Notes under the pieces: generated by a model | The model's input: only the letters and a program-made list of their open reading frames with translations | Told to the model about the DNA's origin: nothing | Databases searched by the model: none | Assembly (NCBI GenBank): GCA_025352045.1 | Contig: JANXUD010000010.1 | Location: 1-42,870, forward strand | Direction of reading: 5' to 3' | Length of the DNA stretch: 42,870 bases | DNA from: Gammaproteobacteria bacterium | GTDB taxonomy: Bacteria > Pseudomonadota > Gammaproteobacteria > Xanthomonadales > Xanthomonadaceae | Part shown: positions 1 through 42,870 of the stretch, in pieces | Numbering within the stretch: the first letter of the stretch is position 1 | Layout of the letters: each line of letters begins with the position of its first letter | Translations under genes and position numbers: made by a program

Positions 1-162
1 GATCCGGTCACCGGCCAGGGCGCCTGGTTCGACCTGCGCGTGCGGCTGACCAAGGCGAATGGCGTGCACGAAGGAAGCGAGCCGCAATTCCCCCCGTTGC
101 ATGGACCGGCGGCCGACGATCGCCCGCTGCGCTATGGCGCCGAGTTCCGGAGGGAATCCTGA
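1..162 (+). CDS. Molybdopterin oxidoreductase, catalytic subunit (SoeA/DmsA-like), C-terminal end only
   Basis: The window opens inside this gene; the last 53 codons are present, ending in TGA at 160-162. The translated tail begins DPVTGQGAWFDLRVRL and ends YGAEFRRES, which resembles the C-terminal molydopterin-dinucleotide-binding end of the DMSO-reductase superfamily. The assignment leans on the neighbours: an iron-sulfur subunit with four cysteine clusters and a DmsC/SoeC-type membrane anchor follow on the same strand. In that family the catalytic subunit carries the bis-MGD cofactor and the complex passes electrons to or from quinone. The substrate cannot be read from this fragment; sulfite is suggested by the SoeB-like partner. 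The stop overlaps the next start (TGATG). Confidence 0.6.
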   Translation, partial: DPVTGQGAWFDLRVRLTKANGVHEGSEPQFPPLHGPAADDRPLRYGAEFRRES

Positions 163-395
163 TGCCGCTTGGCCCCTTCGACTGGTACTTCGATTTCATC
201 TCGCCGTTTTCGTACACGCACTGGCGCGCCTTGCGGCGCAATCACGCGGAGATCGCACTGAACCCGAATCCCGTGCTGCTGGCCGCCATCCTCGGCCACT
301 CGGGCCAGCTCGGCCCCGCGGAGCTGCGGGGCAAGCGCACTGTCGCTGATCCCGCGGTGAAGGCCGCGGCACAGCGCAAGGCCGCGCGCACGTGA
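162..395 (+). pseudogene. Shortened DsbA/HCCA-isomerase-like ORF (77 aa) inside the oxidoreductase operon
   Basis: The first 59 residues (MPLGPFDWYFDFISPFSY..., then PVLLAAILGHSGQLGPAEL and GKR) match the start of 2-hydroxychromene-2-carboxylate isomerase/DsbA-family thioredoxin-fold proteins, which are normally about 200 residues. After GKR the family sequence stops and an unrelated alanine/lysine-rich tail of 18 residues leads to TGA at 393-395. The ORF starts on the stop of the upstream subunit (TGATG) and its stop overlaps the GTG of the next gene (GTGA). The frame is therefore closed neatly at both ends. This fits an in-frame internal deletion that kept both termini, or a decayed gene. 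I do not expect thioredoxin-fold activity from it. Confidence 0.6.
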
Positions 396-1173
396 CGATG
401 TTGCCGCCACCGTCGGCGAAGAAACTTGGCCTGGTGATCGACCTCGACACGTGCGTGGGCTGCCACGCCTGCGCGGTGGCCTGCAAGGAATGGAACGCGG
501 GCGGCATGTCCGGTCCGCTCACCGACGAGGACCCGTTCGGCGCGAAGCCGTCCGGCGTCTGGTTCAACCGCGTGCACAGCTACGAGCTCGAGGCGTTGGA
601 AGGACTCGACGATCGCGCGGCACAGCCGGCGATGACCCTGCACTTCCCGCGCTCCTGCCTGCATTGTAGACCCCGGCCTGCGTCAGCGTGTGCCCGACCG
701 GCGCCTCGTACAAGCGCGCCGAGGACGGCATCGTGCTGGTGGACGAGGACAAGTGCATCGGCTGCAAGCTGTGCAGCTGGGCCTGCCCCTATGGCGCGCG
801 CGAGTACAGCGAAGTCGAAGGCGTGATGAAGAAGTGCACGCTGTGCGTGGACCGCATCTACAACCAGTCCATTCCCGAAGTCTCGCGCCAGCCCGCCTGC
901 GTACAGGCCTGTCCGACCCGCGCCCGGCATTTCGGCGATCTTGGCGATCCGACGTCCGCGGTGTCGCTGCTGGTCGCCGAGCGAGGTGGCGTGGACCTGA
1001 TGCCGTCCCTGGGCTATGCGCCGGTGAACAAGTACCTGCCCCAGCGCGCGCGCCGCGCAGCCGAGGGCGACGTCCCCGCCGACCCGATGCCTGCCGTCGC
1101 GCGCGATGCGGCGCTCGACCCCGCCCAACTCAATCCCCTGCTGCGCTGGCTCGACCGCGCCCTGAGCCGCTGA
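392..1173 (+). pseudogene. Iron-sulfur subunit of a molybdo-oxidoreductase (SoeB/DmsB-like), with a one-base frameshift
   Basis: The product is a ferredoxin-like electron-transfer subunit with four cysteine clusters. Frame 2 gives CVGCHACAVACKEWN and then SCLHC. Frame 1 resumes with VSVCPTGASYKR, CIGCKLCSWACPYG, CTLCVDRIYNQ and QPACVQACPTRARHFGD. The break lies just after the TGT codon at 665-667; adding one G there would restore an uninterrupted C-x-x-C-E-T-P-A-C run across the second cluster. As read, the first frame ends near 826 after losing clusters II-IV. The start is GTG 392 (GTGA overlap with the ORF before) or ATG 398. The sequence is closest in my recollection to SoeB of sulfite dehydrogenase. 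The frameshift may be a real mutation or a sequencing/assembly error; flanking sequence shows no other decay. Confidence 0.8.
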
Positions 1174-2162
1174 TGTATCCGGCCTTCTCCGTCATCTTCT
1201 TCACCACCGCCTCCGGCGCGGGCTTCGGTCTTTGCGCGTGGCTCGGTGCACTGGCGCTCTTCAATGCGCTTCCCACGCGTGGTGCGTCCCTGCTGTCGCT
1301 TTCCATCGGGGCGGCGCTCGCGGCCCTGGGTCTGGTTGCGTCGCTTGGGCACCTCGGCAAGCCGCAGCGCGCCTGGCGTGCGTTCAGCCAGTGGCAGACC
1401 TCGTGGCTGTCACGCGAGGGCGTGGCGAGTGTCGGCTGTTTCGTACCGATACTGGCGCTGTGGCTGCTGCTGTGGAGGGCCGACGTTCCGCTTCCCGACG
1501 AGGGCTACGGCGTCTGGGCGACGCCGGGGATCCAGCTCTGCGGAGCCGCATTGCTGCTGCTATCTCTTGCCTGCGTCATATGCACGGCGATGATCTACCA
1601 CTCCCTCAAGCCGGTTCCCGCCTGGCGACACCCGCTGGTCGTGCCCGTGTACCTCGTGTTTGCGCTGTATACCGGAGGGCTGCTGCTCGCGGCAGTGCTT
1701 GGCATGCGGGGCGGCATCCTGCCCTTCATGGCCACGGGTGACAGCTTGCCCGGCGCGGCCGGCCTCGCCGCGATTGGCGGTGCCGCACTGCTCTGGCGCA
1801 TGAAGCGGCAAACTTGGCGCGCCGTGGACGCGGATATCCTGCACGTGACCCGCAACTCGGCGCTTGGAATCGAGGAAGGGCGTTCGATCCACGTGTTCGA
1901 GCGGCCGCATACGGAGGCGAATTACCTGCTCAAGGAAATGGGCTACGTTCTCGCACGCAAGCACGCGCGCCGACTGCGCGCCATCGCAGTCGTGCTCTTC
2001 GCGCTGCTACCGGGCTTGCTGGCCGTTCCGGTCTGGCTCCATCCGCAGTTCGATCCGGGCGTTTGGATGCTCGGGGCGGCAGTAATCGCGCTACTCGGCA
2101 CGGCAGTCGAGCGCTGGCTGTTCTTCGCCGAGGCGAAGCATTTGGTCACGCTCTACTACTGA
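1173..2162 (+). CDS. DmsC/SoeC-type membrane anchor subunit of the molybdo-oxidoreductase
   Basis: This 329-residue protein is hydrophobic throughout, with about eight likely membrane helices, which is the number expected for the DmsC family. It begins MYPAFSVIFFTTASGAGFG, a typical N-terminus of that family, and has the loop SLGHLGKPQRAWRAF with a conserved His/Lys pair. Such subunits anchor the catalytic and iron-sulfur subunits to the inner membrane and exchange electrons with the quinone pool. ATG 1173 overlaps the stop of the iron-sulfur gene by one base (TGATG), so the three subunits are translationally linked. The frame is intact even though the gene before it is frameshifted. Confidence 0.85.
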   Translation: MYPAFSVIFFTTASGAGFGLCAWLGALALFNALPTRGASLLSLSIGAALAALGLVASLGHLGKPQRAWRAFSQWQTSWLSREGVASVGCFVPILALWLLLWRADVPLPDEGYGVWATPGIQLCGAALLLLSLACVICTAMIYHSLKPVPAWRHPLVVPVYLVFALYTGGLLLAAVLGMRGGILPFMATGDSLPGAAGLAAIGGAALLWRMKRQTWRAVDADILHVTRNSALGIEEGRSIHVFERPHTEANYLLKEMGYVLARKHARRLRAIAVVLFALLPGLLAVPVWLHPQFDPGVWMLGAAVIALLGTAVERWLFFAEAKHLVTLYY

Positions 2163-2246
2163 ATCCTCTACACCGCCGACCCACAGCCGTCGGCCGTGCC
2201 GGCGGTCTGGTGGACTTGCTTGCTGAGGTCGGTGGCGGGACGGCTT

Positions 2247-3173
2247 TCAACCGGCGTCGGGCAGACCGAGCAGGCGGCTGGCGCCCTTGAGCATCAGCTC
2301 GGTGGCGACCAGGCGGCCAAGGCCTTCCGGGTCGTGCGACTGGCCGACTTCGCTGGCGCGGATGCACTCGCCGGTGTCGGCATCGCCGACCAGGCCTTCG
2401 AGCGAGAGGATGCGGCCGTCGAGCGTGGCGTAGGCCGCAACCGGCACCGTGCAACTGCCGTGCAGTCGGCGATTCATGGCGCGCTCGGCCTCGACGCAGG
2501 TGCGCGTGGGTGCGTGGTCGAGCGCGGCGAGCAGGTCGCGCGTGCGGGGATCGTCTTCGCGGCACTCGACCGTGATCGCGCCCTGCGCCGGCGCCGGCAG
2601 CCAGCCCGGCGCGTCCAGGCGATGCCGGATGTATCGCGACAGTCCGAGGCGCTCGAGCCCGGCGCAGGCCAGGATGATGGCGTCGTACTCGCCCGCCTCC
2701 ATCTTCGCCAGCCGGGTGTTGACGTTGCCGCGCAGGTCCACCAGCACCAGGTCCTTGCGCCGCGCGCGCAGCTGCGCCTGGCGTCGCAGCGACGAGGTGC
2801 CGACGCGGGCGGCGCGCGGCAGCACGTCGATGTCGGTGAACTTCGTCGAGATGAAGGCATCGAAGGCGTCGCCGCGTTCCAGGATCGCGGCCAGCACGAA
2901 GGGCCCGTCGAGCGCCATCGGCACGTCCTTCAGCGAATGCACCGCGGCATCCGCTTCGCCCTCGAGCATGGCGACTTCGAGTTCCTTCAGGAACAGGCCC
3001 TTGCCACCGACCTCGGACAGCGGCCGGTCGATGATCCGGTCGCCGCGCGTGGTCATCGGCACCAGCTCGATGGCCAGCCCGGGATGCACGGCGCGCAGGC
3101 GCGCGGCGACGTGTTCGGTCTGCCAGAGCGCGAGCGGGCTCTGGCGTGTTGCGAGGCGCAGTGGCTTGGTCAT
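2247..3173 (-). CDS. hemC: Porphobilinogen deaminase (hydroxymethylbilane synthase)
   Basis: HemC joins four porphobilinogen molecules into hydroxymethylbilane in cytoplasmic tetrapyrrole synthesis. The 308-residue protein has the usual length. Visible landmarks are the N-terminal [16 protein letters not shown] at 44-46, EVGGKGLF near 54-61, the catalytic aspartate in HSLKDVP (D83), [24 protein letters not shown] and the dipyrromethane-attachment cysteine in LHGSCTVP (C241). It lies directly downstream of algR on the same strand, the order known from Pseudomonas; hemD, which follows hemC there, is absent here. No Shine-Dalgarno sequence is evident before the ATG, but a GATAAT hexamer sits six bases upstream. 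Confidence 0.97.
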
Positions 3174-3179
3174 GCCGGC

Positions 3180-3185
3180 ATTATC
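3180..3185 (-). promoter_or_regulatory. Candidate -10 element for leaderless hemC transcription
   Basis: On the minus strand the hexamer GATAAT (one mismatch to TATAAT) ends six bases before the hemC ATG. A start site at the usual distance would fall on or next to the ATG. I find no convincing -35 box and no Shine-Dalgarno sequence. The same spacing is seen at algZ. Confidence 0.45.
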
Positions 3186-3206
3186 GCGCGGGAGTCGCTC
3201 CTACAG
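3185..3206. repeat. REP-like palindromic element at the end of algR
   Basis: The minus strand reads CTGTAGGAGCGACTCCCGCG, close to the GTAGGAGCG... extragenic palindromes that are abundant in Pseudomonas and Xanthomonadales genomes. It folds into a short hairpin (GGAG / CTCC around CGA). It overlaps the TAG stop of algR and abuts the candidate hemC -10 box. Only one copy is seen in the window, so its class is inferred from the consensus. Confidence 0.45.
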
Positions 3207-3950
3207 GTGCTTCAGGCGCTCGCGCAGGAGCGGCACGCAGCGCCGGCTGACCTCGAGCGGCAGCTTGCCGTGGCGCAGCACGGCCTGCACCTGGCCGTCG
3301 GGCAGGCGACGCAGTTCCAGGAACTCGTCGTTGGCGACCAGGCAGTTGCGGTGGATGCGCTGGAAGCGGTCGCCGAACTCCAGCTCCAGCGACTTCAGCG
3401 ATTCCTCGATCAGGTCCTCGCCACGGGCGTGGTGCACCAGCACGTATTTTTCCTCAGCCTGCAGGTAGTGCACGTCCTCGATCGGGATCAGGCGCAGGTT
3501 GCCGCGCATGCGCGCCGCCAGGTGGCTGCGCTGGCGCGGGCTGTTGGCCAGCGCGGGGACGGCGGCCGGCGTGGCGGGCGCATCGCTGGCGCGGGCGCGG
3601 CGGGCCCGCGCCAGCGCTTCCTCCAGTCGCTCCAGGCGCACGGGCTTGACCAGGTAGTCCACCGCCGCGGCTTCGAACGCGGCCAGCGCGTGTTCGTCGT
3701 AGGCGGTGCAGAAAATCACCACCGGACGGGGCTCGAGGCGGGCGATGTGGCGTGCGGCCTCCAGCCCGTCCATCACCGGCATGGCGATATCGAGCAGCAC
3801 GGCGTCCGCGCCCGAGGCGGCGGCGCGCTCCACGGCCTCGCGGCCGTTGTCGGCTTCGCCCACGACGGTGATCCCGCTGCCCAGTTCCGCCAGCATCGCG
3901 ACCAGGCGCGCGCGCGCCGGGGCCTCGTCGTCGACCACCAGCACCTTCAT
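3201..3950 (-). CDS. algR: AlgR-like response regulator with LytTR DNA-binding domain
   Basis: This 249-residue regulator has an N-terminal receiver domain (residues 1-115; acidic pair DDE at 7-9, phosphoacceptor D54 in VLLDIAMP, Lys in YLVKP) and a C-terminal LytTR domain (about 145-247, with EDVHYLQAEEKYVLV and RIHRNCLV). The linker is rich in Ala/Pro. AlgR in Pseudomonas controls alginate, twitching motility and virulence genes, and its phospho-site is also D54. The sensor kinase gene lies 19 bases upstream and hemC follows, matching the Pseudomonas fimS(algZ)-algR-hemC order. The regulon in this organism is unknown. Confidence 0.85.
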   Translation of the reverse strand: MKVLVVDDEAPARARLVAMLAELGSGITVVGEADNGREAVERAAASGADAVLLDIAMPVMDGLEAARHIARLEPRPVVIFCTAYDEHALAAFEAAAVDYLVKPVRLERLEEALARARRARASDAPATPAAVPALANSPRQRSHLAARMRGNLRLIPIEDVHYLQAEEKYVLVHHARGEDLIEESLKSLELEFGDRFQRIHRNCLVANDEFLELRRLPDGQVQAVLRHGKLPLEVSRRCVPLLRERLKHL

Positions 3951-3969
3951 GCGCGGCAGCGACGGCGGT

Positions 3970-5022
3970 TCATGGCAGCGGCACCTCGATCGTGCATCGG
4001 TACTCGTCCCCCTCCAGCACCTGGCGCAGCGTCACGCCGACCCCGAAATGGTAGGCCAGCCGCTGCTCGATCGACTCCTGGGCGTGGCGATTGCCCGTGG
4101 CCGCGACCGGGCCGGGCCCTGGCGCGCCCGCCGGCGGGGCCGGATTGGCGATCTCGATCCGCAGCCGCCGCCCTGCCGCGGGCGCGATGGCGATGCGGAT
4201 GCGGCCGCCCTGCGGCAGCCGCGCGATGCCGTGCACGACCGCGTTTTCCAGCAGGGGCTGCAGCACCAGCCGCGGCAGGCGTAGGGTCATCGGCGCATCG
4301 GGCGCGACGTCCCAGTCCACGCGGAGCCGGTCGCCCAGGCGCAATTCCTCGATGGCGAGATAGCGCTGGGCCAGGTGGATCTCCTCGCCCAAGGTCGACT
4401 CGCCCTGGGCGCCTAGCGCGGCCCGGAACAGCTCCGACAGGTCCTCGACCGCGCGTTCCGCGGTGCGCGGGTCGCTGCGCACCAGGGCGGCGATAGTGTT
4501 CATCGAATTGAACAGGAAGTGCGGCCGGATCCGCGCCTGCAGGGCGTCCACCTCGGCCTTGGCCACGGCCTGCAGGCGCGCCCGCCACTGCTCGGCCACG
4601 TAGAAATAGCGCAGGCTCAGCGCGGAAATCAGCATCGACAGCAGGGCGATGGAGGCGATGAAGCGCGTGCGCTGGCTTTCGGGCAGGGTCAGGTGGGTGC
4701 CCAGGCCCAGGTCGATCTGCTGGATGGCGAAGGCGCCGAAGGCGGCGATCACCACCGGCACCGCCATCGCCGCCAGGAAGCCGATCGACCGAGGCAGCGG
4801 CTCGAGCAGGGGGCCGGCCTTGCAGTAGGCGATGGCGATGGTCAGGCCCAGCCAGAGCGCGAAGGCGCTGGCCGCGCCGAATTCGCCCAGGCTCCAGCGC
4901 GGATCCTGGGTCGGCGCCAGGCCCACCACGACGGCCACCAGCTCGGCGATGGCCAGCACCGCGGCGATGCGCGGCAGCCTGCAGAAATCGGGAAACCAGG
5001 GGCGACGCACGGCTCCGGCCAT
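3970..5022 (-). CDS. algZ: AlgZ/FimS-like sensor histidine kinase (His_kinase/LytS type)
   Basis: The 350-residue protein has four predicted membrane helices (about 18-38, 50-70, 80-103 and 120-142). A His_kinase domain follows with the H-box PHFLFNSMNTI (H168) and an ATPase N-box LLENAVVHG. The C-terminal G-box is degenerate (GNRHAQESIEQRL), as is common in AlgZ proteins. It has no extracytoplasmic sensor domain, so any signal is likely sensed in or near the membrane. It is the presumed partner of the AlgR-like regulator just downstream. ATG 5022 has no Shine-Dalgarno sequence; a TAGACT hexamer stands six bases before it, suggesting leaderless transcription. Confidence 0.85.
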   Translation of the reverse strand: MAGAVRRPWFPDFCRLPRIAAVLAIAELVAVVVGLAPTQDPRWSLGEFGAASAFALWLGLTIAIAYCKAGPLLEPLPRSIGFLAAMAVPVVIAAFGAFAIQQIDLGLGTHLTLPESQRTRFIASIALLSMLISALSLRYFYVAEQWRARLQAVAKAEVDALQARIRPHFLFNSMNTIAALVRSDPRTAERAVEDLSELFRAALGAQGESTLGEEIHLAQRYLAIEELRLGDRLRVDWDVAPDAPMTLRLPRLVLQPLLENAVVHGIARLPQGGRIRIAIAPAAGRRLRIEIANPAPPAGAPGPGPVAATGNRHAQESIEQRLAYHFGVGVTLRQVLEGDEYRCTIEVPLP

Positions 5023-5028
5023 GGCCGG

Positions 5029-5034
5029 AGTCTA
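5029..5034 (-). promoter_or_regulatory. Candidate -10 element for leaderless algZ transcription
   Basis: TAGACT on the minus strand ends six bases before the algZ ATG, within the 14 bases that separate it from the esterase stop. Spacing places the transcription start at the ATG. The -35 region is not recognisable, so confidence is limited. Confidence 0.4.
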
Positions 5035-5036
5035 GG

Positions 5037-5702
5037 TCAGCCGCCCGCGAAACGCATGCCCAGCCAGCGGCGCAGGTCGGCCACTTCCTCGGGGCAGACG
5101 CTGTGGCCCATGGGATAGCTGTGCCATTCCACCGCCACTTTCATCGCCTCCAGCGCCGCCTTGCTGCGCTGGCCGGCGGCCAGGGGCACCATCGGGTCCT
5201 GGGTCCCGTGGCCCTGGAACACCGGCGTGGCGCGGCCGGCCGCGGTGATCTCGGTGATGGTCTGGGCCGCCATGGGCAGGTAGGACGACAACGACACGAT
5301 CCCGGCCAGGCCCGCCTCGCGGCGCAGGCCCGCGGCCAGTGCCACGGCCCCGCCCTGGGAAAAACCGGCCAGGACCAGGCGCTGGGGCGGCACGCCGCGG
5401 TCGCGCTCGCGGCCGATCAGGGCATCGACCTCGGCGATCGATTCACGCATGCCGGCCTCGTCGGCGCGCTGGTCGAAGCTCAGCGCGCTGATGTCGTACC
5501 AGGCGCGCATGCGTGCGCCGCCATTGATGGTGACCGCGCGCATCGGCGCATGCGGAAAGACGAAGCGGATGCCCGGCCAGTCGGGCTGCACCAGTTCCGG
5601 GACGATCGAGGCGAAGTCGTGGCCGTCGGCGCCCAGGCCGTGCAGCCAGAGGATGGTCCAGGCGGGGCGGGGTTTGGTGGTGCGCTCGACGGATTCAAGC
5701 AT
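5037..5702 (-). CDS. Alpha/beta-hydrolase carboxylesterase (phospholipase/carboxylesterase family)
   Basis: The 221-residue protein belongs to the small carboxylesterase/acyl-protein-thioesterase family. Visible are the oxyanion segment LWLHGLGADGHDF, the nucleophile motif GFSQGG (S115), the acid in GTQDPMVP (D169) and the histidine in YPMGHSV (H200), so the triad is complete. No signal peptide is seen, so it should act in the cytoplasm on short acyl esters. I chose ATG 5702 because it overlaps the stop of wspR by eight bases; a longer frame to 5759 exists but runs inside wspR. The overlap makes it the eighth cistron of the wsp operon, a link with no known functional reason. Confidence 0.9.
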   Translation of the reverse strand: MLESVERTTKPRPAWTILWLHGLGADGHDFASIVPELVQPDWPGIRFVFPHAPMRAVTINGGARMRAWYDISALSFDQRADEAGMRESIAEVDALIGRERDRGVPPQRLVLAGFSQGGAVALAAGLRREAGLAGIVSLSSYLPMAAQTITEITAAGRATPVFQGHGTQDPMVPLAAGQRSKAALEAMKVAVEWHSYPMGHSVCPEEVADLRRWLGMRFAGG

Positions 5703-6750
5703 GGGTCGCATTGTCGCCCGGATCGGCGATCTCGCGCACGACCGCGCGGTTCTTGCCATCGTGCTTGGCTTCGTACAGCGCCGCGTCCGCCGCCGCCAGC
5801 AGCTCGCTGGAGTGCAGGCCCTTGGCCGGCATCACCGACGCACCGCCAAGGCTCACGGTCACCGTCAGGCCCGCGCCGGGCGCGCCATGCGGCACGCCGA
5901 GCGCCTCGACCCGGCGCCGGATGCGCTCGGCGACCACGCGCGCGCCGTTGGCGTCGGTGCCCGGCAGCACGACCACGAATTCCTCGCCACCGAAGCGGGC
6001 TGCCAGGTCGGCCGGCCGGTGCAGGCTGTCGCGCACGGCCTGGGCGACGCGCTTGAGCACTTCGTCGCCGGCCAGGTGGCCGAAGCCGTCGTTGTATTGC
6101 TTGAAGTTGTCCACGTCCACCATCAGCAGGGAAAACTCGCCCAGCTCGCGCGCGGAGCGGCGCCATTCCATGTCCAGGTATTCGTCCAGGTAACGGCGGT
6201 TGCTCAGGCCGGTCAGGCCGTCCACGTGGCTCAGGCGCTGCAGCACGCGGTTCATGTCCAGCAGCTTGTGCCGGCTCTCGCTGAGCGCGCGGTAGGCGGC
6301 GTCGCGCTGGCGCAGGTTGAGGTAGGCCTTGTGGTGGTGGCGGATCCTGGCGACAAGTTCGATGCGATCCGGCAGTTTCACCAGGTAGTCGCTGACATCG
6401 GCGGCGAAGCATTCGCTCTTCACCGCCGCATCGTCCTTGCTGGACAGCACGATTACCGGGATGTCGCGCGTGCCCGCATGCTTGCGGTAGTCGGCGACCA
6501 GGTGCAGGCCCTCGACGTCCGGCATCACCAGGTCCTGCAGGATCACCGTGGGCGACACGCGCAAGGCCGTGGCCAGGGCCTCGCTGCCGCGCGCGCAGTA
6601 GTGGAACTGGATGTCGGTCTCCTCGGCCAGGGCGCGGCGCACGGCCTCGCCGATCATGGCCTGGTCGTCCACCAGCAAGACCACGATCGCCGATTCGTCC
6701 GGCGGGATGTCGACATCGGTGTCGACCGCGGGTTCGAGTGCCTCGTTCAT
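5695..6750 (-). CDS. wspR: WspR-like response regulator diguanylate cyclase
   Basis: The 351-residue protein makes c-di-GMP from two GTP. It has a receiver domain (about 22-140; phosphoacceptor D73 in LQDLVMPD), a coiled-coil-like helical stalk (about 140-172) and a GGDEF domain (about 173-340) with an intact GGEEF active site at 254-258. The inhibitory site RPAD (R245-D248) lies five residues before the active site, so product feedback is expected. In Pseudomonas, WspE phosphorylates WspR and drives clustering and cyclase activity on surface contact. ATG 6750 overlaps the wspF stop (ATGA). A second, less likely reading as a free-standing PleD-type cyclase is disfavoured by the seven-gene context. 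Confidence 0.95.
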   Translation of the reverse strand: MNEALEPAVDTDVDIPPDESAIVVLLVDDQAMIGEAVRRALAEETDIQFHYCARGSEALATALRVSPTVILQDLVMPDVEGLHLVADYRKHAGTRDIPVIVLSSKDDAAVKSECFAADVSDYLVKLPDRIELVARIRHHHKAYLNLRQRDAAYRALSESRHKLLDMNRVLQRLSHVDGLTGLSNRRYLDEYLDMEWRRSARELGEFSLLMVDVDNFKQYNDGFGHLAGDEVLKRVAQAVRDSLHRPADLAARFGGEEFVVVLPGTDANGARVVAERIRRRVEALGVPHGAPGAGLTVTVSLGGASVMPAKGLHSSELLAAADAALYEAKHDGKNRAVVREIADPGDNATHA

Positions 6751-7832
6751 CGCTTTGCCGTTCCTGTGGGGGCGGCCTGGGCCGCGACCGCATGCTTGAT
6801 GGATGCCGTCGCGGGCGCCGGGGCGGGACCGCTGCGTACGCGTGCCGTGACGTGCGCGGCAATGTCGTCCAGCGACAAGACCTCGACCGCGGCACGCAGT
6901 TCCGCCGCGGCCTTGGGCATGCCGTACACGGCGCTGCTCGCCGCATCCTGGGCGATGGTGTGGTGGCCGACCTCGCGCAGCGCCTTCAGCCCGGCGGCGC
7001 CGTCGCGGCCCATGCCGGTCAACAGCACGCCGACGATGTCGCCGCGCCAGAACCGGTTGGCGCTGTCGAAGAACACGTCCACCGACGGGCGGTGCACCAG
7101 GGCGACCGGTTCGCGGCTGTAGGCCAGTGCCTCGGGGCTGCGGAACACCAGGTGGTTCTGGGTGCCGGCAAGCAGCACGACGCCCGCCGCGGGGCGGTCG
7201 CCCTCGGCGGCGATGTGCACCGGCCAGGGCGAGAACTGGCACAGCCAATCGGCCATGCCCGGCGCGAACTGTGCGTCGATATGCTGGACGATCACAACGC
7301 CGGCATCCAGGTCGGCGGGCAGGCCGCCGAGCAGCTTGGCGAGCGCCGTCGGACCGCCGGAGGAGGCGCCGATCGCCACCAGCGCGCCGCCCGGCGAGCG
7401 CACCGGCGTCGGCGCGTTGGACGCGCGCGCACGCGGCTTGCCGACCAGCTTGCCGATGGTGTCCACCTTGCGCAGCAGGCCGTCGGCGGCGGCGCGCCCG
7501 TTGTCGCCGCCCAGCGCGGGCGTCTCGACCACGTCCAGCGCGCCATGGCCCATGGCCTCGAACACGCGCGAGGTATTGGCGCCGATGCTGGCGGTCACCA
7601 CCAGCACCGCGCAGGGACTCTCGGCCATGATCCGCCGCGTCGCCTCGACGCCATCCATGCCCGGCATGATCAGGTCCATCAGCACCAGGTCGGGCGTGTC
7701 CAGCGCACAGGCGGCGACCGCTTCCGCGCCACTGCCCGCAGCCCAGGCAACCTGGTGCTGGGGCGCGAAGGCGAGCGCGCGGCGCAGCGCCTCCACGGCC
7801 ATCGGCAGGTCGTTGACGATGCCAATTCGCAC
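6747..7832 (-). CDS. wspF: WspF-like CheB protein-glutamate methylesterase
   Basis: The 361-residue protein combines a receiver domain (1-120; D53 in LMDLIMPGMD) with a CheB methylesterase domain (about 150-345). The catalytic residues are visible: S157 in GASSGG, H184 in IVQHID and D277 in GMGRDGA. It should demethylate the receptor WspA and thereby switch the pathway off; wspF loss in Pseudomonas gives constitutively high c-di-GMP. The start is GTG 7832, preceded by GAGG six bases upstream. The gap of 50 bases to wspE is the only real spacer in the operon. Confidence 0.95.
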   Translation of the reverse strand: MRIGIVNDLPMAVEALRRALAFAPQHQVAWAAGSGAEAVAACALDTPDLVLMDLIMPGMDGVEATRRIMAESPCAVLVVTASIGANTSRVFEAMGHGALDVVETPALGGDNGRAAADGLLRKVDTIGKLVGKPRARASNAPTPVRSPGGALVAIGASSGGPTALAKLLGGLPADLDAGVVIVQHIDAQFAPGMADWLCQFSPWPVHIAAEGDRPAAGVVLLAGTQNHLVFRSPEALAYSREPVALVHRPSVDVFFDSANRFWRGDIVGVLLTGMGRDGAAGLKALREVGHHTIAQDAASSAVYGMPKAAAELRAAVEVLSLDDIAAHVTARVRSGPAPAPATASIKHAVAAQAAPTGTAKR

Positions 7833-7882
7833 TATGCCTCATCCATCGGAGCGTTCTCCCCGCGCAGTATGGACCCGCCGTC

Positions 7883-10243
7883 TCATCCTGCGACGCCCGC
7901 CTCGGCCTGGGCTTCACCGACCAGGTCGTGCACGGCCTGCAGCAGGGTCTCGTCGTGGAAGCTACCCTTGGTCAGGTAGAAGTCGGCGCCCGCCTCCAGG
8001 CCGCGCTGGCGGTCTTCCTCGCGGTCCTTGTAGGACACGATCAGCACCGGGATCGCCCGCAGCCGCGGATCCTGCTTGATCAGGGTGACCAGGCCGATGC
8101 CGTCCATGCGCGGCATGTCCACGTCGGTCACCACTAGGTCGAAGGTGGATGCGCGCACGGCATTCCAGCCATCGGCGCCGTCCACGGCGACTTCGACCTC
8201 GAAGCCGCCGCCCTCGATCAGCTTGCGCTCGAGCTCGCGCACGGTCAGCGAATCGTCCACCACCAGCACGCGCTTGCGCCGCGTGCCGCGCGCATGCGCC
8301 GGGGCATTTCCGACGCGGCTGAGCTGGCCGCCCGCCGCCAGCTTGTCCACCGAGCGCAGCAGGTCGTCCACGTCCACGATCAGCACCGGGTCGCCATTCT
8401 CCATCAGGGCGCCGGCGCTGATGTCCTTGATCTTGCCGAGCCGTGCGTCCAGCGGCTGCACAACCAATTCGCGCACGCCGACGAAGCGGTCCACCACCAG
8501 GCCGTAGCGGTTGGCGGCGTCGCCGATCACCACCACCGGGAGGACGTCCTGCGCCAGCGCCGGCTCGCTGCCACCCAGCACCTGCAGGGCCGCGACCAGG
8601 CCGATCGCCCGACCGGCGTGCTCGACGTGCTGGCGGCCTTCGAGCATGCGGATGCGGGCGCGTTCCACCGTCAGCGTGTTGTCGATGAAGGCGAGCGGGA
8701 AGGCGTAGGCCTCGCCGCCGATGTCCGCGACCAGGGCGCGCACCACCGACACGGTCAGCGGCAGGTGCATCTGGAAGCGGGCGCCGCGGCCCGGGTCGCT
8801 GGCCACGCGCAGGCTGCCGCGCAACTGCTTGGCCATGGCCTGCACCGCGTCCAGGCCGACGCCGCGGCCGGAGATTTCCGTCACCACCTCGCGCACCGTG
8901 AACCCGGGCAGGAACAGGAACTCCAGCAGTTCCGCCTCGCTCATGCGCTCGACCGTGGCGGCGTCGCTGAGGCCGCGCTGCACCACGGTCTGGCGCACCC
9001 GCGCCAGGTCGATGCCGCGGCCATCGTCGGACACGCTCACCTGCAGCATGCCGGCCGCGTGCCGGGCGTCGAGCCGGATCAGCCCCTCGGCCGGCTTGCC
9101 CGCGGCCAGGCGCTCGGCCGGCGTTTCCATGCCGTGGTCGAGCGCGTTGCGCAGCAGGTGGCCGAGTGGCGCTTCGAGTTTTTCCAGCACGTCCCGGTCC
9201 ACCTGCGTGGTTTCCCCGACGATCTCCAGGCGGGCCTGCTTGCCCAGTTCGTGCGACAGGTCGCGGACCATGCGCGGGAAGGCGGCGATGCCGTCGGCGA
9301 AGGGCCGCATGCGGCAGGCGATCGCCTCGTCGTACATGCGCCGCGCCACGCTGGCCGAACGCTGTTCGAAGCGCTCCAGTTCGCCCAGCCGCTCGACCAA
9401 CACGGACTCGCACTCGGCCAGCTTGCGCCGCAGCTCCAGCACGCCGGTATCAACCTGCTCGCCGAGATCGTGCGCGGACAGCTGCTCCTGCAGGCTGCTG
9501 AAGCGCCGGCCCACGTCGCCCTGCAGGCGGCGCAGGCGCAGCAAGGATTCGGCGAACGGCCCCAACCAGCGCGATTCGACCAGGGATTCGCCGCTCAATC
9601 CCAGCAAGCGATTCAGGTTGGCAGCGGAGACGCGCAAACTGCGCCCGCGCTCGCGCGGATCGTGGTCGGAGTGGCGGCGGCTGCGCTGCGAGGACGGATT
9701 GGCGGGTGCTGGTTCGACGTCGGCTGACGCGGCTGGTGCGAATGCGGTTGGCGCAGATGCCTCGGCGGGGGTGCTCGCGCTTGCAGCTGGCGCGGCGGTG
9801 GCTGGCTGCGCTGGCGAGGCCGGCTGGGCGATGGTGTCGGCATCCGTAGCTACCGCGAGCGCTTGCTGGAAGGCCAGCACCTCGGCCGCGCCCGCGCCGC
9901 GCCATGGCGCCGCCTCGGCCTCGGGCGTATTGGCGATGCGCACCAGCAGGTCGACGCCGCGCAGCAGGATGTCCACGCGCTGGCGGCCAAGCCGCAACGC
10001 GCCTGACTGGGCGGCGACGAAGCAGTCCTCCATCGCATGCGCCACGGCCACGGCGGCGCCCAGGCCGACGATCCGCGCCGCGCCCTTGAGCGAATGCGCC
10101 CCGCGCATGCAGGCCTCGAGTTCGCCGGCGTCGGTGGGCGCGCGCTCCAGCGCCAGCAGGCCGCGGGTCATTGCCTCGCGCTGGCCCTCCACTTCCATGC
10201 GGAACAGGTCGAGCATCGAGAACTGGCTCAGATCCTGGCTCAT
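7883..10243 (-). CDS. wspE: WspE-like hybrid chemotaxis kinase (CheA-CheW-REC)
   Basis: The 786-residue kinase begins with an Hpt domain (H50 in GAHSLKGAARI). A variable Ala/Pro/Ser-rich linker follows (about 130-200), then the dimerisation and ATPase domain (LGHLLRNALDHGME, DDGRGID, GRGVGLDAV), a CheW-like domain and a C-terminal receiver (from about 656; phosphoacceptor D707 in VVTDVDMP). It should autophosphorylate in response to WspA and pass phosphate to WspR and WspF. The ATG overlaps the wspD stop by four bases. The fused receiver is the hallmark that separates WspE from ordinary CheA. Confidence 0.95.
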   Translation of the reverse strand: MSQDLSQFSMLDLFRMEVEGQREAMTRGLLALERAPTDAGELEACMRGAHSLKGAARIVGLGAAVAVAHAMEDCFVAAQSGALRLGRQRVDILLRGVDLLVRIANTPEAEAAPWRGAGAAEVLAFQQALAVATDADTIAQPASPAQPATAAPAASASTPAEASAPTAFAPAASADVEPAPANPSSQRSRRHSDHDPRERGRSLRVSAANLNRLLGLSGESLVESRWLGPFAESLLRLRRLQGDVGRRFSSLQEQLSAHDLGEQVDTGVLELRRKLAECESVLVERLGELERFEQRSASVARRMYDEAIACRMRPFADGIAAFPRMVRDLSHELGKQARLEIVGETTQVDRDVLEKLEAPLGHLLRNALDHGMETPAERLAAGKPAEGLIRLDARHAAGMLQVSVSDDGRGIDLARVRQTVVQRGLSDAATVERMSEAELLEFLFLPGFTVREVVTEISGRGVGLDAVQAMAKQLRGSLRVASDPGRGARFQMHLPLTVSVVRALVADIGGEAYAFPLAFIDNTLTVERARIRMLEGRQHVEHAGRAIGLVAALQVLGGSEPALAQDVLPVVVIGDAANRYGLVVDRFVGVRELVVQPLDARLGKIKDISAGALMENGDPVLIVDVDDLLRSVDKLAAGGQLSRVGNAPAHARGTRRKRVLVVDDSLTVRELERKLIEGGGFEVEVAVDGADGWNAVRASTFDLVVTDVDMPRMDGIGLVTLIKQDPRLRAIPVLIVSYKDREEDRQRGLEAGADFYLTKGSFHDETLLQAVHDLVGEAQAEAGVAG

Positions 10244-10947
10244 GCCAGGCTCCGGTGCAGCGCGTGGAACAGCAGTTCCTCGTCGAGCAGGCCCACCGGC
10301 TGGCCCTCGAACTGCAGCATCGCGCGCGCGTAGCTGGCGCTGGCACGGGCCACCGTGGACGGCACCGGGCGATGGTCGGCGTCGAGGAAGCGCTCGTTGC
10401 CATGCACTTCGTCCACTGGGCAGGCCAGGCGCTGGCCGCCCAGGCGCAGCACCAGCAGGCGGCTATGCGCCAGCCACTGGCGGTTGAGCGCCTGCATTTC
10501 CGCCGCCGCGTCGATACCCAGCTGCTCGGCCAGTGACACGCAAACCAGCAGCTCGCCTCGGACATTGGCCAAACCCAGCACCGCGCCATTGCGCCGATGC
10601 GGCAGGGAGTGGATGCGGCGCAGGTCGGCGACCTCCTCCAATGTCGTGGTCGGCAATGCCAGCCATTCGGCGCCGACGCGGAACAGGAAGGCCGAGTGGC
10701 CGAGGTCGCGCTCGCGCAGGGACTTGGCCGCCGCCATGCGCGTGGCCAGGGACAGCGCGTCGGCCTGGCTTGCCTGCGGACGTTCGCGGTCGAGGATGCG
10801 CACCGCGGCCGCCGCGTACACCGGGCAGTTTCGGCAGTGCACGTGCGCGGCGAGGCGCTCGCAGCTGGCGTCCCCGTGCACGCCGATCCGGTTCCAGCAA
10901 TCGTCCAGCACCAGCGGCGCGGCGGCTTCGCCTGCTTGCGCGCTCAT
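10240..10947 (-). CDS. wspD: WspD-like CheW coupling protein with N-terminal cysteine motif
   Basis: The 235-residue protein has a CheW domain (about 80-235; FLFRVGAEWLALPTT, VLGLANVRGELL). It couples the receptor to the WspE kinase. The first 45 residues carry four cysteines in the pattern CWNRIGVHGDASC (C17, C29) and HCRNCPVYA (C38, C41). From memory, WspD-type CheW proteins share this motif; its role is not known to me, but the spacing would suit a metal or redox site. ATG 10947 overlaps the wspC stop (ATGA). A second CheW gene (wspB) lies upstream, and the two are clearly different proteins. Confidence 0.92.
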   Translation of the reverse strand: MSAQAGEAAAPLVLDDCWNRIGVHGDASCERLAAHVHCRNCPVYAAAAVRILDRERPQASQADALSLATRMAAAKSLRERDLGHSAFLFRVGAEWLALPTTTLEEVADLRRIHSLPHRRNGAVLGLANVRGELLVCVSLAEQLGIDAAAEMQALNRQWLAHSRLLVLRLGGQRLACPVDEVHGNERFLDADHRPVPSTVARASASYARAMLQFEGQPVGLLDEELLFHALHRSLA

Positions 10948-12218
10948 GCCTCTTCCACGCTGTCGAGGCGGCGCAGGCGCTTGCGCAACAAGTGCGCGCC
11001 GTGGGCGTCGCCCTGGCGTTCGAGCAGCAGGGCCAGGTGCGCCAGCGATTCGGCATGGCGCGGATCCAGGTACAGCGCCTTGCGGAACAGCACGGCCGCG
11101 GCCGCCTTGTCGCCGGCCGCCTCGCGGATCAGCCCGAGCAGGCAGTACGCGTCGGAAGTCGGGCCGTCTTCGCGCAGATGCTGTTCGCAGGCGCTGGCGG
11201 CTTCGGCCAGCCGGCCCTGGTCGGCCAGGGCCTGGCCCAGGGCGAGGCCCGAGGCCTTGCCGCGCACGGCGGGCGCTATCACGGGGCCAACGCCCGCGCG
11301 AGCGCGCCCGGCAAGCGAGGCACGGCCGCTGCCTGCGCCTGTGCCGCGGCGCGGCGCGGCTGCGGGCGTGGGCGCGGGCAAGGCAGGCGTGGCCGGGAAT
11401 TTGCCGGTCACCTTGCCCAGCGGCTTCGGCGCCTGGCGGCGGAACGCGAAGGCCATCGGCCAATGCGCCGACACCAGTTTCTGCCGCGGCAGCAGGCCGG
11501 TCTCGGACGGACCGACGAACAGCGCGCCGTCCGGGCCGAGCAGGCGCAGCAGGATGGCGATCGCCTCGGCCTGCATGTCGGCGCCGAAATAGATCAGCAC
11601 GTTGCGGCACAGGATGATGTCGTACTGTCCCTGCCCGGGCAGGAAGCCGGGCGCGAACAGGTTGCCCTGCAGGAAGTCCACGCAGTCGCGCACGGCGTCG
11701 GATGGTTGCCACTTGCCGCCGCTCGCGCGGAAGTGCCGGTCGCGGAACTCGAGGTCGGCGTTGCGGAAGGAATTCAGGCCATAGCTGGCGCGGCGCGCGG
11801 CATCGATCGCCACGTGGCTGATGTCCGCCGCATCGATGCGGAAGCGCTGCGGATCCACGCCGGCATCGAGCAGGGCGATCGCCATGGAGTACGGTTCCTC
11901 GCCGCTGGCGCAGGGCAGGCTGAGCAGGCGCAGCTTGCGCATCGGATCGGCCAGCAACAGGCCGGCGGCGATGTCGGCCAGCGCGACGAAAGCCTCGCGA
12001 TCGCGGAAGAACCAGGTCTCCGGCACCACGACGGCCTCGACCAGCGCCTGCATTTCGGCGGCATCGGAGGTCAGGCGCAGGTAGTAGGCGTGGACATCCG
12101 CAAGCTGGCAGGCCTGCTGGCGCTGCGCGATGGCGCGCGCGATCGCGCTGGGGCCCAGCGAACTGGCGTCGAGCCCCATCGCGCCCTTGAGCAGGACTTC
12201 GAAGTCGGGGCCGGCCAT
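10944..12218 (-). CDS. wspC: WspC-like CheR methyltransferase with TPR tail
   Basis: The 424-residue protein should methylate glutamates on WspA with S-adenosylmethionine. The CheR domain (about 1-275) shows VVVPETWFFRDREAF (63-77), the SAM-binding LPCASGEEPYSMA (101-113) and DIILCRNVLIYF. A long Ala/Pro/Gly linker (about 285-325) leads to TPR-like helices (about 330-420; SDAYCLLGLIREAAGD, LYLDPRHAESLAHLALL). This CheR-TPR layout is the WspC layout. ATG 12218 shares one base with the wspB stop (TGATG). Frame choice is fixed by the CheR motifs; the longer upstream reading runs through wspB and wspA out of frame. Confidence 0.94.
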   Translation of the reverse strand: MAGPDFEVLLKGAMGLDASSLGPSAIARAIAQRQQACQLADVHAYYLRLTSDAAEMQALVEAVVVPETWFFRDREAFVALADIAAGLLLADPMRKLRLLSLPCASGEEPYSMAIALLDAGVDPQRFRIDAADISHVAIDAARRASYGLNSFRNADLEFRDRHFRASGGKWQPSDAVRDCVDFLQGNLFAPGFLPGQGQYDIILCRNVLIYFGADMQAEAIAILLRLLGPDGALFVGPSETGLLPRQKLVSAHWPMAFAFRRQAPKPLGKVTGKFPATPALPAPTPAAAPRRGTGAGSGRASLAGRARAGVGPVIAPAVRGKASGLALGQALADQGRLAEAASACEQHLREDGPTSDAYCLLGLIREAAGDKAAAAVLFRKALYLDPRHAESLAHLALLLERQGDAHGAHLLRKRLRRLDSVEEA

Positions 12219-12679
12219 CAGGCGGGTTCTGCCTGCGGGAACAGCAGGGCCTGCAGTTCCTCGTCGAGCAGGTCGCCCAGTTGCACCCACTGCACCAGTC
12301 CCTGCAGGTCGGTGGCGACCGGGCCGAGCCAGCGGGCATCGGCGGGCGTGAGGCCGCTGGGCTGGAAGTCGGCGGCATCGCGCGACAGCGTTTCGGTGAC
12401 GCGCTCGGCAAGCAGCCCGAGCAGGCGGCTGCCCCCGCGCGGATCGGGATAGTCCACCAGCACGATGCGGGTGCTCAACCGCGATTGCGCCGGTCGGCCC
12501 GTCGCCATCCGGCCGAGGTCCACCAGGGGCACGGCCAGGCCGTGGTAATCGATCAGCCCGGCCACCGACGACGGCGCCAGCGGGATGCGCTTGACCGCCA
12601 GCGGCGGCAACACTTCCACCACCTGTCGCGCGTCGATCGCGTAGCGGTCCGTGCCGAGCTGGAACAGCAGGAACAGCAT
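12218..12679 (-). CDS. wspB: WspB-like CheW coupling protein
   Basis: This 153-residue protein is a single CheW domain (MLFLLFQLGTDRYAID at the start, LIDYHGLAVPLVDLG, LLGLLAERV). It is the first of two CheW-type adaptors in the operon and should link WspA to WspE. It starts three bases after the wspA stop and its own stop overlaps the wspC start by one base. It lacks the cysteine-rich N-terminus of WspD. Confidence 0.93.
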   Translation of the reverse strand: MLFLLFQLGTDRYAIDARQVVEVLPPLAVKRIPLAPSSVAGLIDYHGLAVPLVDLGRMATGRPAQSRLSTRIVLVDYPDPRGGSRLLGLLAERVTETLSRDAADFQPSGLTPADARWLGPVATDLQGLVQWVQLGDLLDEELQALLFPQAEPA

Positions 12680-12682
12680 TGC

Positions 12683-14773
12683 TCAGTCGCCCAGCTTGAA
12701 GCGCGAGACACCTTCGCGCAGGCCGGTGGCGCTCTGGTGCAGGCCGTCGATGGCCTGGTTGGACTGGCGCAGCGATTCCACCGTCTGCAGCGCCGCCTCG
12801 CTCAGTTGCGACAGCGCCTGGGTGATCTGCTCGGCACCGGTGGCCTGCGCGCGCATGCCCTCGCTGGCGGCCTCGCAACGCGGCGCCATCTGCTGCACCT
12901 GGTGGATGATCTGCGACAGCTGCGTGCCGACCGTGGACACCTCGTCCATGCCGCGGCGCACCTCCTCGCTGAACTTGTCCATGCCCATCACGCCGGCGGA
13001 CACCGCGCTCTGGATCTCGCGCACCATCTGCTCGATGTCGTAGGTGGCGACTGCCGTCTGGTCGGCAAGCCGCCGGATCTCGGTCGCCACCACGCTGAAC
13101 CCGCGGCCGTACTCGCCGGCCTTCTCGGCCTCGATCGCGGCGTTGAGCGAGAGCAGGTTGGTCTGGTCGGCCACGCGGGTGATGGTGGTGACGACCTGGG
13201 TGATGTTGCCGGCTTTCTCGTTCAGCACCGCCAGCTTGGCGTTGATCGAGCCGGTGGCCTCCATCACCCGGTGCATGGTCTCTTCCATCTGCGTCAGTCC
13301 GACCTGGCCGGCACCGGCGAGCGTGGCCGATTGTTCGGCGGCTCCCGCGACTTCGGTCATGGTGCGCACCAGTTCCTTGGAGGTGGCCGAGATTTCCTTC
13401 GAGGTCGCGCCGATCTGGGTGGTGGTCGCGGCGATCTCGCTGGCGGTGGAGTGCTGCTCGCGCGCCGTCGCGGAAATCTGCGTGGCCGAGGTGTTGACCT
13501 GGATGCCGGACTTGTGGACTTCGCTCACCAGGCCCGACAGGTGCGACACCATGGCCTGCAGCGCATTGCCCATGTCGTCGTTGGCCGACTGCGGATTGAT
13601 CGAGCCGGTCAGGTCGCCATCGGCGATGTCCTGCACCAGCAGCACCTGCTCGCGCAGCGACGTGATCATGCGGCCGAAAGCGCGCGACAGGCTGCCGATC
13701 TCGTCGCGGCGGTCGGCGGCGATCGCGTCCACGTTGAGGTTGCCCACCGCGATCTGGTCGGCCACGCCGACCACTTGCCGCAGCGGCACGGTGATGTCGC
13801 GCACGATGAACAGGCCCAGGCCGAGCACGGCCAGGATGCCGAACACCGCCCACCCGACGATCTCCCAGAGCTGGCGGTCGTACTGCGCCACGCGGCGCGC
13901 AAGCAGGGATTGCAAGGCCGGCGCGACCGCGGCTTGCAGCGCAGTGACCGAGCCGGTCGCCGGCAGGCCGGCACGCGCCGCGTCCTCGGTCAGCCCGGCT
14001 ACCAGCAGGGCGATGAAATCGCGGGTCTGGCGGACCTCGGTCGTGGTGGCCTTGGCGCGGTCCTGCAATTGCTGGCGCACCGCGGGGTCGAAGACGATCG
14101 CCTTGTCCATGGCTTCGTCGAGGCGGCGGCCGCTGGCCTCGGCCACCAGGCCGAGGCCACGCAGGCGCTCGAGTTGCTCGGGCGTCGCCACGCCCTTGGC
14201 CAGGATCCCGGCGCCCAGGGCCTGGGTGCGTGAGAGGACCTCGGACAGCTCCGGCCCCTGCACCAGCAGGGCATTGATCAGGTAATAGGTGTTGCGCTCC
14301 GGATCCAGGGTGAGCCGCGACTGGTCGGCGATGTCGCCAGCCAGGCCCCTGGCTTCTTCGATCAGGTCGGCATGCTCGCGCAGGCTGGATTCGATGCTGC
14401 GCCCGCTGGCGCCGCTGGCGAGTTCGCCGGCGCGGTCGCGCAGGCTGGCCCAACGCGCGGCCACCGCGTCATGCAATTCGACGGCGTCCATCGCGCGCAG
14501 GTCCGTTTGCAGTTGGGCACCGGCCGATTGCAGCGCCGGGCGCTGCGTGGCATCGCCGGCAAGTACGCGATCGGCCAGGTTGCGATGCCGCTGCAAGTCC
14601 TGGCCAATGCGCAGCAGGGGCAGGGCCGCCTGCAGGCCATCGCGTTCCTGCCGCGCGAAGGAGACGCCCTCGGCATTGACCGTGGACAGCAGGGTCCAGG
14701 TCACCACCAGGAAGGGAATCGAGAAAATGGCAGCGAGCAGCGCCAGCTTCTGCCAGATCTTCAGGTTCTTCAT
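12683..14773 (-). CDS. wspA: WspA-like methyl-accepting chemoreceptor
   Basis: The 696-residue receptor has a first membrane helix (about 8-30), a long periplasmic helical domain (about 31-303), a second membrane helix (304-325), HAMP (326-378) and a cytoplasmic signalling domain (about 390-690) with the tip EAEKAGEYGRGFSVVATEIRRLADQ. The periplasmic part contains LDPERNTYYLINALL and GPEL, a pattern seen in helical-bundle receptor domains of other MCPs. It is larger than I recall for the Pseudomonas receptor. It heads the wsp operon. I chose ATG 14773 because GGGGGC lies just before it and the first membrane helix follows at once; an open frame to 14947 has no such features. Confidence 0.92.
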   Translation of the reverse strand: MKNLKIWQKLALLAAIFSIPFLVVTWTLLSTVNAEGVSFARQERDGLQAALPLLRIGQDLQRHRNLADRVLAGDATQRPALQSAGAQLQTDLRAMDAVELHDAVAARWASLRDRAGELASGASGRSIESSLREHADLIEEARGLAGDIADQSRLTLDPERNTYYLINALLVQGPELSEVLSRTQALGAGILAKGVATPEQLERLRGLGLVAEASGRRLDEAMDKAIVFDPAVRQQLQDRAKATTTEVRQTRDFIALLVAGLTEDAARAGLPATGSVTALQAAVAPALQSLLARRVAQYDRQLWEIVGWAVFGILAVLGLGLFIVRDITVPLRQVVGVADQIAVGNLNVDAIAADRRDEIGSLSRAFGRMITSLREQVLLVQDIADGDLTGSINPQSANDDMGNALQAMVSHLSGLVSEVHKSGIQVNTSATQISATAREQHSTASEIAATTTQIGATSKEISATSKELVRTMTEVAGAAEQSATLAGAGQVGLTQMEETMHRVMEATGSINAKLAVLNEKAGNITQVVTTITRVADQTNLLSLNAAIEAEKAGEYGRGFSVVATEIRRLADQTAVATYDIEQMVREIQSAVSAGVMGMDKFSEEVRRGMDEVSTVGTQLSQIIHQVQQMAPRCEAASEGMRAQATGAEQITQALSQLSEAALQTVESLRQSNQAIDGLHQSATGLREGVSRFKLGD

Positions 14774-14810
14774 ATGCCCCCAATGCGTGGATTCGGATCG
14801 GCCGCGCCCT

Positions 14811-14914
14811 GCGCATTCGGGGGGAAATGGCCGGGCGCTCCATGCTGACCTGCGCATTCTCGCAAGTCCGTGAGCTTGGACACGGATCGTCCCATGCGCC
14901 GGCGCATTCGGGGG
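14811..14914. repeat. Spaced direct repeats GCGCATTCGGGGG upstream of wspA
   Basis: The 13-base word GCGCATTCGGGGG occurs at 14811-14823 and 14902-14914, with a partial copy GCGCATTC at 14852-14859. All lie in the 260-base region between the divergent wspA and lipocalin genes. Repeats in this position could be operators for a regulator of either gene. No known site is recognised. Confidence 0.4.
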
Positions 14915-15033
14915 CGCACTTGTGCCGCGGCGCCGTGACATCCACAAGCGCTGGGGGTATCGCCGGGATTCACCCCCGACTCACGCAATGCCGTGCCGCG
15001 GCAACTAGACTGGGGCGCGTCCCGCGTGAAGGA

Positions 15034-15606
15034 ATGCCCGTGCTCGAAACCCTCCTGTTCGCCATGGCGGCCGCCGCGCCAGGCGCCGTCGTTGCCAACC
15101 AGCCCGTTGCCGCGCTCGACCTGCCGCGCTATTCCGGGCGGTGGCATGAGGTCGCGCACTTGCCGATGTTCTTCCAGCGGCAGTGCGTGGGCGACGTCAC
15201 CGCGACCTACACGCGCCAGGCCGACGGCAACATCGAAGTCCGCAATGCCTGTCGCACCCGATCGGGCGCGATGGACGAATCAGTCGGCGTCGCCAGGCCG
15301 GTACCAGGCCAGGCCGGGGCGCTGAAGGTGCGCTTCGCGCCGGCCTGGCTCGGCTGGGTTCCCGGCATCTGGGCCGATTACTGGGTCATCGAGCTCGATC
15401 CCGAGTACCGCTGGGCCGTCGTGGGCAGTCCATCGCGGAAGTACCTGTGGGTGCTCTCGCGCACACCGGCGATGGCCCGCGTCGTGTTCGATGGCATCCG
15501 TACCCGCGCCGCCGAGCGCGGCTATCCGGTGGACAAGCTGGTGATGATGGGCGGCCTGCTCGACGGTGCGGCGCCCACGATTCCGCCGGCGCGTACCGCG
15601 CGCTGA
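15034..15606 (+). CDS. Bacterial lipocalin (Blc-like)
   Basis: The 190-residue protein carries the lipocalin GxW signature in YSGRWHEVAHLP (about 37-48), followed by FFQRQCVGDVTATYT, NIEVRNAC, ADYWVIELDPEYRWAVVGSP and YLWVLSRTP, the usual strand pattern of Blc-type lipocalins. Such proteins bind fatty acids or lysophospholipids at the envelope. The N-terminus (LLFAMAAAAPGAVVA) is a short hydrophobic segment that may act as a signal sequence; no lipobox cysteine is present. ATG 15034 has AAGGA almost touching it. In-frame GTG 15040 has the better spacing from the same AAGGA and may be the true start. It is the first of five + strand genes. Confidence 0.88.
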   Translation: MPVLETLLFAMAAAAPGAVVANQPVAALDLPRYSGRWHEVAHLPMFFQRQCVGDVTATYTRQADGNIEVRNACRTRSGAMDESVGVARPVPGQAGALKVRFAPAWLGWVPGIWADYWVIELDPEYRWAVVGSPSRKYLWVLSRTPAMARVVFDGIRTRAAERGYPVDKLVMMGGLLDGAAPTIPPARTAR

Positions 15607-15721
15607 ACCGCGCCTGCTCGTTCCCGCGCTCGGCACGACGCAAGCCAAGCCATTCCAAGCCATGCGCGCTAGCATGTTGCACGACGCGCACCGGCGTGGC
15701 CGATGCAATCAAGGACGATCC

Positions 15722-16516
15722 ATGGCAGCAATTCGCCCGGCGGCCGCACCCAGCGCGCTGTTGGGCCCGCCGTCCTGCACGCTGCAGGTCCTGCTGTCCC
15801 TGCTGCTCCTGTCCGTTGCGGGCCTGGCGTCGGCGCAAGCCGGGCCGCCGCTGATCACCAACGATCCGGACACCCCCGGCGACGGGCACTGGGAAATCAA
15901 TCTGGCCGTCACCGGTCAACGTGACTCGGGCGACTGGAACCTCGGCGCGCCGGACCTCGACATCAATTACGGCCTGGGCGAACGCCTCCAGCTCTCGATG
16001 CACCTGGCCTGGGCGCAGCTGGGCGAGGCGGGCGAGGCCTGGCGATCCGGCGCAAGCCCGGTCGAGTTCGCGGTGCGCTGGCGAATCATCGACGAAGCGA
16101 CGCATGGTGTCTCCGTGGCGATCCAGCCGCATTGGGCGACATCGTTCTCCCCGGCGGCGGAGCGCAAGGAACTGGCGCCGGCGGGCGACGAATTTTCCCT
16201 GCCGGTGCAGGTGTCGCGGCACCTGGGCAAGTCGGTCGCCGGCATCGAAGTCGGGCGAAACATCCTGCAGGACGCGCCGGACGAATGGCAGGCCGGCGTG
16301 TTCTGGTCGCGCGAATGTGCGCGGCGCCTGCAGTGCCTGGCCGAGCTCAATACCGTCTGGGCACCTGGGGACGGGCCCGACACCATCGCCGGCCTGGGGC
16401 TGCGGCGCGAGCTGGGCGAGCATGCGGTCCTGCTCGGCTCGCTCGGCCGCCGCCTGGCAGCCGGCCCCTCCTCCGGCGGCACGGTCTTCTATCTTGGCCT
16501 GCAACTGCTGCGCTAG
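15722..16516 (+). CDS. Exported outer-membrane-type protein of unknown function
   Basis: The 264-residue protein has a clear signal peptide: LQVLLSLLLLSVAGLASAQA with probable cleavage after about residue 38. The mature part alternates polar and hydrophobic residues (HWEINLAVTGQ, LDINYGLGERLQLSMHLAW, SVAIQPHWATSF) and ends in FYLGLQLLR. This looks like an outer-membrane beta-barrel of the phenol-degradation/MetA-like transporter group, but the match is weak. ATG 15722 follows AAGGA at good spacing. A possible -10 box TAGCAT lies at 15670-15675, without a clear -35. I cannot name a substrate. Confidence 0.7.
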   Translation: MAAIRPAAAPSALLGPPSCTLQVLLSLLLLSVAGLASAQAGPPLITNDPDTPGDGHWEINLAVTGQRDSGDWNLGAPDLDINYGLGERLQLSMHLAWAQLGEAGEAWRSGASPVEFAVRWRIIDEATHGVSVAIQPHWATSFSPAAERKELAPAGDEFSLPVQVSRHLGKSVAGIEVGRNILQDAPDEWQAGVFWSRECARRLQCLAELNTVWAPGDGPDTIAGLGLRRELGEHAVLLGSLGRRLAAGPSSGGTVFYLGLQLLR

Positions 16517-16573
16517 TCTTCACCCAGCCACGCGGCCCGCCACCGCCGCCACCCACCCACCCAAGGATCCCGC

Positions 16574-17608
16574 ATGTTTCCCGCACCCCGCCTGCTTGCC
16601 GTCGCCACCCTGATTACGCTCACCACGGCTGCCTGTGCCTCGCACGAGGTGCATGCCGTCGCGCCCGCCGGCTGGTCCGTGCAGGCCACCCAGGCCGTGG
16701 GCGGCGAGGGCCGCTGGGACCTGCTGGCGGCCGACAAGGGCCGGGTCTACCTCAGCCGCAGCGATCACATGGACGTGGTGGATGGCGCGACCGGCAAACT
16801 GGTCGGCAGCCTGGCCGGCACCGATGGCATCCATGGCATCGCGCTGGCCCCGTCGCTCGGCCGGGGCTGGACGACCAATGGCAAGTCCGCGTCACTGACC
16901 GAATTCGACCTCGCCACGCTCAAGCGCGTGCGCGACCTGCCGGTGTCGGGCCAGTCGCCGGACGCGATCGTCTTCGATCCAGCCTCGGGCCGCATCTTCA
17001 GTTTCAATGCGCGCAGCAACAATGTCTCGGTGCTGGACCCGGACAGCGGCAAGGAGCTGGCGGTGATCGGCTTCGAAGGCAATCCCGAATTGCCGGCGGT
17101 GGACGGCAAGGGCCACCTGTTCGTCAACATCGAGGACAAGGCGCAGCTGGTGGAAATCGATACGCGGGCGATGAAGACCAGCCAGACGTGGGCGCTGGCT
17201 GGTTGCGAGGGTCCGACGGGACTGGCGCTGGACGTGGCGCACGCGCGCCTGTTCTCGGCCTGCGACAACGGCGTCATGGCGGTGACCGATGCAGGCAGCG
17301 GACGCCAGGTCGCGCTGGTGCCGATCGGCGAGGGCCCCGACGGGGCCGCCTTCGACCCGACATCGCAAGACGCCTTCAGCCCGAACGGCAAGTCGGGGAC
17401 GCTGAGCGTGGTGCACGAGGATGATCCGGAACACTTCCACGTGACGCAAACGGTCGCGACGGCCAGGAGCGCGCGCACGATCGCCATGGACTCGACCACG
17501 CACCGCCTGTACCTGCCGAGCGCCAGTTTCGGCCCGAAGCCCGCCGATGAAAAGCAGCGGGCGCCGATGCTTCCGGGGAGCTTCGCGCTGGTGGTCGTGG
17601 CGCAATAA
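16574..17608 (+). CDS. YncE-like beta-propeller protein, exported
   Basis: The 344-residue protein starts with a signal segment ([21 protein letters not shown]) whose cysteine at about residue 21 could be a lipoprotein site, although the preceding TAA is not an ideal lipobox. The rest is built from YVTN/NHL-like blades: [69 protein letters not shown]. Such propellers sit in the periplasm or on the envelope and often bind partners, not substrates. AAGGA precedes the ATG. The ABC ATPase starts five bases after its stop, so they are probably co-transcribed and the propeller may assist the transporter. Confidence 0.8.
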
Positions 17609-17613
17609 AGACC

Positions 17614-18594
17614 ATGCCTGCGATCCTGTCCGTCCGCCAGCTGACCAAGACCTACGCGTCCGGATTCCAGGCGCTGAAGGCCGTGGACCTCGAGGTGCGC
17701 CACGGAGAGATCTTCGCCCTGCTCGGCCCGAATGGCGCCGGCAAGACCACGCTGATCAACATCATCTGCGGCATCGTCAATGCCAGCTCCGGCACCGTGG
17801 AAGTGGACGGGCACGACATCCGCGGCGGCTTCCGCGCGACGCGGTCCCTGATTGGCCTCGTCCCGCAGGAACTGTCGACGGATGCATTCGAGACGGTGTG
17901 GGCGACGGTGAAGTTCAGCCGCGGGCTGTTCGGCAAGCCGCGCGACGATGCGCACCTGGAAAAGGTGCTGCGAGCGCTGTCGCTCTGGGACAAGAAGGAC
18001 AGCAAGATCATGACGCTGTCCGGCGGCATGAAGCGCCGCGTGCTGATCGCCAAGGCCCTGTCGCACGAGCCGCGCCTGCTGTTCCTGGACGAGCCGACCG
18101 CCGGCGTGGACGTGGAGCTGCGCCGCGACATGTGGCAGATGGTGCGCGAGCTGCGCGAGAGCGGCGTCACCATCATCCTGACCACGCACTACATCGAGGA
18201 AGCCGAGGAGATGGCCGACCGGATCGGCGTGATCCGCAAGGGAGAGCTGATCCTGGTCGAGGACAAGGCCGTGCTGATGCGCAAGCTGGGCAAGAAGCAG
18301 CTGGCGCTGAGCCTGCACGACGGCCTGCCCGCCGTCCCCCCCACGCTCGCCGACCTGCCGCTCGAACTGTCGGCCGATGGCCACTCGCTGGTGTACACCT
18401 TCGATGCACAGGCCGAGGACAGCGGCATCGCGCCACTGCTGCAGCGGCTGCACGACGCCGGCATCGTGTTCAAGGACCTGCATTCGTCGGAGAGTTCGCT
18501 CGAGGACATCTTCGTCGGGCTGGTGCATTCGGGCGAGCCGGCCGCGGCGCCGCCCAGCGTCGCCGCCGCCGCGCGCCACGGAGCCGGCGCGTGA
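17614..18594 (+). CDS. ABC transporter ATP-binding protein (YadG/NodI type)
   Basis: The 326-residue ATPase has Walker [10 protein letters not shown] (38-46), a Q-loop at VPQELS, the signature LSGGMKRR (135-142), Walker B LLFLDE (155-160) and the switch histidine in [11 protein letters not shown]-terminal extension of about 90 residues follows the nucleotide-binding domain, as in YadG/CcmA-type ATPases. It should energise export through the permease whose GTG start overlaps its stop. The exported substrate cannot be inferred from sequence; lipid, polysaccharide and drug are all known for this subfamily. Confidence 0.93.
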
Positions 18595-19352
18595 ATTGGC
18601 ATGCGGTCAGGGCCATCTATCGCTTCGAGATGGCGCGCACTTTCCGCACCATCACCCAGTCCATCGCCTCGCCGGTGTTGTCCACGTCCCTGTATTTCGT
18701 GGTGTTCGGCGCAGCGATCGGATCGCGCATGGGCGCGGTGGACGGCATCAGCTACGGCGCCTTCATCATCCCCGGCCTGGTGATGCTGTCCCAGCTCAAC
18801 GAGAGCATCTCCAACGCCAGCTTCGGCATCTACATGCCCAAGTGGGCTGGCACCATCTACGAGCTGCTGTCGGCGCCGGTGTCGGCGGTGGAGGTGGTGC
18901 TTGGGTATGTCGGGGCGGCCGCATCCAAGTCGGTGATGCTTGGCGTCCTGATCCTGCTGACCGCGCGGCTGTTCGTGCCCTACGAGATCGCGCATCCGGT
19001 CTGGATGGTGGCCTTCCTGCTGCTGACCGCCATCACCTTCAGCCTGTTCGGTTTCATCATCGGCCTGTGGGCGGACGACTTCCAGAAACTGCAGGTCATC
19101 CCGTTGATGATCGTCACGCCGCTGACCTTCCTGGGCGGCGCGTTCTACTCGATCTCGATGCTGCCGCCGGTGTGGCAGAAGATCACGCTGTTCAACCCGG
19201 TGGTCTATCTGATCAGCGGTTTCCGCTGGAGTTTCTACGGCATCGCCGACGTCAACATGGGCATCAGCGTGGCGGCGATCCTGGGGTTCCTCGCGCTGTG
19301 CCTGCTGGTCGTCTGGTGGATCTTCCGCACCGGCTGGCGCCTCAAGGTCTGA
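18591..19352 (+). CDS. ABC-2 type permease (YadH/NodJ type)
   Basis: The 253-residue protein has six likely membrane helices and the ABC-2 family motif region [34 protein letters not shown] near the C-terminus. Its start is GTG 18591, which overlaps the TGA of the ATPase (GTGA), so the two are translationally coupled and form one half-size exporter. It ends 41 bases before the convergent EAL gene. Only the ATPase and this permease make up the exporter; no periplasmic adaptor gene is present next to it. Confidence 0.92.
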
Positions 19353-19393
19353 TCAGCGCAAGACGCGGCCGGGCAGCGGGCGGAGCGTCGAAG

Positions 19394-21289
19394 TCAGCTT
19401 CCAGGTCCCGCGGCGCCGGCTTCCAGCAGGCCGCACAGGCTGGCGTCGTCCATGGCCTTGCCGTACAGCCAGCCCTGCATGTGGCGCACCCCGAGCGCCA
19501 GCAGCGCGTCCTGCTGCGCCAGCCGTTCCACGCCCTCCGCGATCACGTCCATGCCGAGCGATGCGGCCAGGCCGACCACGGCGCGCACGATGGCCGTGTC
19601 GGCCACCGACCCGGGGATGCCTTCGACGAAGCTGCGGTCGATCTTCAGCACGTCCACCGGCAAGCGCTTCAGGTAGACCAGCGAGGCATAGCCGGTGCCG
19701 AAATCGTCGATCGCCACGCTGACGCCGATGCGCTTGAGCTGCTGCAGCATCTCCAGCGCGTGGTCGATGTCGCGCATCAGCGTGGTTTCGGTGATCTCCA
19801 GGCACAGCCGTGACGGGGCAAGCCCCGACTCGGCCAGGGCGGCGGCAACGTCTTCCGCCAGGCCGCTCTCGTCGAACTGCCGGGTCGAGACGTTGACCCG
19901 GACCGTGGGCAGGCTGCCATCGGGCTGCCGCGGCCAGTGCACGGCATCGCGGCAGGCCTGGCCGAGCACCCATCGCCCGACCGGCAGCATCAGTCCGGAG
20001 GACTCGACCACGCCGATGAAATCAGCGGCGGCCACCAGGCGATCGCCGTCGCGCCAGCGCAGCAGCGATTCGGCGGCGACCCAGGCCCGTTGCCCGGCGT
20101 CGTACTCGGGCTGGTAGTGCACCTCGAAGCGTCCTTCGGCAAAGGCGTCGCGCAGGGCGCGCTCGAAGCGCAGCGTCTCCACCAGCGCATCGTGGTGTTC
20201 GGGGTCGAACACTTCATACCCGAACTTGTCCCCGGCGCGGGCGTGCTCGGCCGCTTCCTCGGCCTGGCGCATCAGCACGCGGGCATCGAAGCCCTCACCG
20301 ACCGTCGCGAAGGCAATGCCTGCGGTCGCGCTCGGATCGACCTCGGCATGGTCCCATTCGACCGCACGTATCGCCGCCAGCGCGCGCTCGGCCAGGCGTA
20401 CCGCGCTGCGCTGCCTCGCATCACGCGCGAGCAGGAAGGCGAAGCCGTTGGCGCGGACCCGCGCAAGCTCGATGGATTCGCTGGTCAACAGGACCAGGCT
20501 CTGACCCAGGCGGGCCATCACTTCTTCCACGGTCGGCGCATTCGCGGACCAGGCCACGCCGCCGGTGGCATCGACGAACACGTGCACCACCGCCAGCGTC
20601 TCGCCGTTGCCGCGCATCGGCGCCAGGCGCTGGCGGGCGAGCTCGACCAGGTAGTCGCGGTTTCCCAGTCCGGTGCTGCCGTCATGCAGGCGCAGGTGCT
20701 CGACTTCGCCCTCCGCGCGGCGGCGGCGGGAAATCTCGTAGGCCATGGCGACGTAGTCGCCCATGCTGGCGGCGAAGGTGATCTCCTCCCGCGTCCACTT
20801 GCGCAGGTGGTTGATGCTTTCGTGGCAGATGACGCCCTGCAATTCGCCATCGACGTACGCGGGGGCGTCGAGCAGGGCGCGGATGTGATGGCGCTGGAGG
20901 TAGTCCCGCAAGGCAGTGCTGCCCAGGCCAAAGTCCGGATCCTCGTCGACCTCGAAAGTCTCGAACGTGCGCACGTCGCTCAGCGCGCGGATGTACGCCG
21001 CATCGTCCAGGGTCATCGCGTCGCCGCCGCTCGGCTCGCCTTCGGGACTGCCCTCGCCGGAGGCGTGCAGAAGCCTCAGCCGGCCGTCCTCGTGTTGCCA
21101 GACGCTGACGCGCTCGACCTGCAAGGCCGCGGCCGCCGCATCGCAGATGGCTGAAATCGCCGTCTCGAAAGTGCACTGCGGGTGCCAGACCGCACGGGTG
21201 AGCTCGACCAGGGTGCGGGTGAAGCGTTCACTTGACGTGGGCGCCGCAAGGGCGGGCAGGTCGATCGGCTTGAGCTTGACCAGTGGCAT
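19394..21289 (-). CDS. GAF - degenerate GGDEF - EAL c-di-GMP phosphodiesterase
   Basis: The 631-residue protein has a GAF domain (about 25-185), a GGDEF domain whose active site is replaced by ANGFA at 280-284 and an EAL domain (about 375-625). The EAL motif reads ESL at 407-409. The other catalytic landmarks are kept: NVS, LEITET, DDFGTGYASL, LKIDRSF, AEGVE and MQGWLYG. It should therefore hydrolyse c-di-GMP, with the dead GGDEF as a possible GTP-sensing module. No membrane helix is present. I chose ATG 21289, which has GGGAGGGC upstream; an open frame to 21484 overlaps an unrelated gene remnant. Confidence 0.9.
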   Translation of the reverse strand: MPLVKLKPIDLPALAAPTSSERFTRTLVELTRAVWHPQCTFETAISAICDAAAAALQVERVSVWQHEDGRLRLLHASGEGSPEGEPSGGDAMTLDDAAYIRALSDVRTFETFEVDEDPDFGLGSTALRDYLQRHHIRALLDAPAYVDGELQGVICHESINHLRKWTREEITFAASMGDYVAMAYEISRRRRAEGEVEHLRLHDGSTGLGNRDYLVELARQRLAPMRGNGETLAVVHVFVDATGGVAWSANAPTVEEVMARLGQSLVLLTSESIELARVRANGFAFLLARDARQRSAVRLAERALAAIRAVEWDHAEVDPSATAGIAFATVGEGFDARVLMRQAEEAAEHARAGDKFGYEVFDPEHHDALVETLRFERALRDAFAEGRFEVHYQPEYDAGQRAWVAAESLLRWRDGDRLVAAADFIGVVESSGLMLPVGRWVLGQACRDAVHWPRQPDGSLPTVRVNVSTRQFDESGLAEDVAAALAESGLAPSRLCLEITETTLMRDIDHALEMLQQLKRIGVSVAIDDFGTGYASLVYLKRLPVDVLKIDRSFVEGIPGSVADTAIVRAVVGLAASLGMDVIAEGVERLAQQDALLALGVRHMQGWLYGKAMDDASLCGLLEAGAAGPGS

Positions 21290-21320
21290 GCGGGCGCCCT
21301 CCCAACCGGGCGGCATGACT

Positions 21321-21575
21321 CTAGCAGAAGATGGTTCCGCGGACCATGTCCGGGCCGCCGTGCGCCAGGCGGGCCCGCAACCCACGCGGGCAGTGCCCGC
21401 CGGCGTCCTGCAGCTTCTGTGCGAACAGCTCGCCCTCGGAGCGCATCGGATCGATCTGCGCGAGCAGGATCGTCGCCGGCGCAAGGTCGGACAGGTTCGG
21501 ATGCTTGATCAGCGCAATACGCGGATCTGCGGCCTGCTCGGGCGAGCGGAAGGCGTAACGCACGAACCATTGCAT
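21321..21575 (-). pseudogene. Alpha/beta-hydrolase (Aes-like esterase) C-terminal remnant
   Basis: Eighty-four codons contain WFVRYAFRSPEQAADPRI and PATILLAQIDPMRSEGELFAQKLQDAG. This is the region around the catalytic aspartate (D in IDPMRSEGE) of hormone-sensitive-lipase-like esterases. Those proteins run to about 300 residues; the nucleophile half is missing upstream and the histidine-bearing end after QDAG has lost the family sequence. No complementing fragment is seen within the next kilobase. It is best read as a decayed gene between the EAL and aldo/keto reductase genes. Confidence 0.65.
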
Positions 21576-21756
21576 GGCGGCCTTGCCGAGCGGCTTGGCG
21601 TCCGCGTTCTTTGGCCGCCATGTTGCCAGCGCGTGCAGGCCCTTCGCGCGCGTGGCTTCGCTGCGGGCTTTTGCGCCGAGTCAGCTGCGAGTGGGGTTGG
21701 CCTCGCTTCGCTCGCCTCGAGCCGCTGTCGTACCATGCCCGCAACAGGAGAATTGC

Positions 21757-22575
21757 ATGTCTATCGTCCGCACCGACCTCCCCCTCGCCCCCGGCGCAGC
21801 CATCCCCACGCTCGGCTTCGGCACCTGGCAGATCCCCGACGGCGCGCCAGCCTACGACGCCACCGCGGCCGCGCTGCGCGCAGGCTACCGGCATGTCGAC
21901 AGCGCGCGCGCGTACGGAAACGAGGCCAGCGTCGGCCGCGCGGTGCGCGACAGCGGCCTTCCGCGCGACGAGGTGTTCGTCACCTCCAAGCTGCCGGCCG
22001 AGATCAAGGACCAGCGCAAGGTGGCCGCGAGTTTCGAGGAGACCATGCGGCTGCTTGCACTCGACTACGTGGATCTCTACCTGATCCACGCGCCCTGGCC
22101 CTGGAGCGAGATCGGCAAGGATTGCACCGCGCAGAACAAATTGGTCTGGGCGGAACTCGAGGCGATCCACGCGACCGGCCGCGCGCGGGCGATCGGCGTG
22201 TCGAACTTCAGCGTCACGGACCTGCAGGCGATCCTGGATGGCTGCACGGTCGTGCCGATGGTCAACCAGATCCGCTGGTTCGTCGGGCACACGCAGCCGG
22301 ACGTGGTCGGGTTCTGCAAGCAGCATGGCATCGTGGTGGAGGCGTACTCGCCGCTGGCCACCGGCCGATTGTTGGGCGACACGCGCCTGGCCGCGGTCGC
22401 CGCGCGCTACGGCAAGTCGGTGGCCCAGGTGTGCATTCGCTATGCGCTGCAGCACGGGCTGGTGGCGCTGCCGAAGTCCACGCACCCCGCGCGCATCGTC
22501 GAAAACGCCGACATGGATTTCGTCATCGGCGACGCGGACATGGCCTTGCTGGACGGGCTCGAAGGCGCGCGCTAG
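21757..22575 (+). CDS. Aldo/keto reductase
   Basis: The 272-residue protein is a NAD(P)H-dependent reductase of the DkgA/prostaglandin-F-synthase-like group. The tetrad is visible: D in HVDSARAYGNE, the Y of that motif, K in VTSKLP and H in LYLIHAPWPW. The cofactor-binding parts IGVSNFSV, VVEAYSPLATG and ALPKSTHPARI are intact. ATG 21757 follows AGGAG at ideal spacing; an open frame extends upstream to 21574 but lacks family sequence. The substrate is unknown; small aldehydes or ketones are typical. Confidence 0.95.
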   Translation: MSIVRTDLPLAPGAAIPTLGFGTWQIPDGAPAYDATAAALRAGYRHVDSARAYGNEASVGRAVRDSGLPRDEVFVTSKLPAEIKDQRKVAASFEETMRLLALDYVDLYLIHAPWPWSEIGKDCTAQNKLVWAELEAIHATGRARAIGVSNFSVTDLQAILDGCTVVPMVNQIRWFVGHTQPDVVGFCKQHGIVVEAYSPLATGRLLGDTRLAAVAARYGKSVAQVCIRYALQHGLVALPKSTHPARIVENADMDFVIGDADMALLDGLEGAR

Positions 22576-22655
22576 ACCGGCTCGCCGACTGGAAACCGTC
22601 CGCCGGCCCTCGCGCCGCCGTCTGCAACTGCGGCACCCGCGCCACCGTCGTGGCG

Positions 22656-22940
22656 CTAGCCCGCCAGCAGGTACGCGCGGATACGATCCGGATCGGAGCC
22701 CACGGCGCGGACGGCGTGCCGCAGCGCGTCCACCGTGCAGCCCAGCATCATGGCCCAGGCACTTTCTTCCGCGGCGTCGCCCAGCGACACCTCGAAGACT
22801 TCGCGGGTGCTCGCCGTTGGAATCAGTTCCGCATCGATGGTCAAGGCCCTGCCCCGGCTTGTCGTGGGCGCAGCGTAGTCCGCTTCGCGGTGGGCGGCCA
22901 CGGGCAGATGGACTAGGCGGGTTGGACTACGCCCCGGCAC
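22656..22940 (-). CDS. Small DUF3606-like protein
   Basis: The last 30 residues, WAMMLGCTVDALRHAVRAVGSDPDRIRAYL, match the helix-turn-helix-like pattern of DUF3606 small proteins, in which a W...LG.....L..AV..VG core is typical. The first 60 residues are not recognised. The frame opens with GTG at 22940, giving 94 residues, but a shorter form from TTG in the segment ALTIDAELIP is equally possible. No strong ribosome site settles the choice. Function of the family is unknown to me. Confidence 0.5.
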   Translation of the reverse strand: MPGRSPTRLVHLPVAAHREADYAAPTTSRGRALTIDAELIPTASTREVFEVSLGDAAEESAWAMMLGCTVDALRHAVRAVGSDPDRIRAYLLAG

Positions 22941-23089
22941 AGGCCGTCGCGAGCGACGATCACAAGCCGCGATTCAACCAGCGTGCGACGCAACCTGTCC
23001 GCCGCGAAGGGGATCAGGACGATCGCTGGCATATGCCCCGAAGTTCGCCCGGCGCCAATCCTCTGTCCCGATGGCTGGCGCTTCGCGCC

Positions 23090-23476
23090 TCAGTCGTCGT
23101 CGCGGTCGCGCAGTTGCCGCGCGGACAGGTAGCTGTCCATTTCCGCCATGTTCCGGAACACATCCAGGCCAGGAAGCGCCTTGATGATCTCGAACACTTC
23201 CTCGATCTGCGGCTGCATGTTGACGAAGGCCAGCTGGCCGCCGCTTTCCTTCATCCGGTTCCGCGCGATCCCGAACACGCGAATGCCGGCGCTGCTGATG
23301 AACTTCAGCCCGGCCAGGTCGAAGACCAGATGCCGCAGCTTGCCGTCCATCACCGGCAGCAGCTCGCGCTCCAGCTCGGGCGCGGTGGCCGTATCCAGGC
23401 TGCCGATCAGTTCCACGGTGGCCATGTGCTGCCGCGCGAGGTCGAGGTCACGCCTGATCTTGATTTCCAGCGACAT
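23090..23476 (-). CDS. STAS-domain anti-sigma-factor antagonist (HsbA/RsbV-like)
   Basis: The 128-residue protein is a single STAS domain with LIGSLDTATAPELE (24-37) and LKFISSAGIRVFG (57-69). S62 aligns with the serine phosphorylated in RsbV/SpoIIAA; the residue before it is Ser instead of Asp. Such proteins bind an anti-sigma factor or another partner when unphosphorylated. The gene lies 28 bases downstream of the REC-PP2C-ATPase gene, the pair known in Pseudomonas as HsbR-HsbA. GGAGC precedes ATG 23476; a longer frame to 23620 extends into the upstream gene. Confidence 0.88.
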   Translation of the reverse strand: MSLEIKIRRDLDLARQHMATVELIGSLDTATAPELERELLPVMDGKLRHLVFDLAGLKFISSAGIRVFGIARNRMKESGGQLAFVNMQPQIEEVFEIIKALPGLDVFRNMAEMDSYLSARQLRDRDDD

Positions 23477-23504
23477 GGTTGCTGCTCCGTGAAAGTGGGC
23501 CGGG

Positions 23505-25093
23505 TTAGTTCGTCGGTGTTGGGACAAGCCGCTTGCCGAGCCGGAGGACATTCTGGTCGCCTTCGCGGGCATAAGCCATCTCGTCGAGGTAGTGGCGAGC
23601 CATGTGGATGCCCCAGCCACCCTCGCCCCGCAGTTCTTCCCCGGCGTCGGCCCGCGGCGTCTCTACCGCGGTCGGATCGAAGGCCGGCCCGCTGTCGCGC
23701 AACTCGATCGTCAGCGCATCGAGCGTGCAGGCGAGCGTCACCTCGAACTGTTCGTGCTGCCGGCGGGCATAGGCATGGTTGACGATGTTGGAGGCGAACT
23801 CCTCCAGCGCCACCGCCAGGCCGAACAGGGTCTTCTCGTCGATGCCCTGCTCGCGGCCGAACGCCTGCAGGCGCCCGACCGCCTGCATCACGTTCTCCGG
23901 CAGGGCCTGCAGCGTCATCCGCACATCGGCAGGCAGCGCCGCGCCGGCGGCGAATGCCATGCCGGGCCGCAACACCAGGATGGCGATGTCGTCCGACTGC
24001 GTGGCCGTACCCGCGAACTCGCGCACCGATTGCAGCAGGCCGCGGCTGGCGACCTCCGCCGCGGCGCCGCTATGGGTCGCCAGGGCATCCAGCAGGCGCG
24101 CGTTGCCGAAGCATTCGTCGTCCTCGTTGAACGCCTCGTTGACGCCGTCGGTGTACAGCACCAGCGAATCCCCCGGCTGCAGCACCAGCTCGGTGCGCGG
24201 AAACACCAGTCCTGCGTCGAATCCCAGGGCGACCCCGGCCTTGCTGATCGCCCAGGCCGGCGCACTTCCCTTGCGCAGCAGCACCGGCCGGTTGTGCCCC
24301 GCGTTGGACATGACGATGCGCCCGGTCGCCGGCTCGTACACCGCGCACACCATGGTCACGAACATGCAGGACGGATTGTCCGCGGACAGCTCGTCGTTGA
24401 GCTGCGCCAGGATGATCTCGGGCTCGGCGCAGTGGCGACCGAGCAGGCGCACCAGGCTGCTGGTGCGGACCATGAACAACGACGCGGGGATGCCCTTGCC
24501 GGACACATCGCCGACCAGGATCAACAGTCGTCCGGAGCCCACCGGGAAGGCGCTGTACAAATCGCCGCCGACCTCTCGCGCCGGCTCCATCGCGCCGGCC
24601 AGCTCCACGCCGAACTCGGTCTCGATGGCGGAGAAGTCGTGCGGGATCATGCCCATCTGGATTTCGCGCGCCACCCGCAGGTCGGCTGCCATCAGTTCCT
24701 TTACCGCGTCGCTGTAGGCCTTGGCCTTGAGCTGGGCGCGAACGCGCGCCTTCACCTCGATCAGGTCGAATGGTTTGGTGACGTAGTCATTGGCGCCGGC
24801 CTCGAAGCCGAGCGACTTGTGCTGCACGTCCTCCAGCGAGGACAGGAAGATGACCGGTACCTCCGCCGTCTCGGGCAGCGAGCGCAGGCGGCGGCAGACT
24901 TCATAGCCGTCCATGCCCGGCATCATGATGTCGAGCAGCACCAGGTCTGGCGGCGTGCGCGCGGCAGCCGCCAGCGCGGCCTCGCCGCTCAGCGCCAGGC
25001 TGAGCTTGCATTCGCCGCGCAGGCCTTCGACCAGGATGTCGAGATTGGCCTTGGCATCGTCGACCAGCAGCACTCGGCAGTCGCTGAGCAGCT

Positions 25094-25097
<4 letters not shown>
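23505..25097 (-). CDS. REC - PP2C phosphatase - HATPase switch protein (HsbR-like)
   Basis: The 530-residue protein has three parts. The receiver (1-125) carries phosphoacceptor D56 in [11 protein letters not shown]. The SpoIIE/RsbU-type PP2C phosphatase (about 150-375) shows [30 protein letters not shown] and TQSDDIAIL. The RsbW-like ATPase (about 390-525) shows [15 protein letters not shown] and GWGIHMA. It can thus both phosphorylate and dephosphorylate its STAS partner, with the receiver deciding which. The start is TTG 25097 in a TTGA overlap with the stop of the hybrid kinase; the longer frame to 25271 lies inside that kinase. Direct coupling points to the kinase as its phosphodonor. 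Confidence 0.9.
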
Positions 25098-28612
<3,515 letters not shown>

Positions 28613-28793
28613 GCTGCCGAAGCGATTGCTTCCCGGCCATCGTCGCCGTCGGGGCCAAGGATGTAAAGCAAGCAGGCAGCGGCGTCGTGACCTGCCCGGG
28701 GAACGGCAGCGCAGTGCCGCTGGTCAGCAGGTCTTGCCGGGCCTCGGCAAGCCGCCAGCGATGTCTGCGCCAATGCGGAGTGAAACATCCGCC

Positions 28794-29405
28794 TCAGCTG
28801 AGTAGGGTCGTGAGTACCGACGGGTGCAGCGACCAACCGAGCAGGCCCGCAATCCCCATGACCACCCCTCCGGCCGTTGGAACCAACGCGACCAGGAACA
28901 ACCATCGCTTGTGCGTCAACGCCGTCAGGGCAAGCATGGAAACAGCAATGGCCAGCAGCGCATCGGACAAGTCGAACTGGTCGTCATGGAGGTTCAGGGC
29001 GTCATAGGTTTTCTGATCGTCCTGCGCGCGGGCGAGGACCGCCCGCTTCTTGTCGGATTGCTCCTTGGCCAGCGCCGAGTAACGCGCGATGGCCTGGGCA
29101 TACGCGGCCTGCCGTTCGCCGGGATGGTCCGGAGCAACCAGTTGCAATTGCACCCGTGTTGCATCGGCCAACTCCTCACGCAAATTGCGCGCCTGGTAGT
29201 AGCCCCAATCGTCCACGCGGTCCGCCTGCGCCTGCTGCATCGCCTGGACGATGTTGTCGTCCTTGACTTTGCACACCGCCATGAAGGTCGCGAGGATCGC
29301 CACCGTCAGGGCCACCCACGTATTGAGCCGCGCGATCTGGCGGTCACTTGGCGGGGGCGGCTGCCCCTGCGCGTTTTCAACCGCTTCCATGGGATTCAGG
29401 TCCAT
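28794..29405 (-). CDS. DUF4337-family inner-membrane protein
   Basis: The 203-residue protein has one membrane helix near the N-terminus (about 28-46, WVALTVAILATFMAVC), then VKDDNIVQAMQQAQADRVDDWGYYQARNL, which is the conserved core of DUF4337. A helical soluble section follows and two C-terminal helices (about 145-165 and 170-195) complete it. The function of this family is not established to my knowledge. It follows another small membrane protein gene by 32 bases on the same strand, so the pair is probably one transcript. Confidence 0.85.
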   Translation of the reverse strand: MDLNPMEAVENAQGQPPPPSDRQIARLNTWVALTVAILATFMAVCKVKDDNIVQAMQQAQADRVDDWGYYQARNLREELADATRVQLQLVAPDHPGERQAAYAQAIARYSALAKEQSDKKRAVLARAQDDQKTYDALNLHDDQFDLSDALLAIAVSMLALTALTHKRWLFLVALVPTAGGVVMGIAGLLGWSLHPSVLTTLLS

Positions 29406-29437
29406 GAATCATCGTCCAGGTTCCAGCGAATGCTTCC

Positions 29438-30037
29438 CTATTTCCCGGCATCCCGTTGCTGCGTGACGGCCTCGTTGCCAGGGTCCTGGGAAACCTTTCG
29501 ATCCACGAGTTCTTCAATCAGCTTCTGCAAGAATGCGTCCTGCGCTGCCAGGTGCTCCTGGATCTGGATCGCTTCATGCAGCACAGCCTCCGCATCATTG
29601 TAGGTATCGATTGCGCGCCTGTCGGTCGCTACCCCGGCAATCTTTTGGCCCACCATGATGATCGAGAGCAAGACAAGCTGGATGAACGTCTGGGCAGTCC
29701 AGGCAACGAGAGGTGCGACGCCACCCTTGATGGCCTCGGGAAGGCTGACCAGCGCGAGTGCGGCAAAAATGTAGGCGCACCACATTGTCCCGACGCCCTC
29801 GGTAATCTTCTCGCCGAGGAAATTGTTGAACCGGACGATGGGCCCCGGTGCACGGTGGGCATGATCTGGGCGTTTTGGCGCATGTTTCTTGCGGTTCTCG
29901 ATGTGGGGATGCGGCACATGCCGGTAAGGGATGCTGCCCCAACCGTGTTGCCCCGCGCTGGGCTTCCGCTCCGCGTCCGCAGCCCCGTCTGTCGTCTTTT
30001 CGGCCTCGTTCTCGCCGTACTCCATGCGTGTCGTCAT
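29438..30037 (-). CDS. Small inner-membrane protein with His/Arg-rich N-terminus
   Basis: The 199-residue protein has a basic, histidine-rich cytoplasmic-looking N-terminus (1-70), two membrane helices (about 83-101 and 109-130) and a helical C-terminus containing DTYNDAEAVLHEAIQIQEHLAAQD. The layout is like DUF1003-type proteins, but I am not sure of that family. ATG 30037 is preceded by GGGGGGA at good spacing. A longer frame to 30088 has no such site. It lies upstream of the DUF4337 gene. No enzymatic motif is visible. Confidence 0.7.
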   Translation of the reverse strand: MTTRMEYGENEAEKTTDGAADAERKPSAGQHGWGSIPYRHVPHPHIENRKKHAPKRPDHAHRAPGPIVRFNNFLGEKITEGVGTMWCAYIFAALALVSLPEAIKGGVAPLVAWTAQTFIQLVLLSIIMVGQKIAGVATDRRAIDTYNDAEAVLHEAIQIQEHLAAQDAFLQKLIEELVDRKVSQDPGNEAVTQQRDAGK

Positions 30038-30422
30038 GGTCGTCCCCCCAGTAAGATGCATCCAGACGTCGAATCGAAAGAACTGCACCGCCGGCCCTGC
30101 TTGCGCCTGTCGGTTTGCTTGCCAGGCGAGTGCGGCCCCGCTCTCCCGACATGCTATCGCAAGCTGGGCTGGCGGCGGCGACGGCTGTTCATGCCCTGGC
30201 CGCCATCACAGCGGGCAACCCGGGCATACTCAGCCGCACGCCTTTCCCATGCGACCTCGCCAGGCGCCCAGGCCCGACCTTTCCGCAGTCTGGGCGGAAC
30301 CCGGAATCCGCGCCGCTCGGCCGGATCGGCCTGGTCGGATGGATGGAGACAGTGCGAAACCCGTTGGAACCCCGTATCCCCGGGTTCGTGCGGCGCAGAT
30401 TTGCCCTGGCTTGGCGGAGCGC
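30038..30422. other. Divergent intergenic region without a recognisable gene
   Basis: These 385 bases separate the leftward membrane-protein gene from the rightward polysaccharide gene and must hold both promoters. I see no convincing -35/-10 pair. A short inverted repeat (GAACCC ... GGGTTC) lies near 30365-30390. Open frames here have no family features. Confidence 0.5.
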
Positions 30423-33400
30423 ATGATGCAGAATAAGCCCGTTTTTTTCGATCCGACGGGTCGTCGCGCGAGTCATCTGTCGCGGGTCCGGCTGGCGGTG
30501 GCGATGGTCAGCACCCTGCTGGTCGCCGTGTTCGTCGCCAGCCTGCTCATCTCCACGCGCATGAGCACACTGTTGCTCTCCAACGAGCATTCCAGGCATC
30601 CGCTGTCCAGGATCACCACGGTGCCGTCGAGCGTGCAGCCGCTGGTCACGGAACTTCGCGCCCGGCTTCGGGACGCGCCGCGCGCGATCCACATGCACGG
30701 GGGCCACGTGGGCGCCTCGCGGGCGCTGCCGATTGCCATGGCCAGGCCGGTGGGCAGGCCGGTGTCCATCGGGTTCTATGTCAACTGGGACGACGCCAGC
30801 TACGCCTCGCTGCGGCGTGAGTTGCCCCACCTGGACTGGGTCGTGCCGTCGTGGCTGAGCCTGCAGGGCCCGGGCATGGCGCTCCGCATCGATCTGGATT
30901 CCAGGTCGCTGGAGCTCATCCGGCGCGACAAGCCGACCGTCGCGATCCTGCCGATGCTGCAGAACGCGGTGGATGGCAACTGGGATGGCGCCGGCCTTGC
31001 GCGCCTGTTGGCCGATCCCGCCGCGCGCCAGGCCCGCATCGCGCAGCTTTGCAGCTTCCTGGACAGCCACAAGCTGCAGGGTGTCACGGTGGATTTCGAG
31101 ACTGTCCCGCCGGCTGCGCAGAAGGACCTGCAGGCGTTCCTCGGTGAACTGTCCCGCGCCTTCGCTGCGCACGGCTGGGTGATCGTGCTTGCCGTGCCCT
31201 TCGACGATCCGGACTGGGATTACGCGGCGTATTCCAGGCTCGTGGACTTCGAAATGCTGATGGCCTACGACCAGCATTGGTCCGAGGCCGCGGCCGGCAG
31301 CATCGCCGCGCAGTCCTGGTTCGAGGACACGCTCGACAAGCGGATGAAGACGCTGGATCCCGACCGGGTCATCGTCGCGATAGGGGCCTATGGCTATGAC
31401 TGGAGCAAGGGCAAGGCCGCCGAGGACGTGACCTTCCAGGAAGCCATGGGCATCGCGAGGGACTCGGAAACGGACATCGTCTTCGACCCGGCGACGCAAA
31501 ACCCGCACCTCGCCTATGAAGAGGACGATGCGCTCCACCAGGTCTGGTTCCTCGACGGCGTGACCGCGTTCAACCAGGTCCACGCCGCGGACGTGTACCA
31601 GCCCTATGGATATGCCGTCTGGCGCCTGGGGTCGGAGGACCCGACGCTCTGGTCGGTCATGGGGCGCGCGTATGGCGCGGCGGCGCCGGAGGGCCTGCGC
31701 AGCATCGGCAGCGGGCAGGACGTGGACGTCGAAGGCAAGGGCGAAATCCTGCAGGTCACTTCGACTCCCGAAACCGGGGCGCGCACGCTGGAACTCGACA
31801 AGGGCAGTGGCGACATCGACGAAGAGACCTATACCAGGCTGCCGCAGTCCTACGTCGTCCAGCGCTACGGCGCGGTGCCGGGCAAGATTGCGCTGACCTT
31901 CGACGACGGACCGGATCCAACCTGGACGCCGGCAATCCTGGACATCCTCAAGGCACGCCACGCCCCCGCGACGTTCTTCATCGTCGGCGAGGGCGCGCAG
32001 GCGAGCCCTGGCCTGGTGCAACGCATGGTCGATGAAGGCCACGACGTCGGCAACCATACCTACACGCACCCCAACCTCGGGGAGACGCCTGGACCGCTGG
32101 TGGAGCTGGAATTGAATGCCACGCAACGCCTGTTCCAGGCGTTGACGGGCCGCTCGCTCCGCCTGTTCCGCGCGCCGTTCTTCGGCGATGCCGAACCGAC
32201 CACCGCCGATGAACTGGTTCCCATCGAGCTGGCGCAATCCATGGGCTACCTGTCGGTCGGCCTGCTCGTGGATCCAAACGACTGGCAACGACCCTCGTCG
32301 GACGTGATCGTGTCGCGAATCCTGTCGCAAGTCGGCGATCCCGATCCCGACAAGCGCGGCCAGATCGTGCTGCTGCACGATGGCGGCGGCGATCGCTCGC
32401 AGACGGTGGCGGCGTTGCCGAAACTCATCGACCGCTTGCGCGCCAGGGGCTACACGCTGGTCTCGGTGGCTCAACTGGCCGGGCTGAGTCGCGACCAGGC
32501 CATGCCGCCCCTGGGCCGCGCGACGTTTTCGCGGTACGCCGACCGGTCCGTCTTCTGGACGCTGGGGTCGGCCGGCCATCTCCTCCGTGCCTTGTTCCTG
32601 ACCGCGATCTGGCTGGGACTGGCGCGGCTGGTGTTCCTCGGCGCGCTCGGATGGCTCAACTGGCGGCGGGACCGCAAGCGGGTCGCGCCGATCGTGCCGG
32701 CCGATCCCCCGCTGGTCTCGGTGCTCATCCCCGCCTACAACGAGGAACGGGTCATCGCCCGTTCGATCGCGCAGATCCTGAAAAGCGATTACGCGAACCT
32801 GGAAGTCATTGTCGTCGACGACGGGTCATCGGACGCCACGGCGCAAATCGTCACCACCTCCTTCGCCGACGAGCCGCGCGTCCAACTGCTGGTCATCCCC
32901 AATGGCGGCAAGGCCAATGCCGTCAACACGGCCCTGAGCCACGCGCGCGGCGATGTCGTCGTGGCCCTCGATGCCGATACCCATTTCGAGCCCACCACCA
33001 TCTCCAGGCTCGTCCGCTGGTTCGCCGATCCGGCGGTCGGCGCCGTCGCCGGAAACGCCAAGGTCGGCAACCGCCTCAACGTCATCACGTACTGGCAGGC
33101 GCTGGAATACATCACCGCGCAGAACCTCGAGCGTCGCGCATTGGCCGCCTTGGGCGCCATCACCGTCGTCCCGGGCGCCGTCGGCGCCTGGCGACGCGAT
33201 GCGCTCGATCGCCTGGGAGGGTTTCCCGGCGACACCCTGGCGGAGGACCAGGACCTGACCATCGCGATCCAGGCGGCCGGCTACGTGGTGCTGTTCGACG
33301 CCGACGCCATCGCCTGGACGGAGGCGCCGGACACGGTGCGCGGGCTCGCGCGACAACGGTTCCGCTGGGCCTATGGCACCTTGCAATGCCTGTGGAAGCA

Positions 33401-33815
33401 CCGGGGAATGACATTCCGCCCTCGCTTCGGCGCGCTCGGGATGGTGGCCTTGCCGCAGGTGTGGCTGTTCCAGATCGTGTTTTCCGTCGTTTCGCCCCTG
33501 GTGGACCTGTTGCTGCTGTGGCAAGTCGTTGCCACCGGCCTGGACTATTTCGAGCATCGCGGGCAGTTCAACCCCGACAACCTGCTTGAAGTGGCGATGT
33601 TCTACGCGCTGTTCATGCTGGTGGATCTCGCGGCGTCGATGCTGGCATTCGCCATGGAAAAGAAGGAGGAGTGGAGCCTGCTGTGGTGGCTGGTCCTGCA
33701 GCGCTTCGGCTATCGGCAGTTGATGTATTACGTGGTCATCCGCTCGGTCTCCGCCGCACTGCGGGGACCGTCGGTTGGCTGGGGACGGCAGGAGCGCAAG
33801 GGCAGCCTCGCCTAG
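30423..33815 (+). CDS. Tri-modular polysaccharide protein: GH18-like, NodB deacetylase, GT2 synthase
   Basis: The 1130-residue protein begins with a membrane helix (about 22-44). A GH18-like domain (about 110-430) retains D224 and E226 in VTVDFE. A NodB deacetylase domain (about 485-695) carries TFDDG (D494, D495), HTYTH (H545, H549), RAPFFG, VDPNDW and LLHDGG. A membrane helix (about 722-745) ends in basic RRDRKR. The GT2 synthase domain (about 765-1000) has IPAYNE, VDDGSSD, ALDADTHF, EDQDLT and QRFRWAYG. At least three C-terminal helices follow. Charge distribution puts the first two domains outside and the GT2 inside. It resembles PgaB and PgaC combined. ATG 30423 follows GGAG; an alternative ATG is adjacent. 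Confidence 0.93.
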   Translation: MMQNKPVFFDPTGRRASHLSRVRLAVAMVSTLLVAVFVASLLISTRMSTLLLSNEHSRHPLSRITTVPSSVQPLVTELRARLRDAPRAIHMHGGHVGASRALPIAMARPVGRPVSIGFYVNWDDASYASLRRELPHLDWVVPSWLSLQGPGMALRIDLDSRSLELIRRDKPTVAILPMLQNAVDGNWDGAGLARLLADPAARQARIAQLCSFLDSHKLQGVTVDFETVPPAAQKDLQAFLGELSRAFAAHGWVIVLAVPFDDPDWDYAAYSRLVDFEMLMAYDQHWSEAAAGSIAAQSWFEDTLDKRMKTLDPDRVIVAIGAYGYDWSKGKAAEDVTFQEAMGIARDSETDIVFDPATQNPHLAYEEDDALHQVWFLDGVTAFNQVHAADVYQPYGYAVWRLGSEDPTLWSVMGRAYGAAAPEGLRSIGSGQDVDVEGKGEILQVTSTPETGARTLELDKGSGDIDEETYTRLPQSYVVQRYGAVPGKIALTFDDGPDPTWTPAILDILKARHAPATFFIVGEGAQASPGLVQRMVDEGHDVGNHTYTHPNLGETPGPLVELELNATQRLFQALTGRSLRLFRAPFFGDAEPTTADELVPIELAQSMGYLSVGLLVDPNDWQRPSSDVIVSRILSQVGDPDPDKRGQIVLLHDGGGDRSQTVAALPKLIDRLRARGYTLVSVAQLAGLSRDQAMPPLGRATFSRYADRSVFWTLGSAGHLLRALFLTAIWLGLARLVFLGALGWLNWRRDRKRVAPIVPADPPLVSVLIPAYNEERVIARSIAQILKSDYANLEVIVVDDGSSDATAQIVTTSFADEPRVQLLVIPNGGKANAVNTALSHARGDVVVALDADTHFEPTTISRLVRWFADPAVGAVAGNAKVGNRLNVITYWQALEYITAQNLERRALAALGAITVVPGAVGAWRRDALDRLGGFPGDTLAEDQDLTIAIQAAGYVVLFDADAIAWTEAPDTVRGLARQRFRWAYGTLQCLWKHRGMTFRPRFGALGMVALPQVWLFQIVFSVVSPLVDLLLLWQVVATGLDYFEHRGQFNPDNLLEVAMFYALFMLVDLAASMLAFAMEKKEEWSLLWWLVLQRFGYRQLMYYVVIRSVSAALRGPSVGWGRQERKGSLA

Positions 33816-34004
33816 TTCCCGGCCGCCTACCTCCAGGCCATCGAGACGCCCTCCCCGCTTGCAGGTCTGTCGTGGCGCCGTGGCCCGCGTTCTGCATGGC
33901 CTATGACGTGACGGCGGCGGCCTGGCTTGCGTGGCTGCTGGGGCGTGGCGCCCTGACTGCACGGCCTTCATCCGCTGCCGCCATGTAACAGAACACCTCC
34001 TCGC

Positions 34005-34790
34005 CTACTTCCAGAAAATCGAGGCGCCGAATCCTGCCTGCAGATCGGGGCTCTGGCCGGTCAGCCCGCGGCGTGCATACATGTCCAACTGGACGCGACC
34101 GTACAGCAGCCAGGCCAGCCCCCCTCCGGCCACCGTGCTGGAGTTGCCGGCGCCGGCGATGCAGCCGAGTTCGACGTAGCCGCCCAGGTTTCCATGCACG
34201 GGAAAACCGAAATTGGACGACGCGGTCCACGTATTCGCGGCGCCGCTGTGATCGACGTTGACGTAGCCGGCCAGTGAACGGCCCGCCCCCAGGTCGCGGC
34301 CAAGCACGGCGCCCAGTGAATAAATCGGCGAGCCATTGGTAAAGGCCGCTGATCCCGTGTCGAGCGTGACAGCGGCGAGTATTCCCAGGGACAACTTGCT
34401 GGCCGGCAGCGGTTGCGCCCATTTCAGTCCGATCTTGCCATCGCCGGCGCCTTCGGCGCGCGATGACGCGCCTGCCGAGCTCGCGGCCAGGCGATTCCAG
34501 AGGGAACCACCCACCTGCAATTCCAGCGTTGAGGTCAGGCCCACGCGCAAGGTGGTGTCGGCCGTGTAGAACTTGCTGCGAGTTCCGCCGGCGTTGTCGT
34601 ACTGGAGATCGGGCAGCCCTTGCTCCCAATCAAACGAGCCCGCTGGGAGCACTGCGGGCGAAAACGCAATCCCGGGCCGGTCAAAGGCTGGCGCGTCGGC
34701 CTGGGCCGCAGCGGGGAGCAGGCACAGCAGGACGATCACTGCCGCACTGCGGGCCGACAGCGAAATCCGCGCGAGTCGTATCCCCGGCAT
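34005..34790 (-). CDS. Outer-membrane beta-barrel-type protein (phenol/MetA-pathway-like)
   Basis: The 261-residue protein has a signal peptide (ARSAAVIVLLCLLPAAAQA) with cleavage at about residue 31. The mature part has alternating strands such as RVGLTSTLELQVGG, KIGLKWAQ, YSLGAVLGRDLG, GYVNVDHSG and LQLDMYARRGLTG, ending in GFGASIFWK. This pattern matches the phenol_MetA_deg outer-membrane transporter group. ATG 34790 follows GGAG at seven bases; a longer frame to 34871 lacks a ribosome site. It converges with the polysaccharide gene. Export of that polymer is conceivable, but porins of this group are not known to do so. Confidence 0.75.
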   Translation of the reverse strand: MPGIRLARISLSARSAAVIVLLCLLPAAAQADAPAFDRPGIAFSPAVLPAGSFDWEQGLPDLQYDNAGGTRSKFYTADTTLRVGLTSTLELQVGGSLWNRLAASSAGASSRAEGAGDGKIGLKWAQPLPASKLSLGILAAVTLDTGSAAFTNGSPIYSLGAVLGRDLGAGRSLAGYVNVDHSGAANTWTASSNFGFPVHGNLGGYVELGCIAGAGNSSTVAGGGLAWLLYGRVQLDMYARRGLTGQSPDLQAGFGASIFWK

Positions 34791-34940
34791 CACGGTCTCC
34801 CGGACTGAGTGGCTAGCCAGCGCCCACACCGGGCGCCGTGTCCATTTTGACATGTATCCATTCGAGCGCACGCCGCAACGCCCGCGCCGCGGATTTGTGT
34901 CTCTGGCCGCGGTTGGAGCGGCGCGCCAGGCCTCGGCGCG

Positions 34941-36359
34941 CTACACCTCGCGCACCATCCCCGGCTGCGACAGCACCACGTCAACGTGATAGAGATCGCG
35001 CAACTTGGCCGCCAGCACGTCGCGCGCGGGATCCTCGCCATGCACCAGCGCGACCGGGGGACGGTTCGGGATCGACGCGTACCATTCAAGCAAGGCTTGC
35101 TGGTCGGCGTGCGCGGAGAGGCCGCCGCAGGTGTGGATCTTCGCATTCACCGGGATGTCGACGCCAAACAGCTTGACGTGCTTCAAGCCATTCACCAGCA
35201 GGCGGCCGAGCGTGCCATCGGCCTGGTAGCCGACAAAGATCACGTGCGCCGCCGGATTGGCGAGGTTGTGCTGCAGGTGGTGCCGGATGCGGCCGCCGTT
35301 GGCCATGCCCGAGCCGGCGATGATGATCGCGCCACCGTGGATGTCATTAATCGCCTTGCTGTCGTCGCCCGTGGCGGAGATGCGCAGGTTCGGCAACTGG
35401 AACGGCTTGGTCCGACCGGCCCACACCTTCACGGCGTCGGGGTCGAAGAGGTCCTGATGCTGGTCGTACACGCCCATCACCTTCGCGGCCATCGGGCTGT
35501 CGATGAAGATCTGCCATTGGTCCAGGTGCCAGTCGACGAAATGTTCGGCGAACCAGTACAGCAATTCCTGGCTGCGGCCGACCGAGAATGCGGGAATCAG
35601 GACGTTGCCGCCGCTGGCATGCGCCTGCGCAAAGATGTCGCCGATCTCGGCTACCGTGGACAGGCGATCCTTGTGGTTTCGATCGCCGTAGGTCGACTCC
35701 ATCAGCACCAGGTCGGTGGCGGGCGGCGGCGCGGGGTCGCGCAGGATCGGCGTTCCGTGTACCCCGATGTCGCCGGAGAAGAGCAGCGTCCTGGCACCCG
35801 GATTGGCCGCCGCGGCCACACCGGCTGCACCGGCTTCGACGGAGCGCACTTCCAGCGTAGCCGATCCGAGAATGTGGCCGGCCTCGTGCAGCCGCAGCTC
35901 CAGGCCCGGAAATATTTCGGCTGCCGTGTCATAGGCAAGCGGTCGCAGCAATTTCAGCACGGCGGCCACGTCGTCCTTGGTATACAGCGGCACCAGTTCG
36001 GCGGCGCCCGGCGCGAGATTGCGATTGCCGCGCTCCGCGGCGCCTTCGGCCAGGGAGGCCGCATCCAGCAGCATGATCGGCAGGAGGTCGCAGGTTGCAG
36101 CTTGGGCGAAGATCGGCCCGTTGAATCCGCGCTTCACCAGTAGCGGCACCCGCCCGATGTGATCGATGTGCGCGTGGCTGAGCACCAGCGCGTCGATCGC
36201 CGCGGCATCGAACGGAAAGGGCTCGAGGTTCTGGGCCTCCGCCTGACGGCTGCCCTGCACCATCCCACAGTCGAGCAGGACGCGTTTCCCCTGCGCCTCG
36301 AGCAGGTGGCAAGAGCCGGTCACGACGCCACCGGCCGCGCCGACGAAGGTGATGCGCAT
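34941..36359 (-). CDS. Metallo-beta-lactamase/beta-CASP nuclease-like protein
   Basis: The 472-residue protein starts MRITFVGAAGGVVTGSCH and carries the metal site SHAHIDH (H62, H64, D66, H67), LFSGDIGV and a beta-CASP region (VLIPAFSVGRSQELLYW, IIIAGSGMANGGRIRHHL, LSAHADQQALLEWY). This is the CPSF73/YSH1-like group of RNA-processing or RNA-degrading hydrolases found in many bacteria. It should act in the cytoplasm on RNA; the bacterial proteins of this subgroup have few known substrates. ATG 36359 follows GGAG at six bases; a frame to 36422 is possible. Confidence 0.92.
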   Translation of the reverse strand: MRITFVGAAGGVVTGSCHLLEAQGKRVLLDCGMVQGSRQAEAQNLEPFPFDAAAIDALVLSHAHIDHIGRVPLLVKRGFNGPIFAQAATCDLLPIMLLDAASLAEGAAERGNRNLAPGAAELVPLYTKDDVAAVLKLLRPLAYDTAAEIFPGLELRLHEAGHILGSATLEVRSVEAGAAGVAAAANPGARTLLFSGDIGVHGTPILRDPAPPPATDLVLMESTYGDRNHKDRLSTVAEIGDIFAQAHASGGNVLIPAFSVGRSQELLYWFAEHFVDWHLDQWQIFIDSPMAAKVMGVYDQHQDLFDPDAVKVWAGRTKPFQLPNLRISATGDDSKAINDIHGGAIIIAGSGMANGGRIRHHLQHNLANPAAHVIFVGYQADGTLGRLLVNGLKHVKLFGVDIPVNAKIHTCGGLSAHADQQALLEWYASIPNRPPVALVHGEDPARDVLAAKLRDLYHVDVVLSQPGMVREV

Positions 36360-36810
36360 GGACGACTCCTTGTCGATGGGATCAAAACCCGACGTTAGCA
36401 CGCACCCCGAGCAGTGGGACAATCTGCTGACAAACGCCCTGTCAGTTTTGACTTGTCCATGTGTAGGACCTTGAGGTCCGCCCAGACTTGGATAGCCCGT
36501 ACGACGTCGTCCGTCGAAACCGAGTGGGCAAACTACATAGGCGGGCTACGTGCAAGGAGGCAGCGGGTGCATAGGTCCTTCCGCGGCGTCCGCTGGTAGA
36601 CGGGGTGTGGCGCGAACAAATGGGCCGCGCCCGAAGGAACGGCGGCATGGCACAGCCGGTCAGCCAGTTCATCAACCCCAATGTCGTGCAAGCGGCAGTA
36701 GCACTGCAAACCAAAACTTAATCTCATCGCGTATCCCGCGGGTTAGATTGCGCTCGCGAGACAAGGAAGCGTTTCGCATTTCGATCCACCAATCAACAAG
36801 GGAAAACGAA
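36360..36810. other. Intergenic region of lower GC with no recognised gene
   Basis: The region is visibly richer in A/T than the wsp or algZR regions. It contains a perfect ten-base palindrome ACGACGTCGT at 36501-36510. It also holds a 24-codon open frame, 36647-36721 (MAQPVSQFINPNV...), with AAGGA eight bases before its ATG; I cannot tell whether it is real. The promoter of the KGG gene should lie in its right part; I see no consensus boxes. Confidence 0.5.
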
Positions 36811-37191
36811 ATGGCCAACAACCAGGGACAAGGTAAGGGCAGCAATGGCGGTAATTCCGATGGCGAGCGCGGCTTTGCGGCGATGAGCGATCGCGAGCAA
36901 CGTGAAATCGCCCGGAAAGGCGGCGAGTCCGTCAGCGAGGACCGCGAGCATATGGCGGAGATCGGACGGAAGGGCGGGGAAGCCAGCGCCGAATCACGTT
37001 CCCAGTCCCACAACGCAAGCGGCAAAAGCAGCAACGAAGACGTTTCGGCCCACAACCGCAACTCCGGCGGAGGCGGTCGCGACAATGATTCATCGGAATC
37101 GCGTTCGTCTGCTTCGTCTGGCTCAACGCGCGCGTCGGAATCGTCGCGCACCTCCGGCTCGAGCAGCCGGCCGGGCGGCGGCAATCGTTGA
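36811..37191 (+). CDS. KGG-repeat stress protein (GsiB-like)
   Basis: The 126-residue protein is highly hydrophilic. It opens MANNQGQGKGSNGG and holds GFAAMSDREQREIARKGGES (KGG at 36-38) and HMAEIGRKGGEASAES (KGG at 54-56), the repeat of stress-induced hydrophilic proteins. The second half is low-complexity Ser/Arg/Gly/Asn and probably disordered. Family members accumulate under starvation, desiccation or osmotic stress. AAGGGA precedes ATG 36811 at seven bases; the frame is open to 36550 but that part has no family sequence. A strong terminator follows 25 bases after the stop. Confidence 0.9.
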   Translation: MANNQGQGKGSNGGNSDGERGFAAMSDREQREIARKGGESVSEDREHMAEIGRKGGEASAESRSQSHNASGKSSNEDVSAHNRNSGGGGRDNDSSESRSSASSGSTRASESSRTSGSSSRPGGGNR

Positions 37192-37216
37192 TTCCACGCT
37201 CTGCTCAAGTAGGCGG

Positions 37217-37244
37217 AAGGCCGCGTTCCGACGCGGCCTTTCTT
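37217..37244 (+). terminator. Rho-independent terminator of the KGG gene
   Basis: A perfect nine-base-pair stem AAGGCCGCG / CGCGGCCTT (37217-37225 with 37232-37240) closes a six-base loop TTCCGA and is followed by TCTT. It sits 25 bases after the KGG stop. A-rich bases before the stem give partial use in the opposite direction too. Confidence 0.85.
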
Positions 37245-37358
37245 ACGCTCCTTATTGCTACAGGTACGCGGGGCGCGATTTGCGTCGTCTTAGCTAACGC
37301 GAATCGAGAGAATAATGGCTAGCCGATGCGCAGTGGGGCCCGCTGCCGGCCACGAAGT

Positions 37359-40300
37359 TCAGCGTTTTGGCGAGAGGATGGCCGTGGCTTGCCCCACGTC
37401 CAATGGCCGCCCAAGCAAGTACCCCTGCAGGAGGTCGCAACCGATCGAACTCAGGAAGTCCGCTTGCTCCTTGGTCTCGACGCCCTCGGCAGCGACGCTC
37501 AGCCCGAACTCGTGGGCAATCGAAACGATGGTCCTGGCCATGGCCTGGTCTTTCTCGCCTCCTGGCAGGCCGTCCACGAAACTCTTGTCGATCTTCAGTT
37601 TGCTGAGCTGCAGATGCTTCAAGTAGGAAAGGCTCGAATACCCGGTTCCGAAGTCATCGAGTGCCACGCTTACCCCCATCTCCGCAAAGCGTTTGAGCTT
37701 GTCCCGAACCCGAGCCATGTTTTCGATCAACGCGCTTTCGGTGATCTCCAGCTCAAGGTATTGGGCAGGAACTGCGCAAGTCTTCAGCGCGTCCTGAACG
37801 ATCGCCACCAAGCCGGGCCGCTGCAGTTGGAGGGAGGACACGTTTACCGCCACCTTAAACCCGGAAAAGCCAGCGTCCAGCCACTCGCGGATCTGGGAGC
37901 AAGCTTGCCGGACCACCCAAGCGCCAATGTCGGTCATCAGACCCAACTTTTCTGCGACCGGTACGAACCGTCCGGTCGGAATCGCCCCCAAGACTGGATG
38001 GCTCCACCTCAGAAGCGCCTCGAATCCAACGAGGTCCGAGTCCATTCCCCTGAAGAGTGGTTGGTAGACAAGATGTAGTTCGCTGCGGTCAATGGCGCTT
38101 CGAAGGTGGCCGCCAAGAACGATCCGATCCTCCAGCGCCTGCATGTCTTGGGCGGAGAACCAATGGACGCAGTCCCGCCCGGCGGCCTTTCCACCCTCGG
38201 TGGCAGCCTCTGCGCGACGAAGGAGCTCGTTCGCCGTCTGGCCATGGTGGGGCGAAACGGAAATGCCAACCGTTGCCGTCAGGTTGACCAGGAACCCACC
38301 CGCCTGAATCGGCTCGGCGACTCGTGCCCGCAGGCGATCGGCCAACCCGGAGATGGCGTGATGATCACCGCTCGACAATAGCGCCAGGAACTCGTCGCCC
38401 GATAGGTGACATAACCGGACTCGTTCCGATTCCTCCCCGGCTAGCCTGGTGCCGACGAGGGCGAGAACCTCGTCAGCAACCTCGTGGGACATCGTTTGGT
38501 TGATCGCAGAGAAGCGGTCCAATTCCACCAGCACGAATGCCATGGTGCGCCCGGCCGCCAGCTCGCTGTCCACCCACCCTTGAAGACTCTGGAATCGCGC
38601 CAGGCCCGTCAGGCTGTCGTGACTGGCGGCAAATTCGAGCGCGTCCAAGACGCGGTTTCGTTCGGCCTGCGCCATCGTACGCTCGTGCTCGGCGGCCGCC
38701 TTCTCTCGCTCAACTCGCCTGCGCGCCGTAACGTCATGGGCCAGCACCAGCCTGGACCGCCGGCCCTCGTTGATCAGGTCATCCGCCGACACCTCAACTT
38801 CAATAAGCGATCCATCCTTGCGTCGGTGCCGGGCGGAGTAGTTCGAAGTCGCGCCCGAGATCGTCTCCAGCCTCTCAAGGAATGACTTTAGGTCCCCGGC
38901 ATCTTCCTTTGGCCGCAAGTCAAGGATCGACATCCCCAGGAACTCGTCCCTCGAATAGCCGTAGAGCGCAATCGCGGCGTCGTTGACATCCTGGATGCGC
39001 AGAGAACCGAACTCGAAAACCCACATCGGATGCGGGTTCTGGGCGAACAGCATGCGGTATCGGCGTTCCGACACGGCGATCTTCTCGGCAGCATTTCGTC
39101 GCTCGATCAGGACGCCCATGCTCTGGACGATGGACGTCAGGACATCGGCATCTGCCGGTGTAAACATTTCGGGACGCGAGCCGACGACCTTCAGCACTCC
39201 GACGATCGCATCTTCGCCGATCAGGGGCGCGACGAGGATGGAGGCAACGTTCAACCGCCGACACGCTTCCGAATCGACTCGGGGATCGGCCGAGGTGTCG
39301 TCGGAATGCAGCAGCACGCCTTCCGCCGCGCACAGCCCGGACAAGCTACCTTCCCGGGCAAGGCGCAAACCTTCCTGGCCCTTGAGCTGGCCGCAACATG
39401 CGGCGTAGACCATCTCGGGGCCATCCAGCATCTCGACCACGGCGCCATCAGCGCCCGTGAGCTCAAGGGCGTGTGCGCTCAGCGCGTCCATGATGCCTTG
39501 CACCGGCTCGTCGGAAGCCGCCAGTTGCCGCTGAAGCTCGAAAATGCGCGCCTTGATGTATGCGCTTGAGTCGAGTGCGGCCTGCCGCTCGATGCGCTCG
39601 AGTGTGGCCGACAAGCTACTGACGAGCACATCCATGGCGGGGATGTCATCAACTGTAAAGCGATGCGCCGTCCTGGCCATCACTTTGATGACGCCGACGG
39701 AGGTTGACCCCTGCTTCAAGACACCAACGGCCATCGAACCGATCCCTACCGCCTTGCACGCCGCCAGATCGACGCGGCGGTCGGACAACGCGTCGACCGC
39801 TACCAACGTCTGCCCGGTATCCAGCGCCTCGCCTGAAAGGCTGCCTTGTCTGGGCACGCGCAGGCCCGGGGAAGCCTCAGCCATGCCGCGCATTGCCCGA
39901 TACACGAGGAATTCGCCGTCGGGAATCTCCACCGCCGCACCGTCGGCACCCATCGCCTGCTGGGCAATCCTTGCCATGTCGTCGTACAGCGCCGAAGTCG
40001 TCGTCGTTAACCCGGCAAGCTCCCGCTGGCAGTTAGCCAGCACGCGCAGGCGCCTGCTTTGTTCCAGGAGGAGCGACGCTTGGTGTCGGCGCGTCGTGAT
40101 GTCGCGAATGAAGGCTGTGAACAAGGGCGCGTCCTTGGACCCAGATCGAGACACGCTGAGTTCGATGGGAAACCGGGTGCCATCCGCGCGCAACGCTTCA
40201 AGCTCCAACCGCCGGTCAAGCAAGGTCGCCTGGCCTGTGCGCACGTTCTCATCCAGGCCGAGTCGATGACGCCCACGCATCTCGGGTGGAATCACCAAGC

Positions 40301-40484
40301 CGAGGTCGCGGCCGACAACCTGCTCACGACGCCAACCAAAGATGGCCTCGGCTGACGGATTGAATTCCCTGATGACATTTTGAGCGTCAGCCACGATGAT
40401 GCCGTCCAGGGCAGACTCCAGGATCGCCCTGGCGTGGGGGTCCCCTTGTTGGCCTTGGGCCGGAAGGCGCACCGCGTCGTCCAC
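37359..40484 (-). CDS. PAS-GAF-GAF-PAS-GGDEF-EAL signalling protein
   Basis: The 1041-residue protein has PAS (about 18-130), two tandem GAF domains (about 145-300 and 315-460, sharing a GSLSG motif), a second PAS (about 470-590), GGDEF (about 620-775) and EAL (about 785-1035). The cyclase site reads SGDEF at about 695-699 and may still work. The EAL landmarks EALLRW, NVSS, LEITES, DDFGTGYSSL, LKIDKSF, AEGVE and LLQGYLLG are complete, so phosphodiesterase activity is expected. No membrane helix is seen. I chose GTG 40484 because GGAGGT lies five bases before it; a GTG at 40541 lacks one. The gene is less GC-rich than the left half of the window. Confidence 0.92.
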   Translation of the reverse strand: MDDAVRLPAQGQQGDPHARAILESALDGIIVADAQNVIREFNPSAEAIFGWRREQVVGRDLGLVIPPEMRGRHRLGLDENVRTGQATLLDRRLELEALRADGTRFPIELSVSRSGSKDAPLFTAFIRDITTRRHQASLLLEQSRRLRVLANCQRELAGLTTTTSALYDDMARIAQQAMGADGAAVEIPDGEFLVYRAMRGMAEASPGLRVPRQGSLSGEALDTGQTLVAVDALSDRRVDLAACKAVGIGSMAVGVLKQGSTSVGVIKVMARTAHRFTVDDIPAMDVLVSSLSATLERIERQAALDSSAYIKARIFELQRQLAASDEPVQGIMDALSAHALELTGADGAVVEMLDGPEMVYAACCGQLKGQEGLRLAREGSLSGLCAAEGVLLHSDDTSADPRVDSEACRRLNVASILVAPLIGEDAIVGVLKVVGSRPEMFTPADADVLTSIVQSMGVLIERRNAAEKIAVSERRYRMLFAQNPHPMWVFEFGSLRIQDVNDAAIALYGYSRDEFLGMSILDLRPKEDAGDLKSFLERLETISGATSNYSARHRRKDGSLIEVEVSADDLINEGRRSRLVLAHDVTARRRVEREKAAAEHERTMAQAERNRVLDALEFAASHDSLTGLARFQSLQGWVDSELAAGRTMAFVLVELDRFSAINQTMSHEVADEVLALVGTRLAGEESERVRLCHLSGDEFLALLSSGDHHAISGLADRLRARVAEPIQAGGFLVNLTATVGISVSPHHGQTANELLRRAEAATEGGKAAGRDCVHWFSAQDMQALEDRIVLGGHLRSAIDRSELHLVYQPLFRGMDSDLVGFEALLRWSHPVLGAIPTGRFVPVAEKLGLMTDIGAWVVRQACSQIREWLDAGFSGFKVAVNVSSLQLQRPGLVAIVQDALKTCAVPAQYLELEITESALIENMARVRDKLKRFAEMGVSVALDDFGTGYSSLSYLKHLQLSKLKIDKSFVDGLPGGEKDQAMARTIVSIAHEFGLSVAAEGVETKEQADFLSSIGCDLLQGYLLGRPLDVGQATAILSPKR

Positions 40485-40698
40485 ACACCACCTCCGATAG
40501 CGTTCGCATACGTCCGGGCGGACGGTTCCGCCGCGTTGCACCTGACTTCACCATCAGAGGACCAAGAATAAGCCCAAGAATGTGTGACCCAATTCAAGGA
40601 TTTGGACTGACAACGGGCATTCGTTAGTCAGCGGCGGTTACCGCCCCAGCAGAGCGTAGGCCTCCGCCCCATGCACGGTGCCGTCTCAGGACGCCCGT

Positions 40699-42728
40699 CT
40701 AGCGTCCAACGGTGCAGGCTTCCTCGGCGGCTTGGACAGCCTCCTCTGCATCGCTGATCCAAAGCGATCCGTCCAGCAACGTCTGAGGCGGTGGCCGCAA
40801 TGCACTGAAGGCTTGCCCACCGATCAGTACCACCGGCCGCACGTGCCCCGAGGCAAGCTCGAGTCTCTCGACGGCGAGTTGGACCTCGCGCACGTGCTGC
40901 GGCAAGGCTGCCGAGAGTGCAACTACGTCGGGCTGCCATTGCTCGACGTGCTGCAGCAGCACGTCGAGCGGCACATCCTGCCCGAGCACATTCACCTGCC
41001 AACCGACGGCACTGAATGCGTCCGCAATCAACTGCAGGCCGACCATGTGCTCGTTCCCCTTGACGCAGGCAAGCAAGGCTTTCCGGCCCGTCGGTTCGGA
41101 AGCGGGAGCGCGCGACCGCATGTAGGACAGGACCTCCAGCGCCAGTCCCGTCGCGATGTGCTCCTGACCCACGCTGACTGCGTTGCTCCCCCACAGCTCG
41201 CCAATCGAGACAAGCGCAGGATGGATCAGGGAGCGCGAAATTTGCCCTGGACCGTGACCGGCGGCAATCCGGCGTTCCACGATCTCGAGGCACGCGCGGC
41301 GCGAGCCTGCGAGAAGGGCGGTCTCGAAGGCCGCACGCTCGGGCCATGCCGAAGCGATGACGCGGTCCCTCTCGGGATCCACCGGAGGAGCGACAAGTGC
41401 GCCGAAGCTTCCCCCGAGCCGATTCCAGAGCGCCGTCAAATCACCGGCTTCCATCGGTTTGGCGAAGTAATATCCCTGCGCCTGCTCGCAGCCATGCGCC
41501 TGGAGAAACTGCACCTGCTCCGCGGTTTCGACGCACTCCGCGATGACCTCCAAGTTCAGCCCATGCGCCATCTCGATGATGGCGACAGCGATGGACGCGT
41601 CCGCGGGGTTGCTCGTCAGGTCCCGGATGAAGCTGCCATCGATCTTCACGGCGTTCAGGGGGAACCTGCGCAGGTAGGAGAGGCTGGAGTATCCAGTCCC
41701 GAAGTCGTCGACGGACACGGAGACGCCCATGTCCCCCAGCGCGCGCAGGACGGTGATGCTGTGCTCCGCATCGGCCATGATCACGCTCTCTGTCAACTCG
41801 ACTTCAAGCGAGCCCTGGCCAACGCCGTGTGCTTGGAGGCAACCGGAGACAACCGACAGGATGTTAAGGTTCTTCGTCTGGCAACCATCGAGCGTATCCG
41901 CGTCTGGCGCGGGCGAAGACTGCTTGTCGACCATCTGCGTTGCGGACACGTTCACTGCAATTGCGAGCGAACCCATTCCCATGCACTTCCATTCGGCGAG
42001 TTGCCGGCAAGCGGCCTCGATGACCCACGCGCCGACAGGGACGATCAGGCCGGATTCTTCAAGCGCCGGAATGAATTTGTCGGGAGGGACCAATCCAACG
42101 CCGGGGCGTCGCCAGCGCAGCAGGGCCTCGACGCCCGTCCATTGGCCGGTGCGTAGCGACACCTTTGGCTGGTAGTACAGAACGAACTCGTCGCGCGCGA
42201 CGGCGTCCCGCAAAGCCGCGATGAGGTCCATCTTTTCGACGACGCGGCGGTTCATGGCCTCGGTGTAAAAGCGGGACGTGTTTCGACCTGAACGCTTGGC
42301 CTCATACATGGCCATGTCGGCATAGCGGGCCAGCTCGTCGGCATCCTGCGTATCGGCGCGATAGATCGCCATGCCGATACTGGCTGAGGTACGGACCGAA
42401 TGCGCGCCCAGCTGGAACGGCGCTTCGAGCACGCGATGGATCTTCTCCGCCACTTTCATCGCAAGGTCCGGCTCGCGCGGAACCAGGAGGATGACGCCGA
42501 ACTCGTCTCCGCCGAGGCGACCGACGCTGTCGCGCACGTACAGGGACGCCAGGAGCCGCTCGCCGATTGCGCGCAGCAACTCGTCGCCGACGGCATGCCC
42601 CAGGCTGTCGTTGATGTCCTTGAAGTTGTCGAGGTCCAGGTAGACGAGGACCACCTGCAAGTCGAGCGCATCGGCCTGGGCCATCGACTTGGACAGCGAT
42701 TCCTGGAACTGAACCGCCCCGGGATTCG
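40699..42728 (-). CDS. GGDEF-EAL protein with C-terminal CarH-like cobalamin-binding domain, 5' end lost to an IS element
   Basis: Reading from the truncated end, GGDEF comes first (LDLDNFKDIND, LGGDEFG; no RxxD inhibitory site). EAL follows (VEALLRW, NVSA, VELTES, DDFGTGYSSL, VKIDGSF, AECVE, AQGYYF), with about 15 extra residues between NVSATQM and VELTES. The last 200 residues form a helical cap bearing W-x9-E-H (W codon 41191-41193, E 41161-41163, H 41158-41160) and a Rossmann part with NEHMVG (candidate axial His at 41047-41049) and VLIGGQAF. The W-x9-EH signature is that of B12-dependent photoreceptors of the CarH group. The frame runs on into an IS3-family element, so the natural start and any N-terminal sensor are missing. 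Confidence 0.88.
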
Positions 42729-42870
42729 TGGAGGCTCCAACTCTTGAGAGAATGGAGCCATGAACAAGACGAACAAGTTTTCTCCCGAAGTCCGCGATCG
42801 CGCGGTTCGGATGGTGCAGGAGCATCGGGGCGAGTATCCGTCGCTGTGGGCGGCGGTGGAATCGATAGCA
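42729..42870 (+). mobile_element. Left end of an IS3-family insertion sequence (cut by window end)
   Basis: The element begins near the TG at 42729, where the GGDEF coding sequence stops matching its family. The transposase OrfA starts 31 bases further in. The terminal repeat cannot be confirmed because the right end lies outside the window. The insertion has separated the GGDEF gene from its start. Confidence 0.7.
42760..42870 (+). CDS. IS3-family transposase OrfA (partial)
   Basis: The first 37 codons read [19 protein letters not shown], then [18 protein letters not shown], a typical start of IS3-family OrfA, a helix-turn-helix DNA-binding protein normally of about 90-100 residues that is fused to OrfB by frameshifting. 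The window ends inside it. ATG 42760 follows GGAG at two bases. Confidence 0.9.

Follow-up and report, generated by a model that had tools for sequence, protein, structure and literature searches.

A predicted GGDEF-EAL protein with a C-terminal photocobilin-clade cobalamin-binding domain, apparently truncated by an IS3-family element

The photoreceptors CarH, LitR, and CtMerR carry a DNA-binding head. A light signature of cobalamin domains, composed of the elements GxxW, EH, GxxH, and GxxxP, has been published (PMC11796333, accessible sections), and E/DxH was named as a photocobilin motif in the accessible part of another report (PMC10979010). The same part describes AbDPcob, in which the binding of AdoCbl lowers the turnover of the cyclase and light raises it more than 10-fold, so the control of a fused cyclase by B12 and light is already published (PMC10979010).

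No paper on a B12-EAL fusion was found in the literature searched, as far as its text was accessible. The available text of PMC11796333 names diguanylate cyclase fusions, PDE is listed among the network domains in the legend of its Fig. 9, and a B12-phosphodiesterase fusion may already appear in that figure. The words cobalamin, B12, and CarH were absent, by word search, from the available text of a 2022 census of c-di-GMP sensing (PMC8846402).

Domain Architecture of the Fused Gene and Its Surroundings

An ORF of 708 aa was listed at positions 40699–42825 of the minus strand, at the right end of the window (the whole stretch of DNA analyzed, a contig of 42,870 bases that ends inside an IS3-family element), and its frame is open up to the contig edge. 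The remnant of the gene, defined from the ORF listing and the coordinates, spans 40699–42709 on the minus strand and is open to the stop codon. Beyond 42709, the frame runs antisense through the end of the element to 42825 and the contig edge, and the first ~39 codons of the ORF are an antisense reading of this element. An initial annotation of this DNA had extended the gene to 42728, a coordinate that falls inside the element, and had missed the break.

The encoded domains are, in order, GGDEF, EAL, B12-binding_2, and B12-binding, all exceeding the curated Pfam cut-offs. The GGDEF domain (42280–42711, minus strand; residues 39–182, E = 2.4e-37) matches positions 14–160 of the 161 in the profile; its first matched residue straddles the edge of the element and the first ~13 profile positions are absent, so that it falls short of the complete domain needed for a diguanylate cyclase. 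The missing start would presumably hold the DxLTGLxNR segment, with the GTP-contacting Asn. The GGDEF motif itself is intact at residues 105–109, and the RxxD position, which we take to be the inhibitory site according to the I-site rule, reads YVRD. Pfam thus bore out the earlier proposal of c-di-GMP synthesis and hydrolysis domains as far as their identity is concerned, but a working cyclase half is doubtful because the element cuts the present copy inside GGDEF.

The EAL domain (41455–42219, minus strand; residues 203–457, E = 8.2e-69) contains all the motifs of the catalytic list that we assumed to apply to it (EALLR, NVS, ELTES, DDFGTGYSSL, KIDGSF, AECVET, and AQGY), and the protein would therefore qualify as an EAL phosphodiesterase. 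In NCBIfam, the GGDEF-EAL part was matched best by phosphodiesterases, including DibA and PRK10060, with scores far below the family cut-offs (400.5, 382.6, and 311.5 bits for the DibA, PRK10060, and DosP types vs. 980, 782, and 857). Since the EAL motifs are complete, the nearest named GGDEF-EAL proteins are phosphodiesterases, and GGDEF is truncated, our best guess is that c-di-GMP hydrolysis by EAL would be the likeliest surviving output.

The next gene downstream (37359–40541, minus strand), whose listed ORF is separated from that of the fused gene by 157 bases, encodes up to 1060 aa with a PAS-GAF-GAF-PAS-GGDEF-EAL arrangement according to Pfam. The GC3 of the remnant was 0.78, against a GC2 of 0.45, which is a coding-type profile. 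The GC3 values of these two contig-end genes (0.78 and 0.75) are lower than those of three Pfam-supported genes elsewhere on the contig (0.90, 0.86, and 0.85), and their acquisition by transfer is likely. In all, three further GGDEF or GGDEF-EAL matches were found on the contig (5695–7917, 19397–21484, and 37359–40541), and a CheA-like protein with Hpt, HATPase, CheW, and receiver domains is encoded at 7886–10243.

The Cobalamin Domain and Its Clade

The C-terminal region comprises a helical cap (B12-binding_2, PF02607; 41122–41331, minus strand; residues 499–568, E = 1.3e-8), predicted as helices by AlphaFold2 and containing GELW (W545) and E555-H556, followed by a Rossmann part (B12-binding, PF02310; 40801–41082, minus strand; residues 582–675, E = 6.6e-15), which contains G590-N591-E592-H593, with H593 as the candidate axial ligand, and GQDVP at residues 615–619. 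All four elements of the published light signature (PMC11796333, accessible sections) are present, in order, at residues 542–619. Searched with set gap ranges, the GxxW-EH-GxxH-GxxxP pattern was matched by 3 of 200,000 shuffled versions of the domain and by 8 of the 18 related ORFs to which it was applied. The residue after the signature Trp is Gly.

The AlphaFold2 model of the domain, obtained from a 49-row alignment (pLDDT 91.5, pTM 0.86), begins with five helices, after which strands and helices alternate. The best solved structures retrieved by Foldseek were SasPcob (8J2W/8J2X), CtMerR (8JBS/8JBT), T. thermophilus MetH, AbPcob (8J2Y), and CarH, with E = 2.6e-16 and a TM score of 0.80 for the whole domain against 8J2W and E = 4.3e-12 against CarH 5C8F. 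The predicted fold fits the CarH-like definition given in the available text of PMC11796333 by Foldseek, the 2 Å rmsd rule of that paper being left aside, and the putative assignment of W, E, and His to the cofactor pocket is based on alignment to SasPcob. At the sequence level, the domain alone matched 8J2W (E = 2.2e-19), and a profile of 49 relatives searched against the PDB returned SasPcob 8J2X/8J2W (1.7e-61), AbPcob 8J2Y (2.1e-46), and CtMerR (4.7e-43).

A pattern scan of genome contigs yielded 77 relatives from 123 pattern matches. In a tree of 91 rows, the window domain fell inside a group of 37 rows, mostly globin+B12 proteins, with support of 100/99. Its own branch is long (1.75 vs. 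a median of 0.39), which leaves its exact place inside the clade unsure, and the function of the domain may have shifted. Over the best segment, identity was 27–45% for the clade loci from the scan, and the closest relatives retrieved were globin+B12 proteins of the photocobilin type rather than CarH.

In the form worded in the accessible part of PMC10979010, the axial motif is E/DxH, and the window domain has N591-E592-H593 instead. Of the 36 clade loci, 34 have Asn two positions ahead of the axial His and the other two have Ala, and the full G-N-x-H is kept in 32; where 37 clade rows are counted for this position, a separate corrinoid domain on L084, with Asp there, is included. In 80 rows outside the clade, the same position is occupied by E (53), D (13), Q (5), S (4), N (3), A (1), or H (1). 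One of the two scan patterns contained GN[EH]H, so some of the Asn enrichment was built in, but this pattern could not have matched 18 of the 34 Asn members, in which x is neither E nor H. As judged by these alignments, Asn at this position is a feature of the clade and not a defect of the window protein. The residue after the Trp is Gln in 33 of the 37 clade rows.

The Pfam matches, the published signature, the predicted structure, and the tree support the presence of a B12-binding domain of the photosensor type on a c-di-GMP enzyme. The W-x9-E-H signature of the initial annotation was found as described (W545-x9-E555-H556), both B12 profiles matched above their cut-offs, and a helical cap over a Rossmann-type fold was predicted, as it had anticipated. 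Its candidate axial His, with Asn two residues before it, was also correctly read, but the deviation is the usual state in the clade, and its term "CarH-like" suits the domain less well than "photocobilin-clade B12 domain", given the photocobilin-type kin and the Gly after Trp.

Gene Sets of the Clade and Searches for Similar Fusions

The 36 clade loci (L063 and L112 are identical and were counted once) share a conserved gene set. In all 36, the B12 gene is followed by one whose product starts with a PAS-like segment; the output of this product is GGDEF in 18, a histidine kinase in 15, and not assigned in 3. In 34 loci, the B12 domain comes right after a phycobilisome-like globin domain, and an ABM-family gene lies directly upstream in 25; two of the 11 loci without it had <300 bases of upstream sequence. 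Examples of the set of ABM-family, globin+B12, and PAS-like plus GGDEF/kinase genes are found at L085:4282–6598, L099:4224–6652, and L101:3357–5844, and no paper describing it was found by titles and abstracts.

The best PDB matches of the globin profile were AbPcob (4.2e-7) and SasPcob (1.6e-4 and 1.7e-4), in the bilin-domain region, and then phycobiliproteins, and Pfam Phycobilisome matched 4 of 20 globin members. The AlphaFold2 model of the L085 globin+B12 protein (pLDDT 90.9) shows the B12 fold preceded by an N-terminal domain made up of helices only; its Foldseek match to photocobilins covered 203–215 columns, the length of the B12 part, and the globin identity is therefore based on the sequence profile. 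The ABM protein of L085, the sole one scanned, had its best matches, below cut-off, with the heme-degrading HmuQ (1.1e-9) and with IsdI-type heme oxygenases. The ABM-family gene product may make a bilin for the globin+B12 protein. All 20 aligned globin domains have the Cys of a C-x-x-D motif, and 19 have its D. SasPcob and AbPcob have no bilin-linking Cys according to the available text of PMC10979010, and the alignment suggests that the clade globins with this Cys may bind bilin covalently.

Several loci differ in their arrangement. At L112:4549–5594 (identical to L063), on a contig with the title Mariprofundus sp., two adjacent ORFs encode the globin and the B12 domain separately. At L098:6869–9829 and L109:6612–8753, a PAS-GGDEF-EAL gene directly follows the photosensor operon, as the gene at 37359–40541 follows the fused gene of the window. 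L118, on a contig titled Thermoplasmata archaeon, has a GNHH B12 domain beside a PAS-like histidine kinase, with neither a globin nor an ABM gene found at the locus. The B12 domains of L107 and L101, on contigs of MAGs titled Klebsiella pneumoniae and Bordetella parapertussis, are nearly the same as that of a betaproteobacterial MAG (L100), and these two species labels look doubtful.

The window protein stands apart from these relatives. Among 146 B12-domain ORFs of the fetched loci, three carried EAL, all of them overlapping versions of the window's own gene, and none was found in the 143 others. With the B12 domain as a query, no second EAL-B12 protein was seen in 100 genomes (99 relatives and its own), nor in 369 genomes of the class, 398 of the phylum, and 399 of the family to which G843 belongs; these sets share members, and its own genome or G843 is among them. 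When the whole protein was searched against 13 genomes of clade members, no match among those listed passed query residue 504. No second EAL-B12 protein was seen in plasmids (20 records matched, of which two were opened), and a scan of viral contigs gave no relative. No close relative was present in 26 other genomes of the same genus (best match 9.2e-9), most matches lying in frames of at least 1000 aa, the size of methionine synthase. In its own genome, the query gave a total of 39 matches, one of which lies in a frame of MetH size.

The clade globin profile found 35 of the 37 clade locus records, including 14 unused in building it, and detected no globin in window ORFs of at least 50 aa, where the N-terminus of the gene is missing. 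Neither this profile nor a search for an ABM relative gave a match in the window's own genome, both searches being run without a positive-control genome. Homology to the clade begins near 'ASAWPERAAFETALL', shortly past the end of EAL, and we read the fusion as a probable joining of the B12 domain to GGDEF-EAL by module transfer.

Truncation of the Gene and Competing Explanations

The end of the IS3-family element, at 42710–42870 of the plus strand, was delimited by blastn of 42690–42870; it reaches the contig end and interrupts the gene. This segment matched 1502 plasmid records, 1413 of them at 60–80% identity. Among the 15 listed of these matches, eight were annotated as IS3 family transposase, one as transposase, and six carried no annotation, and the match started at 42709 or 42710 in eight and at 42700–42707 in seven. 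Within the element, a segment of 34 aa from the first reading frame had no Pfam match, so the family name is based on the DNA matches. The terminal sequence occurs once in the window, no second copy was seen in the assembly, and a search of the whole genome for the lost front of the gene via the other IS end returned one further near-match, which was not IS-end-like on reading. As read from the sequence, the gene is 5'-truncated inside GGDEF by this element, and its true N-terminus and any N-terminal sensor are absent. The present copy is probably damaged, and its product, if any, is best explained as a GGDEF-impaired EAL-B12 protein.

On balance, we lean towards the view that the gene encoded a light-controlled c-di-GMP enzyme with a C-terminal photocobilin-clade AdoCbl domain, of which the present copy was 5'-truncated by the element. 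In the dark, the helical cap and the Rossmann part would hold AdoCbl between them, H593 being its lower ligand, and W545 and E555/H556 would hold the adenosyl group, favoring a head-to-tail dimer of B12 domains; green light would break the Co-C bond, the dimer would rearrange, and the neighboring EAL domain would then change its activity in c-di-GMP hydrolysis. By analogy with AbDPcob, photolysis of AdoCbl in the C-terminal domain would thus alter the dimer and hence EAL activity. The direct results are the domains, the signature residues, the predicted fold, the clade, and the linkage of clade genes to diguanylate cyclases or kinases, from which we infer AdoCbl binding and a light response of the window protein; any direction of activity change is not predictable, because the effect on the cyclase was the opposite with biliverdin-free SasPcob (PMC10979010, accessible part). 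AdoCbl could be available, since the genome encodes a PduO-type adenosyltransferase (PF01923, E = 1.8e-62) and a MetH-size relative; no adenosyltransferase of the CobA/BtuR type was found in it. Several observations count against this preferred reading: Gly replaces the Gln that follows the Trp in most clade rows, the globin of 34 of 36 relatives is absent from the window, though the N-terminus of the gene is missing, the branch of the domain is long, MetH, which is no light sensor, is also among the best fold matches, and NxH stands in place of E/DxH in a domain with no close relative in the 26 other genomes of the genus.

A more specific proposal, speculative and in our opinion rather unlikely, is that the light-sensor domain moved from the bilin/B12 operon clade onto GGDEF-EAL and dropped the globin, giving a green-light-controlled phosphodiesterase, and that EAL-B12 is still expressed after the insertion as a light-gated hydrolase. 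If true, B12 photochemistry would control the breakdown of c-di-GMP and not its synthesis alone, and a single-chromophore green-light tool to lower c-di-GMP would be at hand. It would also tie a group of B12 domains that have Asn close to the cobalt ligand to c-di-GMP and kinase signaling, which makes the role of this residue directly testable.

It is quite possible, if short of probable, that the insertion removed the promoter, the start, and the sensor/GGDEF front and left a decaying remnant without current function. This explanation concerns the present copy and is compatible with the preferred reading of the ancestral protein. It is consistent with the position of the IS end at 42710, inside GGDEF, with the long branch of the B12 domain, and with the missing counterparts in the 26 same-genus genomes, where the gene would be dispensable. 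However, ~670 codons past the edge of the element are still open with a coding-type GC3, and neither the residues of the cobalamin site nor the EAL motifs searched for have been lost. The ends of IS3-type elements are able to drive outward transcription, which also counts against a dead gene.

The domain could instead report AdoCbl availability or redox state to the enzyme, its light response having been lost. The absence of the globin from the window, the Gly after Trp, and the long branch would fit such a sensor of cobalamin levels, and AdoCbl binding by itself lowers the cyclase activity of AbDPcob (PMC10979010, accessible part), but we hold it to be unlikely in view of the complete light signature and the photocobilin-type closest kin.

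An assembly artefact, in which the assembler joined the IS end to a gene that is in reality intact, appears improbable. The contig ends inside the element, a typical assembly break, the genome is in 141 contigs, and the search of the assembly for the other IS end was negative; yet the join lies at the IS terminus, as a real insertion would give, and no second version of the junction was seen.

Finally, an ordinary methyltransferase-type corrinoid domain with no sensory role was rejected as very improbable on signature and tree: it would share the fold of the MetH and MttC corrinoid domains, which were among the sequence and fold matches, but the full light signature present here is absent from the one MetH-sized ORF tested (L056), the MetH-sized rows L020 and L025 fall outside the clade, and the fusion partner is EAL and not a methyltransferase.

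Comparison with Known Systems

Phosphodiesterases of the DibA, PRK10060, and DosP types are not known to carry a B12 domain, and their likeness to the window protein ends where EAL ends. A Thermus protein of our set (L172) has a His after the Trp, which we take to be His132 of CarH, whereas the window domain has Gly, so a bis-His light state cannot form as in CarH. CtMerR, SasPcob, and AbDPcob also have no His at this position (PMC11796333, available sections). The window domain has the light signature (as given in the same sections) and the fold in common with CarH, LitR, and CtMerR, but it differs from them by NxH in place of E/DxH. No HTH family was detected by the Pfam scan of the 708 aa, in which GGDEF-EAL precedes the B12 domain and the N-terminus is lost, and membership in the CarH/LitR group was rejected, as no DNA-binding head was seen and there is no His after Trp.

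SasPcob (8J2W/8J2X) is the best match of the window domain in both sequence and structure, but it is a standalone protein in which B12 is followed by globin, and it has E-W-H where the window domain has N-E-H. Another close system is AbDPcob of an Acidimicrobiaceae bacterium (PDB 8J2Y; accessible part of PMC10979010), which likewise has a light-type cobalamin domain fused to a c-di-GMP enzyme and whose structure gave Foldseek TM scores of 0.77–0.78 with the window domain. AbDPcob combines a bilin-type globin with a cyclase, whereas the window protein has EAL too, carries its B12 domain at the extreme C-terminus, and has no globin in its visible part.
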